64,000 nt of DNA from Borrelia sp. RT5S (lineage in GTDB: Bacteria > Spirochaetota > Spirochaetia > Borreliales > Borreliaceae): the NCBI RefSeq assembly GCF_021165755.1, contig NZ_CP088936.1:620001-684000 (forward strand), read 5' to 3'. A program made the translations under genes and the position numbers. Under the pieces are notes generated by a model that did no database searches, was not told where the DNA came from, and worked only from the letters and a program-made list of their open reading frames with translations. This document shows positions 1-64,000 of this stretch, in pieces (the stretch's first letter is position 1; each line of letters begins with the position of its first letter).

Positions 1-682
1 TCATCTCAGACTTAGGAATTTAAGAATCAAGCCTGTAATATTTTCTCAGTTAATCAAATTTTTTATTCCAATATTCTTAAATGAGTTTATTTGGTATTTG
101 GGGTATTTTGGTTTAATTGCTATTTTTGCAAGAATTGACACTGCTAAATATGCTGCATACAGTATAACCTTTTCCACTTATTTTATGGGATTTAATGTAA
201 TCAATGCGTTTTGTTTTTCTGTCAATATTGTAATGGGACATGAGATGCACAATGATAAGGGAGAAATAATGGCTGTAGCGTTTTATTTGGAAAAGATAGG
301 TGTTATTCTTGCTATCCTTACAGCCTTTATATTATTAGTTTTGTCGTTCATTTCACCTTATGTTTTTTATGAGCTAGAGTATGCAAATCTTACGGGAGTT
401 ATGCTCAGATACTATGCTATTTCGGCTTTCTTTACATCACTTGCGTTTCAATATTTATTTGGATTTTTCCGAGCGGGTGCATCACCAAACTTTGGTGCTA
501 TTATGGAGGGTTCTGTAACTTTGATTTATACGATACCCATTGCATACCTTTTAGCAAATTATACTCAATTTCCATTTGAGATTATTGTTTTCATTCCAAC
601 CCTTGAGGATGTAATTAAGCTTGGTATTTCTCTGCCTTATTTCCATAGCACTAAGTGGATTAAATCTGTTAAAACGGGTTAA
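1..682 (+). CDS. MATE-family transporter, C-terminal part (5' end outside window)
   Basis: The reading frame is open from base 2 to the stop at 682, so this is the last ~226 residues of a longer protein. It is a polytopic membrane protein with about six hydrophobic segments. The motif NEFIWYLG near the visible start resembles the beginning of the second half of MATE (multidrug and toxin extrusion) exporters, and the FRAGASPNFGAIMEG stretch followed by a terminal KWIKSV matches the C-terminal half of that family. MATE proteins exchange organic cations or drugs against Na+ or H+ at the inner membrane; the substrate here is unknown. It lies 25 bases upstream of murD on the same strand, so co-transcription is likely. 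A lipid-II flippase of the MurJ type is a less likely alternative, because the ending is MATE-like. Confidence 0.8.
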   Translation, partial: HLRLRNLRIKPVIFSQLIKFFIPIFLNEFIWYLGYFGLIAIFARIDTAKYAAYSITFSTYFMGFNVINAFCFSVNIVMGHEMHNDKGEIMAVAFYLEKIGVILAILTAFILLVLSFISPYVFYELEYANLTGVMLRYYAISAFFTSLAFQYLFGFFRAGASPNFGAIMEGSVTLIYTIPIAYLLANYTQFPFEIIVFIPTLEDVIKLGISLPYFHSTKWIKSVKTG

Positions 683-707
683 TTGTTTTGTTAGAATTAG
701 TTGTGTC

Positions 708-2060
708 ATGCGTTTGGATGAAATAGGAAGTAAAAAATTTTTGGTTATGGGCTTGGGACTTCACGGAGGTGGTCTGGCCGTCTCAAGGTTCTTGTTAAAA
801 CACGGTGCTAGTCTAGTAATTACTGATTTAAAGAGTGAATTGGAATTGGCTTCAAGCATAAAGTCTTTAGAAGAGTTTAAAGATAAGATTAGATATGTTT
901 TGGGATATCACAGCGAAGATGATTTTAAGGAAGCAGATATCGTTGTTAAGAATCCTGGGGTGAGCTTTAAGAATAGATATTTAAAGCTTGCAAAAAGAAT
1001 TGAGACCGACATTAGTTTGTTTTTAATGTTTAATAAGAATCCGATAATTGCTGTTACAGGAACTAAGGGGAAGTCAACTCTAGTGTCACTTTTGCATCAA
1101 GTTTTAGTCACTAAGTATCCAAAGGCTAAAATTGGAGGCAATATTGGCATATCTCCTTTAAGCTTCCTGGACGATCTTGATGCTACCTCTCCTGTTGTTT
1201 TAGAGCTTTCTTCTTGGCAGCTCCATGATCTTGAAAATTTAGACCCTATTATTAGTATTATTACTAATGTTTATCATGATCATCAAAATTACTATTCAAA
1301 TTTAAATGATTACGTGGAGGATAAATCAAAGATTTTTACAAATCAGGATTCAGGAATTTTTATATCTCAAGACAAAGCTTACCATGATTACTTCCACAGA
1401 TTTAAGACTAAAGCAGAAGTTGTTTTATTCTCAGAAGTCATGCCCTTAAACTTTGAAAATGATATACTTTATTTAAGAGATGAAAAAATTTATTTAAATG
1501 AAGAGTTGATTACCACTCTTAGCGAAACGAGGCTTATTTTATTAATAAATAAGTTAGTAGCTGTATTTGTTGCAAATTACTTAAAGTTAGATTTGAATCT
1601 TGTATCTAGTATTGTTACTGGGTTTAATGGAATTGAGCATAGATTGGAGTTTGTAAGAGAGATTAATGGTGTTAGGTATTATAACGATACAGCATCAACG
1701 ATTCCGGATTCTACAGTTTTATCTGTTAAAAGCTTAAGGGAAGAAGCCTTTATTAATCTTATTGTTGGTGGGACTGATAAGGAACTTAATTTTTTAGTTT
1801 TTGGTGAAATTTTAAACACGGTAAAAACTTGGATTTTATTAAGGGGTAGTGCTACTTTAAAGATTATTAAGTTTCTTGAAGATAATAATGTTGATTATTT
1901 TGTCTTTTCTTCAATAGAGGAATGTGTTTGTTATGCGAGAAGAATTTCTGTTCAAAATGATATAGTTTTATTCTCACCGGCTAGTGCCTCTTTTGAGCTT
2001 TTTAAGAATGAGTTTGATAGGGGGTTTAGGTTTAAGAAATTAGTCAATGACATGATTTAA
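708..2060 (+). CDS. murD: UDP-N-acetylmuramoyl-L-alanine--D-glutamate ligase (MurD)
   Basis: MurD adds D-glutamate to UDP-MurNAc-L-Ala in the cytoplasm, the second amino-acid step of peptidoglycan precursor synthesis. The 450-residue product has the usual MurD length. It shows an N-terminal Rossmann stretch (VMGLGLHGGGLA), the Mur-ligase ATP loop TGTKGKST at residues 117-124, and the C-terminal-domain motif YYNDTASTIPDS that follows HRLE. The frame is open further upstream to 621, but that would overlap the transporter gene; ATG 708 gives the normal MurD N-terminus directly before the Rossmann motif. No strong ribosome binding site is visible, so translation may be coupled to the upstream gene. 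It converges on femA with a 4-base overlap of the two coding ends. Confidence 0.95.
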   Translation: MRLDEIGSKKFLVMGLGLHGGGLAVSRFLLKHGASLVITDLKSELELASSIKSLEEFKDKIRYVLGYHSEDDFKEADIVVKNPGVSFKNRYLKLAKRIETDISLFLMFNKNPIIAVTGTKGKSTLVSLLHQVLVTKYPKAKIGGNIGISPLSFLDDLDATSPVVLELSSWQLHDLENLDPIISIITNVYHDHQNYYSNLNDYVEDKSKIFTNQDSGIFISQDKAYHDYFHRFKTKAEVVLFSEVMPLNFENDILYLRDEKIYLNEELITTLSETRLILLINKLVAVFVANYLKLDLNLVSSIVTGFNGIEHRLEFVREINGVRYYNDTASTIPDSTVLSVKSLREEAFINLIVGGTDKELNFLVFGEILNTVKTWILLRGSATLKIIKFLEDNNVDYFVFSSIEECVCYARRISVQNDIVLFSPASASFELFKNEFDRGFRFKKLVNDMI

Positions 2061-3106
2061 ATTCTTTTTTTTATGATTTTGTAGTACATGTATCTCATTA
2101 TTTCAATAACTTTGTAGATTTTATATAGAAATCTTTTATAAACAAAGTCGTAGCATCCGATTCTGTGGATAATCTCTCCTCCAAATCCGGTTTTGAATTG
2201 AAATAGCCCAAACATAGGGTGTTTCTCATCCGCAGTAGGAGGAATGCCTAAAAGGTCGTATTCGTTCACGGAATAGCTTTTAAGCATTTGTATTGCAGCA
2301 AATTGTACGGCATAGTTGGGCATTAAATGCCTATTCTCTCCGCTTGAAGCACCATACAGATAAGTGGCTTTGTCATTGTAGAGTCCAACAATTATTCCTG
2401 ATATTAGCTTTTCGTTATGTGTAGCTATTATTAGTTTGATGTTTGAGTTTGTGTCCTTCCTAAATTCTTCTATTAAATTTTTTATGTAACTTTTTGAGTG
2501 AATGGCAAATTTATCTCTTCGAGATGTCTCTTGGTAAAGTTTGTAAAACTCATCAAAATATTTAAATTTATCATCTATGATTACTTTTATATTTTTTCTA
2601 CTACTAAGCCTGATATTGTACCTTGTTTTTTTTTTCATTTTAGCTTGAATAACGTCTAATGAATCTTTTAAGGTTATTATTGTTGTATTTGAGGGTTGTA
2701 TGTCATTAAATGATTTTTCAAATCCTTCCAGTTTAATCTTTAGTGGAGTATAATCCTCTTTTAAGCTTCTTGAGGTGTAGTACATTAAGTCAAATCTTAA
2801 AAAGATAGTATTTTTATGTAAATATTTCTTTACAATCTCGCTAAATTGTTTAAGCTTGTCACCAAGTTCAGTTAGGTTAATCTCTTCAATTTTTTTGTTT
2901 GAGAATTCTGGGTGAGCAATGTATCCTAGATAAAAATTTCCAAATATCTTTCTTTGCATCACAAGAACCTTACTAAAACTTTTACTTCCTACTGCGACTG
3001 CTTTCCAGGGGCTTTCTTTCTCTGAGGCCCTTTTTACAAGGGTCCACAACATACTTTGAAGATAGTTCTCACTCAGACTCTCTATTTCAATTTTTCTAAT
3101 ATTCAT
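2057..3106 (-). CDS. femA: FemA/FemX-family peptidoglycan bridge aminoacyltransferase
   Basis: FemAB-family enzymes transfer an amino acid from aminoacyl-tRNA to the side-chain amine of lipid-linked or soluble peptidoglycan precursors. The 349-residue protein has the double GNAT-like fold signature of the family: TRYNIRLSSRKN in the middle, then YLYGASSGENRHLMPNYAVQ, YDLLGIPP and FKTGFGGEI. Borrelia peptidoglycan is known to carry glycine on the ornithine side chain, and a single FemA-like enzyme is the natural candidate for that addition; this assignment is inference. The gene follows metG by 19 bases on the same strand and so probably shares its transcript. The C-terminus is unusually rich in Tyr, Lys and Arg, suggesting membrane proximity. 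Confidence 0.85.
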   Translation of the reverse strand: MNIRKIEIESLSENYLQSMLWTLVKRASEKESPWKAVAVGSKSFSKVLVMQRKIFGNFYLGYIAHPEFSNKKIEEINLTELGDKLKQFSEIVKKYLHKNTIFLRFDLMYYTSRSLKEDYTPLKIKLEGFEKSFNDIQPSNTTIITLKDSLDVIQAKMKKKTRYNIRLSSRKNIKVIIDDKFKYFDEFYKLYQETSRRDKFAIHSKSYIKNLIEEFRKDTNSNIKLIIATHNEKLISGIIVGLYNDKATYLYGASSGENRHLMPNYAVQFAAIQMLKSYSVNEYDLLGIPPTADEKHPMFGLFQFKTGFGGEIIHRIGCYDFVYKRFLYKIYKVIEIMRYMYYKIIKKRI

Positions 3107-3125
3107 TTACTGCCCTAGAATAGAG

Positions 3126-5306
3126 TTAGTATACTATCCCATTAGGGATTTCTCTAGATAGTATTTTGTCTTTAGAGTGTTCCAGTACCAAGTTGACTCC
3201 GTTTATCTTAAGTTCTCCGTTTTCTGCTACAATCTGAGTCTGCATAAATTTATCTATGCTAATCTTTGGTGGGTAATTTAATTCTTTCTCAATATCACTT
3301 TCAAGTATTATTCGCTTGCCAGGTGTAGGATCATCTTTAAAATGTTCCATGATGATTACCTTAAAGTTTTTATCTCTATCTTCGGTCGAAATCAACATTC
3401 CTTCAGATTTGATTCCTCTAAATTTAGCAGGCTTTAAATTGTCAACTATTATTATATGTTTTCCAACTAATGCCTCTTCCCTGTAATAGTCTGCAAGGCT
3501 GCTTACAATTTGTTTGCCGTCAAGAGTTCCATCGTCAAGTTTTAAAATGAATAATTTTTCCGCATCTGGACTTCGTTCTATTGCTTTCACTTTTACAACT
3601 TTTAAAAATACTTTTTCACTAAATAATTTTGCAGGATCTTCTGTCTGTTTGCTTTGCACCCTCTTACCTCCTGAGTATTTTAATTTTAAATTATCGATCA
3701 ATTCTTTTTCTAGTTTTTCAAATAATACCTCAGTAGTTTTAATCGTACTTAACCCTAAATTTGTTCCTAAAAATTTATTGGAAATTTCGTAGCTGTCTCC
3801 AAAAAATTTTCTTATTTTATCGCTTGTTTGGGGTATAAAGGGTGACATTAAAATTGATAAATCTCTTACTAGGTATATTAGATTTAACAACAGCTCTTTT
3901 GTTGCCTCAGGATTGCTGTCTTTTGTTTTCCACGGCTCTTTATCTTGGAATATTTTGTTACCCATGCTTGAGATATCAAGAATATCCTTTAAAGCTGCCT
4001 TGAGTTCTGTCTTGTTGAAAAAAGCTAAAATTCTTTCATATTTGTGATTTATTTCTTCCCAAAAATCATTTTTGATTTCTATTTTATCTATGCTGTCTCC
4101 AAAAAATCTTTTGTAAAACGTTAGAATTCGATTGATGAAATTTGAAAAATTACCAATAAGCTCAGTGTTTGTTCTCTCTAAGAGGTCGTTCCACATAAAT
4201 TGAAAGTCAGATTTTTCAGGTCTGTTATAGCATATATAAAATCTCCAAATATCAGCAGGTATTCCGGTAACAATAGCGTCATTGCCAAATATTCCAGTCC
4301 CTTCGGATTTTGAAAATTTGAGGTTTTCATAGTTTAAATATTCGCTTGAAGATATTTTGTTAAGCATTGTCCAATTTTCTTTGCTTGCAAGTTCCACGGC
4401 AGGAAAGACAACAGTATGAAATAAGATGTTATCTTTCCCAATAAATTGCACTAAGGTTGTCTCTTTGTCATTTTTCCACCAAGATTCCCAGTTTTCTACA
4501 AGTTCTTTTGTAATTGAAACATATCCAATCGGGGCATCAAACCATACATAAAATACTTTATTCTCATACCCCTTTTTGGGTACTGGTATGCCCCATTTTA
4601 AGTCCCTTGTTATTGCCCTCTCCTTAAGACCATCCCTTAAAAATGCATTTGTCATGCTAACAGCATTGGTATTCCAATTAGCATTCTGTGAGCTTATTTG
4701 TATCCAGTTTTTAAGTTCGTCATTTATTTTTGGTAGGTTAAGGTAGCAATGCTTAGTTTTTTTTAAAATAGGTATATTTTTGCAAATCATGCACTTTGGA
4801 TTTATTAAGTCAGAGGGGGCTAGCAGCCTAGAGCAGTTCTCACACTGGTCTCCTTTTGCGTTATTCCCGCAATTTGGGCACTCTCCTGTTACGTATCTAT
4901 CTGCTAAAAACATGAGGTCATGCTTGCAAAAAAATTGTTCACTTTCTTTTTCCGTAACATAACCATTTTCTTCTAACTTTAAAAACAACTTTTGTACAGT
5001 TTCACTGTGATGTCTATTAGTTGTGCGACCAAAAACGTCAAATTGAATATTAAACCATTCATAAATTGATTTATGTATTTCATAGTATTTGTTGCAAAGT
5101 TCTTCAGGACTAATTTTTTCAACTAGAGCTCTAATTTCTGTAGCTGTACCGTATTCATCTGTGCCGCAGACATAAAGCGTTTCCATGCCGATCATTCTTG
5201 AATATCTTGCGAAAACATCTGCTGATATAACTTGTACCAGATTGCCAAGATGGGGTATGTTATTCACGTACGGCAGTGCAGCTGTGACTAAATTTCTTTT
5301 CTTCAC
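3126..5306 (-). CDS. metG: Methionyl-tRNA synthetase
   Basis: Charges tRNA-Met and initiator tRNA with methionine. The 726-residue protein contains the class I signature as PHLGN (residues 18-22), a zinc-binding knuckle region with CPNC, CENC and CMIC pairs around residues 143-175, the second class I motif as KFSKS near residue 330, and a C-terminal EMAP/Trbp111-type tRNA-binding domain at roughly residues 570-680 ([16 protein letters not shown]). This is the long, dimerising form of MetRS. The start is GTG at 5306, immediately before [15 protein letters not shown], the expected N-terminus. It is divergent from pta with only 120 bases between them. Both CAT-type tRNAs found in this window (38919 and 44404) are possible substrates. 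Confidence 0.96.
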
Positions 5307-5426
5307 CTTATACTATTTCCCTCTTACTATAATATGTTCATATTTTAGTGCTAATTTAATTTATGTATATTATACATTTATTATGGATTTTTATTAAATG
5401 GGCATTCTCTTATTGAGGGTAAGGAT

Positions 5427-6485
5427 ATGGGGATTATTATGGGTGTTTTTAATTTCAAAGATTATGTGTTTGGTAAGGCACGGGAAGAGGTAACAAGAAA
5501 GGGAGCCAAGGCTAGCATAGTTTTTCCTGAGAGTAGTGATGTAAGAATTTTAGAGGCAACAATTGAAATATTAAAGGAGGGGCTAGCAGGTCTTGTGGTT
5601 CTTATTGGAAAAAAAGATAAGGTTTTTAAAGATTTAAGAGAACTTGTAGGATTTGAGGATGATATTTCAGCAAAGATAAGAGTGATAGATCCCAATTCAT
5701 TTGAAGGTTTAAATAGATATTTAGACGAATATTTTAGCTTAAGACAAAGTAAGGGATTAGCTTTAAGTAGAGCTAGAGTGGAGATTCTAGACGAGGTCTC
5801 TTTTTCTATGATGATGGTAAGGCTTGGAGAGGTTAAGACTTGTGTATGTGGATCTTTGCTATCCTCGGGTAAGGTATTAAGGAGTGCTTTGGCTATCCTT
5901 CCTAGGCTTGGGGGGACTAAACTTGTATCTTCTTTTACTCTCATAGACACTAAGGGTAGCGATGGTGTGAATAAAGCTTGTTTTGGACATGAGGGTGTTT
6001 TACTTTTTGCTGATTGTGCTGTAGTTATTAATCCTACTTGTACGGAACTTGCAGAAATTGCAATACAGAGCGCAAGCTCTTTTATGAATATTTTTAAAAC
6101 AGAGCCAAGGGTAGCTCTGTTAAGTTTCTCTACAAAAGGGTCTGCATATTCAATTGAGGTTGAAAAGGTGCGGTGTGCCTTAAAAATTGCTAAAAGTAGG
6201 GAAAAAGATTTGCTTATTGATGGAGAACTTCAACTCGATGCAGCTTTAATTAAAAGCATTGCAGATAAAAAATGCGGTGATTCTCTAGTTGCTGGAGCTG
6301 CAAACATATTGATTTTTCCTAATTTGGAATCTGGGAACATTGGATATAAACTTGTTGAGAGGTTGGCTTTTGCAAGGGCCTATGGACCTTTTTTGCAAGG
6401 ATTTAAAACTCCTGTTAGTGATCTTTCAAGGGGTTGCTCCGTGGATGATATTGTATTAGCAAGTGCACTGATGATAAGTGGTTAG
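5427..6485 (+). CDS. pta: Phosphate acetyltransferase
   Basis: Interconverts acetyl phosphate and acetyl-CoA. The 352-residue product is a short-form PTA without the N-terminal regulatory domains of the E. coli enzyme; the C-terminal catalytic region is recognisable in VLLFADCAVVINPTCTELAE and in AGAANILIFPNLESGNIGYK. In Borrelia the ackA-pta pathway is thought to turn imported acetate into acetyl-CoA for the mevalonate pathway, with acetyl phosphate as a signalling intermediate. ackA is separate, at 45046-46293. ATG 5427 follows GAGGGTAAGG closely; ATG 5439 is an alternative with a GGGGA element in front. The 3' end overlaps that of ksgA by 30 bases in convergent orientation. Confidence 0.93.
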   Translation: MGIIMGVFNFKDYVFGKAREEVTRKGAKASIVFPESSDVRILEATIEILKEGLAGLVVLIGKKDKVFKDLRELVGFEDDISAKIRVIDPNSFEGLNRYLDEYFSLRQSKGLALSRARVEILDEVSFSMMMVRLGEVKTCVCGSLLSSGKVLRSALAILPRLGGTKLVSSFTLIDTKGSDGVNKACFGHEGVLLFADCAVVINPTCTELAEIAIQSASSFMNIFKTEPRVALLSFSTKGSAYSIEVEKVRCALKIAKSREKDLLIDGELQLDAALIKSIADKKCGDSLVAGAANILIFPNLESGNIGYKLVERLAFARAYGPFLQGFKTPVSDLSRGCSVDDIVLASALMISG

Positions 6486-7292
6486 TTTGTTTGAAATTGC
6501 AATGAATTCTTGAACAGAAATCTCTTCTGGTCTTTTATCTAGAAAGTTTTTTAAAAATTCTTCTTTAAGTATTTTTTCGTTTTTGACAAAATTAACGATT
6601 GTGTTTTTGAGTTTTTTTCTGCGACTTGTAAATACCGTTCTAACTAGTTGGTTAAATTCTTTAAACTCTTTAATTTCCTGATTTTTAGGAATAAGCTTGA
6701 CGGTTGTAGATCCTACCCTAGGAATTGGATAAAAGTTATTCTTGTCGATATTCATGATTTTAGTTACATTAAAGTGTGACTGGACTAAAACTGTGAATGA
6801 AGAGTAATTTTTGTTTCCTTTTGTTGCAAGCATTCTATCTGCCAGTTCTTTTTGTACTGTAAGTACCATTTGCTTTAATATTTTTCCTTCAATAAGCGTG
6901 TATATTACTTTTGATGCAATGTTATAAGGTAGATTTGAAAATATTTTATTAACACTTGTTTTTTCTCTCTTATGTGTCTTTAAAAAATCACCTTCTATTA
7001 ACTTAAAGTTTTCAAACTTTCCAAATTGTTCGTTTAAAATTTCTGAGTACTTGGGGTCAATTTCAAAAGCTGTTAGAAAATTTATTTTTTTAAGTAAAAT
7101 AACTGTCATTGAGCCAAGTCCGGGGCCTATTTCCCAAACTTTCTCATTTTCTCTTACCTCAAGAGCATCTATTATTGATTCTCTTATATATTCATTTATT
7201 AGGTAATGCTGTCCCCATATTTTCCTTGGAGCTATATTTTTTCGTTCAAGCTCAGTTTTGATACTGTTTATGCTGTTATAATTTATCCTCAT
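6456..7292 (-). CDS. rsmA: 16S rRNA dimethyladenosine transferase KsgA/RsmA
   Basis: Dimethylates two adjacent adenosines in the terminal helix of 16S rRNA during 30S maturation. The sequence has the SAM-binding motif VWEIGPGLGSMTV, the catalytic NLPYNIASKV motif and the C-terminal RRKKLKNTIVNF stretch typical of RsmA, and about 278 residues is a normal length. Two starts are possible: ATG 7310 and ATG 7292; the latter removes six residues and avoids the 13-base overlap with the upstream comEC-like gene. Neither has a good ribosome binding site, so translational coupling to that gene is plausible. Loss of KsgA gives kasugamycin resistance in other bacteria. Confidence 0.93.
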   Translation of the reverse strand: MRINYNSINSIKTELERKNIAPRKIWGQHYLINEYIRESIIDALEVRENEKVWEIGPGLGSMTVILLKKINFLTAFEIDPKYSEILNEQFGKFENFKLIEGDFLKTHKREKTSVNKIFSNLPYNIASKVIYTLIEGKILKQMVLTVQKELADRMLATKGNKNYSSFTVLVQSHFNVTKIMNIDKNNFYPIPRVGSTTVKLIPKNQEIKEFKEFNQLVRTVFTSRRKKLKNTIVNFVKNEKILKEEFLKNFLDKRPEEISVQEFIAISNKLTTYHQCTC

Positions 7293-7297
7293 GGACA

Positions 7298-8593
7298 CTA
7301 ATGATAGCATGTAGGTGATCTTAAGGATGCTTGCTCTTTGCTATTTTTCTGCTTTTCTAGTTTGCAGATTATATAAATTATTGTTAGTATGCTTGAGAAC
7401 ATAAATATCCCTATGTTATGGTTTTGAATTATCGGGAATTTGCTACAAATTATTGCTATTTCCTTTATTGCCCTAAAAATATGGGTATTTATTAGGTCAA
7501 ATAATAAAAATAGATGCGTATTTAAAGTATAAGATACTAGACTTAGTGATTTTATTACTAGGAATAATAACATAAGAGGGGTAACTATTATGTTTGACAA
7601 GATTGAGATTGGAGGTAGATCAAAATTATTAGCATAAACAACGGGAGCTGTAGTGATTTGAATCAAAAGTGTTGTAAAGATAGAAGATATAAATCCATTT
7701 AACTTGTATCTGTCTTTAAGAAAAAGAGAAATTGATATACCAAGCACTGCTAGATAAGATAGTTTAAATCCTGTTGAACTTAGCGTGTGAGGCAGCACAG
7801 TGGCATTTAATGTGAAACTAACAGATAGAGCACTTAATAAATTAATTTTCCCATAAATTAATCTGTACAGCATAAGTATTTCTAGCATGATAAATGCTCT
7901 CAGAGCAGATGATGAAAATCCTGTTAAGATTAAATAATTGAGTAATATCGTACTCAGAATTAATAGCCTCAGTATCTCATTTTTTATTGTTAAAAAGAGT
8001 AGGTAATGAAATATAATGTAGATCAAATAAAAGTGTAGGCCAGATACCACCAGTATATGAAATAGACCTGCTTTTTGAAATAAATTACGCTCATATTTTG
8101 TTATCTCTGATTTATTATTTGTTAGAATTGCTTTTGAGAAATGGGAATAATAGGGGTTTATTGCATTGAAAAATGGATTTAATAGCCTACTATATTGATC
8201 TCTGATCTTTACGAGTATTGGTCTTTTAATAAGGTGGATTCCGTTCGTTTTAATTTTAAATATATCTCCAATTTTGTATTGATTTTTAATATTTTTAAAT
8301 ATAAATTCGTGATGTTTGCCAAATCCATCTATTGAGTCAACCTTGGTTTTTAAATATTTTGGCAAATAAGTAATATTTGTTATTTTGTACGCATCATCTT
8401 CAAATCTTTTAAAGCCTAGGCTAATTTCAAAGATTAATAATAGGGTTATGTTAAGCATAAATGTGAGAGAGAGATGGGCATTTCTTTTCACTAAAGAAAG
8501 CAATGTTAAGGCTAAATTCAAATGTATTAGGTTAAGCTCAAAGTAATATCGCATCAGCAGGTTTAATGAGCTTATGATAAACAACAAAATCAC
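7298..8593 (-). CDS. ComEC/Rec2-like integral membrane protein
   Basis: A 431-residue, strongly hydrophobic protein with about nine or ten membrane segments. It has the ComEC 'competence' domain signature LLVVSGLHFYLIY, followed by GFSSSALRAFIML. ComEC forms the inner-membrane channel for single-stranded DNA during natural transformation. Two parts are of note: an N-terminal soluble OB-like region (roughly residues 60-130) is present, but the C-terminal metallo-beta-lactamase nuclease domain found in many ComEC proteins is absent, the chain ending shortly after the membrane region. Borrelia is not known to be naturally competent, so the role is open; DNA uptake, export of another polyanion, or a relict are all possible. 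The gene lies directly upstream of ksgA. Confidence 0.8.
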   Translation of the reverse strand: MILLFIISSLNLLMRYYFELNLIHLNLALTLLSLVKRNAHLSLTFMLNITLLLIFEISLGFKRFEDDAYKITNITYLPKYLKTKVDSIDGFGKHHEFIFKNIKNQYKIGDIFKIKTNGIHLIKRPILVKIRDQYSRLLNPFFNAINPYYSHFSKAILTNNKSEITKYERNLFQKAGLFHILVVSGLHFYLIYIIFHYLLFLTIKNEILRLLILSTILLNYLILTGFSSSALRAFIMLEILMLYRLIYGKINLLSALSVSFTLNATVLPHTLSSTGFKLSYLAVLGISISLFLKDRYKLNGFISSIFTTLLIQITTAPVVYANNFDLPPISILSNIIVTPLMLLFLVIKSLSLVSYTLNTHLFLLFDLINTHIFRAIKEIAIICSKFPIIQNHNIGIFMFSSILTIIYIICKLEKQKNSKEQASLRSPTCYH

Positions 8594-8661
8594 TAAAAAT
8601 CTCTTTTTAATTTGTTTACTACATTATATATAAGATCATCTTTAAGGGAATAAGACAAGAT

Positions 8662-8690
8662 TTGACAATGTTGCGTATATGTTTAATAAT
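8662..8690 (+). promoter_or_regulatory. Predicted sigma-70 promoter of the CPBP gene
   Basis: TTGACA at 8662-8667 and AATAAT at 8685-8690 are separated by 17 bases. The expected transcription start falls almost exactly on the ATG at 8696, so the message may be leaderless. Confidence 0.55.
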
Positions 8691-8695
8691 TTGTT

Positions 8696-9406
8696 ATGAA
8701 ATTATTAAATAATAAATACCCCATCAGATATGCTCTTTTGGAAATGTTTTTAGTTTGTGTTGTCTGTACTCATGTGTCTCCTTTTGCAAGTGTTGATGAG
8801 GATCTTTGGAATTTTAGTGGGAATCATTATGTTTATTGGCTTTATAGTGCTTTTTTAATTGTTTTTATCCTACATTTTGCCAGATTAACAAGTACCTTTT
8901 ACTTTAGAGATGAATTTTGCATACCTAAATTTAGGTTAGTTTTTATTTTGAAAGCATTTTTAATTTTTGTTAAGCTTGTCATTTGTATTGTTTTCCTGTT
9001 ACTTATTCTTTACTTATGTTTTGAGTACTTTTTTCCAGAATCATGGAGATCTTGGGTTGAGGCAGATGTTGGTAGTTTTAGATGGAGCATAGGCAGTAAG
9101 GAATCGCTTTATTTGATGGCTATTACCTCCCTTTTTACGGGAGCATTTGAGGAATTGTTGTATAGATCTTTCATTATTACCAAACTTAAACAATTGGGGT
9201 TTAACTCATTTATTTCGGCTATTCTTAGTAGTATTATTTTTGCCATTGGGCATGTTTATTATGGATTTATTGGTGCATTTGTTACGTTTATTCTTGGTTT
9301 TGTATTAGCTTTTATTTATCTGAGACATAAAAATGTGTATTATGCAAGTTTGGTCCATAGTTTTTATAATACTGCTGTTAGCACCGTCATCTTTGTGTTA
9401 AGTTAG
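8696..9406 (+). CDS. CPBP-family intramembrane metalloprotease (CAAX protease-like)
   Basis: The 236-residue membrane protein carries the three conserved motifs of the CPBP (Abi) family: EELLYRSF (Glu-Glu and Arg), a histidine in FAIGHVYYG, and a C-terminal histidine in SLVHSFYN. These residues form a membrane-embedded zinc-glutamate protease site in relatives. Bacterial members have roles in envelope protein processing or bacteriocin immunity; the substrate here is unknown. Start ATG 8696 has no ribosome binding site and lies at the predicted transcription start. The acyl-CoA ligase gene begins 13 bases downstream and probably belongs to the same transcript. Confidence 0.85.
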   Translation: MKLLNNKYPIRYALLEMFLVCVVCTHVSPFASVDEDLWNFSGNHYVYWLYSAFLIVFILHFARLTSTFYFRDEFCIPKFRLVFILKAFLIFVKLVICIVFLLLILYLCFEYFFPESWRSWVEADVGSFRWSIGSKESLYLMAITSLFTGAFEELLYRSFIITKLKQLGFNSFISAILSSIIFAIGHVYYGFIGAFVTFILGFVLAFIYLRHKNVYYASLVHSFYNTAVSTVIFVLS

Positions 9407-9419
9407 TTAAGGAGGGTTT

Positions 9420-11351
9420 ATGCTGGATACTATACCTAAACGTTTTAATGAAGTTGTAAAACTTTATGGTGATCTTGATATTTTTATTTATAGGGAGAAT
9501 GAATCTAAAGAGCATAAGAGACAGATATATTCTGATTTTTGGAGTGAGGTTAAGGGTATTGCATCTGGTCTTCTGCATTATGGTATCAGAAGGGGAGATA
9601 AGGTAGCACTTATTTCTGATTCCAGAAGGGAGTGGATCATTGTTGACCTTGCCGTTATGAGTTTAGGGTGCGTTGATGTGCCAAGGGGTAATGACTCGCC
9701 TGAGGATGAAATATCATATATCATTAATCATTCTGAGTCTGGATTTGTGTTTGTAGAAAACGATAAGCAGCTTCAAAAAGTACTGGCTAGGAAACAGGAA
9801 CTTAGATTTGTTAAGTGTATTTTTGTTATCGATGGTGATAAGCTTTATGAGGAAAAGTTGGGGTTGATTACGGTGGTTTCTTATAAGAAATTATTAAGTA
9901 TGGGAAGTATTTATTTGAATAATAATCCTAGGGCATTTAATACCGAACTTGAGCAGGGGTCGGGGAAGGACCTTGCTACTATAATATACACTTCAGGGAC
10001 AACTGGATTTCCAAAGGGTGTCATGCTTCGTCACGAATCTTTTATTTTTCAAATAGATAGGATTTATGATTATCTTCCGTTGCTTCAACCAGGGAAAATA
10101 ATGATATCTATTCTACCACTCTGGCATTCATTTGAAAGGGCTTGTGAATATATACTTGCTCTTAAAGGTATGGCAATTGCTTATTCGAAGCCGATTGGAC
10201 CCATTTTGCTTAAAGATTTTGCAGCTTTAAATCCCCATGCAATAATTTCTGTTCCAAGAATTTGGGAAGGAATAAGGATTGGCATTATTAAAAAGGCGTC
10301 GGAGTCTCTTGTAAAGAGAGCTTTATTTAGCGTTTTCTTGAGGATTGGAATTCTTTATGTAAAGCTTAAGGAAAAATTTTTAGGGCTTATTCCTATTTAT
10401 AGGAAATCAAATTTGTTGGTTTCCTTTTTTATGAAATTTATTTTTCTTGCAGGATTAGTTTTTCTTTTCCCTTTTAAATTTTTGGGAGATCTTTTGGTTT
10501 TCAGAAAAATAAGGAAAGCACTTGGAAAAAGATTTGAGTTTGGTGTCTCTGGCGGGGGATCTTTGGTAGAATACGTGGATTATTTTTTCAAAGCGGTGGG
10601 TGTTGTGGTTCTTGAAGGTTATGGTCTTACAGAGACAGGCCCTGTTTTAAGTGTGAGGCGCTTAAGGCGGCCTGTTGCTAAAACTGTTGGGCCTTTCCTT
10701 CCAGACATTGAGTATAGGGTGGTTGATGGTGATGGGGGGTTTTTGCTTCCCGGAGAGAAAGGTGAGCTTTGGGTAAGATCTCCTCAGGTTATGAGTGGCT
10801 ACTTTAAGAATGAATTAGTTACAAAAGATGTTTTAACTCGAGACGGATGGTTTAAGACGGGCGATTTGGTCCGTGTGACGGTTAATCATGAGATTTCGAT
10901 TGTCGGTAGAAGTAAAGATACGATTGTGCTAAGGGGAGGGGAAAATATCGAGCCTGAGCCTATTGAGAGGGCTTTATCGAAATCTTTACTTATTGAAAAT
11001 GTTATGATTGTCGGGCAAGATCAGAAGTTTTTGGGAGCTGTTATTGTTCCTAATTTTGAATCGCTTGAGAAATGGTCAAAATCTAATGGTGTACTCTTTT
11101 CTTCGCGTGACGACTTGTTATCTAGTGATGTTGTTAACAAACTTTATTCTAAATGTATTTCAGATATAGTTAACACTAAGTCTGGGTTTAAAAGTTTTGA
11201 GAGAATAGTGGGGTTCATTTTATTAAAAGATTCTTTTGTTATTGGTGAGGAACTTACCAATACTCTTAAGCTTAAAAGGTATTACATAATTGACAAGTAC
11301 CACAAAAAGATAATGTCAATATTTAATAAGGATGATTTTGAATTGGTGTGA
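9420..11351 (+). CDS. Long-chain acyl-CoA ligase (AMP-binding family)
   Basis: Activates a fatty acid through an acyl-adenylate to acyl-CoA. The 643-residue protein has the adenylation motifs in order: YTSGTTGFPKGVM near residue 190 (phosphate-binding loop), GYGLTETGPV (A4/A5), GWFKTGDL and GRSKDTIVLRGGENIEP. Borrelia cannot make fatty acids and scavenges them from the host, so a ligase of this kind should feed acyl chains into phospholipids, glycolipids and lipoprotein acylation. The region around residues 320-370 is hydrophobic and suggests membrane association. The start is secured by the strong ribosome binding site TAAGGAGGG at 9408-9416. Confidence 0.93.
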   Translation: MLDTIPKRFNEVVKLYGDLDIFIYRENESKEHKRQIYSDFWSEVKGIASGLLHYGIRRGDKVALISDSRREWIIVDLAVMSLGCVDVPRGNDSPEDEISYIINHSESGFVFVENDKQLQKVLARKQELRFVKCIFVIDGDKLYEEKLGLITVVSYKKLLSMGSIYLNNNPRAFNTELEQGSGKDLATIIYTSGTTGFPKGVMLRHESFIFQIDRIYDYLPLLQPGKIMISILPLWHSFERACEYILALKGMAIAYSKPIGPILLKDFAALNPHAIISVPRIWEGIRIGIIKKASESLVKRALFSVFLRIGILYVKLKEKFLGLIPIYRKSNLLVSFFMKFIFLAGLVFLFPFKFLGDLLVFRKIRKALGKRFEFGVSGGGSLVEYVDYFFKAVGVVVLEGYGLTETGPVLSVRRLRRPVAKTVGPFLPDIEYRVVDGDGGFLLPGEKGELWVRSPQVMSGYFKNELVTKDVLTRDGWFKTGDLVRVTVNHEISIVGRSKDTIVLRGGENIEPEPIERALSKSLLIENVMIVGQDQKFLGAVIVPNFESLEKWSKSNGVLFSSRDDLLSSDVVNKLYSKCISDIVNTKSGFKSFERIVGFILLKDSFVIGEELTNTLKLKRYYIIDKYHKKIMSIFNKDDFELV

Positions 11352-11352
11352 A

Positions 11353-11379
11353 GTAGAGTTTAGTTAGCTCTACATTTTT
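11353..11379 (+). terminator. Predicted intrinsic terminator between the acyl-CoA ligase and argS
   Basis: GTAGAGTT at 11353-11360 pairs with AGCTCTAC at 11366-11373 (one G:T pair) around a five-base loop, followed by ATTTTTCTC. It would end plus-strand transcription. It also contains the argS stop codon on the other strand. Confidence 0.6.
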
Positions 11380-13124
11380 CTCATGTAGGGGATGTTTAGC
11401 AAGCTCATGCAATTTTTTATTGTCTGCAGAACTGCTCTAGACAGGCTTATTCTTGCATTTGTGAGTTCAGGATTGTTTGTATCTATTATTTTAGTTTCTT
11501 GGTAGTATGTGCTAAAGCTTTTTGCAAGAGAATAGGAGTATTGAGTTATTAATGAGGGATTTAGGTCCCTTGAGGCTTTTATTATATGTTCTTCAAATTC
11601 AGAAACAATCTTAATTATTTCCCATTCCTTTTCCTGTTCTAATAAGTCTAGATTAAAAATTCCCCCAGTTAGACCTAGTGTGTTGTATTTTTCAAGTATG
11701 CTATTAATCCTTGCTCCTACATATTGAATATAGGGACCCGAGTTGCCAATAAATGATAAGCTTTCCTCTTTATTAAATAAAATATCCTTGTGTATAGCCG
11801 TTTTTAGTAGATAATAGTGAATAGCTCCTAGTGATATGCCTAAGGCCGTTTTTTGCAAGTTTTCCTCATTTGAATCTCTCTTTTTTAACTCCAGCATGGT
11901 TGAGTTTACTAAATCATTAATTAAATTATCAGCATCAACCACATTTCCTTCTCTTGATTTCATTTTACCCTCGGGTAAATTTACCATTCCATAAGATAAG
12001 TGTATTAAATTATTCTCTTTCGTAACACCCAATTTATCCGCAACAAAAAATAAAATCTTAAAATGATGAATTTGTTCGCTTCCAACGACATAAATCATTT
12101 CATCGAAATTATATTCATTCTTCCTAGTTACTATATTGCCCAAGTCTTGAGTAAGATAAATGGATGTTCCATTGGCCCTTAAGAGAACTTTTTCTTTAAA
12201 TTTTTTGTCTGTGTCTGTATTTTCTTCTGTGTGTATGTCTATGCATATTGCCCCATCTTCTCTTCTGTAGCATAAACCCTCTTCTAAGCCCTTAAGCACA
12301 ACCTCGCGACCAATTTCAAATATTTCACTTTCAAGATAAATTTTATCGAATGTAATATTTGTAAGAGTATAAGTCTCCTTTATTCCTTCAATTGCCCATT
12401 TATTGAGTTTTTGCCAAAGTTGAACTGTTTCTGTGTCCCCTTCTTCCCACTTACATAGTAATTTTTGTATTTCTTCTTCTGCTACGGCATTGTCTTTAGC
12501 ATATTCACTGTATTTTACGTAGAAGTCGCCGATTAAATGGTCTCCTTTTTTCAAAGAAAGCTCAGGGGTTGTGTTATTCCCAAATTTTTTATAAGCAAGC
12601 ATGGATTTGCAAATATGTACACCTCTGTCATTTATCAGGTTTATTTTTATTATCTGACCACCAGCAGCTTTCAATATTCTTGATAAACTTTCTCCAATAA
12701 TGTCATTTCTAAGATGCCCTACATGAAGTGGTTTATTTGTGTTTGGTGCTGAGAATTCTATTATTATTTTTTTGTTCTTAAGGGAATTATTTGTTCCATA
12801 GTGCTCCTTTTCCTCATTGACCTTCGTAATTGTATCTCGAATGAACTCTTTTCTATTAAGCTTAATATTTAAATAAGATCCTACCGGTTTGGTCTCATAC
12901 TCAGCTCCAATCTGTTTTATTATCTCTTCAGCAATAACAGACGTACCAAGTCCCAATATTTTGCTAAATTCAAATATTAAGATTGACAAATCTCCCATTT
13001 CGCTCTTTGGGGGTTTTTGAATTATAGTGGTTACTTTATCAAGCTCAATATTCTTTGTTAAGGCAAGTTTCTTTATTGTTTTGCTGATTTTATCTTCTAA
13101 GTCTTTCTTTATTTTACTAATCAT
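11370..13124 (-). CDS. argS: Arginyl-tRNA synthetase
   Basis: Charges tRNA-Arg, including the TCG isoacceptor at 32085. The 584-residue protein has the N-terminal ArgRS additional domain, the class I motif as HVGHLRN preceded by SAPNTNKPL (about residues 108-122), and MKSREGN in place of a canonical KMSKS, which is a usual variation in ArgRS. The C-terminal DALR anticodon-binding domain ends with [14 protein letters not shown], close to the family consensus. It overlaps the upstream small membrane-protein gene by 8 bases on the same strand, so the two are probably translated together. Confidence 0.95.
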
Positions 13125-13707
13125 TCTTTTTCCCTTTAATTTTTATTAACGTGTTAATCAATACAAAGACTAAAGATGCTACTAAGAAAACATTTGAGCT
13201 ATAAGCTGGTATTTTGCTTATGTTGATTTCCCTAATTATTGATATTTTTGTACTTAAAAATTGTAAATTTCCAGTGTTTAGTATTTCTCTAAAAATTGAA
13301 ATTATTGAGCTTAACGATATGAATGTTATTATTGGTAGTTTAGAATATTGCAATATTTTAGTAGGTTCTTTTAGGTTTTTAAAAGGTTCGTTTTTATGAA
13401 ATGATACTATAATAACTATTAAAATAGGGATCGAAAATTTTAAACTCTTATAGAGCGTAGGAGTCGTGTAGTACATAAAAAGGTAGGTTAAACTAACAAA
13501 AATTCCTATTATAAGTAAGTAAATTCCCAATATTTGATTTCTCAGTTCTATCTGGTTAATAATTATGGCAGGTAACAAGATACAGAGAGATATCCAAACT
13601 GATATCATGGCTCCTTCTAGAAAAGTTTTTGTATAAGCAAAAATAGGGAAAAGCATCAAATGAGTCCTTAAATACTTCTCCGTAACATAAAATGTTTTCT
13701 TTTGCAT
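13117..13707 (-). CDS. Six-segment membrane protein, weakly RnfA/NqrE-like
   Basis: A 196-residue protein with about five or six hydrophobic segments and a basic C-terminus. I do not recognise a sure family. The stretch [20 protein letters not shown] resembles the 'P-LY-SLGIFIPLIVVN' segment of Rnf/Nqr membrane subunits, and the overall size fits, but the Cys residues that hold the iron-sulphur centre in RnfA/NqrE are not evident, so any such relation would be to a diverged copy. It precedes argS with an 8-base overlap and follows the chemoreceptor gene after 18 bases, so it may lie in a short operon. Confidence 0.6.
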
Positions 13708-13725
13708 AAAGTACCTTTAACTATT

Positions 13726-15894
13726 TTATTTTGTTTTAAATTGGTTTGTGTCCGTATTAATATCTACAATATGGCTTGAGTTTACTGTTCCAAAAGTTTT
13801 AATACTTTCAATCGCGCCTATTAGTTTTTTGATCTCTTCTTTAAGGCTTTTCATTGAATTTGAGACAGTCATGTTAATTTCTTCCAAAACGGAAACAGTA
13901 TTAATAATCTCTTTATTCCCTCTAAACATTTCATTTGAACCAATTTTTACTTCATATGTTATCTCTCTCATTGTATTTAAAGCCTTTAGAATCTCCTGGC
14001 TACCAATTGATTGTTCTTGCATAGTATGGTTTATTTCTTCTATAACCTGTACCACGAGATTTATTGAATCAAATATCTGGTTGAAAGCTTTGTTCGTGAG
14101 CTCAGATGTTTTTACCGTTTTGTTGATAGAATCCATTATTTCATTTATTGAGGCCGCAACAGACTCTGATTGTGAAGTAACTTGTTCCGCAAGATCCTTG
14201 ATCTCTTCTGCAACAATCGCAAACCCTTTTCCAGCCTCACCAGCATGAGATGCTTCAATAGCTGCATTCATTGAGAGTAAGTTTGTTTGGCTGGCAATGG
14301 ATGATATTAGAGCATTTGCTTCTTGAAGTCTTGTTGAGTTTTTATAAATATCCTTAATCTGTGTAATAACTTCTTCTTGTTTCTTTCTTCCATCATCCGA
14401 GAATATCTTAAGCTCCTCCGTACTCTTCGCAGCCTTTTGTGTTATTTCTGTTACGGATTGTATACTTCCTATCATTTCCTCAATAGCAGATGACGATTCT
14501 TCAACGCTAGCAGCCTGAGTTTCAATTGAGTTGTCAAGTGATGCAATGTTTTTAGACAAACTCTCTATTGTGTTTGTCGTGGTTGAAATGAACTCGACCT
14601 GTTTCTCTACCTCCCCCTGCGTTTTTTCTATATACTTATTTGAATTTGTTATAGTATCATAAGCCCTGTTTATCTCACTGAACAGCAAATCTCCGTTGTC
14701 TTTTAGTAATTTTACCCTGTCTTGTAGCGAGTTTATTACATTTTTTAAGTTTTCAACGAAATACCCAAAATGATTTATCGTAGAGCTGATTGAATCCTTC
14801 CCCTTTGATTCAATCTTGACTGTCAAATCTCCGTATTTAACTTTTGGAATGACTTCGTTTAAATGTTCTATTTTTGTCACTATTAATTTCTTAATGATGC
14901 TTATCATTATCAAAATAAACACTATTACAAGTGCCGTTATGATTGATATCGACATTAATTTAATATTGTGTAATTCATTTGAAAATATATTGTCATAATT
15001 CATCTGAATAGCCAGGTACCAAGATGAAGTTGTAAGTCTTGCTAAAGAGATGATGTTATTATCATGGTTAGTAATAATACTGTTTTGTCTTCTAGATATT
15101 GAATTGAGTAGTTGATTTGTTATATCGGGATTGTCTTGAAATAAATTATTCATGGACAATTTAATATGCTCGAATGTATCTTCGTTTTGTTCTCCAAAAA
15201 CCTCACCCCGGTTATTAATAGCATATATCTTGAAGTAGTGGTGGCTCTTGTGTTGATTTCCCGTCCCCAACAAAGACCTCTCCAATAGCATAAATATGTT
15301 TTTTCTCAGTTGCTTTATGTGCTCCAATATGTCTAAATATAGGACTACGTATCCAGTACCAAAAGTAATCTCCTCGCCTCTTGCGTTAATCTTGTAAACC
15401 ATGGGTATGTAGTTTCTGTTGCCCATCTCTATTAGATTTTTGTGTAATGCGATTATTTGAGATTTGTTTGCAAAATTTTCTGTTTTTAACCCCTTCAGGT
15501 TTACCTGAGAACCTATTCTTCTCTCATCACTTGAGTACAAGACTTCCCCAGCCTGATTCACATAATCTACTACCTTTATGTATGAAGGGAACCAATTAGA
15601 GTTACTAACAGATATTATGTTTTTAAGTTGCTGACTCTTTCGCACACTGGATTCATCTTTGTAATTTATGACGAATTCATCAATAGTCTGTAACACATTC
15701 TTCGTGTCACCAACGAAGCTTTTCGTCATAATGTGATTGACAAATTTCGTAAAATTTTTAAGCTCTTTGGTTATCACCTTCCTGTACCCATAATTTAATA
15801 GCAAAAAAGTAGTCGTTGCGATAACCACTGTGTAGAGCAGAATAGCAACATTAAATTTATAAAAAAGAGTGAAACTGGAACCTTTTTTCTTCAC
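13726..15894 (-). CDS. Methyl-accepting chemotaxis protein, membrane-bound with periplasmic sensor
   Basis: A 722-residue chemoreceptor. One membrane segment near residues 13-30 and a second near residues 318-340 enclose a periplasmic sensor of about 280 residues of the Cache type ([19 protein letters not shown]). A HAMP-like linker follows ([20 protein letters not shown]), then a long coiled coil with the signalling tip [20 protein letters not shown] and [13 protein letters not shown]. It relays ligand binding to CheA/CheW at the cell pole. The ligand is unknown. It is divergent from a second receptor at 16061, sharing a ~165-base intergenic region with several A+T-rich -10-like sites but no clear sigma-28 element. 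Confidence 0.93.
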
Positions 15895-16060
15895 CTAAAC
15901 CCTCACAAAACTTTTCACAAAATGCCATAACCAACTAGTATTATATATGTTTTACTATATAATTATATACATATATCTGAATAATAAAATAATTATTCTT
16001 GCTTAGATGTTTTTGCTATGTGTAAGGCTTTGTTCGCGTAGGTTTAGTTTTGGAGAATTT

Positions 16061-18262
16061 ATGGATGGTGATCTAATAAATGTTAAGTTAAAAAATATGA
16101 GGTTTTTCCTTTATTTCGTGCTTTTTGTTTTTGTCTGCTTTAGTTCGCTGTTTTTAGGGCAAGCCTATTTAAATTACAAGAATGAGTATATGGAGCGTGT
16201 ACGGTCTGATTTTGTTCTATTTTCAAGTAGTGTATCTTCTATGTTTAAGAGCAGGTACGATTATGCTAGGGGTGTCCTTAGTGATTTTGTCAAGAACAAT
16301 GACTTTTTAAGCGTTTTGCATACTGCTTCAAACAGGTTTGTTTCAGGTGTAGGTTTGAAGTCTATGTATGATTTAAATACGAGTAGCGCTTTGTTTTTAA
16401 ATTCGGGGGAATTTGATGAGGTAAGTAAGGCTTTGCGCGGTATATCTTTTGCAGAGAATTCATTAGAGGGGATTTTTTATGTTCCCGCTGGACAAAATGT
16501 TTTACTCTCGGACAGGAGTTTTTCATTTTTGGGTATAAACAATATTCTTGAGGATCCGATCTATTTTATTCCCGCTAGGAATAAGGTTGTCTATTATTCA
16601 AGCTATAAGAGGGTTAAGAATAAGTTTTATTCTATTGTAAGCATTCCAGTTATTAGCAGTGACTCTATATCGGTGGGTGTGCTTTGCTTTATGGTTTGTT
16701 TTGACGATTTGTTGAATAATATATCAAATCAATTCAATTCTTATCTTAAGTCTAGCAATAAGAATTATGAGTTTTTTATTGTTGACAGAGACTTTAATCC
16801 TTTGTTTTTAAGCCTTAACGATATAAACATCGGAAATTTTACGGAAACTTATGAAAATAGTGTGTTAGCGCGAGCTGTAAGTTATATTAAGACAGATTCT
16901 AATATTTCAAGGTATGTTTTCAAGCATAGAAATTCTTCTTACTTATTAAATTCTTCTCAGATTGATGGAAACTTGGTCCAGGGTATTATTTTGAATATGC
17001 ACTTTGTACCCCTCGGGTTTCAATCGGGTTCAGTATTTTTCTTGGGATTTTTGTTTGTCTCATTCTCCGTTATATTTTATCTTTGCAGTAAGTTGATTTT
17101 GCCTGTTATGGACGATTTTGGAATGATGCTTGGTCACAAGAAGGCAAAAGAGGACGTTTTGAGTGTTGACTCTCTTGCAGATGTTCGGTATAGATCTTTG
17201 ATCTTTTCTTACATTAGTTCTGAATTTGATGGCCTTTTCGTAAAGACTGCTAGTGCTATAAGTAGAATTAGGGGCTATGCGAGTGAGTTGGGTAGTCACT
17301 TAGACGATATTAGTATATCTGAGGAGGGGATGGAGGGGGTTAATAGCAGTCTTTCCACCTATGAGAAAATAGGAGATACTTTCTCTAAGTTTGAAAAAAC
17401 GATTATCAATGTTTTAAGGGATTTTGAGTCAATATCTGAGCCAATTAGTGAGCATAATAAGAATATATCAGATATTGCTACTAAATTTGAGGAAAATGCT
17501 ACTGCTTTTTACGGGATAGATAAAAATTTAGAGATTTTTAATAAGGTGGTAGGATCGAATTCTGTAAATATTGAAAGTATAAAAAGTAAAGTTTTTGAAT
17601 TAAATTCTGTTTTTGAAAATGTTAATGTGAATTTTTCTGAGCTTTTATCTCAAACAAATAATCTTCAAAGTGCAAATAAACTTTTAGTTTCAATATCAAG
17701 TCAGACAAATATGCTTGCCATGAATGCGGCTATCGAGGCTGCTAAGGCTGGTGAGGCTGGTAAGAGTTTTGCTGTAGTTGCGGAAGAGATTAGGAAACTT
17801 GCCATAAACTCTGGTAAGTATTCAACAACCATTAAAGATGAACTTAAGATAGTCAATGGTATTATTTCTCTCATAAGCACAGGGATAGATACTGTTTATA
17901 AAAATTTTATGGATATCCAAGATAATGTTAATAATAATTCTGTTCAACATGAGAGGATAAATGCTACTCTTGTCAGGCATATAAAGGAAATAGGAGCTTT
18001 TAAAGATCAATACTTGTCTAATGATATTAAGATTAAAGACACTAAGAATATGTATAAGGAGATATTTAATAGTTACTTTTTCATTAACGGAAAGTTTAAT
18101 AATCTAAATAATGATTTGGGTGAGTTTGAGGTTTCTAAGATGAGTTTGGAAGCGTTGGAGCCCTTGCGTGAGCATATTGCCCTAGTTAATAAATCCAGGG
18201 AAAAGATTGCCAGAATAAGGGACATCATTGAAGGTATCAATAATGAACTCAGAGATGTTTGA
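16061..18262 (+). CDS. Methyl-accepting chemotaxis protein, divergent type
   Basis: A 733-residue receptor. ATG 16061 is preferred over the in-frame ATG at 16007 because TTGGAGAATTT stands right before it and the membrane segment then follows after a short basic N-terminus. A second membrane segment lies near residues 325-345. The tip [20 protein letters not shown] with [10 protein letters not shown] is typical. Between the second membrane segment and the tip I cannot find a convincing HAMP domain, and the flanking helices are shorter than in the neighbouring receptor, so signal coupling may differ. It converges on murB with only two bases between the stop codons. Confidence 0.9.
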
Positions 18263-18264
18263 TT

Positions 18265-19182
18265 TTAAGTTTTATCTTTAAAGCCGATATAGAGGACTTC
18301 TTCTTCGAGTGAAAAACCTGTTTTTGTCTTTACTTCGGTTTTTACTTTTTCAATTAGTGCCTTAATGTCTCTGGCTCGTGCGTTGTTTTTGTTTATAATA
18401 AAGTTTCCGTGGTGGGGCGATACGAGTGCCTCTCCGATTTTGAGTCCCTTTAGGTTGCATTCTTCGATTATTTTTCCGGTAGGTTTTAGGAATTTTTTAT
18501 TGTTTTTAAATGTGCTTCCACTACTTGGGAAGAGGTAGTGTCCTCTATCTATCCTATTTTGTTTGTTTTGTTTCATAATATTTAAAATGTGTATTCCATT
18601 TCCCTTTGAGAGGTTTAGGGTTGCTTTTAGTATTAAAATATTTTTTTTTTGGAATGGCGAAATTTTGTATGAAAAGTCATTTCTTTCAAATTTTTTGCAG
18701 ATAGTCTGCCCATTCTCATCTACAAAAAAGACTAAATCTAATATTTCAGAAATTTCACTACCAAAACATCTAGCATTCATCCAAATGGCACCTCCAAGTG
18801 TACCAGGGATTCCGTATATAAATTCTAATCCGCTTAACTCGTTTTCAAGAGCAAAGTTACATAAATTTTCAAAATTAGTTCCGCATTCAGCAGTAATCTT
18901 ATTACCTTGAAGTGTGATTTTATTCAGACAACCAGTGTATATTATGGGAAAGGTAATGTCTTCCTCGTCGTTTATTAATAAATTTGAGCCCCCTCCTAGT
19001 ACAAATACTTTGATTTTTTCTTCCAGTGCTGTTTTAAACATAAACTCCGCTTCTTTGATTGTTTTGGGTGCTAAAAACAACTTAGAAACACCTCCTATCC
19101 TGTAGGTAGTGTAGGTTGCAAGATTTGTTGCAGTGGGAGTAGAGTTGATCTTACTGAGAAATCTATTGACGTTCTCTGACAT
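18265..19182 (-). CDS. murB: UDP-N-acetylenolpyruvoylglucosamine reductase
   Basis: FAD- and NADPH-dependent reduction of the enolpyruvyl group to give UDP-MurNAc, a committed step of peptidoglycan synthesis. The 305-residue protein shows the FAD-binding stretch VFVLGGGSNLLIND, then EFIYGIPGTLGGAIWMNARC, the active-site serine region FPSSGSTFKN and a terminal Glu in SLEEEVLYIG. The size and the short loop organisation fit the type II enzyme. ATG 19182 has only a C-rich upstream on the plus strand (GGGGG on the coding strand) that may serve as a ribosome binding site. The intergenic region to cysS (219 bases, divergent) holds no other gene. Confidence 0.94.
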   Translation of the reverse strand: MSENVNRFLSKINSTPTATNLATYTTYRIGGVSKLFLAPKTIKEAEFMFKTALEEKIKVFVLGGGSNLLINDEEDITFPIIYTGCLNKITLQGNKITAECGTNFENLCNFALENELSGLEFIYGIPGTLGGAIWMNARCFGSEISEILDLVFFVDENGQTICKKFERNDFSYKISPFQKKNILILKATLNLSKGNGIHILNIMKQNKQNRIDRGHYLFPSSGSTFKNNKKFLKPTGKIIEECNLKGLKIGEALVSPHHGNFIINKNNARARDIKALIEKVKTEVKTKTGFSLEEEVLYIGFKDKT

Positions 19183-19401
19183 CCCCCCAATTCTATATTA
19201 AATAATTACTTTTTACAAACTTAAACTGGAGTTTTGGAAATCATCTTTTTAGGTTGATTGTAAGAGTTTCATGGATTGCATTGTTAAATAGGTTTGTTAA
19301 ATTGGGGGTTTTATAATAGACTTGTATGGTAAGCCAATTTGAGATTTTTAAACTAGAGTTCGTGCTTTGTTTGCTCAAGAGTTGGCTTTTTCACAGAGTG
19401 T

Positions 19402-20835
19402 ATGATTCTTAAGTTGTATAATACAAAGACAAGGGGTTTGTCTGAGGTAAAGAGGATTGGCGAGACTAAAGTCTATGCTTGTGGTCCTACTGTTTATAAT
19501 TATGCTCATATCGGCAATCTTAGAACATATATTTTTGAGGACTTGCTTGTTAAGTCTTTAAAAATTTTAGGATATAGAGTTAATTATGCAATGAACATTA
19601 CTGATATTGGACACTTAACGGGTGAATTTGACGAGGGTGAGGACAAGGTAGTTAAGGCTGCTCGAGATAGAGGTCTTACAGTTTACGAGATTAGTAGAGT
19701 TTTTACGGAAGCTTTTTTTTGTGATTGTGAAAAATTAAATATAGTTCGTCCTGATAATATCCTTATTGCAAGTGAATATATAGCTAACATGATAGAGGTT
19801 GTCAAAGTTCTTGAGGAAAATAATTTTACTTATTTTGTTAATGGCAATGTTTACTTTGATACTTCTCGTTTTAAAAATTACGGACAGATGGCTGGAATTA
19901 GTCTATTTAGTACTAGTGCTTCTATTCCCAGAGTTGAAGCAGATATATCAAAGAAGAATAAAACAGATTTCGTTTTGTGGTTCACTAATTCAAAATTTAA
20001 AGACCAGGAAATGAAATGGGATTCACCTTGGGGATTTGGTTATCCAAGTTGGCATTTAGAGTGTGCTGTTATGAATTTAGATTGTTTTAAAGATACTCTT
20101 GATATCCATTTAGGAGGCGTTGATCATATTGGTGTTCATCACATAAATGAGATAGCTATAGTAGAGTGTTATTTGAAGAAGGCGTGGTGTGACATATTTG
20201 TTCATGGTGAATTTTTGATTATGGGAGATGAAAAGATGTCAAAATCAGGGGGTAATTTTGTTACCATTAAAGACTTAGAAGATGATGGATTTTCTCCTCT
20301 AGATTTTAGATATCTTTGCTTAACGGCACATTACAGGACACAACTTAAATTTACATTAAATAATTTGAAATCGTGTAGAACCACTAGAGAAAGTATGATT
20401 AGTAGGTTAACATCTCTTTACCTTTCACTGACTCAGTCTGAAATATCATTGCTTGATGAGAATATTGTTTCCTCCCTGGAGAGTGAATATTATGGTAATT
20501 TTTTGGAAAAAATAGCTTTTGATTTAAGTATTCCTCAAGGGTTGGCTTTGCTTTGGAATGTTATTAAGGACTCTGAATTAAGTGCGTTTTTAAAGCTTAG
20601 GCTTGCATTTAAGTTTGATGAAATTTTATCTTTAAGTTTAAAAGATGAAGTTCTGCAAGCTGTTAAGAGGGATAATGTACATATTGATAATTGGATGAAT
20701 GTTTTACTGGAAGAGAGACGAATTGCAAAGTTAAGAAAAGATTTTAATCGTGCTGATGAAATTAGGGATTATTTTGCTTCTAAAGGGTTTGTTTTAATTG
20801 ATACTCAAGAGGGGACTAGAGTTAGAAGAGGTTAG
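19402..20835 (+). CDS. cysS: Cysteinyl-tRNA synthetase
   Basis: Charges tRNA-Cys. The 477-residue class I synthetase has the N-terminal [16 protein letters not shown] with the zinc-binding Cys and the HIGH-type motif, the second zinc ligand region WHLECAVM and [15 protein letters not shown], and the KMSKSGGNF motif. The C-terminal helical domain is present. Length and motifs are normal. The next gene starts immediately after the stop codon, suggesting an operon cysS - envelope protein - glyA - J-protein. Confidence 0.96.
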
Positions 20836-20839
20836 GGTA

Positions 20840-22405
20840 TTGACAAAGTCTTTCAGAGGTAAATATTTTGTTTTAGTCTTAATTTTTATCATTTTTTTGG
20901 GTTTATTTATTTTTTCGGGGTTCTTGTTCTATTTAAAACCTGTAATTTATGCAATATCGCCGATCCCTGCTTCGCATGAAAACGTAATTGTAATTAAGGG
21001 GCGCAATTTGGGGAGTAAAGTGGGGGATATTAATATTAATGACCACTATTTGATGAGGAGTAGTATCGTTAGTTGGAGAGATGAAGAAATTGTTTTCAGG
21101 ATTACAGATGAAATAAATTCTGGGCTTCTTTTCGTAAAGAGTGATCAAGGGTTTAGCAATGAGCTTTTTCTTGTAATTAGGAGACAGGTTCCAGTTAAGC
21201 TTGAAAGTGAGAATAAGCCATTGCTTTTTGATACCGAAAGTTTGGTTTTAACGACTAATATTCCTGTTGCATTAAGGGGCAGAAATTTAGCGTCGGATTT
21301 TTCTGTTGTTGAGGTATTTGTGCAAGCGAAGCAGCAACTTTATAAAGTTCTTCTTCAAGATATATTGAAGATATCCAGAGATGAAATCGAATTTATCCCC
21401 CCAAGGACAGTAAATCATAAGGGCGAGGTCTTCTTATTAGTTGACGGAGTTAAGAGCAATAAGATTCCCTTTAATTTTAAGTCAAATTTTTTTAAGTGGA
21501 CTTTAGGTGAGTTTAAGAACTTTAAGATATCTCAGGAGATTTATTTTGAGCAAGGATCTGATAAGGATTCTAAGCTTAAACGGGATGATATTAATTTTAA
21601 TGTTTTTTATCTAGGCCCAATTGAAAATGAGAGGCAGAAGATTAAGTTTTTAAATAATGATGGTACTGACCTAGGTTTGAATAATTTGTTTTTTAAAAGT
21701 TTAAAAGTTAATAAGCATTATTTGAAGTTCGAAATTGAAGCTCATAGGTTAAGTTTGGAAGTTATAGGTGATGAACATTTTTTATATGACATTAAGGTGA
21801 ATAAAAATAACGATATGCATGAATTTAAGACATATGTTTTAAATAAAAGGAACAATTATTTATTGTATGATTCACTTGATTTAAGTCCAATTACTGCAAG
21901 AATGAACAAGATAGATGGTGAGTCAGCTTATAAGTTGGCTAAATCTCTTATCGATGCTTTAGTATTGTATTTTAAGATTACAGATAATAATAGTTTAAGT
22001 TTGGAGGAGTCTATTAGGAGAAAAGAAATCTCGGAAGATAATCTGATTACACTTACTAATTTATTGTTTTTACAGGAAGGTATACCTTTAAGAACAGCAG
22101 TTGGGTTTTATTTTGATTCTGAGTCTTCTGTTCTTAAAAACCATACTTGGTGTGAATTTTTTCTAGACTCCATTGGGTTTATCTATTTTGATATAATAAA
22201 GGCGGTGTTATTTAAGAATAGTTCTAAATATTTTATGAATATGTCAGAGAATTATATTCATTATGGGTACAAGGAGAGTTTCGATGATTACTTGTCCCCT
22301 AATGAATATATGGATCTAGGGTTGTTAAAATACAAGAGCTTAACAAATCGCGATTATTCTCTGAACTATAGCTTTACTTTGGAGGAAAATATTAATGCGA
22401 GATAA
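20840..22405 (+). CDS. Membrane-anchored protein with IPT/TIG domain and inactive transglutaminase-like domain
   Basis: A protein of about 521 residues anchored by one N-terminal membrane segment (roughly residues 10-30) and otherwise outside the cytoplasm. The first domain (about residues 35-110, [20 protein letters not shown]) looks like an IPT/TIG immunoglobulin-like fold. Near the C-terminus, [12 protein letters not shown] followed by [19 protein letters not shown] matches a transglutaminase-like core with the His (435) and Asp (451) at the proper 16-residue spacing. The catalytic Cys, expected 15 residues before GIP, is Glu399. The enzyme should therefore be inactive and perhaps binds peptide or peptidoglycan. 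The proposed start is TTG 20840, behind AGAGGTTAGGG; TTG 20798 is an alternative overlapping cysS. The end overlaps glyA by 11 bases. Confidence 0.72.
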
Positions 22406-23648
22406 AGATCTATTTGATTTAATTGATAAAGAGCACAAGAGAGAGAAGGAAAATATTGAGCTTATTGCCTCAGAAAATTTTGTATCTTCAGCTGTAAGAG
22501 AAGCTGTTGGGAGTGTTTTAACTAATAAATACGCCGAGGGATATCCTTTAAGGAGATACTATGGGGGTTGTTTTGTTGTTGATGAGGTTGAAAACTTAGC
22601 CATAGCAAGAGCAAGGGAACTTTTTGGTGCAAATTATGCCAATGTACAACCTCATAGTGGTTCTCAAGCTAACATGGCTGCAATAATGGCACTCATTAAT
22701 CCTGGGGATAGAATTCTTGGAATGGAATTGTCCCATGGAGGGCATTTGACGCATGGAAGTAAAGTTAGTTTTTCTGGAATATTTTTTAATGCGTATTCTT
22801 ATGGAGTATCAAAGGATACTGAGACTATTGATTATGATGAGGTTCTAAAGATAGCTAGGGAGTGTAGACCTAATTTAATAATAGCAGGTGCTTCTTCTTA
22901 CTCAAGGGAGATTGATTTTAAGAAGTTTCGTCAAATAGCTGATGAGGTTTCCGCTTATCTTTTGTGCGACATTGCTCATACAGCGGGTCTTATTGCTGTG
23001 GATTTGCATAATTCTCCGATTGATGTTGCACATGTTACTACAAGTACTACTCATAAGACGTTAAGGGGTCCTAGAGGAGGATTGATTCTTTCGGGTAATG
23101 AATCTGGGCGAATAGTCAATTTTAATAAGAAGGAGAGAGTTTTGGAAAGTGCCATTAATTCTTGTGTTTTTCCAGGAACTCAGGGTGGGCCTTTAATGCA
23201 TGTTGTTGCAGGCAAAGCAGTGGCTTTTGGAGAAGCTTTAAGGAAAGAATTTAAAGATTATATTTCTAAAGTCATAGAGAATACTAAGGCAATGGCTGAT
23301 TATTTTAGTGCAGAGGGTTTTAGAATAGTTAGTGGGGGAACGGACAATCATTTGTTTTTAGTGGATCTTGGTGTTTTGGGTATGACAGGAGCTGAGGCTG
23401 AGAAAATACTTGAGAGCGTAAACATTACGCTTAATAAAAATGCTATTCCTTTTGATTCAAGAAGTCCTTCTGTAGCCTCTGGGATTAGAATAGGAGCAGC
23501 AGCTATTACTTCAAGAGGGTTGGGTAAAGATGATTCTTTAAGGGTTGCAAGTCTTATTAACAGGGCTTTAAGAACTAAATCAGAGAGTGAGCTTGTAAGT
23601 ATAAAGAAAGAAGTTATAGAATTTATTAGCAGTTTTAATATGCCTTGA
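22395..23648 (+). CDS. glyA: Serine hydroxymethyltransferase
   Basis: A PLP enzyme that converts serine and tetrahydrofolate to glycine and methylene-tetrahydrofolate. The 417-residue protein shows [20 protein letters not shown] and the PLP-lysine motif [13 protein letters not shown], with the usual C-terminal [13 protein letters not shown]. The start ATG 22395 lies within the end of the preceding gene and follows a good GGAGG site. The glycine product may also feed the peptidoglycan branch; that link is inference. Confidence 0.96.
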
Positions 23649-23670
23649 TTTAATTTACAGGTTATTTGTT

Positions 23671-24423
23671 TTGATATCTAATTTGTTTCGAATTTTCTTT
23701 TTGTTGATATTGTTTATTTTGATTTTCAATCCCTTTATTTTAAGTGTATTCTTTATGTTTGTTATTTTTTTAATAATTTCTAGTCTTTTGGGCGGGTTTA
23801 GGATATATACAACTAGGGATTATTCTTATTCTAGGACAAGAGAATTCGAATTTTACAAGCTGTCTTTTTTGCTTATGGCTAAGTTGGTTTCTATTTTAGG
23901 ATCAATTGCTGGAGAGCAATTAAATTATATTAACTTTATTATTAATTCTTTAAATTTATCTGAAAAAAATAAAACAGAGCTTTATAACATATTCCATTTC
24001 TCAATTACTAAGAACAGGAATGCAGACAAGATATTGTATACATTAAAGCTTGGATATTTCCAACATAAAGATCTTTTTGTTTGGCTTGTTTCAGCACTCA
24101 AAGAGATTAATAATTTGGCCAGATATAAAAATTCAGAGGGCGATAAATTTATTCTTTATGTTATTTCTTTTCTTGAGCTTGATTTTGAAAGTTACAATAC
24201 TTACAAAAATATTAACATAGAGATCATTAATCCCTACGATGTACTGGGTTTGAAATACAACTCTAGCGATGACGATATAAAAAGAGCATATAAAAAATTG
24301 GTCATTCAATTCCACCCAGATAGATTTACAAATGATCCCATTAGGCAAAAGGAGGCTAACGAAAAATTTATCAGGATTCGAGATGCCTATGAGAAGATAT
24401 GCAAAGAAAGAAATTTAAAATAA
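23671..24423 (+). CDS. DjlA-like membrane-anchored J-domain protein
   Basis: A 250-residue protein with an N-terminal pair of hydrophobic segments (about residues 3-45), a helical middle that resembles a TerB-type domain (LLMAKLVSILGSIAGEQ), and a C-terminal J domain with the HPD signature in IQFHPDRF near residue 215. The order TM - TerB - J is that of E. coli DjlA, a membrane-bound DnaK co-chaperone. It would stimulate DnaK ATPase at the membrane. The start is TTG 23671 with a weak ACAGG site; I see no better ATG before the hydrophobic segment. It follows glyA by 22 bases, and an intrinsic terminator follows its stop. Confidence 0.78.
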   Translation: MISNLFRIFFLLILFILIFNPFILSVFFMFVIFLIISSLLGGFRIYTTRDYSYSRTREFEFYKLSFLLMAKLVSILGSIAGEQLNYINFIINSLNLSEKNKTELYNIFHFSITKNRNADKILYTLKLGYFQHKDLFVWLVSALKEINNLARYKNSEGDKFILYVISFLELDFESYNTYKNINIEIINPYDVLGLKYNSSDDDIKRAYKKLVIQFHPDRFTNDPIRQKEANEKFIRIRDAYEKICKERNLK

Positions 24424-24437
24424 GAATAATTTTAAGT

Positions 24438-24486
24438 ATCCTTCTGAATCGTAAAGTTTCGTCATTCAGAAGGATTTGTTTTTGCT
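24438..24486 (+). terminator. Strong hairpin between the J-protein gene and p66, probably bidirectional
   Basis: ATCCTTCTGAAT (24438-24449) and ATTCAGAAGGAT (24464-24475) form a perfect 12-bp stem with a 14-base loop, followed by TTGTTTTTGCTT. It sits between convergent genes. Confidence 0.82.
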
Positions 24487-24489
24487 TAA

Positions 24490-26292
24490 TTATTCGTCAA
24501 AGGCTACTTTAAATGATAGGAATACGCTTCCCGCTCTGTCTTTTTTTGCAAGAATATCATTGGAGTCCCACCCAAGTGTAATTGTTGTAAATTTTATTAG
24601 CTTTTCTAGGTCAAGTCCGGCTTTTAAGTATAACTTCTTGTCTGAACCCTTAAATGAACCCAAAACGTGAGTACCTACATATGGAGTTATGTATGCCTTT
24701 GGTGATATAGATTCTAAAGGTATTGCGTAATCAACATACAAAGCAGCTCCGAGCTTAGCGGCGTTTACAAACGACACAGAAGGCTCATCCGCTGCAGGAG
24801 TAGTCTGATTTAGAATAGCAATTATGTCGTCTACATTAGGTTTTTCTTTTAATAAGTCGTAAATTCCACCTGAAATTATCCATCCAAGGCCAGGAATAAT
24901 CCCCTTTTTATTATCTTCATAAGTTGATAGTTCAACATTTAAAGTCTTAAATGACTTTTTTGCAATATCCTTTACTAGTTTCTTTCCAGAAGTAGGGTTA
25001 TACAAATTTTGTCCATAATTAACTCCAACACCGATTCCAGATTTTTTATCTTGTTCTCCAAAGATCCTTGTGCTATAAGAATCTTTTCCTTTAACGGAAA
25101 ATGACTCTTTTTCGCCTTCATCCTTATTCCAAGCAAAACCTATGTTAGCTCCCACAGAGAATGCAAAGTTGGTTTTTTTGTCTTGATTAAAGCCAAGCTT
25201 GTTTTCTGCTGGGTTGAATGCCACATCCTTGTCATCTGGTGTATTTGCTTTCTTGGAAATGTGTCCAAATGTAGAGAAATCGCTAGCAAAGAGATCTATT
25301 CCCAAATCAGATCCTGTTTGGAAAATTAAATAGGTATTCTTATTGTTTATCTTTGCAAGTCCAAGCTTGTATTGAAAACCAAGGGAAGCCATGATAGATG
25401 TATTTGACAAGGTTGGAACAACAAGATCAGATCCAATAGTAGCTTTATCCTTCAATCCGTATGTTATAGATGATATGTTAAACTTCTTATTTCCAAATGC
25501 GCCTGATACTCCAAAATTTAATTCAAGTGGTGTTTCTGCTACCACAGTTGTACTGTCTTTTTCGAGCTCATTTTTTATTGGTTTCCATTTTACTTGAGTT
25601 CCGTAAAGCATACCAGTATAAATGTTATTATAAGGTTTGTTTTTATCATTTAGTTTTCCATGGTTTCTATTCCCCGTTCCTGTTGCTCCAATTGCAAGTA
25701 TAAGTTCCAATTGGGGGATACTGTATCCAAACTGCAGTGTTCCTATCTTTTTATCTGTGCCTCTTGCAAGAATTGTTTTTCGTAAAGCTCTGTCATCACT
25801 AGGGAATCCGTAGTAGTCACTCTTAATGCTAGTCATTGGAGCATAGCTGAATAAGGATTCTTGGTTAAAATCAAAGTCAGTCATTGAGTTCATCTTAACG
25901 TAGAAATCATACACATTTATTTTTGCTACGATATCGCCTACATCAAGTTTGAAAGAGGCGTCCTTTTGCCCTTCAACTTTTAAAGCTAGATCTTCTATTT
26001 TAACGTAAGCTGAAAAGGGATCATCCTTTCCCACTTCTGCATGCTTTTTAAATGGTAAAAACTTAATTCCTATTTTACTTTTGTTTTCCAAGCCAGGAAC
26101 TTGTTCATCCATGTCTAGCCTAAACTCACTGGTGTTTTCAAATTCAAATTTAGGTTTCCATAGATCTAGGCTAAATGCATCCTTTTCATCTTTTTTGTCT
26201 TGCGTTGTGACCTGCGTCGCATCTTGCGCAAAACCTGACATAGAAGCGGCCAGGAACAGACTGAAAATGCATAATATCAGTTTTTTATTCAT
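24490..26292 (-). CDS. p66: P66-family outer-membrane porin
   Basis: A 600-residue precursor with a clear signal peptide (MNKKLILCIFSLFLAASMSG, cleavage likely after FAQ). The mature protein is rich in alternating hydrophobic and polar residues with many Tyr, Phe, Gly and Lys turns, and ends in LSFKVAFDE, as a beta-barrel should. Length, gene neighbourhood (before lctP and dacA on the chromosome) and composition fit Borrelia P66, a large-channel porin that in Lyme species also binds beta-3 integrins. Whether this protein binds integrin cannot be seen; it is somewhat shorter than the ~618-residue Lyme form. ATG 26292 follows an AAAGGAGA site. A -10-like TATAAT lies at 26325-26330 on the minus strand without a good -35. 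Confidence 0.87.
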   Translation of the reverse strand: MNKKLILCIFSLFLAASMSGFAQDATQVTTQDKKDEKDAFSLDLWKPKFEFENTSEFRLDMDEQVPGLENKSKIGIKFLPFKKHAEVGKDDPFSAYVKIEDLALKVEGQKDASFKLDVGDIVAKINVYDFYVKMNSMTDFDFNQESLFSYAPMTSIKSDYYGFPSDDRALRKTILARGTDKKIGTLQFGYSIPQLELILAIGATGTGNRNHGKLNDKNKPYNNIYTGMLYGTQVKWKPIKNELEKDSTTVVAETPLELNFGVSGAFGNKKFNISSITYGLKDKATIGSDLVVPTLSNTSIMASLGFQYKLGLAKINNKNTYLIFQTGSDLGIDLFASDFSTFGHISKKANTPDDKDVAFNPAENKLGFNQDKKTNFAFSVGANIGFAWNKDEGEKESFSVKGKDSYSTRIFGEQDKKSGIGVGVNYGQNLYNPTSGKKLVKDIAKKSFKTLNVELSTYEDNKKGIIPGLGWIISGGIYDLLKEKPNVDDIIAILNQTTPAADEPSVSFVNAAKLGAALYVDYAIPLESISPKAYITPYVGTHVLGSFKGSDKKLYLKAGLDLEKLIKFTTITLGWDSNDILAKKDRAGSVFLSFKVAFDE

Positions 26293-26352
26293 TTTGTATC
26301 TCCTTTGTTGTAAGACTTAGGTTTATTATAAGTTTTAAATAATACTTCATCT

Positions 26353-26390
26353 AGGGACGCCACTCCTTGGATAAAAATATAAGCATCCCT
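26353..26390. repeat. Inverted repeat upstream of p66
   Basis: AGGGACGC (26353-26360) and GCATCCCT (26383-26390) form an 8-bp imperfect stem around 22 bases, just upstream of the p66 -10 element. It is not followed by a T run on either strand, so a regulatory site is more likely than a terminator. The rest of the 261-base gap between p66 and lctP is A+T-rich with nothing else recognisable. Confidence 0.4.
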
Positions 26391-26553
26391 GATTTATGAT
26401 ATTAATATTTAGATCAAAATTCAAGCATTTTTTAGTTTGCACTGTTTATTTCCAAATAAGACTAAAATTGACACTTTGACAGCTTTACTCGAAAATATCT
26501 TAATTTTATTAATATTTCGCTACTCTCCTTTATTTAAATATTTAATTTAATAT

Positions 26554-28056
26554 TTATTTTATAACAAAATAAACTAGTATCCCTGATATAACAATGTAAC
26601 AAAGAGCATATAAGATAGTTTTTGATAGTAGTCTTCCTTCTTGTCCAATAAGACCTGCAGTTGTAGTTGCTATTGTGATGTTTTGGGGGGAAATCATTTT
26701 TCCTCCTGTTGCTCCTGTTGTGTTTGCAGCCGCGAGCCAATAAGGATTAGCAGAGATGTTTTCTGCAATTTGTGTTTGTAGGGGCCCAAATAAAATGTTT
26801 GAGACAGTATCACTACCTGTTAAGAAAGTACCAAGAGCGCCTATTAAGGGGCTAAATAATGGGTAAAGTGTGCCTGTTAAAATTGAGATGCCGTCTGCGA
26901 TGTCTTTTATCATTCCACTATGTGTCATAAGCCTTGATATTGATACTATACAAATAATTACAAATGAAGATAAGGCCATTTTTTTTACAGTAAGTATGAA
27001 TACTTTTAATTGTTCAATCAAAGGAATGCCTCTTATTGAGTAGGACAATATTGTTGCAAGAAGAATTAATAATCCTGGCGAGGTTATCCATTTAAAGTGC
27101 AAGGGAGCCGTCCCAGGGTAAACTTCAAGAACAGTCTTAAAGCTTGACAGGTATTTATTTATGCTGTGGAAAAGTGGCGAAACAGTTATTATGAATGAGA
27201 CTATTAAAATATAAGGAAGACAAGCAAGAAAACCTTGTTTTACTGATACTTTTACGGCGGTATGATCTGTGTCTTTTTTTTCGAAAAATTTTATATAAAA
27301 TACTGTTATAACCATTGAGAGCATGCTTCCAAGTACAGCAGGAAGTTCTGGCCCCAATGCTCTTGATACATAAATTTGAGATACTGCCATTGATAGCCCT
27401 GAAAGGAGCGTGAGCGTAAATATACCCCTAATTCCAGCAATGCCCCCACCCACTAGCATTACTAGTATAAACGGTATGACAATAGTTGGCAGCATTAGTT
27501 GCAAGGCAATATCAGATGATACCACCTTAACATCTAGTCCTGTCGATTGGGCTAGAGATGTGATAGGAATTCCTACAGAACCATATGCGGTTGAAGATGT
27601 GTTCATAATCAGACATATAAAACATGCAAAGATTGGCTCAAACCCTATTGCTATTAATATTGAGACTGGAATCGCAACAGCAGTACCATAACCCGCAACG
27701 CCCTCTAAAAAATTCCCAAACCCCCATGCTACAAGTAAAACAATTATTCGCTTATCAGATGATACACTTGATAACATAGATTTTATAACTCTCATGTCAT
27801 TTTGGCTTTCAGACATTTTATAAGTGAAGATAGCAGCAATAATCACAATGACTATTGGCCATATTCCCATCATTGCTCCCTCAAGTATTGCAAGACTTGT
27901 GTTAGTTATTCCTAAATTTTTATCAAACAAAACCATTGCAGTAGTTACTGCTAAGCATACTGGTATCACAAAATAAGCTGGTTTTTTTAATATTCCAAGT
28001 CCAATGATTATCAATACGATTGGTATTAAGGCTTTCATGAAAGCGTAAGAATTCAT
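26554..28056 (-). CDS. lctP: L-lactate permease (LctP family)
   Basis: A 500-residue inner-membrane protein with about twelve to fourteen hydrophobic segments. It shows LctP-family motifs: GFGNFLEGVAGYGTAVAIP, MNTSSTAYGSVGIP, and near the C-terminus FLTGSDTVSNILFGPLQ and NTTGATGGKMISPQNITIA. LctP carries lactate (and glycolate) with protons. Because Borrelia ferments glucose to lactate, export is as likely as uptake. It is a little shorter than the ~550-residue E. coli protein. The start ATG 28056 follows an AAAGGAG site. It is divergent from dacA. Confidence 0.92.
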   Translation of the reverse strand: MNSYAFMKALIPIVLIIIGLGILKKPAYFVIPVCLAVTTAMVLFDKNLGITNTSLAILEGAMMGIWPIVIVIIAAIFTYKMSESQNDMRVIKSMLSSVSSDKRIIVLLVAWGFGNFLEGVAGYGTAVAIPVSILIAIGFEPIFACFICLIMNTSSTAYGSVGIPITSLAQSTGLDVKVVSSDIALQLMLPTIVIPFILVMLVGGGIAGIRGIFTLTLLSGLSMAVSQIYVSRALGPELPAVLGSMLSMVITVFYIKFFEKKDTDHTAVKVSVKQGFLACLPYILIVSFIITVSPLFHSINKYLSSFKTVLEVYPGTAPLHFKWITSPGLLILLATILSYSIRGIPLIEQLKVFILTVKKMALSSFVIICIVSISRLMTHSGMIKDIADGISILTGTLYPLFSPLIGALGTFLTGSDTVSNILFGPLQTQIAENISANPYWLAAANTTGATGGKMISPQNITIATTTAGLIGQEGRLLSKTILYALCYIVISGILVYFVIK

Positions 28057-28146
28057 AATATATCTACTCCTTTATAAATTTACCATCTACAATTTATCCC
28101 TTAAGTTTATAATAAATTTCCACGCAATAATATATAATATTACTGC

Positions 28147-29340
28147 ATGAAAATTGTCTCGGCTATGCTACAGATTTTAATTTTATCCGGTGAGCTTTTT
28201 TCAATTGATTTGGTTGAGGTTGAAAGAGTCGCAAAGGACGCAAAGTCGGTTGTTCTTCTTGATTATGATACTAAGCGTGTTCTTTATGCGAGGAGACCCA
28301 ATCTAATTTTCCCACCAGCATCTCTTACTAAACTTGTCACAATTTATACTGCTTTAATTGAGGCAAGGAAAAAGAATGTGGATTTTAAAACTATTGTGCC
28401 CATTAGTGAAGCTGCTTCGTATTATAATGCTCCACCAAATTCTTCTTTAATGTTTTTAGAAAAAGGACAGAGAGTGAATTTTGAGGAATTACTTAAAGGA
28501 CTTGCGGTTTCCTCTGGAAATGATGCTGCTGTAGCTATTGCTGAGTTTATGGCGGGAGGGGATTTAGGCGGTTTTGTTAATTTAATGAACATTAATGTCC
28601 TAAACTTGGGTCTTTTGAATATGCATTTTGTTGATACATCAGGGTATAGCGACAGCAATGAAATTACAGCAATAGAAATGGCATTGTTTTCAGGAACTTA
28701 CATAGAAAAATTTGAATTTATGCTGAGGATACATTCTCTTGAAAGTTTTATTTATCCAAAACCTGAAAATTTAGGAGATAAATCTGCTTCAAATGTGCTA
28801 AATCTGAAGCAACATAATAAAAATCTTTTAATATACAGTTATTCCTATGCTGATGGCCTTAAGACGGGTTATATTGGAAAATCGGGATTAAATATTGTTG
28901 CTACAGCTAAAAGGGGAGAAATGAGATTAATATCCGTAATTTTAGGTGTTGATAAGGGGATTGATAATGGGGGTGAGAAAAGGCGTGCTTTAATTGCTGA
29001 GAAATTATTTGAATATGGATTTAATAATTATCATAAATTTTCTTTCATTGTAAAATCAAAAGAAAGGGTCTATAATGGGGAGACGAGTACGGTCGATGTC
29101 TCGTCTAGGGTGCCTTTTAGGTATGTTTTTTCAAAAGATGAAGTTGATAGAGTGAGGGTTGACTCCCGCATGAGGAATTTGGTTGCTCCACTTGGTGGGG
29201 ATGATGCGGTTGGAAAAGCTGAGTTTTTTTTGGATAATGATAAACTGGGTGAGTTAGATTTGTTCAGTAAGCGAGTTAGGAGATTGGGATTTTTTAATAG
29301 TTTTTATAAGTTTGTTGTGAGTTTTTTCGAAAGAGAGTAA
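28147..29340 (+). CDS. dacA: D-alanyl-D-alanine carboxypeptidase (penicillin-binding protein)
   Basis: Trims the terminal D-Ala from peptidoglycan stem peptides in the periplasm. The 397-residue S11 peptidase has the three active-site motifs: SLTK (Ser59-Lys62), SGN (123-125) and KTG (239-241). A short signal-like hydrophobic N-terminus precedes it, and a basic, hydrophobic C-terminus may be an amphipathic membrane anchor as in other DacA proteins. A TATAAT at 28133-28138 lies only eight bases before the ATG, and no ribosome binding site is visible, so the transcript may have almost no leader. cheD starts 8 bases downstream. Confidence 0.93.
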   Translation: MKIVSAMLQILILSGELFSIDLVEVERVAKDAKSVVLLDYDTKRVLYARRPNLIFPPASLTKLVTIYTALIEARKKNVDFKTIVPISEAASYYNAPPNSSLMFLEKGQRVNFEELLKGLAVSSGNDAAVAIAEFMAGGDLGGFVNLMNINVLNLGLLNMHFVDTSGYSDSNEITAIEMALFSGTYIEKFEFMLRIHSLESFIYPKPENLGDKSASNVLNLKQHNKNLLIYSYSYADGLKTGYIGKSGLNIVATAKRGEMRLISVILGVDKGIDNGGEKRRALIAEKLFEYGFNNYHKFSFIVKSKERVYNGETSTVDVSSRVPFRYVFSKDEVDRVRVDSRMRNLVAPLGGDDAVGKAEFFLDNDKLGELDLFSKRVRRLGFFNSFYKFVVSFFERE

Positions 29341-29348
29341 TAAGGTTT

Positions 29349-29840
29349 ATGTTAAGTCACTTTAATTTTAAGTTAAAAAGAGATGTTACGATAATAGTTC
29401 CAGGCGAAGCTTTTGTGTCGAGTAATAGGGTTATTTCTACAATACTTGGGTCTTGTGTTTCTGTTGTGCTTCATGATGGGGTGCGTAATGTTATTGGGGT
29501 GAATCATTATGTTTTAGTGAAATCGGAATCGGAGGTTGCTTCCTCACAGAAGGGTAGATATGGGGTCTACGCTGTTCCTATGCTAATCGATGCTATGTTA
29601 GACAGTGGATCCTTGAAAAATAATCTTAAGGCTAAGCTTTTTGGGGGGGCTAATTTCATGGCAAAGGGAGCTATAAGGGTGGGGTCTGAGAATGCAGAAT
29701 TTGCAGTTAGTGTGTTGGCCAAGTACGGCATTCCGGTTTTGAGTAAAGATTTTGATCAATCTAGATCTAGGAAGATTTTTGCCTATCCTGAAAACTTTAA
29801 GGTCGTGGTGGAATATCCAGATGGGGCCAAGGTTTTTTAA
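29349..29840 (+). CDS. cheD: Chemoreceptor glutamine deamidase CheD
   Basis: Deamidates glutamines on chemoreceptors and, in other bacteria, interacts with the CheC/CheX phosphatases. The 163-residue protein keeps the catalytic Cys36 in LGSCVSVVLHD and His53 in GVNHYVLV, followed by KLFGGANF. Probable substrates include the two receptors encoded at 13.7-18.3 kb. It is separated from dacA by 8 bases and is followed by the helicase relic. Confidence 0.93.
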   Translation: MLSHFNFKLKRDVTIIVPGEAFVSSNRVISTILGSCVSVVLHDGVRNVIGVNHYVLVKSESEVASSQKGRYGVYAVPMLIDAMLDSGSLKNNLKAKLFGGANFMAKGAIRVGSENAEFAVSVLAKYGIPVLSKDFDQSRSRKIFAYPENFKVVVEYPDGAKVF

Positions 29841-29849
29841 TTTTGCTTA

Positions 29850-30369
29850 ATGATTAATTTTGACACAAAGCTGTTACCACTATTGGTAGGTTCCTTTTAA
29901 TAATTGCCGGTGTTGTAGCTGTAAAGTCGAGGGTTATTGCTTATCAAATAGCTCATCTTCTCGTGGATAGCATTGCTCGGAAAGAGATTTTGCCTCTTAC
30001 CTTTGCAAATAAAGCTGTCAGTGAAATGAAGGGGTAGGATAGTGTGTTTGTTAGAGCGGTCTCTTAGTGATCTTACCATTATTATTTTTCATGCATTTGC
30101 TCTTATGTTTTTAAATGAAAGTCAAAAAGGGTTAGATTATAGGAGAGATTTTAACATTTACGATGAGAATGACAAGATTGGCCTTACCGAAGAAATCTTA
30201 ATTTGGTAGGGGGGATCATTGCGTTCTATTAGCGATTTTGTATCGCTTTTTAAAAATGAACTTGTTTCTTTAAATGATCTTAAGAGTGATGATAAGAAAA
30301 CCTTTTGAAGTTTTAGGGGGAGAGATTAAAACTGTACGATTCTTTTGATTTTGAAGATCTCTGCTCGTA
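29850..30369 (+). pseudogene. Relic of a UvrD/Rep/PcrA-type superfamily 1 helicase gene
   Basis: Between cheD and pepD there is no open gene, but four blocks in shifting frames read as the N-terminal part of a Rep/PcrA helicase. Block 1 (29864-30037) reads KAVTTIGRFLLIIAG, then VVAVKSRVIAYQIAHLL and EILPLTFANKAVSEMKG before a stop: the usual AGAGSGKT Walker A has become AGVVAVKS. Block 2 (30063-30209) reads LTIIIFHAFALMF and FNIYDENDK (motif Ib region). Block 3 (30214-30309) reads RSISDFVSLFKNEL. Block 4 (30328-30369) reads KLYDSFDFEDLCS, the stretch just before motif II. The first codons (29850-29870) are in yet another frame. Motif II and everything after it are deleted. In the Lyme agent an intact helicase gene occupies this place, as I recall. 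Confidence 0.88.
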
Positions 30370-30379
30370 AGGTTAGATT

Positions 30380-30408
30380 TTGCATTCCAACTTGCATTTT
30401 AGTATTAT
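30380..30408 (+). promoter_or_regulatory. Predicted promoter of pepD
   Basis: TTGCAT (30380-30385) and TATTAT (30403-30408) are 17 bases apart, about 65 bases before the pepD start and just behind the helicase relic. Confidence 0.45.
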
Positions 30409-30476
30409 AAGGTAGTTTTACCAAATAAATGTATCTAGTATGAAATTTTTATTAATTCTTAATTAAGGGGGCGTAT

Positions 30477-31898
30477 GTGGAACATATTGTAATTGATTAT
30501 TTTAGGAGAATATCCCAAATACCTAGGTGTTCAAAGAATATAGAGGGGATTAGCGATTATATTAAAAATGAGGCTAGAAGGTTTGGCTATTCCTTTAAGG
30601 AAGATAGAATAGGTAATATTGTAGTCAAGATTAAGGCTAATGGTACTGTAGATTCAGAACCTATTATTCTCCAAGCTCACACGGACATGGTTTGTGAAAA
30701 AAACGAAGCCTTTGTTCATGATTTTAAGAAAGATCCTATCAATATAATTGAGAATGATGGATATTTGTCAGCATTGGGTACCACTCTTGGCGCTGATAAT
30801 GGGATTGGAGTTGCTATGATGCTTGCTGTTATGAGTGAGGCTAATGGATTTAGGCATCCTGAATTAGAGCTTCTATTTACAGTTGATGAGGAGGTAGGGT
30901 TAATAGGGGCCATTGGGCTTGACCCTGCTCTATGTAGTGGAAAGATGTTAATTAATCTTGACGGAGAAGAAGAGGGTTATTTCTTGGTTGGATGTGCTGG
31001 TTCTCGCCTTGTTAATGTTAGTCTTAAACCTAAATATAGAGTAAGTAAAAAAAGTATGGGGATTGAGGTTCTGTTTACTGGGCTTAAAGGGGGGCATTCC
31101 GGGGCAGATATTCATATTGATTTAGGAAATTCTTTAAAGTTGATGTTTTTTGCTTTAAGTGAACTCAGATCAAAGATAGAGTTTGAGGTTGAATATATAT
31201 CTGGAGGGGATAAAAGCAATGCAATTCCCAGGGAAGCAAAGGCTCTCGTATTAATTGAACCTGAGGATTATGCCTTTCTGGAAGAAGAATTGGGAGCGTT
31301 TAATCTTAAAGCAAAGAGAATGTATACTCTTGAGCGTGATTTCAAGATTAAGCTAAAGAAGGTTGATTCTTCAGGAGTTGCATTAGAAAAGATGGATCAG
31401 GATAAGATCTTAAATATGGGTATGGCCTTCTTACATGGGGTGCAAAAGGTTGAAGATTATGAAAATAAACTTATCAGAACCTCTTTAAATTTTGCTAGTT
31501 TGTTGAAATTAAATGATGAATATCAATTTGTATTTACAATAAGGTCGTTGTTGGATGTAGAGAAAGAGTATGTTTTTGATCATTTAAGGGCAATTAGTGG
31601 GCTTGCGGGAGCTAATTTTGAAGCAATTTATGATTATCCTTCTTGGAATCCGACTAAGGATAGTAAGCTTTTAAATCATCTTAAGAGTGTGTACAAAGAG
31701 ATGTATTTAGAGGACCCCAGAACTATGGTAATTCATGCTGGTCTTGAGACTGGAATAATATCCTCAAAATTTGGAGGAATAGACTCGGTTACAATTGGCC
31801 CTTGGATTGAGGCGCCTCATACACCAAGAGAGAGAGTCAATATTGAATCAACTATTAGAGTTTATAATTTTTTAAAGACTGGTTTAGAGAATATTTAG
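30477..31898 (+). CDS. pepD: Aminoacyl-histidine dipeptidase (M20 family, PepD)
   Basis: A cytoplasmic zinc dipeptidase of 473 residues that splits Xaa-His and other dipeptides, which fits an organism that imports peptides. Metal-site motifs are LQAHTDMVCEK, LGADNGIGVAM and DEEVGLIGA, with GGHSGADIHIDLGN in the dimerisation-domain region and HAGLETGII near the end. The start is GTG 30477, behind AAGGGGG; the overlapping ATG at 30475 is in another frame that stops after a few codons. The tRNA cluster begins about 100 bases downstream. Confidence 0.93.
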   Translation: MEHIVIDYFRRISQIPRCSKNIEGISDYIKNEARRFGYSFKEDRIGNIVVKIKANGTVDSEPIILQAHTDMVCEKNEAFVHDFKKDPINIIENDGYLSALGTTLGADNGIGVAMMLAVMSEANGFRHPELELLFTVDEEVGLIGAIGLDPALCSGKMLINLDGEEEGYFLVGCAGSRLVNVSLKPKYRVSKKSMGIEVLFTGLKGGHSGADIHIDLGNSLKLMFFALSELRSKIEFEVEYISGGDKSNAIPREAKALVLIEPEDYAFLEEELGAFNLKAKRMYTLERDFKIKLKKVDSSGVALEKMDQDKILNMGMAFLHGVQKVEDYENKLIRTSLNFASLLKLNDEYQFVFTIRSLLDVEKEYVFDHLRAISGLAGANFEAIYDYPSWNPTKDSKLLNHLKSVYKEMYLEDPRTMVIHAGLETGIISSKFGGIDSVTIGPWIEAPHTPRERVNIESTIRVYNFLKTGLENI

Positions 31899-31941
31899 GC
31901 TTTCTGTTTATTTTTCGTGGGATGGTGGGTACATAGGTTTG

Positions 31942-31970
31942 TTGACTTCCTTTTTAAATGTATATAAAAT
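31942..31970 (+). promoter_or_regulatory. Predicted promoter of the tRNA cluster
   Basis: TTGACT (31942-31947) and TAAAAT (31965-31970) with a 17-base spacer, ending 26 bases before tRNA-His. Confidence 0.6.
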
Positions 31971-31996
31971 GAACTTACATGTGATTTGGATGTAAT

Positions 31997-32072
31997 TGGT
32001 GGTTGTAGCTCAGTTGGTAGAGCACCGGATTGTGGTTCCGGCTGTCGCGGGTTCAAGCCCCGTCAATCACCC
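31997..32072 (+). tRNA. tRNA-His (GTG)
   Basis: Full cloverleaf: acceptor GGTGGTT/AATCACC, anticodon loop with GTG, T-loop GGTTCAA. The position before G1 is T in the DNA, so the G-1 typical of tRNA-His would have to be added after transcription or the end differs by one base. First of four tRNAs in the cluster. Confidence 0.95.
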
Positions 32073-32084
32073 TGGTTTTGTGAT

Positions 32085-32158
32085 GCACTCATAGCTCAAT
32101 TGGATAGAGCATTGGACTTCGAATCCAAGGGTTGCAGGTTCGAGTCCTGCTGGGTGCG
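32085..32158 (+). tRNA. tRNA-Arg (TCG)
   Basis: Acceptor GCACTCA/TGGGTGC, anticodon loop CTTCGAA with anticodon TCG, T-loop GGTTCGAG. No CCA is encoded. Confidence 0.95.
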
Positions 32159-32216
32159 AAATGTTGGGCGTTTGTGCTTGAAAAAGCTTTTTAAGTTTTG
32201 TATACTACCTAGGAAT

Positions 32217-32297
32217 GCAGGAGTGGTGAAACTGGCAGACACGCTAGACTTAGGATCTAGTGCCTTTGGCGTGTGGGTTCGACTCCCACCTTCTGCA
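32217..32297 (+). tRNA. tRNA-Leu (TAG)
   Basis: Acceptor GCAGGAG/CTTCTGC, anticodon TAG in loop CTTAGGA, a long variable arm as expected for a class II tRNA, T-loop GGTTCGAC. Confidence 0.94.
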
Positions 32298-32303
32298 AGA
32301 AAT

Positions 32304-32375
32304 GCGAAAGTAACTCAGGGGTAGAGTGTCACCTTGCCAAGGTGGAAGTCGCGGGTTCAAATCCCGTCTTTCGCT
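32304..32375 (+). tRNA. tRNA-Gly (GCC)
   Basis: Acceptor GCGAAAG/CTTTCGC, anticodon GCC in loop TTGCCAA, T-loop GGTTCAAA. Only six bases separate it from tRNA-Leu, so the two are surely processed from one precursor. tig follows 41 bases later. Confidence 0.95.
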
Positions 32376-32415
32376 TAATTGGTTTTTGCTATTAAGTTTT
32401 TGTTAGAGGAATTGC

Positions 32416-33765
32416 GTGGTATTAAGTAACAGTGTGAGATTGCTTTCGGACTCTAGGGTAGAGGCCGTTATTAGAGTGTCTAGGGGTTTTGTTAAAGATA
32501 AGTATGATGAGTTTTTGAAGGATTATTCCTCTCGCCTCAAGGTGCAGGGGTTTAGGGTGGGGAAGGTTCCTTTTGGGGTTATTGAGAGTAAGTATTCTGA
32601 TAATTTAAGGGCTTTGACCATAGATAAGGTTATTCGTGAGTCTTTGGAGGATTTTTTCAAGGGTGCTGTTTATAAACCGTTGGGTTATGCTGCTCCTACA
32701 ATATTGGAAGAGAGGTTGGATATAGATTTTGAGAAGGATTTTGAGTTTACTGTTGTGTATGAGGCTTACCCTGAGTTTGAAGTGCCGGATATTACTGATA
32801 TTGCTGTAGAAATGCCGGAAGTCGTTATTGCTGACTCTGATGTTGAGGACGGTCTTAGGCGATTGCAGGCAGAGAACTCGATTGTTGTTGAAGACAGGGG
32901 TAGCGTTAAGAGGGGTAGTATTGTTAAGGTTGATTTTGTTGAGCTTGATGAGTTTTTGGGGGAGATTTTGTCGACTAGGAGACAAGATTTTGTTTTCACT
33001 GTGGGGGAATCTAATAATTATTATGGGTTTGATGAAGACATCATTGGAATGAGTAAAGGTGAGGAGAGGATTGTAGAGAAGAGTTATGATAAGAAGTATA
33101 GGTTTAGCGAACTTGCGGGTTCTGCTAAGAAATTGAAGATTACTGTTACAGACATTAAAAGACGTGATATTCCTGAACTTGATGATGATTTTGCAAAAGA
33201 TATTAATGATAGTTTGAATACGCTAGAAGAACTTAAAGAGCTCATAAGGGTGGATATGTTAAAACTTGTAGAGGAAAAAAAAGAAGCTCTTAAACTTTCA
33301 AAATTGTTATCCGAAATTGCAGAGAAGTTGAGCATAGAAGTTCCTCCTTCTATGCTTGAAGCTGAGCTTAATAATGCTTTAAGTAAATTTTCAGAGCAGA
33401 ATAAGATCAGTATTGATCAGGCTAGAAGTTCTTTGGGTGAATTGGGAGGTGCGGATAATGTTTTTAAAGAAGAATTGCTTAAAAATTTGAAGTCTAGATT
33501 AATTTTGCAAAAGATTGTAGCTGATGATAGCGAGGAAGTTACGGATGCTGATTTGGACTTGGAGTTAACTAGGCAGGCTGAGAATGCAAGGATGGAATTA
33601 GCAGAGATTCGAAAATTTTATGAAGAGAGAAATTTGTTACAGGTTTTGAAAGATGAAGTTAAGAATCAAAAGGTTAGGAGTAAGATTTTAAAAAATGTCA
33701 AAGAAATTAAAGCTAAAAAAATTCCTTTCAGAGATTTTTTAAATAGTGAAACGGGTGAGCAATGA
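32416..33765 (+). CDS. tig: Trigger factor
   Basis: A ribosome-bound chaperone with peptidyl-prolyl isomerase activity. The 449-residue protein has the ribosome-binding loop GFRVGKVP (canonical GFRxGKxP) near residue 40, an FKBP-like domain from about residue 150 ([14 protein letters not shown]), and the helical C-terminal chaperone arms. The start is GTG 32416 preceded by AGAGGAATTGC. The final TGA overlaps the clpP ATG (ATGA), which indicates translational coupling in a tig-clpP-clpX-lon operon, the same arrangement as in many bacteria. Confidence 0.95.
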
Positions 33766-34361
33766 CACGAGAGTATATGCACAATCTGGTTCCTACTGTT
33801 GTAGAGCATACAGGGAATTATGAACGAGTCTTTGATATATATTCAAGGTTGCTAAGGGATAGGATAATTTTTTTAAGCGGCGAGATTAGCGATGTTAAGG
33901 CAGATACGGTTATTGCACAACTTCTTTTCTTGGAATCTGAGAATTCTGATAAGGATGTGCATGTTTATATAAATTCTCCGGGGGGTAGTATTACTGCGGG
34001 ACTTGCAATTTATGATACTATGCAATACATCAAGCCGGATGTTAGAACTATTTGCATTGGACAGGCAGCTTCAATGGCTGCGTTTTTGCTTGCAGGGGGC
34101 ACTAAGGGCAAAAGGGATTCATTGTCATATTCAAGAATAATGATTCATCAACCTTGGGGTGGAATAGGAGGGCAGGCTAGCGATATTAGCATACAAGCAA
34201 ATGAAATCATGAGGCTTAAGAGGTTGATAATAGATATTATGTCTAGTAGGCTAGGTGTTTCTAAAAAAAAATTATCTCTTGATATTGAGAGAGATTACTT
34301 TATGACACCTAATGATGCTCTTGTTTATGGGATTATTGACAATATTTTAGAGAGGAATTAA
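33762..34361 (+). CDS. clpP: ATP-dependent Clp protease proteolytic subunit
   Basis: The serine-peptidase barrel of the Clp protease. The 199-residue protein carries the catalytic triad as Ser104 ([14 protein letters not shown]), His129 (IMIHQPWGG) and Asp178 (IERDYFM), plus the oxyanion-loop NSPGGS. It is the partner of ClpX encoded next to it. The start ATG overlaps the tig stop by four bases. Confidence 0.97.
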
Positions 34362-34384
34362 TTTAGTTTTGGATAGTGTGTTGT

Positions 34385-35668
34385 ATGGCAAGAAATAAGA
34401 ATCAAAGGATTGTGGAGTGTTCTTTTTGTGGTCGTGTTAGAGCCGAAGAAGAGAAAATGATTACCACAAGATCTGTTGCTATTTGCTTCGAATGCTCTAG
34501 GGGGTGTTACAATCTTTTTCAAGAAGAAGCTGTAAGAGATGTGAGTGGTAAATCTTATGGGGAACTTCCATCTCCTAGGCAACTTAAGAGTCATCTGGAT
34601 AGATATGTTATTGGGCAGGAAGATGCTAAGAAAGTTTTATCTGTGGCTGTTTATAATCATTATAAGAGGATATTTAGAGGTAGTGTGGAGGGGGAGATTG
34701 AGCTTGAAAAATCTAATATATTGATTGTAGGCCCTACTGGTAGTGGGAAAACTCTGCTTGCTAAGAAGTTGGCTGATGAGATGAATGTCCCTTTTACTAT
34801 TGCGGATGCTACAACGCTTACTGAGGCTGGTTATGTGGGTGAGGATGTTGAAAATATTTTACTTAAGCTTATTCATGCGGCCCAAGGAGATGTGAGGTTT
34901 GCGGAGAGGGGTATTATTTATATAGACGAGATAGATAAGATTGCCAAGAAGGGTGAGAATGTCTCAATTACTAGGGATGTGTCTGGAGAAGGGGTTCAAC
35001 AGGCTTTGTTGAAAATCATTGAGGGTACTGTTGCTAATGTGCCGCCAAGGGGAGGCAGGAAGCATCCTTATGAGGATACTATTGAAATTAATACTCAAGA
35101 TATACTGTTTATATGCGGCGGGGCTTTTGTGGGACTTGAAAAGATTATTCAGAAAAGAATTAGCAGAAGCTCTATTGGATTTTCATCTGCTGCTAAGAAA
35201 GAGATTGAAGGGGATAATTTTTTAAAATATTTAGAAATGGAAGATCTAGTGAAATTTGGATTAATACCGGAGTTTGTGGGTAGGCTTCCTGTGCATTCCT
35301 ACCTTGAAAGTCTAGGAAAACAGGATTTAATTAAGATATTAATTGAGCCAGATAATTCTATTTTAAAGCAATATTATCATATGTTTAAAATGGATAGTGT
35401 GGAGCTTGTATTTGAAAAGGATGCAATTGATGCTATTGCTGAGGAGGCAATGAGTAAGAATACAGGTGCTAGAGGCCTACGTTCTATTTTAGAAGAGTTG
35501 CTTAAACATACGATGTTTGAAGTACCTTCGATTAAGCAAGTAAAAAAGGTTATTGTTACCAAAGAGTCTGTTTTGAGTAATGATATTGAACCCTTGATTC
35601 TGACGGGGAAACAGGTCAATAAGATTTGGCCAAAAGAACTTTATGAAATCAATTCTAAGTCTAATTAG
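34385..35668 (+). CDS. clpX: ATP-dependent Clp protease ATP-binding subunit ClpX
   Basis: AAA+ unfoldase that feeds substrates to ClpP. The 427-residue protein begins with the ClpX zinc finger (CSFCGR and CFECSRGC), has Walker A GPTGSGKT, Walker [12 protein letters not shown], the sensor and pore elements, and [12 protein letters not shown] 34385 (MARNKNQ) gives the normal N-terminus; the frame extends three codons further to a GTG at 34376 but without benefit. lon starts inside its last codons in another frame. Confidence 0.97.
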
Positions 35669-38054
35669 TACTAGAAAGGATGATATTCCGGTTATCTTTT
35701 TAGGACAGAATGTTTTTTTCCCAGGCGTGACCTTATGGACCACTTTTGACGATAGTGTTGCTGTTGGTGCTGTCTACCAGGCTATGCTAGAGAGTAGGCT
35801 GGTTTTGTTTGTCTATGTTAATAATTCTAAATCTAATACTTCTGGAAAGATTAGTTTAAAAAATGTGTACCCTGTTGGTACTTATAGTAAAATCATTCAA
35901 GTTGTAAAGGTTGCTAAAGGTTCAATAAAAGTTTTAGTTGAATGCCAAGATAGGGTTATTATAAGGAGTCTTCTTAAGAAGAGTGCTTCTTTTATTAGGG
36001 CTAAAGTTGATTTTATTCCTGATGAGAGTGAATTTAGTAGCAAGATTTTTGTTTATTCTAAATTCTTAAGAGAAGCTTATGAAACTTACAAGTCTTGTCT
36101 TCCTGCTAAAGAATTGGGGGATGGTGATGACAATATTAATTTCCTTGATAAACCTACTAAACTTGTTGATGTATTAGCATCTAATGTTAAGTTGGAATAC
36201 GGTGTAAAGTTGGAGCTTTTACAAGAATTGGATGTTCAGAGTAGAATTGAAAAGTTAATTGTAAATTTAAATATTGAAATTGATCTTTTAAGGCTTAAGA
36301 AGGACATCAAATCCAAAGTTAACGATAAGCTTGATAAGGGGCAAAGGGAGTATTTTTTAAATGAACAGATAAAGGAAATACAGAAAAGATTAGGGAAAGA
36401 TGAAGCTGAGTATCTTGATAGATTGAATTCTAAGAAAATTCCTGAAGATATTAAGCCAAGAATCGAGAAAGAAATATCTAGGCTTTCCTCCATGAACGCA
36501 AATTCTCCAGATGCCAATATTATTAGAAGTTATGCTGAGTTGTTACTTGAGCTGCCTTGGAATGAGCATACTATTATGGAGAATTCCTTAGGTGATATTG
36601 AATTTATTTTAAAAAATGCGCACTATGGGATGGATGAAGCTAAAGAAAAAATAATTAACTTTTTAGCTGTTTATCATATTAATTCTAAAATTCAAGCACC
36701 TGTTTTGTGTCTTGTGGGTCCCCCTGGTACTGGAAAGACTTCTATTGCCTCCTCTGTTGCCACTTCTCTTTCTAGGAAATTTGCAAAAATTTCTCTTGGG
36801 GGAGTTAGAGACGCAGCTGAAATTAGAGGACATAGGAGAACTTATGTCGGAGCTCTCCCAGGGGTTTTTATTAATGCAATTAAAATAGCGGGTAAATCTA
36901 ATCCTGTAATTTTACTTGACGAGATAGATAAGATTGATAATTCTTATAGGGGAAATCCAGAGGCTGCCCTTTTAGAAGTTTTAGATACTGAGCAAAACTC
37001 CAAGTTCGTTGATCATTATTTGGAGATTCCTTATGATCTTTCTAATGTATTGTTTATTGCAACAGCTAATTCTCTTCATGGAATTTCTAAACCCCTTCTT
37101 GATAGAATGGAGATCATTAAGATAGAAGGGTATTCTTATATTGAAAAATTAGAGATTGCAAAAAAATTTTTAATGCCGGGTATAATCAGAGAAAGTTTTT
37201 TAAGCAAGGTTTATATAAGAATAGAAGATGATGTTATTTTGCACATAATCAAAAAATATACCATGGAGTCTGGAGTTAGAGAGCTTAAGAGAGCTTTGAC
37301 CAATTTGTTTAGAATGGTTATAAGGGAATTACTTCATGTTTATTCTAGGGAAGATATAATTGAGGGTAATTTTTATTTTCCTAGTTCCTTAATGCATGAA
37401 AGTAATTCAATTTTTACTCATGATCCTGATATTCCTGGTATTTATAAAATCATCAATATGAATAATTTTCACGTTTATGTGGATTGTGAGTATAACTTTA
37501 ATTTAATTAAGATTGATTCTTCTGGATTTGTTTATGGTCTTGCTTGGACAAACCATGGGGGTGTTATACTTCCTGTTGAAGCTATTAAGTTTGAAAAGAA
37601 AGGGGATGTTATTTTAACAGGCAGTCTTGGGGCTGTTATGAAGGAGAGTGCACAACTTGCTTATTCTGTGGTTAAAACCTATTCGTCCAGACTTAATTTT
37701 GATATAAATGAGAGTCCTGAAATTCATTTACATTTTCCAGAGGGAGCTACGCCAAAAGACGGTCCTTCGGCTGGAGTTACTATTGCAACAGCAATAGCTT
37801 CCATACTATCTGATAAAAAAGTTCCTTTAGATCTTGCAATGACAGGAGAAGTTACTCTTAAGGGGTCCATCCTTCCTGTGGGAGGTATTAAGGAAAAAGT
37901 ACTTGCAGCTTATAGGAATGGAATAAGCAAAGTTATAATTCCTGAGGACAATAGGCGCGATTATGTTAAGCTTCCTGAAGAGATTAAGAGCAGTATGTTT
38001 GTTAAGTATGTGTCTCATCTGGAAGAAGTTTTTGATTATTTAAGTATTATTTAA
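35643..38054 (+). CDS. lon: ATP-dependent protease Lon
   Basis: AAA+ serine-lysine protease for regulatory and misfolded proteins. The 803-residue protein has an N-terminal substrate-binding domain (about residues 15-215), Walker A GPPGTGKT, the AAA+ module, and the C-terminal protease domain with the catalytic Ser in [10 protein letters not shown] and Lys in [11 protein letters not shown]. The start ATG 35643 overlaps clpX by 26 bases. Two lon genes are known in the Lyme agent, one of them at this place after clpX; the other would be elsewhere on the chromosome. The first dozen residues precede the usual PVIFL beginning of Lon and could be a local extension. Confidence 0.95.
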
Positions 38055-38089
38055 AATTTGCTATCATTAGACTCATCAAGGAGGTTTAT

Positions 38090-38239
38090 ATGAAAGATGG
38101 AGTCAGAAGGCCTTCAGGAAGTAGGGCATCATTTAATGCCCAAGGTCCTGCCAAGAACCCAGCCAAGAGCGGATTCCCAACCTTTTCCAAAGCCAGCTTC
38201 GGAAAAAATTTTACTAAAGGCAGAAAGAAGGGTAAATAA
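38090..38239 (+). CDS. 49-residue basic micro-protein, unknown function
   Basis: An ATG at 38090 follows the excellent ribosome binding site AAGGAGG at 38078-38084 and opens a 49-codon frame ending in TAA at 38237. The product begins MKDGVRRPSGSRASFN and ends GKNFTKGRKKGK. It has about a dozen Lys/Arg residues, many Gly, Ser, Pro and Ala, no Cys and no hydrophobic segment, so it is probably disordered and may bind RNA or ribosomes; this is inference. It lies 35 bases behind lon and converges on rpsD. I recall a small hypothetical gene at this place in the Lyme agent. Confidence 0.72.
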   Translation: MKDGVRRPSGSRASFNAQGPAKNPAKSGFPTFSKASFGKNFTKGRKKGK

Positions 38240-38266
38240 GCCGTGGGTGTGTAAACCAACAACACC

Positions 38267-38893
38267 CTATGCTCTCTTAGAATAATACTCAACAATCATT
38301 TGCTCATTAGCAAGGGTGGGTATTTCGTCCCTCGCTGGAGGGCGTGTCACCTTAACCTGCAAAGCATCAGCATTTACTTCTATCCAAGTCGGAAGATTTC
38401 GAAGAGTTGATGTCCTCTCTATATTAGATCTAACCAGCTTCCTTAAGCTGTCCTTATCCTTTACCCGTAATTCATCATTCGCTCTTAAAGTAATAGAAGG
38501 CACCGTAACCCTTCTTCCATTAAGTATGATCACCCCATGCGAAACTATCTGTCTAGCATGGGCTCTTGAAATAGCAAATCCAGCCCGATATACAACATTG
38601 TCAATTCTTCTCTCAAGCAGAGCCAAAAGATTGTGTCCGGTGACCCCATGATGTCTTTTCGCTTCCCTGAAAATGTTAGTCAGTTGCCTCTCACTTACGC
38701 CATAAGTAAACTTAACCTTTTGCTTCTCTACCAACTGCTTCCCATACTCAGTGACCTTACCCTTCCTAGACCTCCCATGCATTCCCGGTGGATTAGGTTT
38801 CCTCTTCAGTAGTTTATCGTACTTAGGTTGTTCAAATATATTAACACCAAACCGCCTGACCATCTTACCTTTAGCTATATTCTTCCTATTCAT
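38267..38893 (-). CDS. rpsD: 30S ribosomal protein S4
   Basis: Primary 16S rRNA-binding protein of the small subunit and, in other bacteria, a translational repressor. The 208-residue protein has the N-terminal S4 region (KPNPPGMHGRSRKGKVTEYG) and the S4 RNA-binding domain (RRIDNVVYRAGFAISRAHAR). Here it stands alone rather than in the alpha operon, downstream of the initiator tRNA. Its C-terminal codons touch a small hairpin at 38245-38267. Confidence 0.97.
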   Translation of the reverse strand: MNRKNIAKGKMVRRFGVNIFEQPKYDKLLKRKPNPPGMHGRSRKGKVTEYGKQLVEKQKVKFTYGVSERQLTNIFREAKRHHGVTGHNLLALLERRIDNVVYRAGFAISRAHARQIVSHGVIILNGRRVTVPSITLRANDELRVKDKDSLRKLVRSNIERTSTLRNLPTWIEVNADALQVKVTRPPARDEIPTLANEQMIVEYYSKRA

Positions 38894-38918
38894 TTATTCT
38901 CCATACATTAAAACAATA

Positions 38919-38991
<73 letters not shown>

Positions 38992-39005
38992 CCGTACAGC
39001 TTAGC

Positions 39006-39035
39006 ATGTTAACACAACTTTGTCAGAAGTGTCAA
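39006..39035 (-). promoter_or_regulatory. Predicted promoter of initiator tRNA and rpsD
   Basis: On the minus strand TTGACA (39030-39035) and TAACAT (39006-39011) with an 18-base spacer. Confidence 0.6.
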
Positions 39036-39049
39036 TTGATTTTGTTTCT

Positions 39050-40420
39050 TTATATTAAAATGTACATTTCATATATTTCTTTGTGTTGTTTTTTAATGAT
39101 TTCTTTTGTTGCCTCTATTTTTCGTATCAGGCTTTTCAAATCACTTTCATGGTTTAAGTCTAATTTTGCATAAAGATTTAAATGATTCCCCTCGTGAGAC
39201 AAATTAAGTTCTTTCAAGTTTATTTTGGTATTTTTCAATGTATCTTTTATCTCTCTTTTTAAATCTATGTCTTGTTTTGAGAGAAGTTTATTAGCGTTTT
39301 TTAGTATTACGTAAAGTCCTTCTCTAATAATTATAAAACTGATGAATATAGATATGATTTTGTCAAAACCTGTCCACACATAATTTGCAAGTAATAAACT
39401 TAATGTAGTGCCTCCGTGGGAAAATATACAGTTTTTATCGGCTGATGAGAGAGCTAGGAGTAAGTAGTTATTGTATCTTTTTCCGATCTGAAATTTTACT
39501 AAATATTCGACCATTTTTACTATGAAAAATATAAAGGGTACTAATGGTATCCAAATGCTTTTCCTGAAAGATTTATTTGAAAATATTTCAAGGATATTAT
39601 TCTTATCCTCCTCGTGATGATTGTTTGAATGAGAATGTCCGTGTTCATGGAAGTGATCTTGTTCATGATCGTGAAAGTGATCGTGATCATGGCTATGATC
39701 TTCAAGGTGAGTGGGATGATAATGAACATGAAATCCAGATTCGCCCCCAAGGCTAATTAATTTATTCAGACCTGTTGAGTTTAAAAATATCGTAAATCCT
39801 GCTGTTATTATAATTATCCCTATGATGAATGATATTAAATTCTCCATTTTTTTATATCCGTAAGGATAATAAATCGTCTCGGGTTTATTTGTAATTTTGA
39901 GGCTAAAGTAGGTAATTGCTGATAACACAAAATCTGAGAGAACGTGAAAGGCGTCTGCTATAAGTGCAAATGAATTGAAAAGTATTCCTACAGTGAGTTT
40001 GGATGCAATAGAAACTACTTCTGCTAGTACTGAGACGAGGCCAATCCCCATTATGAACTTATCCTTTTTGATCTCAGGTGTTAGGTCTTTTTTATATACG
40101 CTATTGTTATTTATAAATCCTAAACTTTTAAGTTCTTCCTCTACTTCAGTAATTTCGCAGGAAATTTTCTGTAGTTTATTCTTTTTCCCATAATAAATTA
40201 AATTATTAAATACTATTTTTTCTATTCCCTCTGCCTTAAAGTCCGGATTGATATAAAAATCGTTAACCTCAATTTCTCTATCTTTCGTTTTTGCTTTAAT
40301 ATATGAAACGGCTTTAGCATGATTTTCTATATAAGCTATGTAGAATTCAGTTTGTTTTAGGCTTCCAAGATTTAAATTCACATATTTGCTAATATTTTTA
40401 TTATTGATGACCTTAACCAT
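39050..40420 (-). CDS. Cation diffusion facilitator fused to an N-terminal GNAT-like domain
   Basis: A 456-residue protein in two parts. Residues ~1-115 look like an acetyltransferase fold: VNDFYINPDFKAEGIEKIVF, then NKLQKISCEITEVEEELKSLGF, the order of strand 4, CoA loop and final strands in GNAT proteins. Residues ~125-456 are a CDF metal exporter with about five to six membrane segments, the site ADAFHVLSD, and a cytoplasmic loop (about residues 223-270) with roughly 20 histidines in HDH and HEH repeats, which suggests Zn2+ or a similar metal. Metal export from the cytoplasm is the known family role. The GNAT loop lacks a clean Q/RxxGxG/A motif (KAEGIE), so catalysis is doubtful; it may be a sensing domain. 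Confidence 0.8.
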   Translation of the reverse strand: MVKVINNKNISKYVNLNLGSLKQTEFYIAYIENHAKAVSYIKAKTKDREIEVNDFYINPDFKAEGIEKIVFNNLIYYGKKNKLQKISCEITEVEEELKSLGFINNNSVYKKDLTPEIKKDKFIMGIGLVSVLAEVVSIASKLTVGILFNSFALIADAFHVLSDFVLSAITYFSLKITNKPETIYYPYGYKKMENLISFIIGIIIITAGFTIFLNSTGLNKLISLGGESGFHVHYHPTHLEDHSHDHDHFHDHEQDHFHEHGHSHSNNHHEEDKNNILEIFSNKSFRKSIWIPLVPFIFFIVKMVEYLVKFQIGKRYNNYLLLALSSADKNCIFSHGGTTLSLLLANYVWTGFDKIISIFISFIIIREGLYVILKNANKLLSKQDIDLKREIKDTLKNTKINLKELNLSHEGNHLNLYAKLDLNHESDLKSLIRKIEATKEIIKKQHKEIYEMYILI

Positions 40421-40547
40421 ACTTGCACCTTCCCTTGCTTTTATTGCATAATTTTACATGTGAGTATAGCAATATTTTTTTTTATGTTCAATGAATTTGT
40501 TAGTATTTTAAATAATGGATTTATTGATGTTTTCAATTTGGGGATTT

Positions 40548-40916
40548 ATGTTACAGGCTCAGTTTTTTGTTAAGAAATGTAAAAAAGCTGTATCTAGGGA
40601 TGATGTTTTGACTAATAATGTGAAGGCCGTTGAGGGTGTTTTTTATGATTTTTTTAAAATTTTTAATAAAAAATCTTTAAAGAACATATTTAATTATTAT
40701 TATGAGAATTTTGAGTCTGATGAGGGAATATACGCCTTTATTGATAAATTTTTACCAATAATTAGCTTTCTGTCTCTAGAGAGTGTAGAGTATGAGTTTA
40801 ATAGGTGCGAGAAAGAGCTTATATTAGAGGTGTTTGATTCCTCCGCTGAAACCCTGGATGCTAGCAAGCTAAAAGAACTAGCCAGTTCGATTGTTTCTCT
40901 TGGTATTCTAAATTGA
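40548..40916 (+). CDS. Conserved-looking protein of unknown function
   Basis: A product of about 122 residues. ATG 40548 follows TTGGGGATTT and is preferred over ATG 40515, which has no ribosome binding site. I do not recognise a family. It is helical in character, with a basic start (FFVKKCKKAVSRDD) and an acidic C-terminal half, without signal peptide or membrane segment if the later start is right; with the earlier start the N-terminus is more hydrophobic. It converges on cdd with 28 bases between the stops. Confidence 0.6.
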   Translation: MLQAQFFVKKCKKAVSRDDVLTNNVKAVEGVFYDFFKIFNKKSLKNIFNYYYENFESDEGIYAFIDKFLPIISFLSLESVEYEFNRCEKELILEVFDSSAETLDASKLKELASSIVSLGILN

Positions 40917-40944
40917 TTTCCCTAAGCAGGCCCTAAGCTTTGTT

Positions 40945-41391
40945 TTATTTACTAATAGAGATTCTTGACATCTCTTCTTTGTCGAATGGAATTTTGAGTA
41001 AGTCCCTGAGTGTGTAAGCCTTAAGGACTGACTTATTAGAATTAAATGTGAGGGGATTTGTTATGAGTATTTTGGTGTCCCTGTCGAAAAATTCCGACAT
41101 TACCTGAAGGCATATTGCACACGGAATTGTTTCCGGAATTGTTGAGAGTAGCATAAAATCTATTCTTTGTATTCCAACAGATGATATCATGCTTACAATA
41201 GCGCCCCTTTCTGCACAGCAGGTAGCACCAAAGCTTGCATTTTCAACATTCGAGCCCTGAAAGAACAAATTATCCCTAGTTTTAAGACAAGCCCCCACTT
41301 TAAAGTTTGAATAAGGTGAATAAGAATTACTCCTTGCGTCCTCAGCCATCTGAAACGCTTGCCTAATCTGATCTTTATCAATACCGTTCAA
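40945..41391 (-). CDS. cdd: Cytidine deaminase
   Basis: Deaminates cytidine and deoxycytidine in pyrimidine salvage. The 148-residue homotetrameric-type enzyme shows the zinc and catalytic residues as Cys59-Ala-Glu61 (TCCAERGAI) and Cys91/Cys94 (PCAICLQ). It suits an organism without de novo nucleotide synthesis. It is divergent from dhhP, about 110 bases away. Confidence 0.94.
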   Translation of the reverse strand: MNGIDKDQIRQAFQMAEDARSNSYSPYSNFKVGACLKTRDNLFFQGSNVENASFGATCCAERGAIVSMISSVGIQRIDFMLLSTIPETIPCAICLQVMSEFFDRDTKILITNPLTFNSNKSVLKAYTLRDLLKIPFDKEEMSRISISK

Positions 41392-41500
41392 ATAAAATCC
41401 TCATCTTCTATTGATACCTCTTAAGTATAACAATTTACTTATGATTTTGAACAAAACTTTTAAATTTTCAATTGTATCAAAATTTTGTTAATATTTGTTT

Positions 41501-42460
41501 ATGTTAGTTGCTATTGAATTTATTAAAAAATACGATGATTTTATTATCATTGGGCATAAGGATCCTGATTTTGATTGTGTTGGTTCATCCTTAGCTTTAG
41601 CTTCTTTTTTGTCCAGAATAGGAAAGAGGTCTGTTATGCTTAATGAAGGGCCTTTTGTTAGAAGAGAAATAATTCCTTTCAAAGATAAATTTTTATCTCA
41701 ATGGCCTAGTATTAACACTTCAGATTATGCTGTAATCATTTTAGATTGTTCTATCTTTGACAGAATAGGGGATGAGTTTGTTTTTTATGTAAAGGATATG
41801 CCTATTCTTGTTATTGATCATCATGCCTCGGGGGATAAGTTGGATGTTCCCAGTTACATTAATCCCTTAGCCCCTTCAACTACTTTTTTGATAGAGAAAT
41901 TAATTAGGGAATTTGGGTATGATGTTACTAGAGAAGAGGCGTGGTATATTCTGGTTGGATTTTGCACAGATACAGGGTTTTTTAGATTTTTATCGAGCAG
42001 CGATCCTGAGCCTTTCGAAATGATAGCTAGGCTTGTCTCTAAGGGATTAAGCCTGAAGGATGTTTATAGTTACATTGAAGCTGTTAAGAGCTTATCTTCA
42101 ATAGATATCCTGAGATCGATGTTGAACAACCTTAAATCTTATTTTGATGGGAAAGTGTTAGTCACTGTTTTGCCTTTCGATGCAAAAAAAGACACTAATA
42201 TTAGTGGAGTTAATGAGCTATTTTATGCACTTCTTAGTAATGTTGAAAATAATGAAATATTGGTTATCTTAAAAGAGACTGAAGATGGTTCTATTTTAGC
42301 AGGACTTCGGTCTAGGGAATATTTTGATGTTGGGGAGCTTGCTAAGGCTTTTGGAGGGGGAGGGCATAAGCACGCGAGTGGATTTAAGAGCAAGAGGAGC
42401 TCTTTAAACCTTTTAGAAAATCAAGTCATCTCATATATAAAGGAATATATTAAGGCTTGA
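41501..42460 (+). CDS. dhhP: DHH-DHHA1 phosphodiesterase (DhhP/NrnA type)
   Basis: A 319-residue manganese phosphoesterase with the motifs [27 protein letters not shown], and the C-terminal DHHA1 sequence [12 protein letters not shown]. The family hydrolyses nanoRNAs, pAp and cyclic dinucleotides. The gene at this place in the Lyme agent encodes DhhP, reported as an essential c-di-AMP phosphodiesterase; that role is likely here too. ATG 41501 is chosen (MLVAIEF); a TTG two codons earlier is possible and no clear ribosome binding site is present. Its end overlaps the hexosaminidase gene by 11 bases in convergent orientation. Confidence 0.9.
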
Positions 42461-44105
42461 AATTTATTAAAGGAAGTGCTCCTCTTGGGTTAAATCTTTC
42501 TATTAGAGCTAAGAACCCCGATTTAAATGCTAGTGCTGTTGTACCATAAACTACCACTATGTTCTCTACCCAGTCTAGTGTTTTAATATGTCGAGGAGTA
42601 AGAGATACAATAACGCTTATTTTGTCTTTGTATTTTTTTAAGTTTTCTATGTATTTAAGGCTACCAGGAGTCGAGAGATTGAAAATAACTTGCTCGTGCT
42701 TCTCGATTAGCTTCTTAATTTCATGAAGTTTGTTGGAATTAATGCCGTTTAAAGGGTAGTAGTCATAGTAATAACTGGAGCTATTTTGAAATGTTTTTCT
42801 TCCTTCTGAAACCATATGATAATAAGGTGATACTAGTAGTGTTTTCTTGTCCCTTGAAACTTTTTTTTCTAGCCTAATTTTTGTTATTCCTCTTAATGTG
42901 CTTTGCTCAAAAAATCTTTTAGCCTCACTGGTGGGTATTTCTTGTGCTTTTTTGTAGTTTGGATAGATTTCTACTTTATTTTTATCTTCTTTTAAATATT
43001 GCAACTTGATCCTAAGTATTCTTTTATTGGATTTAACGATATTTTCTCTTATCTCGTTATCTTCTTTCATAAGGGCTAAGAGCCTGTCATACGCGCTGCT
43101 TTGTAAATTTTCGTTTAATGATATTAATAAAATGTCTGTTTCTGTTCTGATGATTCTTTCAATTGTGTCATATATACTTTCATTTTTATATCTTACAGCG
43201 TTCATTAATAAATCATCTGTTATGATCAAATTATTATATTTTAATTTTTCCCTAAGAATTCCTTTTAAAATTTTAATTGATGATGAGGCAGGTATCTCTT
43301 CTCCGTTTGTAAGCATTGGATATGCCAGGTGTCCACTCATGATTACTGGAATATTTTCCTGTATTAATACTTCGTAAGGTAATAATTCGTTTTCTAGTAT
43401 CTCTTCTAAATTTGAATTTATTATTGGTATTTTTGTGTGAGAATCAACAACTGTATTCCCATGCCCCGGGAAATGTTTTGCTGTTGAGATCACCCCTGCT
43501 TGTTTTTGTCCTTTATAGGATGCTAGGGCAAATAGAGCAACTATTTGTGGATCATTGGAGTATGCCCTTGGGCCTATTATGAAGTTGTCCTCATGAGTGT
43601 AGATGTCAACTATGGGCGCAAAATTTAGGTTGATTCCAAGGCGATTTAATTCGTCTGCTATGTAATATCCTGTGAGGTAAGAATCGTTTGGCGAGAGAGT
43701 GGCAGTGATGCCAAGGTTTCCTATTGTTTTTGAGGTCTTTAGTTTTATGTGCTGTGTCCATCCACCCTCTTGGTCTGTAGCAATGAATAGGGGAATTTTA
43801 AATCTATTTCTTTGAGACATTACTTGTGCTTTACTTATGCTGTCTATTAGCACAGATAGGTTGCCAGCATTCCATCCAAAGATTTTTATGCCACCCAAGT
43901 GCCTCTCTTTGATAAAGTTAAGAGTAAAGTTAGTTATTTGTTCTCCCGGATAACTTATCATAAACATTTGTCCTAGTAGTTCTTTGTCGCTCATTTGGTA
44001 GACTATTTTGTTTATTAATTTTTCCCTAGCTTCCGTGTGCCAAAAATCGTACGAGAAGCAACTATTGCTAATAAAAAAGATGTAAATACAAACAATTTTT
44101 TTCAT
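42450..44105 (-). CDS. Glycoside hydrolase family 3 beta-N-acetylhexosaminidase, exported
   Basis: A protein of about 551 residues with a GH3 TIM barrel: FIATDQEGG, the NagZ-type motif [18 protein letters not shown] near residue 210, and the nucleophile region [10 protein letters not shown]. It may cleave GlcNAc residues from peptidoglycan fragments or scavenge host amino sugars; chitobiose use is well known in Borrelia. The second in-frame ATG at 44105 is preferred to 44114 because it gives a typical leader, [16 protein letters not shown], which could be a spirochaetal lipoprotein signal (SNSC) or a secreted-protein leader. A C-terminal domain of ~200 residues follows the barrel. Unlike cytoplasmic NagZ it is thus outside the inner membrane. 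Confidence 0.87.
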
Positions 44106-44361
44106 ATAAACCATACTAATCTTTTATTTTTTTGAAGCACAAGTGCAACATCTTGCTTAATTTGCTTTATTGCCTTAATAACACTTAAACCAAAAAGGGA
44201 ATTGTAACTTTATCTACATACTTCCTCAATATACATTGTCATTAAATGTACCGAACATAATTCTATTATATTTTTTAAAAATGAAAAATGCTTATTTAAA
44301 TTAGTGGTTATTAAGTTTGACTAATACAAGTTTAATTTAGTCTATTTATTTAAAATATTCC

Positions 44362-44390
44362 TTGACAAAATATTTTTGAATTTATACACT
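44362..44390 (+). promoter_or_regulatory. Predicted promoter of the CAT tRNA and DJ-1 gene
   Basis: TTGACA (44362-44367) and TACACT (44385-44390) with a 17-base spacer, 13 bases before the tRNA. The ~250 bases before it, back to the hexosaminidase start, are A+T-rich with no recognisable element. Confidence 0.65.
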
Positions 44391-44403
44391 TTAGAGGCCG
44401 TAA

Positions 44404-44477
44404 GCTGATGTAGCTCAGTTGGTTAGAGCACTCGGCTCATATCCGAGTTGTCGTGGGTTCAAGTCCCTCCATCAGCA
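44404..44477 (+). tRNA. tRNA with anticodon CAT (elongator Met, or Ile2)
   Basis: Acceptor GCTGATG/CATCAGC fully paired, anticodon CAT in the unusual loop CTCATAT, T-loop GGTTCAAG. The paired acceptor end excludes the initiator type. The D-arm (TAGCTCAGTTGGTTAGAGC) resembles elongator tRNA-Met, but a lysidine-modified tRNA-Ile cannot be excluded from sequence alone. Confidence 0.9.
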
Positions 44478-44498
44478 TAAGTCAAGGAGTTTTGTGTT

Positions 44499-45044
44499 AT
44501 GAGAGTAGCTGTTGTGCTTGCAGATGGCTTTGAGGAGATCGAAGCCATTGTGCCCGTTGATATTCTAAGACGAGGTGATGTTAATGTTAAGCTTATTAGT
44601 TTAAGTGATGATAGAGTTGTCCCAGGCTCTAGAGGAGTTGTTTTTTGCGCAGATGAGAAGGTTTCAGATTGTAGTGCGGATGATTTTGATTTAATTGTAC
44701 TGCCTGGAGGGATGCCGGGCGCTAGCAATCTTTTTAAGTCTAGAGATTTAGATAAGATTTTAAGAGATATGAAGTTGGGGGGTAAGTTTATTGCAGCTAT
44801 TTGTGCCTCACCAGCTGTTGTGCTTTCTGCTAAGGGACTTTTGGGAACAAGTAAATTTACATGCTATCCAGGATTTGAAAATGGCATTACAGATGGTGAA
44901 TTTGTGGATGAAAATGTTGTCCTTAGCAATAACTTCATTACCTCTAAGGGTGTCGGTACGGCCTTCCAGTTTGCTTTTGCTTTACTTGAGCTTGTAAAGG
45001 GAGTGCGAGTAGCTGAGGATGTTAGACAGAAAGCTTTGCTTTAA
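44499..45044 (+). CDS. DJ-1/PfpI-family protein (YajL/ThiJ type)
   Basis: A 181-residue protein of the DJ-1 superfamily with the nucleophile-elbow Cys in AAICASPAVVL (about residue 104) and the nearby Glu in ADGFEEIEA. Relatives act in oxidative-stress defence, protein or nucleotide deglycation and chaperoning; older annotations call it a thiazole biosynthesis enzyme, which is not supported as Borrelia lacks that pathway. The start ATG 44499 follows CAAGGAG. It shares a transcript with the tRNA just upstream and converges on ackA with one base between the stops. Confidence 0.9.
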   Translation: MRVAVVLADGFEEIEAIVPVDILRRGDVNVKLISLSDDRVVPGSRGVVFCADEKVSDCSADDFDLIVLPGGMPGASNLFKSRDLDKILRDMKLGGKFIAAICASPAVVLSAKGLLGTSKFTCYPGFENGITDGEFVDENVVLSNNFITSKGVGTAFQFAFALLELVKGVRVAEDVRQKALL

Positions 45045-45045
45045 A

Positions 45046-46293
45046 TTAAAGACCGTCTGCTTTATTGTCTATGGTGCATGGATTGGGTTTTAAGCAAAGG
45101 CTGTAGGTATCTTCAAGAATAGAGAGCTCTTCGTTTGTAGGGATTACAAGTATTTTTACTTTGCTGTCCTTGCTTGAGATGTCAGACTCCATGTCTTTTT
45201 TGCATGCTCTATTATTTTTTTCAGGGTCCATTTCTATTCCTATTTTTTCAAATCCGCTCAATGCTAGTTCTCTTATCCCATAGTCAGTAACACCAACGCC
45301 GGCTGTAAAGACGATTGCATCTACATTAAAGTCCAGGATTGCGAGGTAAGATCCGATATATTTCTTTATTCTATAACCCATTAACTGGACTGCAAGTCTA
45401 GCATTATAATCACCATTTTCAACCGCTTGCCAAATATCTCTTAGGTCGTTTGAACAACAAGAGACCCCCAGCATGCCACTCTCATTATTAAGAATCTCTT
45501 CTATCTCTTTTGTTGTCCTCTTAAGTAGCTTACTCATTAAAGGAATAATCGTAGGATCAATGTCACCACATCTTGTTCCCATAACGAGCCCTTCAAGTGG
45601 AGTAAGCCCCATGCTTGTATCGTATGACAAGCCACCCTTAACAGCATTAATGCTAGCTCCATTTCCCAGATGTAGTACTATTAAATTTAAATCACGACTG
45701 TCTTTCTGCAAAATTGTTGCAACTCTCCTTGTTATGTATGAATAAGATAGTCCATGAAATCCGTATTTTCTAATATTGTAATCTTTGTACCAAGAGTATG
45801 GTGTAGCGTATAAAAATGCCTTTTCGTTCATGCTTTGATGCCATGATGTATCAAAGCATAGAGCTTGTTTTGTATTTGGAAATATTTTAAGTGTTGCTTT
45901 AATGACTAAAATTGCTGCTGGGTTGTGCAGAGGAGCAAGTTGAGCTACTTCCTCCAGTTCGTCTAGAATGTCGTTGTTAAGTAATACTGAGTTTGCAAAA
46001 CTAGCGCCGCCGTGCACAATTCTGTGTCCTATTGCATAAATCTCATCTGGATTGGCTAGTATTTCAAGTTCCTTATTTGTTAAAATGCTGACCAATTTTC
46101 TTAATGCTTCTTCGTGTGAACCAATCCCAGCCCCTGTCTTTGTTTCTACTCCGTATTTAGTTTTAATCTTAGTTATTGATTCACTTTCTTTTATCTTCTC
46201 AATTACTCCAGTCACTAATACTTGCTTGTCTTTGTATTCGTAGAGTGTAAACTTTAATGACGAACTTCCTGTATTAAGTACTAATATCTTCAT
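45046..46293 (-). CDS. ackA: Acetate kinase
   Basis: Interconverts acetate plus ATP and acetyl phosphate. The 415-residue protein begins with the ASKHA phosphate motif NTGSSSLKF, and has [16 protein letters not shown] and [10 protein letters not shown]. With pta (5427-6485) it forms the acetate - acetyl-CoA route, in Borrelia regarded as the source of acetyl-CoA for mevalonate and cell-wall lipid precursors, and of acetyl phosphate for the Rrp2 response regulator. The start is ATG 46293, 13 bases after the mfd stop, so mfd-ackA may be one transcript. Confidence 0.96.
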
Positions 46294-46306
46294 TCTCTAT
46301 CTATTC

Positions 46307-49300
46307 CTACAGTAATAAGTTAAGATTTTTGTAAATGTAGTTAATTTTGTCTGCTTCTTTGGTGCCATTTAGGTTTAGGAAAATTGAGGTTTTATATTCT
46401 GGATTTATTTTTAGTGTGTTAGGGTTGACTTTTATTATTTCCATTATTTTTTTAACAGGAATGAGTTCCGTATTTAAATATTCAATTTCCAGTAATTCAT
46501 TTTTTTCTCTAAGACCTAGGATGTTGAGTTTTTTTGCAAGTATTTTCATTTCCGCTAGTGTAAGTAGGACGTTTATTTCTTTAGGAATGGAGCCGAATTG
46601 GTCATAAATTTCAGCTCTTATTTTTTTATTTTCTTCTTCACTCTGAATGCCCGAGATTTTCTTGTAGATTAACATCTTGTCTTGCTCATTATCTGTGTAG
46701 CTATCAGGAATGAATCCATTGTAATTAATCTCAACAGCGATCTCGTTTTCTTGCGAGCCCCTGCCCATTCGATGCTCAATTGCCTTATTTAACATTCCTA
46801 AGTAGCAGTCTAGACCAACGGACTCAATCTCTCCATGTTGTTCTTTCCCAAGTAGATTTCCAACACCTCTTATTTCCATATCTTTCATTGCAATTTTAAA
46901 ACCGGCTCCAAGTTCTGAAAATTCAGATATCGAACGTAGTCTTTCAATAGCACTTTCATTTAAGCTTGAGCCTTCTTTGTACAAAAGATAAGCAAAAGCT
47001 TTTTGTGAACTTCTTCCAACTCTTCCCTTTAGCTGGTATAGCTGTGAGAGACCGAATCTGTTAGCATTGTTAATTATTATTGTATTTGCGTTTTCAATGT
47101 CTATTCCATTCTCAATTATTGTTGTAGCTAAAAGTATTTGGTATGACTTATTTATGAAATCGTACATAATGTTTTCAATTTGATCTCCTGCAAGCTTTGC
47201 ATGAATGATTGCAATTCTTGCATAGGGAATTATTTTTTCCAAAATTACTTTTATTGAGTCCAGTTCTTCAATGTTATGATGCACAAAGAAAACTTGCCCA
47301 TCACGAGAAAGTTCATGCTCGATTGCATGTTTAATTAAAGCTTCGTTAAATTCTTCTACGTAAGTTTCTATTTTAATCCTGTTTTCAGGTGGAATTTTCA
47401 AGACGGATATGTCCCTGAGTTTAATTAATGACATATGAAGAGATCTTGGAATTGGGGTCGCTGATAACGCGAGGCAATCAACAGATACTTTTATTTCTTT
47501 TAAGTTTTCCTTTTCTCTTACTCCAAATCTTTGCTCCTCATCAATTATTATGAGCCCTAAATCTTGATATATTAGGTTTTTGGATAATATTTTGTGCGTT
47601 CCAATTATTATGTCAATTTCCCCCATCGATAAGTTCTTAATAATCTCTCTTTCTGTTGATTTTTTTATAAATCTGCTCATCATTGCAATTTTGATTGGGA
47701 AATTTTTAAATCTTAGTTTAAATGTATTAAAGTGTTGTTCTGCCAAAATTGTTGTTGGAGCAAGTATTGCCACTTGTTTCTTGCCCATTACAGCCTTAAA
47801 TGCAGCTCTCATTGCTAACTCGGTTTTACCAAATCCAACGTCCCCACACAAAAGTCTGTCCATTACCTTAAAACTCATCATATCTTCTTTGATTTCTTCT
47901 ATTGCAGTTAATTGATCTGGGGTTTCATCATAGGGAAATTCTGACTCAAATAATAATTGCCACTCGTCATCTTCAGGATATTTAAATCCCTTAATACTTT
48001 CTCTTTCTGAATAAAGTGCAACAAGTTTATCCGCTATGTCCTCAATCCTTTTTTTTGCATAGGCTTTTTTCTTTTCCCATGTTTTTGAACTAATGCTGTC
48101 TAACTTTATGTTTTGGATATTATTCCCAATATATTTTTGAATAAGATGTGTTTGCTCAATTGGAATAAACAATTTTTCATTATCGGCATATTCAATCTCA
48201 ATGTAGTCTTTTTCAAGGAGGCTTGTTTTAATTCTCCTTACCTGTCTAAATATTCCAATTCCATGGTTTATATGTACAACATAACTATTTTTTTCAACTT
48301 CAACAAATGAATCAATGATTTTTGTTTTTGATGATTCAAAATTTTTATTTATTTTTTGTTTTCTGTTAAATATGTCAGATTCAAGAATGATAGCTATTTT
48401 TTCTTTGTTAATTATGAGTGAACTAGATATCTTTAGAACTTCAATTTTTATCTTCGGAAGATCCTTGAATAGGTATTTTAATTTTTCCCTCTGTGAACTA
48501 GATTCTGCTGCGATTATTACTCTAAATCCGTCCTTTATCCAGTCAGTCATTTCATTTTTTGCAAGTGTGATGTTTGAAAAAAAATTAATATTAGTTTCAA
48601 TTTGAAATTCTATGAATTCTTCCGTTTGAATATCTTCAGGTTTTGAAAAAAAAATATTAGTTTCTAATTTTAAATCCTTTGAGCTTATGAAAATTTCTTT
48701 TGGTGCAATTATCTGGCTTCCCGTCTCTATTGCCTGCCTGTGAAGCTTTTCATGCTCTTTGTAAATTTTTTTTATCTCTTCTTGAAAGTTTGCGAGCTCG
48801 AAATTGATAATGGGGGTGTCTTTATTGATTTCTCGGCTTAAGTGTGTATCTCCTATTAATGAATAAAAAAGTTCTTCCACTTTAGCACTACGCCTTGTCT
48901 TAATGTCTTTAAATAATTCTTTATATTCATCTTCTTTTACCCGTTGTGCTAGCTTGTTTATGTTTGAATCGTTCCATATAATCTCTTTTTTGGGTATGAT
49001 TTCAAATTCATAAAGTTCATTCCCTTCTTTTAATTGGGTAAGGGGGTTGAATGTTTTTATTTCTTCTATTTTGTCAAGATTGAAGGAAATTCTTACTGGT
49101 TCTTTTTTAATAAATGAATATATATCTACTACTTCTCCCTTTATGGTAAATTCTCCGGGTAGTGTGACTCTTGTTGTTTGTTCATAACCTAACTTTATAA
49201 GTTTTTTCTCCAATTCCTTTACGTTTACTGTCTCTTCTTTCTGAATTTTATAGATGTTTTTAAGTAGATTTTCTTTATTAGGGATTTTGCCAAGAAGAGA

Positions 49301-49672
49301 TTTTATTACAACAAGATAGATGCCAGGATTATTTGCATAAAAATTGATTAAAAATTTTACTCTTTCGCTAAAGACTTTACTTTTTGAACTGATTCCTTTG
49401 TATGCAAGAGAACTGAAGTAATTTAGTTCGTATATTTGGTCTGTGATTTGCAGTAAATCGGATTTGATCTCTTCTGAGGTGTTCTCATCTTTAACTACCA
49501 GAATAACGCTCTTGTTCTTGCTGTATTCTTTTATTTTATTTATTAAAAAGGCCTTAAAAAACCCTTCACATCCTACCAATGTAAATGGTGTTTTTCGTTC
49601 GCAGAGTTGCTTTACTTTTTCTAAATCATGACTATCTCTTAGCCTGATGGTTAATTCTTTTTCTATATCCAT
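46307..49672 (-). CDS. mfd: Transcription-repair coupling factor
   Basis: Removes RNA polymerase stalled at DNA lesions and recruits UvrA. The 1121-residue protein has the UvrB-like N-terminal modules, the RNA-polymerase interaction domain (YVVHINHGIGIFRQV, YIEIEYADNEKLFIP), a superfamily 2 motor with Walker A CGDVGFGKTELAMR near residue 605, DEEQRFGV, and QLKGRVGRSSQKAFAY, and the C-terminal TRCF domain. All parts of Mfd are present. It is divergent from the gene at 49769. Confidence 0.96.
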   Translation of the reverse strand: MDIEKELTIRLRDSHDLEKVKQLCERKTPFTLVGCEGFFKAFLINKIKEYSKNKSVILVVKDENTSEEIKSDLLQITDQIYELNYFSSLAYKGISSKSKVFSERVKFLINFYANNPGIYLVVIKSLLGKIPNKENLLKNIYKIQKEETVNVKELEKKLIKLGYEQTTRVTLPGEFTIKGEVVDIYSFIKKEPVRISFNLDKIEEIKTFNPLTQLKEGNELYEFEIIPKKEIIWNDSNINKLAQRVKEDEYKELFKDIKTRRSAKVEELFYSLIGDTHLSREINKDTPIINFELANFQEEIKKIYKEHEKLHRQAIETGSQIIAPKEIFISSKDLKLETNIFFSKPEDIQTEEFIEFQIETNINFFSNITLAKNEMTDWIKDGFRVIIAAESSSQREKLKYLFKDLPKIKIEVLKISSSLIINKEKIAIILESDIFNRKQKINKNFESSKTKIIDSFVEVEKNSYVVHINHGIGIFRQVRRIKTSLLEKDYIEIEYADNEKLFIPIEQTHLIQKYIGNNIQNIKLDSISSKTWEKKKAYAKKRIEDIADKLVALYSERESIKGFKYPEDDEWQLLFESEFPYDETPDQLTAIEEIKEDMMSFKVMDRLLCGDVGFGKTELAMRAAFKAVMGKKQVAILAPTTILAEQHFNTFKLRFKNFPIKIAMMSRFIKKSTEREIIKNLSMGEIDIIIGTHKILSKNLIYQDLGLIIIDEEQRFGVREKENLKEIKVSVDCLALSATPIPRSLHMSLIKLRDISVLKIPPENRIKIETYVEEFNEALIKHAIEHELSRDGQVFFVHHNIEELDSIKVILEKIIPYARIAIIHAKLAGDQIENIMYDFINKSYQILLATTIIENGIDIENANTIIINNANRFGLSQLYQLKGRVGRSSQKAFAYLLYKEGSSLNESAIERLRSISEFSELGAGFKIAMKDMEIRGVGNLLGKEQHGEIESVGLDCYLGMLNKAIEHRMGRGSQENEIAVEINYNGFIPDSYTDNEQDKMLIYKKISGIQSEEENKKIRAEIYDQFGSIPKEINVLLTLAEMKILAKKLNILGLREKNELLEIEYLNTELIPVKKIMEIIKVNPNTLKINPEYKTSIFLNLNGTKEADKINYIYKNLNLLL

Positions 49673-49768
49673 CTTTTACCTTTTTGTTTCTGTAGTTTAG
49701 TATAATATTATATATTATAGTTATTATCGGTTTCTTTACGTATAATGTAGGGGGTTTTTGAGGAGTTT

Positions 49769-50731
49769 ATGGAATTTAGAAAGTTGTTTTTGTTTTTGTT
49801 TCTTGCTTATGTTCCTGTTATTCTTTTTTCTAGAGATTACAGGGGTCTTGATTTTAAGATAAAGTTTTTCAATCAATCAATCTATCGTATTAATAGTAAT
49901 ATTTCTGTTGAGGTTTCACTTGCTAACTTATCTGATGATTTGATTGCTCTTGAAATGGGGGACATTAATACTTTTGGATTCGATTTCGATGTTACAGATA
50001 TTACTAATATGAGAGTTAAGAGACCTATTGAATATGTTAAGGATAGATCAAAGAATGTTGCTATTCCTGTTAGAACGCTGACTTTAAGACCTAATGAAAA
50101 ATTTTCTGTAGTTATGAGCTTAAATCAATTTGTACAATTTGATAAGGATGGAGTTTATTTTATAAAGGGTGTATTCTTCCCAGATATTTCGGATGCGCAA
50201 AAACGAATAGAATCTAATGTTGTTACATTATTTTTAAAACCTAGGGTAGATGATGTTGATCAGAAGGTGGATTTTTCCAATATCTCATCCAATCATGAGA
50301 TACAGGGTGTTTTAAAAAGAGTAAATTTGTCTCCTGATAAGATTGTTGAATATTTGTTTGAGGCATTGCGTCTTGGGAAGAAGGAGAAGTTTTTCTTGTA
50401 TATTGACATTGAGAGTTTTATTTTAAATGATCAGAATAAAGCATACATCTATGAACAAGAATTAAAGTCAGGTTCTAGTAATATGTTAGAAGAGTATAAA
50501 GAGTATTTATGGAGTGGAAATGGTGCTGACATTTCAAGGATTCCTAGTAAATTTTCTATTGTTGAAACGACTTATACAGATACCACGGGGAAGGTGATTG
50601 CTGACTTGTATTTTGATGATGGTCATTTTTATATAATCAAACGCTATACCTTTTTCTTCAAGAAGTATGATTTTTATTGGATAATTTATGATTACGCCGT
50701 TCAAAATATTGGAGTTAAGGAGAAGTATTAA
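49769..50731 (+). CDS. Exported protein of unknown function
   Basis: A 320-residue protein with an N-terminal signal peptide (FRKLFLFLFLAYVPVILF). Residues ~25-160 are rich in beta strands (VEVSLANLSDD, LRPNEKFSVVMSLNQF), consistent with an immunoglobulin-like domain; the C-terminal ~120 residues (KFSIVETTYTDTTGKVIADL and following Tyr/Phe-rich strands) might be an NTF2-like fold, but I cannot name a family. The start ATG 49769 follows GAGGAG. The end overlaps the LysM amidase frame, suggesting that the two envelope proteins are made together. Confidence 0.7.
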   Translation: MEFRKLFLFLFLAYVPVILFSRDYRGLDFKIKFFNQSIYRINSNISVEVSLANLSDDLIALEMGDINTFGFDFDVTDITNMRVKRPIEYVKDRSKNVAIPVRTLTLRPNEKFSVVMSLNQFVQFDKDGVYFIKGVFFPDISDAQKRIESNVVTLFLKPRVDDVDQKVDFSNISSNHEIQGVLKRVNLSPDKIVEYLFEALRLGKKEKFFLYIDIESFILNDQNKAYIYEQELKSGSSNMLEEYKEYLWSGNGADISRIPSKFSIVETTYTDTTGKVIADLYFDDGHFYIIKRYTFFFKKYDFYWIIYDYAVQNIGVKEKY

Positions 50732-52748
50732 GCACCTAATTTTTAAGATTAAAGGACTTGGTATTTTTTTGTGGATCATAAGTTCCCTGGGTTTACATGC
50801 GAATTTTAAGCATGAGGTGGTTAAAGGGGATACCCTGTATTCTATTTCTCTTAAGTATAGAGTTCCAATAAGAGACCTTAAAAGGGTAAATAGTCTTAGT
50901 TCTGATAGTATTAGATTGGGGCTTGTATTAATTATTCCAAAGCTCTCCGATGGGCATGAAATTGTTAAGAAGAACGTTGAAAAGCCTGGTATTAGTAATG
51001 ATGGTAGTATTGGTTCAAAAATTCATGTTGTAAAAGCTAATGATACTGTTGAGGCAATAGCAAAGCAGTATGGGGTTAAAGAGAAGGAGTTGCTTGCTTG
51101 GAATGGTTTAAGTACTAAACCTGTTAAATTTGCCTCTAAGCTAGTTGTAAGTGAGCCTGATTTTTTAAAGCCATATGTAGTTAAGAAAGGTGATTCACTG
51201 TCCCAGTTAGCTCTGGATTTTAATATTAGTATCCAAGACATCATAAGATTAAATTCTTTAGAGGATCAAAATTTAATAATCGGGCAGAAATTATATTTAA
51301 AGAAGGCCTCTGGTAATATTAATTTTCATTATGTAAAGAGGGGCGAAACTCTTGGTAAGATTGCATATATTTACGGTGTGACCTCAAAGCATCTAGTTAA
51401 TCTTAATGGAGAGAAGGCAATAAACTTAAAAGCAGATTCCATTTTGGAGGTTTCAAAGACTATTGAAGAGAGTTCGGTAGGCTCTGGGAATGTGAGGCCG
51501 GCAATAGAAAAGAGTAGTAAGGATTTTATGTTACATGAGGTATCTGTTGGGGAAACCCTATATAGTATTGCACGTAAATATGGAGTTTTGATTGAAGAAC
51601 TTAAGAGATGGAATAATTTAAGTGGAAATAATATTTCTTATAAACAAGAACTTAAAATTTACGACAAACAAAAAGAATCTAATGTTGCTAGTAAAGATTT
51701 AAGAGATTCTGTGGAACAGATTAGTAACTCTGGAAGTAAAGTTAGAGCTCTTGCAAATGTTCCTTCTACTAAGAATAAAAAGTTGGATTTAAGCTTTTCC
51801 AATGTTTTAGATAGGAGGGATTTTTTTGATGTGAGTGCTTTGGTGGTTCTGGATCCTAAAATACCTATATTTGAAGTTAATGGAGATTTTTATTATTGGT
51901 ATAAACCCAGGAAAATAAGCCAACCAAGTGAATTTTACTCGGAGGATTGGCGCTCGCCTCTTAATGCTTATAAGAAGGCAAGTCAGCTTTTTCAAAGTTT
52001 TGAAAGTCTTGTTAAGACCAGACCAGTTAAGAACAATAAGCTTAAAAATAAATTAATAATTATTGACCCTGGCCATGGGGGGCTTGATCCTGGTGCCATT
52101 GTTAAGGCAAAAGATGGCCTTGGTAATGAAATTTTTGTTGTTGAAGACGAATATGTTTATGATATTGCCTTAAGGCTTTATGTGTATCTTAAAGAGTATG
52201 GAGCTAATGTTGAGCTTACTATTTTAGCTCCCGATCATTTAATTAGAGACAGCGTATCTGCTAATAATACATTTGTTAATGTTAAGAATGAAGTTTATAA
52301 TGACTATGATTTAAACAAGAATGATACAGTTGATTCTTGGATAAGCGGGACCCAGGAAGGTTTAAAGAAAAGGCTATCCGTTGTTCGTAAATTTGTAAAT
52401 AAGTATAAAAAGATCGATGAGAAAGATATTCTCTATATTAGCTTACATGCCGATAATAGTGTAGGAGCTCCTCGGAGCATGGGATTTTATTACCAATATG
52501 AAGATGGGAAGAGTTCGGATTTGCATTCTAAGGCTGCTATTGAAAAAATCACACAGGGGTTTAAGAGAAGTTTCTATATTAAGGGACAAAATCTTTATGT
52601 GCTGAAGAATAATATTGTTAGGACTAAATTTTTGGTTGAAGTTAGAAATTTGGCATTTGATGAAGATGCTTGGGCAATCAGGTTTGCTAAGTTAAGAGAC
52701 CAAGATTCTAAGATGCTTGCGGATTCTATTTTTAAAATCTTGTCTTAG
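50688..52748 (+). CDS. N-acetylmuramoyl-L-alanine amidase with five LysM repeats
   Basis: A peptidoglycan amidase (Amidase_3, zinc-dependent) that splits the glycan - peptide bond. After a signal-like hydrophobic segment come five LysM repeats beginning HEVVKGDTLYSI, IHVVKANDTVEAI, PYVVKKGDSLSQL, FHYVKRGETLGKI and LHEVSVGETLYSI, which bind peptidoglycan, then a linker and the catalytic domain with IIIDPGHGGLDPGAI, a Glu region and YISLHADNSVG. The start is uncertain. ATG 50688 lies 44 bases inside the previous gene; the best ribosome binding site (TTAAGGAG, ending at 50722) is followed by no ATG but by ATT at 50727. Daughter-cell separation is the likely role. Confidence 0.9.
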   Translation: MITPFKILELRRSIKHLIFKIKGLGIFLWIISSLGLHANFKHEVVKGDTLYSISLKYRVPIRDLKRVNSLSSDSIRLGLVLIIPKLSDGHEIVKKNVEKPGISNDGSIGSKIHVVKANDTVEAIAKQYGVKEKELLAWNGLSTKPVKFASKLVVSEPDFLKPYVVKKGDSLSQLALDFNISIQDIIRLNSLEDQNLIIGQKLYLKKASGNINFHYVKRGETLGKIAYIYGVTSKHLVNLNGEKAINLKADSILEVSKTIEESSVGSGNVRPAIEKSSKDFMLHEVSVGETLYSIARKYGVLIEELKRWNNLSGNNISYKQELKIYDKQKESNVASKDLRDSVEQISNSGSKVRALANVPSTKNKKLDLSFSNVLDRRDFFDVSALVVLDPKIPIFEVNGDFYYWYKPRKISQPSEFYSEDWRSPLNAYKKASQLFQSFESLVKTRPVKNNKLKNKLIIIDPGHGGLDPGAIVKAKDGLGNEIFVVEDEYVYDIALRLYVYLKEYGANVELTILAPDHLIRDSVSANNTFVNVKNEVYNDYDLNKNDTVDSWISGTQEGLKKRLSVVRKFVNKYKKIDEKDILYISLHADNSVGAPRSMGFYYQYEDGKSSDLHSKAAIEKITQGFKRSFYIKGQNLYVLKNNIVRTKFLVEVRNLAFDEDAWAIRFAKLRDQDSKMLADSIFKILS

Positions 52749-52786
52749 ACTAAATTCGCCATTTTCTGGAAAAAATTGCAATTTAA

Positions 52787-52815
52787 TTGACAAAAAAAAA
52801 TCAATTTAGGATAAT
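52787..52815 (+). promoter_or_regulatory. Predicted promoter of tRNA-Asn
   Basis: TTGACA (52787-52792) and GATAAT (52810-52815) with a 17-base spacer, 15 bases before the tRNA. Confidence 0.75.
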
Positions 52816-52830
52816 ACTTCTAGTGTTTAT

Positions 52831-52902
52831 TCCCCTATAGCTCAGTGGTAGAGCGGGTGGCTGTTAACCACTAGGTCGGAGGTTCAAGTCCTTCTGGGGG
52901 AG
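52831..52902 (+). tRNA. tRNA-Asn (GTT)
   Basis: Acceptor TCCCCTA/TGGGGGA, anticodon GTT in loop CTGTTAA, T-loop GGTTCAAG. Its 3' part overlaps the end of rnmV on the opposite strand by 19 bases. Confidence 0.95.
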
Positions 52903-53432
52903 TTTTGTTTTTTTTGGTGAATTATCTCTTCTATTTCTTCTCGTTTGATTCTAAAATAGTTTATCCTTTCAAGTAGTCTTTTGTTGTTACCATTTCCTAA
53001 TTGAAAGTGTTGTTGTACCTTCTCTCTTCTTTCCCTAGATTGGCTTCCTGTGAGTCCGAGCTCTATTAAATCACTTAAGGTTAGGCCCTCTTTAGCTCCT
53101 CTTGCGTAGAAAGTGGTCACTTTTTTTAAAGCTTTCATTATTTCAAGTCTAGAGGACATCTCAACCTCTTTATTTTCACTTTCAAGAAGAGCATGCTTAA
53201 TATTGTCCTGATTTGAATACTTTAGCCTTCTGAGTATCTGTTTCCTAATTAAATCTCCTGCCTTATCGCTATCAGTAAAGATAATTATTCCATTTGTTGC
53301 TAGTGCTCGCTTTAGTACTTTGATAGTTTCTGTGCTAATGTGAAGTCCACCAGTTTCAATTACAGTACACTCAAATATTTCTTTTAGTCTCCTAGCATCA
53401 TCTTTACCTTCAACCACAATGATTTCTTTTAT
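52884..53432 (-). CDS. rnmV: Ribonuclease M5-like TOPRIM protein, probable non-canonical start
   Basis: RNase M5 matures the 5S rRNA ends. The TOPRIM core is clear: VVEGKDDARRLKEIF, then IETGG and IIFTDSDKAGDLIRKQI, and a basic C-terminal domain. The only standard start, GTG 53417, falls inside the first beta strand, because family members begin 'MKIKEIIVVEGxDD'. Codons upstream of it, back to the apeB stop, read ILEIIKEIIVVEGKDD, so the true start must be one of ATT 53444, CTG 53441, ATA 53435 or ATA 53432; the last is given here as it yields IKEIIVVEG. Its C-terminal codons and stop lie in the antisense of tRNA-Asn. Confidence 0.8.
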   Translation of the reverse strand: MKEIIVVEGKDDARRLKEIFECTVIETGGLHISTETIKVLKRALATNGIIIFTDSDKAGDLIRKQILRRLKYSNQDNIKHALLESENKEVEMSSRLEIMKALKKVTTFYARGAKEGLTLSDLIELGLTGSQSRERREKVQQHFQLGNGNNKRLLERINYFRIKREEIEEIIHQKKQNSPRRT

Positions 53433-53444
53433 TATTTCCAGAAT

Positions 53445-54713
53445 TTAATTCCAATTTTCAAAAAATGATCTGAGCAATTTGATTGCATTTATGTGATCCG
53501 ATATCGCGATTGTTTCTCTTAAAGAGTGCATTGCCCACATTGGGGTTCCAATGTCTATGGTTTCAATACCTGTTTGAGCGTTTGTAATAGGTCCAATTGT
53601 GGTTCCGGCATTAACATTTGCTTTCAATATTATTTCTTGAACTTGAATGTTATTTTTCATGGCCAACGATTTAAGTTTTGCACAGCCATTTGCTGTTGTT
53701 GCATATTTAAAATTAGCATTACTTTTAATCGTCACACCTTTCCCTAGGCTTACTTCATACTGTGGGTCGTGTTTATCCGTGTATCCAGGATGCACACCAT
53801 GCGCAGCGTCCATTGAAATGTGGAATGATTTGTTTAGCTTTATTAAGTGTTCTTCTCTTCCCAAGTTTAAAGCATAATCAATTCTTTCTAATACTTCTGT
53901 TAATAGTTGTGAATCAGCTCCTCTTGAAGTTAAAGACCCAATTTCCTCATTGTCGAAAAACACAGCCACTTTGTTTTTATTGTTGTTTGTATGCACGAAT
54001 GCGTTCATGATGGCGTGACATCCAGATTTGTTATCAAGATTTTTTGATGACAAAAATTCACCTTCACTACCAATGATTTTAGAGGCTTCAGACGCTGTAA
54101 AGAGTAGATCACAAGATAGGAAATCTTTCTCCGATATGTTGAGTTTCTCCAGAATTATTTCCTTAATGCTTTTCTGGATGCTAGTAATAACTATAATATT
54201 TTCATGGGTATCATACGCAAATCCTTCATTAATCCTGCGGTTTAGGTGAATTGCAACATTTGGTATAATGCCAATGTTTTCGATCGTTATTAGTTCTGAA
54301 TTAACCATCCCATCTTTATTGAAATACACAACTCCTGCTAGGGTTAAATCTCTGTCAGTCCAAGTTGAAATGATTGGTCCCCCATAAACCTCAATGTGAT
54401 TTGAAAATACATTCCCTTTATTCTTTATAGACTCTATTTTAAGTTTTAACCCAGGGCTGTCAGAGTGTGCCCCTGCTATTAAAAACGGTTCTTGTATTTT
54501 ATCGGTATTAATGTTAAATGCAATAAGAGATGTGCCTTCTTTTTTAATGTAGTAACATCCTGTTTTTAAGATCCACTTATCATCAAGTCTTAATTCACTA
54601 GCATTAAGGTAATGTACTAATTTTTGTTCAATGTAATTTACTAGATGATATGGGGTTATGCTTGTATCTAATAAATTTCGAAAATATGAAATATCTAAGG
54701 TTTGATCATCCAT
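53445..54713 (-). CDS. apeB: M18-family aminopeptidase
   Basis: A cytoplasmic dodecameric zinc aminopeptidase of 422 residues. Metal and active-site motifs: GAHSDSPGLKLK, DNEEIGSLTSRGAD, and SMDAAHGVHPGYTDKHDP. M18 enzymes remove acidic or neutral N-terminal residues from peptides; with PepD it would serve the use of imported peptides. The start ATG 54713 follows GTAGGAGGAC. Its stop codon is directly followed, in the same frame, by rnmV. Confidence 0.92.
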   Translation of the reverse strand: MDDQTLDISYFRNLLDTSITPYHLVNYIEQKLVHYLNASELRLDDKWILKTGCYYIKKEGTSLIAFNINTDKIQEPFLIAGAHSDSPGLKLKIESIKNKGNVFSNHIEVYGGPIISTWTDRDLTLAGVVYFNKDGMVNSELITIENIGIIPNVAIHLNRRINEGFAYDTHENIIVITSIQKSIKEIILEKLNISEKDFLSCDLLFTASEASKIIGSEGEFLSSKNLDNKSGCHAIMNAFVHTNNNKNKVAVFFDNEEIGSLTSRGADSQLLTEVLERIDYALNLGREEHLIKLNKSFHISMDAAHGVHPGYTDKHDPQYEVSLGKGVTIKSNANFKYATTANGCAKLKSLAMKNNIQVQEIILKANVNAGTTIGPITNAQTGIETIDIGTPMWAMHSLRETIAISDHINAIKLLRSFFENWN

Positions 54714-54743
54714 CCGTTGTGTCCTCCTACTGTTTTGGTTTTA

Positions 54744-54773
54744 TTGTCTTTATAGTTTATATATTATTATAAT
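54744..54773 (+). promoter_or_regulatory. Predicted promoter of the lipoprotein gene
   Basis: TTGTCT (54744-54749) and TATAAT (54768-54773) with an 18-base spacer, 27 bases before the lipoprotein start. Confidence 0.6.
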
Positions 54774-54800
54774 GGTTGGTATGTATATAAAGGAGATTAA

Positions 54801-55526
54801 ATGAAAAATTTTAGTAAATTGTTGCTCATGTCTTTAATTTTTATTTCTTGTACTGCAAATACAACGGTCGATTTAAGAGATAATATGAGTGGAACAGTTT
54901 CAGTAGTATTTAATGTTAAGCCGGAGTTTGAAAGAATAAGAAGAGAACTTGTGGCTACCCTTGGGGGCGAGAAAGTAGCTAGAATGCCTCTTTTCCCTGT
55001 CGATGAGATAAGAAAGTATTTTAAAGATTTGGGAGAGGATTCGGGTCTAAAGCTTTCAGAGATCAAAGAGAAAGGAGATTCTCTTGAACTTGTTGTTGAG
55101 TTTGATAATTTAGGTAAAGTCCTTAAAGATTATTTAGAAAAAGAAACAATGCCACTATTGAAGGTGGAGAACAAAAATGGCAGAAATATTATTGATATTG
55201 ACATTAATATAAAAAATGTCACAAAAATTATCAACGATAATAAAGAATCAATAAATGATGCTCTTGCAGCACTTCTTCCATCAGAGGAAGTGCCAATGAC
55301 TGAAAAAGAATACAGAGATGTTTTAGTTTACTTTTTATCAGATTTTACTAGCAAGGCGGGTGAGCTTATAGATAGCTCTAACATTAAACTTAAGATAAAG
55401 ACTTCAAGAAAGATTAAAGAACAATTCGGATTTAAGCAGACTAGTTTAAATAATCTAGAGTTTAAATTGGACATGATTAAGGGCTTGAGTCTAGAGAAAC
55501 CAATAAGATTGAGACTAGTTTATTAA
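54801..55526 (+). CDS. Predicted lipoprotein of unknown function
   Basis: A 241-residue protein with a lipoprotein signal: a Lys-containing start, a hydrophobic stretch and FISC with the acylated Cys at residue 17. The mature part has charged amphipathic segments (FERIRRELVATLGGEKVARM) and a C-terminal strand-rich region (KLDMIKGLSLEKPIRLRLVY). I do not recognise a family. The start ATG 54801 follows AAAGGAGATTA. It converges on fruA and has its own promoter. Surface or periplasmic location is undecided. Confidence 0.82.
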   Translation: MKNFSKLLLMSLIFISCTANTTVDLRDNMSGTVSVVFNVKPEFERIRRELVATLGGEKVARMPLFPVDEIRKYFKDLGEDSGLKLSEIKEKGDSLELVVEFDNLGKVLKDYLEKETMPLLKVENKNGRNIIDIDINIKNVTKIINDNKESINDALAALLPSEEVPMTEKEYRDVLVYFLSDFTSKAGELIDSSNIKLKIKTSRKIKEQFGFKQTSLNNLEFKLDMIKGLSLEKPIRLRLVY

Positions 55527-55554
55527 ACTCCCTTATTATGAAAGGAGGATGGAA

Positions 55555-57402
55555 TCAACCCTCATCTCTTTTCATAAATCCCAGTGATAGCGCTGTTACT
55601 ACACTTCCTATCAGGATGGATATTATCCACATTAGGGGGTTAGTAGCTATTGGGAGGATGAAAATTCCCCCATGTGGGGCCATGAGTTTTACTTCAAATA
55701 GTGCAGATAGAAAGCCGCCTATGGATGAGCCCAGTATGCAGGCAGGTATAACCTTTAAGGGGTCTGCTGCTGCTAATGGGATTACTCCTTCTGTAATAAA
55801 ACATGCGCCTAGAAAATAGCAAACTTTACCAGTTTCTTTCTCTTCTTTTGAGAACTTGCTGCTGAAAATACTGGTTGCAAGTGCTACTCCAAGAGGGGGG
55901 ATCATTCCGCCTGCCATTATGCTTGCGTGAGGAATATAATTGTGGGCGGTTATCATTGCAATCCCGAATGCATACGCCGCTTTGTTCACGGGCCCTCCCA
56001 TATCTACTGCCATCATACCACCTAACAAAGCACCAAGTATTGCCATATTCATACCACTAAGTGTGTTTAGCATATTTGTTATTGATATATTAATAAATGC
56101 AATAGGCGCTAGTAAGATATATACCAAAAAACTTGATACTAGTACTGAGAAGAAAGGATAGATTAAAACAGGGTTTATTCCACTTAAAGTTTGAGGTACG
56201 ATTTTGCGGCTTATTGACTTTACCCCCAGAGTTACATAACCTGCAATAAATCCTGCCAGTATTCCACCAAGGAAACCAGCATCTCCCTTACTCATCATGA
56301 GTCCTGTAACCATACCAGGAGCAAGCCCAGGACGCTCTGCTATGCTGAATGAAATGTAGCCGGCAAGTATTGGAATCATTAAGAAAAAGGCATTATTGCC
56401 GCCAATTTGCATTAAAATGTCTGCTATCTTATGATAGCTTGGATCACTAGGATCAAATGCTTTAATCCCGAACATGAATGATATTGCAATTATTATACCC
56501 CCTGAGACTACAAAGGGAAGCATAAATGAGACACCATTCATTAAATGCTTATACGATCCGTTTGCTTTCATGTTGTGCTCGTTTTTTACTTGCACAAGTT
56601 TACTTTCATAAATTTGTGCTTTGTTTTCAAGAATATTTTCAATAAGTTCTTTTGCTTTGTGTATGCCATCTTTCACGCTAACTTCAATTAGTGGTTTGCC
56701 ATTAAACCTTTCCTTCTGGACAGTTTTTCCAGAAGCAATTATTATGCCCTTTGCTCTTATTATTTCTTCTTCTGTTATTGGATTATCAATCCCACTAGAG
56801 CCATTAGTTTCTACTTTTATCTCTACATTTAGTTCAGCAGCGGCACGTCTGAGACTATCAGCTGCCATGTATGTATGAGCAATTCCCACAGGACAAGCCG
56901 TTACGGCTAGGATAAAATTCGCAGAGCTAGAGTTATTGGTTGTCTCATTTGTGCTACTACCTAAAAGGATGTTTAAAAACCTATCTTTATCGTCTGTATT
57001 CATAATTTCTTCTCTTAAAGCATTATTGTTGAATACGTTATTAAGTGAAGATATTACCTTAATATGAGTATTCCCAGTAATCTCTTCAGGGACAGCCATC
57101 ATGAAGAATAATTTTGAGAGTTTTGAATCAGAAGCATCAAAATCAAATCCATCGCCTGTAACTCGCAATATGGCGATTCCGTGTTTCTTAACGAAGCTGC
57201 CCTTTGCATGTGGCATTGCAATGTGCTCTTCAAGGCCCGTTCCATTTGTTTCTTCTCGTTTTCTTATGTTGTCTATGAAGGTCTTCTTATCCCGCAGGTA
57301 TCCGTTTTCAAAAAGCATAGATGCCATTTTTTCAATGACATCGTCTTTGCTTTTAGCTTCATAATTCAACAATATTAAGTTTTCAGAGAATAAATGCTTC
57401 AT
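55555..57402 (-). CDS. fruA: PTS fructose-type permease, IIA-IIB-IIC
   Basis: Phosphoenolpyruvate-dependent sugar uptake. The 615-residue protein has domains in the order IIA (His65 in EHIAMPHAKG), IIB (catalytic Cys near residue 170 in VTACPVGIAHTYMAADS) and IIC (membrane, from about residue 285: LMNGVSFMLPFVVSGG, MAVDMGGPVNKAAYAF). Combined with fruK, the sugar is likely fructose, delivered as fructose 1-phosphate; mannose-type substrates remain possible. The start ATG 57402 is set by AAGGAG six bases upstream; an earlier in-frame ATG at 57420 overlaps a palindrome and lacks a site. Three PTS parts in one chain mean only Enzyme I and HPr are needed besides. Confidence 0.93.
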   Translation of the reverse strand: MKHLFSENLILLNYEAKSKDDVIEKMASMLFENGYLRDKKTFIDNIRKREETNGTGLEEHIAMPHAKGSFVKKHGIAILRVTGDGFDFDASDSKLSKLFFMMAVPEEITGNTHIKVISSLNNVFNNNALREEIMNTDDKDRFLNILLGSSTNETTNNSSSANFILAVTACPVGIAHTYMAADSLRRAAAELNVEIKVETNGSSGIDNPITEEEIIRAKGIIIASGKTVQKERFNGKPLIEVSVKDGIHKAKELIENILENKAQIYESKLVQVKNEHNMKANGSYKHLMNGVSFMLPFVVSGGIIIAISFMFGIKAFDPSDPSYHKIADILMQIGGNNAFFLMIPILAGYISFSIAERPGLAPGMVTGLMMSKGDAGFLGGILAGFIAGYVTLGVKSISRKIVPQTLSGINPVLIYPFFSVLVSSFLVYILLAPIAFINISITNMLNTLSGMNMAILGALLGGMMAVDMGGPVNKAAYAFGIAMITAHNYIPHASIMAGGMIPPLGVALATSIFSSKFSKEEKETGKVCYFLGACFITEGVIPLAAADPLKVIPACILGSSIGGFLSALFEVKLMAPHGGIFILPIATNPLMWIISILIGSVVTALSLGFMKRDEG

Positions 57403-57414
57403 AGAAGACTCCTT

Positions 57415-57428
57415 TACCATAGATGGTA
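57415..57428. promoter_or_regulatory. Palindrome, candidate operator between fruA and fruK
   Basis: TACCAT-AG-ATGGTA is a perfect inverted repeat in the divergent fruA/fruK region. It lies directly next to the fruA ribosome binding site and just downstream of a -10-like TATTAT on the minus strand (57429-57434), where a repressor would block transcription. A TATAAT at 57451-57456 may serve fruK. Confidence 0.45.
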
Positions 57429-57492
57429 TATAATACGTGGTTATAAACTATATAATGATTTAACGATTTTATCTAGTTGCAAGGAGGCTGGT

Positions 57493-58455
57493 TTGATATA
57501 TACTCTAACTCTCAATCCTGCTGTTGATTATAAAATAGTTGTGGATGGTTTTCGTGAGGGATGTCTTAATCGCTCTCTTATGAGCAACTTTTTTGCAGGC
57601 GGGAAAGGGATAAATGTAAGTAGCGTGCTTAAAAATTTTGGCACAGAAAGCATAGCTTTTGGGTTTGTGGGTGGATTTACTGGTGATTATATAGAGCATT
57701 CTCTTGATTTGCTAGGAATAAAGCATGACTTCGTAAGGATAAGAGAGCACACTAGGGTAAATATTAAAATGATGTCTAATAAAGAAGAGACAGAGATTAA
57801 CGGAAATTCACCTGTAATACTTAAGGATGATTTAAAGCTTTTGATTTCAAAATTGGAACAATTAGATGATGGTATACTGATAATGTCTGGTAGCATTCCA
57901 AGATCGATTGGACATAGTGCATATAACGAGATAGGTAAGCACATTTCTGACAAGGTTAGATTGATTGTTGACACCAGTGGGATGGCTTTACAGGAAGCTA
58001 TAGGACTTAAACCTTTTTTAATAAAGCCGAATATTAGGGAACTTGAGGAGATTTTAGGTATTAAGTTAACTTCTGTTGAAGATATAATCAAGGCTGGGCA
58101 TAAATTAATAAATGAGGGTATCCAAAATATTATAGTTTCAATGGGATTAGAAGGAGCTGTTTTTGTAGGAGCACAAGACGCTTATTTAGCTATTGTTCCA
58201 AGAGCTGATTCCCCCAGTACGATTGGGGCAGGGGATTCTGTTGTAGCCGGATTTGTATATGCTCACCACAACGGGAAATCCTTTTGTGATTCTTTCAAGT
58301 TCGGAGTCGCATCAGGTACCGCAACAGCACTAAAGGGACAGCTTTGTAGTCTTGATGATGTTAAAGACGCTTTAAGCAAAATCAGAATCAAGCAGATCTT
58401 TCCAAAACTCCCCAAAAACAAAGGAGAACAACAAACCACACGAAGAAAAAAGTGA
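57493..58455 (+). CDS. fruK: 1-phosphofructokinase
   Basis: Phosphorylates fructose 1-phosphate to fructose 1,6-bisphosphate. The 320-residue PfkB-family kinase shows AGGKGINVSSVLKNFG near the start, and TIGAGDSVVAGF with the catalytic Asp248. TTG 57493 is the start: it follows AAGGAGG (57481-57487) and gives MIYTLTLNPAVDY, the normal 1-PFK N-terminus; the frame is open upstream but without similarity. It is divergent from fruA. tRNA-Asp on the other strand ends 17 bases downstream. Confidence 0.93.
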   Translation: MIYTLTLNPAVDYKIVVDGFREGCLNRSLMSNFFAGGKGINVSSVLKNFGTESIAFGFVGGFTGDYIEHSLDLLGIKHDFVRIREHTRVNIKMMSNKEETEINGNSPVILKDDLKLLISKLEQLDDGILIMSGSIPRSIGHSAYNEIGKHISDKVRLIVDTSGMALQEAIGLKPFLIKPNIRELEEILGIKLTSVEDIIKAGHKLINEGIQNIIVSMGLEGAVFVGAQDAYLAIVPRADSPSTIGAGDSVVAGFVYAHHNGKSFCDSFKFGVASGTATALKGQLCSLDDVKDALSKIRIKQIFPKLPKNKGEQQTTRRKK

Positions 58456-58472
58456 ATGAAGTCCCAAAACAT

Positions 58473-58546
58473 CGGGAGCGACGGGTCTCGAACCCGCGAC
58501 CTCCTGCGTGACAGGCAGGCGTTCTAACCAACTGAACTACACCCCC
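58473..58546 (-). tRNA. tRNA-Asp (GTC)
   Basis: Acceptor GGGGGTG/CGCTCCC with discriminator G, anticodon GTC in loop CTGTCAC, T-loop GGTTCGAG. Confidence 0.95.
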
Positions 58547-58563
58547 AAACACAATACCCTAAA

Positions 58564-58592
58564 AGTATATTGTTTTTATTTTTCTTTGTCAA
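58564..58592 (-). promoter_or_regulatory. Predicted promoter of tRNA-Asp
   Basis: On the minus strand TTGACA (58587-58592) and TATACT (58564-58569) with a 17-base spacer, directly downstream of the recD stop. Confidence 0.75.
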
Positions 58593-58593
58593 T

Positions 58594-60420
58594 TTATTTT
58601 AATGTATGTATGTATTCCCATATTTTTGAATCTCTGTCTACTGTTTTTCGGCTAACATTTTTAATGATATCTTGGCTTGATATTATTTTTATGCTTTTCC
58701 TAGCTCTAGTTACTGCGGTATAGAGTAGTTCTTTTGTTAAGAAGGGATGATCTTCTATTATGATTACTACACTTTCATATTCAGAACCTTGGCTTTTATG
58801 TATTGTTGTAGCAAAGCTAAGTTCATATTTATTTAGTAAGTTAAAATTTATTTTTTTATATTTTTCATTATCTCTTTTAAACAAAGCGTAAATTTTAGAA
58901 TTTTCTTTAAAGAGAATTCCTCTTTCTCCATTAAATAAATCATTTTTATAGTCATTTTGAGTAATAAGAATTATTTGTCCAACTAAATTACCATGAATTT
59001 TTTTTAAATGAGTTTTTATGCTTTCATTTATTCTTTTTGTTCCAAATTTCCCAAGATTTCTTGAGCATAAAATAGTTTTGTTGATTAAAATGTTAAGAAT
59101 TGATTCTATTTTTTCATCTGTTAATAATTTAAGATTAAAGCCGGATATATTTTCATATAGGGTTGTTGTGTAATTGAGTAATTCATTTTCTATGCTTATT
59201 TTGTTTATATCCTTTAAAAGCATGCTGTTACCATTATTAATTTGGGTAAAGATTAAATCTTCGTTTTCTTTATATATTGCTTCTGCTAGCAAGTTAATCT
59301 CTTGGTTGCTTCTGAAATTTTTTTTAAGTATTTCTACATTTTCATTGTTTATGTCTTTTATTTTAACAAGACTTGCATACACGTTGCCCCCAGATATTGA
59401 TGGAAGCTGATTTTTATCCCCTGTTATTATAAGTTTTGTGTTTATATGGACTGCCTTGAGTAACTTTAAGAAAGTGCTTGCATCTACCATAGATGTTTCA
59501 TCAACTATGATTATGTCAAAATCTAAAGGATTTTTTTCATTGTATTTGTAATCTTTATTGATAAATGAAATTTTTAATAATTTGTGTACCGTACCATATT
59601 CTGTTTCAAGATTTTTAAATGTTTCTTTTAAGCTCGATTTCAGCTTTTGACTTGCTTTTCCAGTTGATGCTATGAGTGCTACTTTTTGCTTGGTGTCTAA
59701 ACCAATATCAATTGCTTTTAGAATGTAACCGATGGTTGTTGTTTTTCCTGTACCAGGACCTCCGCTTAGAATAAAAAAGTTACTTTTTAAAGATTTTCCA
59801 ATTGAGCTTACTTGCTCTTTGTTTAAGCCTTTAGTATTTAAATTCGTCATGATATTTTGTACTGTCTGTTTGCTAATTTTACTCTTGCTGTTTTTGATTC
59901 TTTCGTCTATCTTTTTAATTAATTCTTCTTCTTCCCTGAAATTTTTTTGAGTGTAAATATTAGTATTGCTTTCTAGTATTAAAGGAGTTGTTATTTTTTC
60001 ATTTAAATTAAGATCTTTTATTATATTGCGTTGCTTTAAACATAATACTATTTCGTTGATTTTGGTTATTCTTGTAAATTGTTTAAGTCCTTCCAGTATT
60101 TGTATTGATTTTCTATAAAATTTATCTTCCTCTTCAAGTTCAAGGTAAGCATTCTCTATTGTTTTTGCAATATTGTCTATTAGTAAGCTGATATTAGCTC
60201 TTAAATGTCCTTTAGAAAGATAATTGAATAAGAATATTAAAAATATAGTAAGCTCTTCATACATTCCGTCTTTGATGTTACCTATCAGTAGATGTGATTT
60301 GTAATAATTTTCTATATTTATATTTAGTATTTCAATTAGTTCACAGATTTTAAGTTCGGGATTTAAGTAATTTCTCTTATTATCTTTTAAGAATTCTCTT
60401 AAGACTAGATAATTTCTCAT
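58594..60420 (-). CDS. recD: Exodeoxyribonuclease V alpha subunit RecD
   Basis: The 5'-3' helicase of the RecBCD recombination and repair enzyme. The 608-residue protein has Walker A SGGPGTGKTTTIGYIL near residue 218, the DEAD-type VDETSMVDAS, GDKNQLPS, and the C-terminal TTIHKSQGSEYESVVIII. The N-terminal ~180 residues are diverged, as usual. It follows recB by 17 bases and completes a recC-recB-recD operon on the minus strand. Confidence 0.93.
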   Translation of the reverse strand: MRNYLVLREFLKDNKRNYLNPELKICELIEILNINIENYYKSHLLIGNIKDGMYEELTIFLIFLFNYLSKGHLRANISLLIDNIAKTIENAYLELEEEDKFYRKSIQILEGLKQFTRITKINEIVLCLKQRNIIKDLNLNEKITTPLILESNTNIYTQKNFREEEELIKKIDERIKNSKSKISKQTVQNIMTNLNTKGLNKEQVSSIGKSLKSNFFILSGGPGTGKTTTIGYILKAIDIGLDTKQKVALIASTGKASQKLKSSLKETFKNLETEYGTVHKLLKISFINKDYKYNEKNPLDFDIIIVDETSMVDASTFLKLLKAVHINTKLIITGDKNQLPSISGGNVYASLVKIKDINNENVEILKKNFRSNQEINLLAEAIYKENEDLIFTQINNGNSMLLKDINKISIENELLNYTTTLYENISGFNLKLLTDEKIESILNILINKTILCSRNLGKFGTKRINESIKTHLKKIHGNLVGQIILITQNDYKNDLFNGERGILFKENSKIYALFKRDNEKYKKINFNLLNKYELSFATTIHKSQGSEYESVVIIIEDHPFLTKELLYTAVTRARKSIKIISSQDIIKNVSRKTVDRDSKIWEYIHTLK

Positions 60421-60437
60421 ATTTTCCTTTCAATTAT

Positions 60438-63400
60438 TTAAGTTATAACTATCTGCTCCAAGTCTAATTCTTTAAAGTTTGGTAGGGCTGTATAGATTCC
60501 ATTCTGAGAGTCAGACTGACTTTCTGTTCCCTTCCCAAATGCCCTTGTAAAGAGGTATAGTATCCCTCCGAAGTTTTTATCGTACTCATCCATGTTCTTA
60601 AATAGTATTTTTCTTAGCCCCAGTGCATAAATTTTGTATTGTAAATCATAACGTTCTTGTTTCATTACTTCCTTTAAGTTTGCCAGATGATAGTCCCGTA
60701 TGTTTTGTCCAAGATAATTTGTTTTATAGTCTAGAATGTATACCTTATTATTAATTTTAAAGGTAAGGTCGATTATGCCTTTGATGTATCCGCCTTTCAA
60801 ATCTAAATTAAGATTTTTGTAATTCAAAAATAGGTTCCTCTCTTCATTAGGTTTGCTATCTATTTTAACTAAAAATTCCATTTCCTTTTGTAATTCCTGA
60901 AGATCGCATAACCTTGCGTCAATAAATTTAATTTTTGTGTTCAACATATTGTAAACCATTTGTAAAAGTGCTTCTTGTATTTCAGATGTGTTTAGATTTG
61001 AATTGAAATATCTTATCTTTTTTTGTACGAGATTTAGGCTCATTTCTTGAAAAGTTTCAAAAGTGCCTTTTGCAACGCTAAAATCTATGTCTTCCATAAT
61101 AGCATGCAAAATATTTCCAATATCTTTACCCCTTGGAAGTGTTTCTTTGATAAAATCATCATTAGCATAATCTGCGTCATCTCTTGCGTCTCTATTTGTG
61201 TAATATATTGATTTATGAATTGCTGCAAGGCTTGTATAGCTGTGTGTATGTTCTTTTTTAAATAAACTCTTATTTATTGGGGGCGGCGGAATTAATGCTA
61301 CATTTGTGTTACAGTCCGTATCTAGTTTATTGAATTGATGAGTTTGTAATAAATTGTGTACATTAAAGTCTAGGTTTATACCGGCAATTGTTTTTGTTTC
61401 TGCTAGAGCTAGCATTATTTGCGTTATTTTTCCTTTATTGATAATAAATAGTGCAAATCGAGCCCTTGTTGCTCCTACGTAGAAAAGGTTTTTTTCTTCG
61501 TTTAAGAATTTAAGTGTAGCAAATTCTTGGTTTTCTTTTAATTTTAAAAAATCATATTCTATTTTGTCTTCAGAACAAAATTTATAGAATGGTTCGGATG
61601 GCTTGAGTAAGGTTTTATTTTTATTGTCTTGAGGGTCGCCTATTAGAAATACAATGTTAAGGCTTAGTCCTTTTGATTTGTGAATTGTAAGTATTTCTAT
61701 GGATTTACTATCTTTAATTTCTTGCTTATCTTCGTCTTCTTCAAAGTCCTTGTTGATTATGTGGGCTTCTAGTGTAGATATTACTGATTCTACATTCTTT
61801 TCCTTGTAGTAAATTTTGGAAATGAGATCTAGGCATGCCTCATGATTATTAAGCTCTTCAAATTTTCCCTCATTTATTAGTGTTTCTCTATAGCTTCTTT
61901 TTGTGATTGCAAATTCGCTAAAGGGTGGACTACTAAAATTTTTTGCCAGTTTTATCCAGAAATTTTTGTTTGATATAATCATTTCTATTGCTTTTATTAG
62001 TGTTATTTCTTTATTCTCAAGTAAGTATATGATGTCACTAATGGATTCTTCTATGTAGTGGATTTCATTTTTTTCCATGAAGTCCAGGTACAGCTCCCAG
62101 GGAAGATTTATTATTTTACTGGTTAATACATAGTTTAAAGTTTTAAATTCTTGATTTCTGTCTAGACATTTGATTAAATAAAATACCTCACCAAATTCTT
62201 TCGTTTTAAAGAATGATCTTTCAGTTTTGTTTGTTTTAATATTTTCGCTTTGGAGTGCTTTATCTATTAGAGTCATTTCTTTTGATGTTCTACAGAGTAT
62301 TGTAATATCGGATTCTTTAATTCTTCTAAGGTTGTCATCATCGTATATTTTTCCATTTGTTAGTAAATATTTGATTGTAAGTGCCGCTTTTTGCATAGCG
62401 TTTTCATCTCTTTCAGCCTCTATTATGTTTATTCCTTCTATTTCTTCATCGTTTATAAAAATGTTATTTTTGTCATTTTTAGGTTCTGTTTTTGAGCTAC
62501 TAAATTCAATTTGTTCAATTTTTGATGTCCATGTTTTATTGTAGATATTGCTAAACATAATATTTAAAGGATCAACTAACTTTTTATTTGATCTATGGTT
62601 TATGCCTAAAGTTATTCTTGCCTCTTCCTTTGTTTTATATTTTATTCCTTGGTTATAAAATGAAACATCAGCATTTCGGAATGCATAAATTATTTGTTTA
62701 GGGTCGGCTATAAACACTAGTTTTATTCCACAAGAGTTGAGAATTTCAAATATTTCTATTTGCACAAGGTCTAAATCTTGTGCTTCATCTATTAGTATTA
62801 CTTTATATCTACTTTTTAGTGAATTTAATAAGGTCTTGTCAGGAGACTTGAGGTGTTTTCTAAAGTTCAGTATTACGTGTTTTTGATCTATTGTATTTGT
62901 TGCACTAATAACGTTTGCAAGTTCTCTTTCTATATATTTAAGGATTTTATGTTTAACACTCAATTTAATATATTTTCTGAGTTTGCTTTTCTGAATCTTT
63001 TTCTTATCTAGGTTTTGCTCTTTGTCTGTATTTGTCTCGCGACTAAGCTCTATTAAAGAATTTTTAATCCATATTTCTTTATCCAAGAGAGTAGTATTTT
63101 TATTGATATTGGATGTTATTATTTTGTGTAAGAATTTGTTGTTTATAAGTACTTCTGTTATCTTTACTATGTCTCCTTCTTTTCTATATTTAATTTCTGA
63201 AATTTTAGTTCCTTGATTATGTTTGTTAAGAAAAGTTCTCCTTTCTTCCATATTCATTGTGTTTAGTGTTTCTACTATTAGGTTATATTTCTCAATTAGT
63301 TTGTCTTTATTGGTAAGTATGTTTTGAAAAATAGTTTGTTTCTCTACCCATTCTCCAAGCTCTACTGTCTTGTCTCTTTTATAAGCATTTCTTATGCTTC

Positions 63401-63896
63401 TAATCATCTCGTCTGTGTTTCCAAAATTGGATTTAAAGATTTCAAATTCATAATTCTTTATTGCTAATTCTTTTTTAAGTCCTTCCGTTTTTCTTAAGAG
63501 TTCGTAGACTATTTCATCTATTTCTGATGTGAAATTCTCTTTTACTCTATATTGAGAGAAATTCTCTGTTTCAATTTGAAAATTATTTAGGGAATGTAAT
63601 GCAAATTTGTGTATAGTTGAGATGAAAATTTTATTTGATTGTGTGTAAATTCTCTTTAGTAATTTTTCTGTTTTGGAATTGTTGTATGCATTCTCAATTG
63701 ACTTTAATATCCTGACATGCATTTCTTCTGTTGCCTTTTTTGTAAATGTCAACACCAAGATCTCGCTTGGAGAGTATATTTTGTTTGTTAGCAAGCTTGT
63801 AATTGTGTGTTCAAGTGTGTATGTCTTTCCAGTTCCTGCTGATGCCTCAATTAATATTTTTTCGTTTTGCTCAATTTTATCCAGTATATCTTGCAT
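60438..63896 (-). CDS. recB: Exodeoxyribonuclease V beta subunit RecB
   Basis: 3'-5' helicase and nuclease subunit of RecBCD. The 1152-residue protein has Walker A IEASAGTGKTYTLEH (GTGKT at 21-25), the UvrD-like motif II in LIDEAQDLDLVQIEIFE, GDPQD and LTIHKSKGLSLNIVFLI, NLFYVGATRAR, and a C-terminal nuclease domain with GIIDLTFK and ILDYKTNYLG near residue 1055. All parts expected of an active RecB are present. The stop of recC lies 6 bases upstream of its ATG. Confidence 0.95.
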   Translation of the reverse strand: MQDILDKIEQNEKILIEASAGTGKTYTLEHTITSLLTNKIYSPSEILVLTFTKKATEEMHVRILKSIENAYNNSKTEKLLKRIYTQSNKIFISTIHKFALHSLNNFQIETENFSQYRVKENFTSEIDEIVYELLRKTEGLKKELAIKNYEFEIFKSNFGNTDEMIRSIRNAYKRDKTVELGEWVEKQTIFQNILTNKDKLIEKYNLIVETLNTMNMEERRTFLNKHNQGTKISEIKYRKEGDIVKITEVLINNKFLHKIITSNINKNTTLLDKEIWIKNSLIELSRETNTDKEQNLDKKKIQKSKLRKYIKLSVKHKILKYIERELANVISATNTIDQKHVILNFRKHLKSPDKTLLNSLKSRYKVILIDEAQDLDLVQIEIFEILNSCGIKLVFIADPKQIIYAFRNADVSFYNQGIKYKTKEEARITLGINHRSNKKLVDPLNIMFSNIYNKTWTSKIEQIEFSSSKTEPKNDKNNIFINDEEIEGINIIEAERDENAMQKAALTIKYLLTNGKIYDDDNLRRIKESDITILCRTSKEMTLIDKALQSENIKTNKTERSFFKTKEFGEVFYLIKCLDRNQEFKTLNYVLTSKIINLPWELYLDFMEKNEIHYIEESISDIIYLLENKEITLIKAIEMIISNKNFWIKLAKNFSSPPFSEFAITKRSYRETLINEGKFEELNNHEACLDLISKIYYKEKNVESVISTLEAHIINKDFEEDEDKQEIKDSKSIEILTIHKSKGLSLNIVFLIGDPQDNKNKTLLKPSEPFYKFCSEDKIEYDFLKLKENQEFATLKFLNEEKNLFYVGATRARFALFIINKGKITQIMLALAETKTIAGINLDFNVHNLLQTHQFNKLDTDCNTNVALIPPPPINKSLFKKEHTHSYTSLAAIHKSIYYTNRDARDDADYANDDFIKETLPRGKDIGNILHAIMEDIDFSVAKGTFETFQEMSLNLVQKKIRYFNSNLNTSEIQEALLQMVYNMLNTKIKFIDARLCDLQELQKEMEFLVKIDSKPNEERNLFLNYKNLNLDLKGGYIKGIIDLTFKINNKVYILDYKTNYLGQNIRDYHLANLKEVMKQERYDLQYKIYALGLRKILFKNMDEYDKNFGGILYLFTRAFGKGTESQSDSQNGIYTALPNFKELDLEQIVIT

Positions 63897-63902
63897 AAAA
63901 AA

Positions 63903-64000
63903 TTAACTTTGCGTCTTTATAAATTTAATATAAAAATCTTTTAGTAGTTTTTCTAAGGATTTATCTATGCTTAAATTATTGGTATCTTTAAATCTATTGT
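63903..64000 (-). CDS. recC: Exodeoxyribonuclease V gamma subunit RecC, C-terminal end (rest outside window)
   Basis: An open frame of 32 codons runs from the window edge to a TAA at 63903-63905, ending KFIKTQS. The fragment is too short to prove identity; the call rests on position directly before recB and on the recC-recB-recD order known in Borrelia. The helical, Lys-rich ending (LEKLLKDFYIKFI) is compatible with a RecC C-terminus. Confidence 0.65.
   Translation of the reverse strand, partial: NRFKDTNNLSIDKSLEKLLKDFYIKFIKTQS

Follow-up and report, generated by a model that had tools for sequence, protein, structure and literature searches.

Results

The junction of apeB and rnmV

Comparison of rnmV across the Borreliaceae places the start of its translation, with high confidence, at a CTG codon three nucleotides behind the stop codon of the aminopeptidase gene apeB. 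Reinitiation by ribosomes that have terminated at apeB is the mechanism that we favour at this codon, with moderate confidence. Positions are those of the window, the whole stretch of 64,000 nucleotides of Borrelia sp. RT5S DNA that was analysed, and the relevant features are as follows.

53445..54713, minus strand: apeB, M18 aminopeptidase (NF002759/PRK02813, 477 bits), stop codon TAA at 53447-53445
53450..53452, minus strand: GGA, a weak Shine-Dalgarno-like match 8 nt ahead of CTG, within the final codons of apeB (predicted duplex -3.3 kcal/mol)
53442..53444, minus strand: spacer ATT (3 nt) between the apeB stop and CTG; variable among genomes (ATT, AAT, AAA, AAC, ACC, CAT)
53439..53441, minus strand: CTG, putative start codon of rnmV (all 17 intact genus copies have CTG, 17 loci of the sister genus TTG and a pseudogene CTA)
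53415..53417, minus strand: GTG, earliest canonical start codon of the frame, lying in the first TOPRIM strand; rejected as the start because 16 of the 17 genomes have GTA or GTC instead
52884..53441, minus strand: rnmV, encoding RNase M5 (TIGR00334, 159 bits; domains Toprim and DUF4093); 185 codons counted from CTG, then a stop codon

On the minus strand apeB ends in AAT TAA and is followed in frame by ATT CTG GAA ATA ATA AAA GAA ATC ATT GTG GTT GAA GGT AAA GAT GAT, and the first ATG, GTG or TTG in the rnmV frame is GTG 53417-53415. The first-pass annotation of this DNA had described rnmV as lying in frame behind the apeB TAA with no canonical start codon before that GTG, and the sequence agrees.

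The assignment of rnmV comes from a profile search (TIGR00334, 159.3 bits against a cut-off of 110.65, E = 9.4e-47, model positions 2-170 of 174), with an N-terminal Toprim domain (E = 3.2e-11) and a C-terminal DUF4093 domain (E = 3.6e-18); the protein carries VVEGKDD and TDSDKAG. By these matches rnmV, present as one copy in the genome, is the gene of RNase M5, the enzyme that trims 5S rRNA. Its dN/dS of 0.12-0.26 over six genus pairs denotes purifying selection and thus a working gene. RNase M5 of B. burgdorferi (bb0626) is already known (PMC10319736). Among 296 Spirochaetota genomes, matches above the family cut-off are confined to the Borreliaceae, which suggests that the gene was either acquired by transfer or lost from the rest of the phylum; spirochaetes therefore give no outgroup from which to read the polarity of TTG versus CTG. 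At its 3' end rnmV shares 20 nt (window 52884-52903) with a tRNA-Asn gene of opposite orientation (52830-52903), so that the last RnmV residues are encoded by sequence antisense to the tRNA.

Conservation of the start position

rnmV was located in all 36 genomes of the family, with one decayed copy (G011, within the genus). The codon at 53441-53439 is CTG in each of the 17 genus genomes with an intact rnmV, although its surroundings vary: over the same genomes the preceding codon takes six forms (ATT, AAT, AAA, AAC, ACC and CAT) and each of the two codons that follow takes four. In the sister genus the equivalent position is TTG in all 17 genomes read (13 loci and four more; the count leaves out one genome, G033). 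What is constant across the family is therefore NTG, as would be predicted for a start codon. The genome is that of a reptile-associated member of Borrelia in the narrow sense, the first 10 kb of its second contig matching a plasmid of Borrelia sp. RT1S (host Varanus salvator) at 96% over 98%; by inference the TTG genus is the Lyme group. A sequencing error, raised earlier as something that could explain the missing canonical start away, is out of the question with 17 independent genus genomes devoid of ATG, GTG or TTG at the conserved position.

Conservation of CTG as leucine does not account for this pattern. In 724 ortholog pairs between this genome (G000) and a genus-mate (G002), compared on unjoined 20-kb stretches of genome and so on genes that lie whole within one stretch, a CTG leucine codon of G000 is matched by CTG in G002 in 37 of 1337 aligned cases (2.8%). 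Within apeB and rnmV over the 17 genomes, where CTT provides 20% of leucine codons versus 4% for CTG, the best other CTG columns are CTG in 6/17 and 3/17 genomes, and of 37 all-leucine columns three have a single codon throughout, two of them CTT. Against a background of 2.8%, CTG in 17/17 genomes argues that the codon is held as a start and not as leucine, a near-cognate codon kept in relatives beyond amino-acid constraint. The 17 genomes likewise share two other codons without variation, the ATT of KEII and one AAA; both are common codons of conserved residues. A scan of the 724 pairs for genes with no canonical start, with ORFs nested in longer ones removed to exclude antisense shadow ORFs, left rnmV as the sole gene whose homology begins at a CTG common to both genomes and which has no alternative start.

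The length of the N-terminus is consistent with this. In the solved RNase M5 structure 6tpq the IKE motif begins at residue 3 (aligned to query residue 5); from CTG it would begin at residue 4, with one residue more before it than in 6tpq. No canonical start lies at the conserved N-terminus, as is expected of a gene with a conserved near-cognate start. Read by the initiator tRNA, CTG would give fMet-Glu-Ile-Ile-Lys-Glu-Ile-Ile-Val-Val-Glu. A relaxed initiator tRNA was considered as a reason for the use of CUG and found no support: the tRNA-Met at 38919-38991, which we take to be the initiator from its anticodon stem, has normal GGG:CCC pairs.

Other starts, a fusion protein and decay

No canonical start codon precedes GTG 53417 in the rnmV frame, yet this GTG is present in this genome alone, and initiation there would delete IKE and with it most of the conserved first strand; of the readings considered it is the least probable. 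The first-pass annotation had made the same point about the first TOPRIM strand, and the 6tpq alignment bears it out. That annotation had left the choice among ATA, ATT and CTG open, and invariance now singles out CTG. Both ATT and ATA are known near-cognate starts, ATT being used by lepA in the Borreliaceae, but the columns of ATT 53444 and of the first ATA hold non-start codons (AAT, AAA, CAA, CAC) in most relatives, and two relatives have CTA or TTA in place of the second ATA. The ATT of KEII does not vary, but a start there would cut the first TOPRIM strand and lose six residues that are otherwise conserved. Initiation at any of these ATT or ATA codons is accordingly improbable. Two relatives (G007 and G012; loci L009 and L016) differ from the rest by a one-base change in spacing that puts an in-frame TTG three codons upstream of the conserved CTG, and in these two genomes the TTG could serve as an alternative start.

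Read-through of the apeB TAA to yield an apeB-rnmV fusion protein had also been offered as an explanation, and the frames of the two genes do match in this genome and in 14 others of the genus. They differ, however, in G007, G012 and the sister genus; moreover the residue that would be encoded directly behind TAA varies, and the apeB stop is kept in all genomes. As an in-frame product is impossible in many relatives, a fusion is unlikely to be the purpose here, and we regard it as very improbable. Of the two properties of the junction for which an alignment over Borrelia genomes had been suggested, then, the lack of a canonical start at the conserved position holds throughout (17/17) and the frame relation does not (15/17). 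We give as little credence to the view that rnmV is no longer expressed in the lineage and that its missing start is a mark of decay; one genus genome does carry a decayed copy, but the 17 others are intact, with the low dN/dS given above and an invariant CTG.

Spacing, Shine-Dalgarno pairing and coupling to apeB

The distance from the apeB stop to the rnmV start is 3 nt (in frame) in 15 of the 17 genus genomes, 2 nt (out of frame) in G007 and G012, and 2 nt in each of the 13 loci measured in the sister genus. Over these 30 loci the gap is thus 2 or 3 nt, with both genes on one strand, the position expected of a coupled pair; the coupled pairs galT-galK and rplK-rplA have a spacing of +3 nt (PMC12548453). 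The rnmV leader is predicted to pair with the 16S tail (GGATCACCTCCTTTCT) at -3.3 kcal/mol, the 25th percentile of 605 gene starts of this genome (median -6.0); for the sister-genus copies, with TTG, the prediction is mostly -4.9 kcal/mol. The strong or extended Shine-Dalgarno sequence that commonly, though not by strict definition, compensates for a near-cognate start was not found at rnmV. Because GGA falls in apeB codons, selection on it as a Shine-Dalgarno element is inseparable from coding. CUG is itself a poor start: PMC11497404, citing earlier work, gives its output in E. coli as ~0.86% of that of AUG and its share of bacterial starts as 0.024%.

Given a weak codon and a weak Shine-Dalgarno match, the stop codon 2-3 nt upstream is the sole constant favourable feature of the site, and this points to termination-reinitiation from apeB. 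With CUG a poor start and GGA the one local signal, most rnmV initiation would probably be the work of ribosomes fresh from termination at apeB that reinitiate shortly behind its stop, and rnmV output would be low and tied to translation of apeB. Against a low output stand the abundant rnmV reads in one RNA-seq table for B. burgdorferi (PMC6117026), though this is a species of the TTG genus. Reinitiation at the apeB TAA had been among the earlier suggestions; it fits the conserved spacing and the weak Shine-Dalgarno match. The main rival accepts CTG as the start but has ribosomes initiate there independently, through GGA and an unstructured leader, with no coupling to apeB. The 8-nt distance of GGA is indeed normal, and the structure predicted near the start is weak (-2.6 to -4.7 kcal/mol), but three quarters of gene starts in the genome have a stronger Shine-Dalgarno match, CUG is the least efficient of the NTG codons, and the constancy of the gap to the apeB stop speaks against it. 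We consider independent initiation possible, and less probable than coupling.

Discussion

Comparison with other non-canonical starts

Conserved near-cognate starts where two genes closely adjoin are of a known kind; rnmV is unusual in combining CTG with a weak Shine-Dalgarno match. In E. coli, infC and pcnB are initiated at AUU, and the effect of this start has been shown by experiment. Like rnmV they are single-copy genes that act in translation or RNA metabolism and have an inefficient start with an expected low output; they differ from it in the codon, which for rnmV is a CUG deduced by comparison of genomes, in the experimental standing of the effect, and in that infC of Borrelia has ATG. 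The first-pass annotation had likened the rnmV start to infC as an expression brake. The brake is an idea by analogy; infC, which begins with ATG in this genome, was rejected as a parallel case of a non-canonical start here. The CUG of Caulobacter dnaA was likewise rejected as a precedent, since it is not used in vivo (PMC8443254).

In S. aureus, cvfC1 and ccpN have conserved AUU/AUA starts with extended Shine-Dalgarno sequences, mapped by ribosome profiling (PMC13009471). They resemble rnmV in that near-cognate starts are held across a genus, and differ in that their starts were profiled and lie behind extended Shine-Dalgarno sequences, whereas the rnmV start, behind a weak one, is deduced from sequence comparison. 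In galT-galK and rplK-rplA, as in apeB-rnmV, stop and start are 3 nt apart on one strand; there, however, dependence on upstream translation has been shown (PMC12548453), whereas for rnmV we infer it.

Non-canonical starts occur elsewhere in the family, in lepA and probably in one further gene. The lepA (EF4) gene (L082:5139-6950, minus strand; loci L172-L201) has an ATT start behind a strong Shine-Dalgarno sequence, invariant in 30/30 Borreliaceae loci; an AUU start for B. burgdorferi lepA was proposed in 2007 (PMC1780047). Like rnmV it keeps a non-canonical start across the same bacterial family, but its Shine-Dalgarno sequence is strong and lies just upstream, whereas rnmV has only GGA at the stop of the preceding gene. 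A putative N-acetylmannosamine-6-phosphate epimerase gene (nanE-like; L109:13912-14622, plus strand; loci L202-L231) has ATT behind GGAGG in most loci and probably starts there; in one relative (L224) an ATG adjoins the ATT.

A decayed copy

In one genus genome (G011; L041:1500-2090) rnmV is a pseudogene disrupted by stops and frameshifts; its neighbours on either side, apeB and the tRNA-Asn gene, are intact. The codon at its start position is CTA, a natural control that, as one case, is suggestive of CTG being the start in the intact copies. This natural loss shows that RNase M5 can at times be dispensed with, and RNase M5 mutants of L. monocytogenes grow (PMC12774634). Loss in G011 and viable mutants elsewhere fit an enzyme that is needed in small amounts or not at all, in which case a weak start would be tolerable without any regulatory purpose.

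Implications

In the literature that was searched no description of a CTG start in Borrelia turned up; original genome annotations may already use CTG. Of the UUG starts reconstructed for ancestors, 2,468 in number, one had switched to CUG (PMC5622118), and together with the rarity of CUG this makes it uncommon for a genus to keep CTG as the start of all its intact copies of a gene. Gene callers restricted to ATG, GTG and TTG will truncate or miss rnmV in this genus. The comparisons made here are consistent with a low rnmV output through reinitiation coupled to apeB, and the rnmV CTG is a natural case in which to test whether the choice of start codon is loosened by reinitiation. More speculatively, the genus may depend on a CUG initiation made workable by post-termination reinitiation and not by a strong Shine-Dalgarno sequence, with the level of RNase M5 set by apeB translation and by the stringency of start-codon selection. 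If true, the genus-wide CUG start of an rRNA-processing enzyme would link ribosome maturation to the fidelity of initiation.
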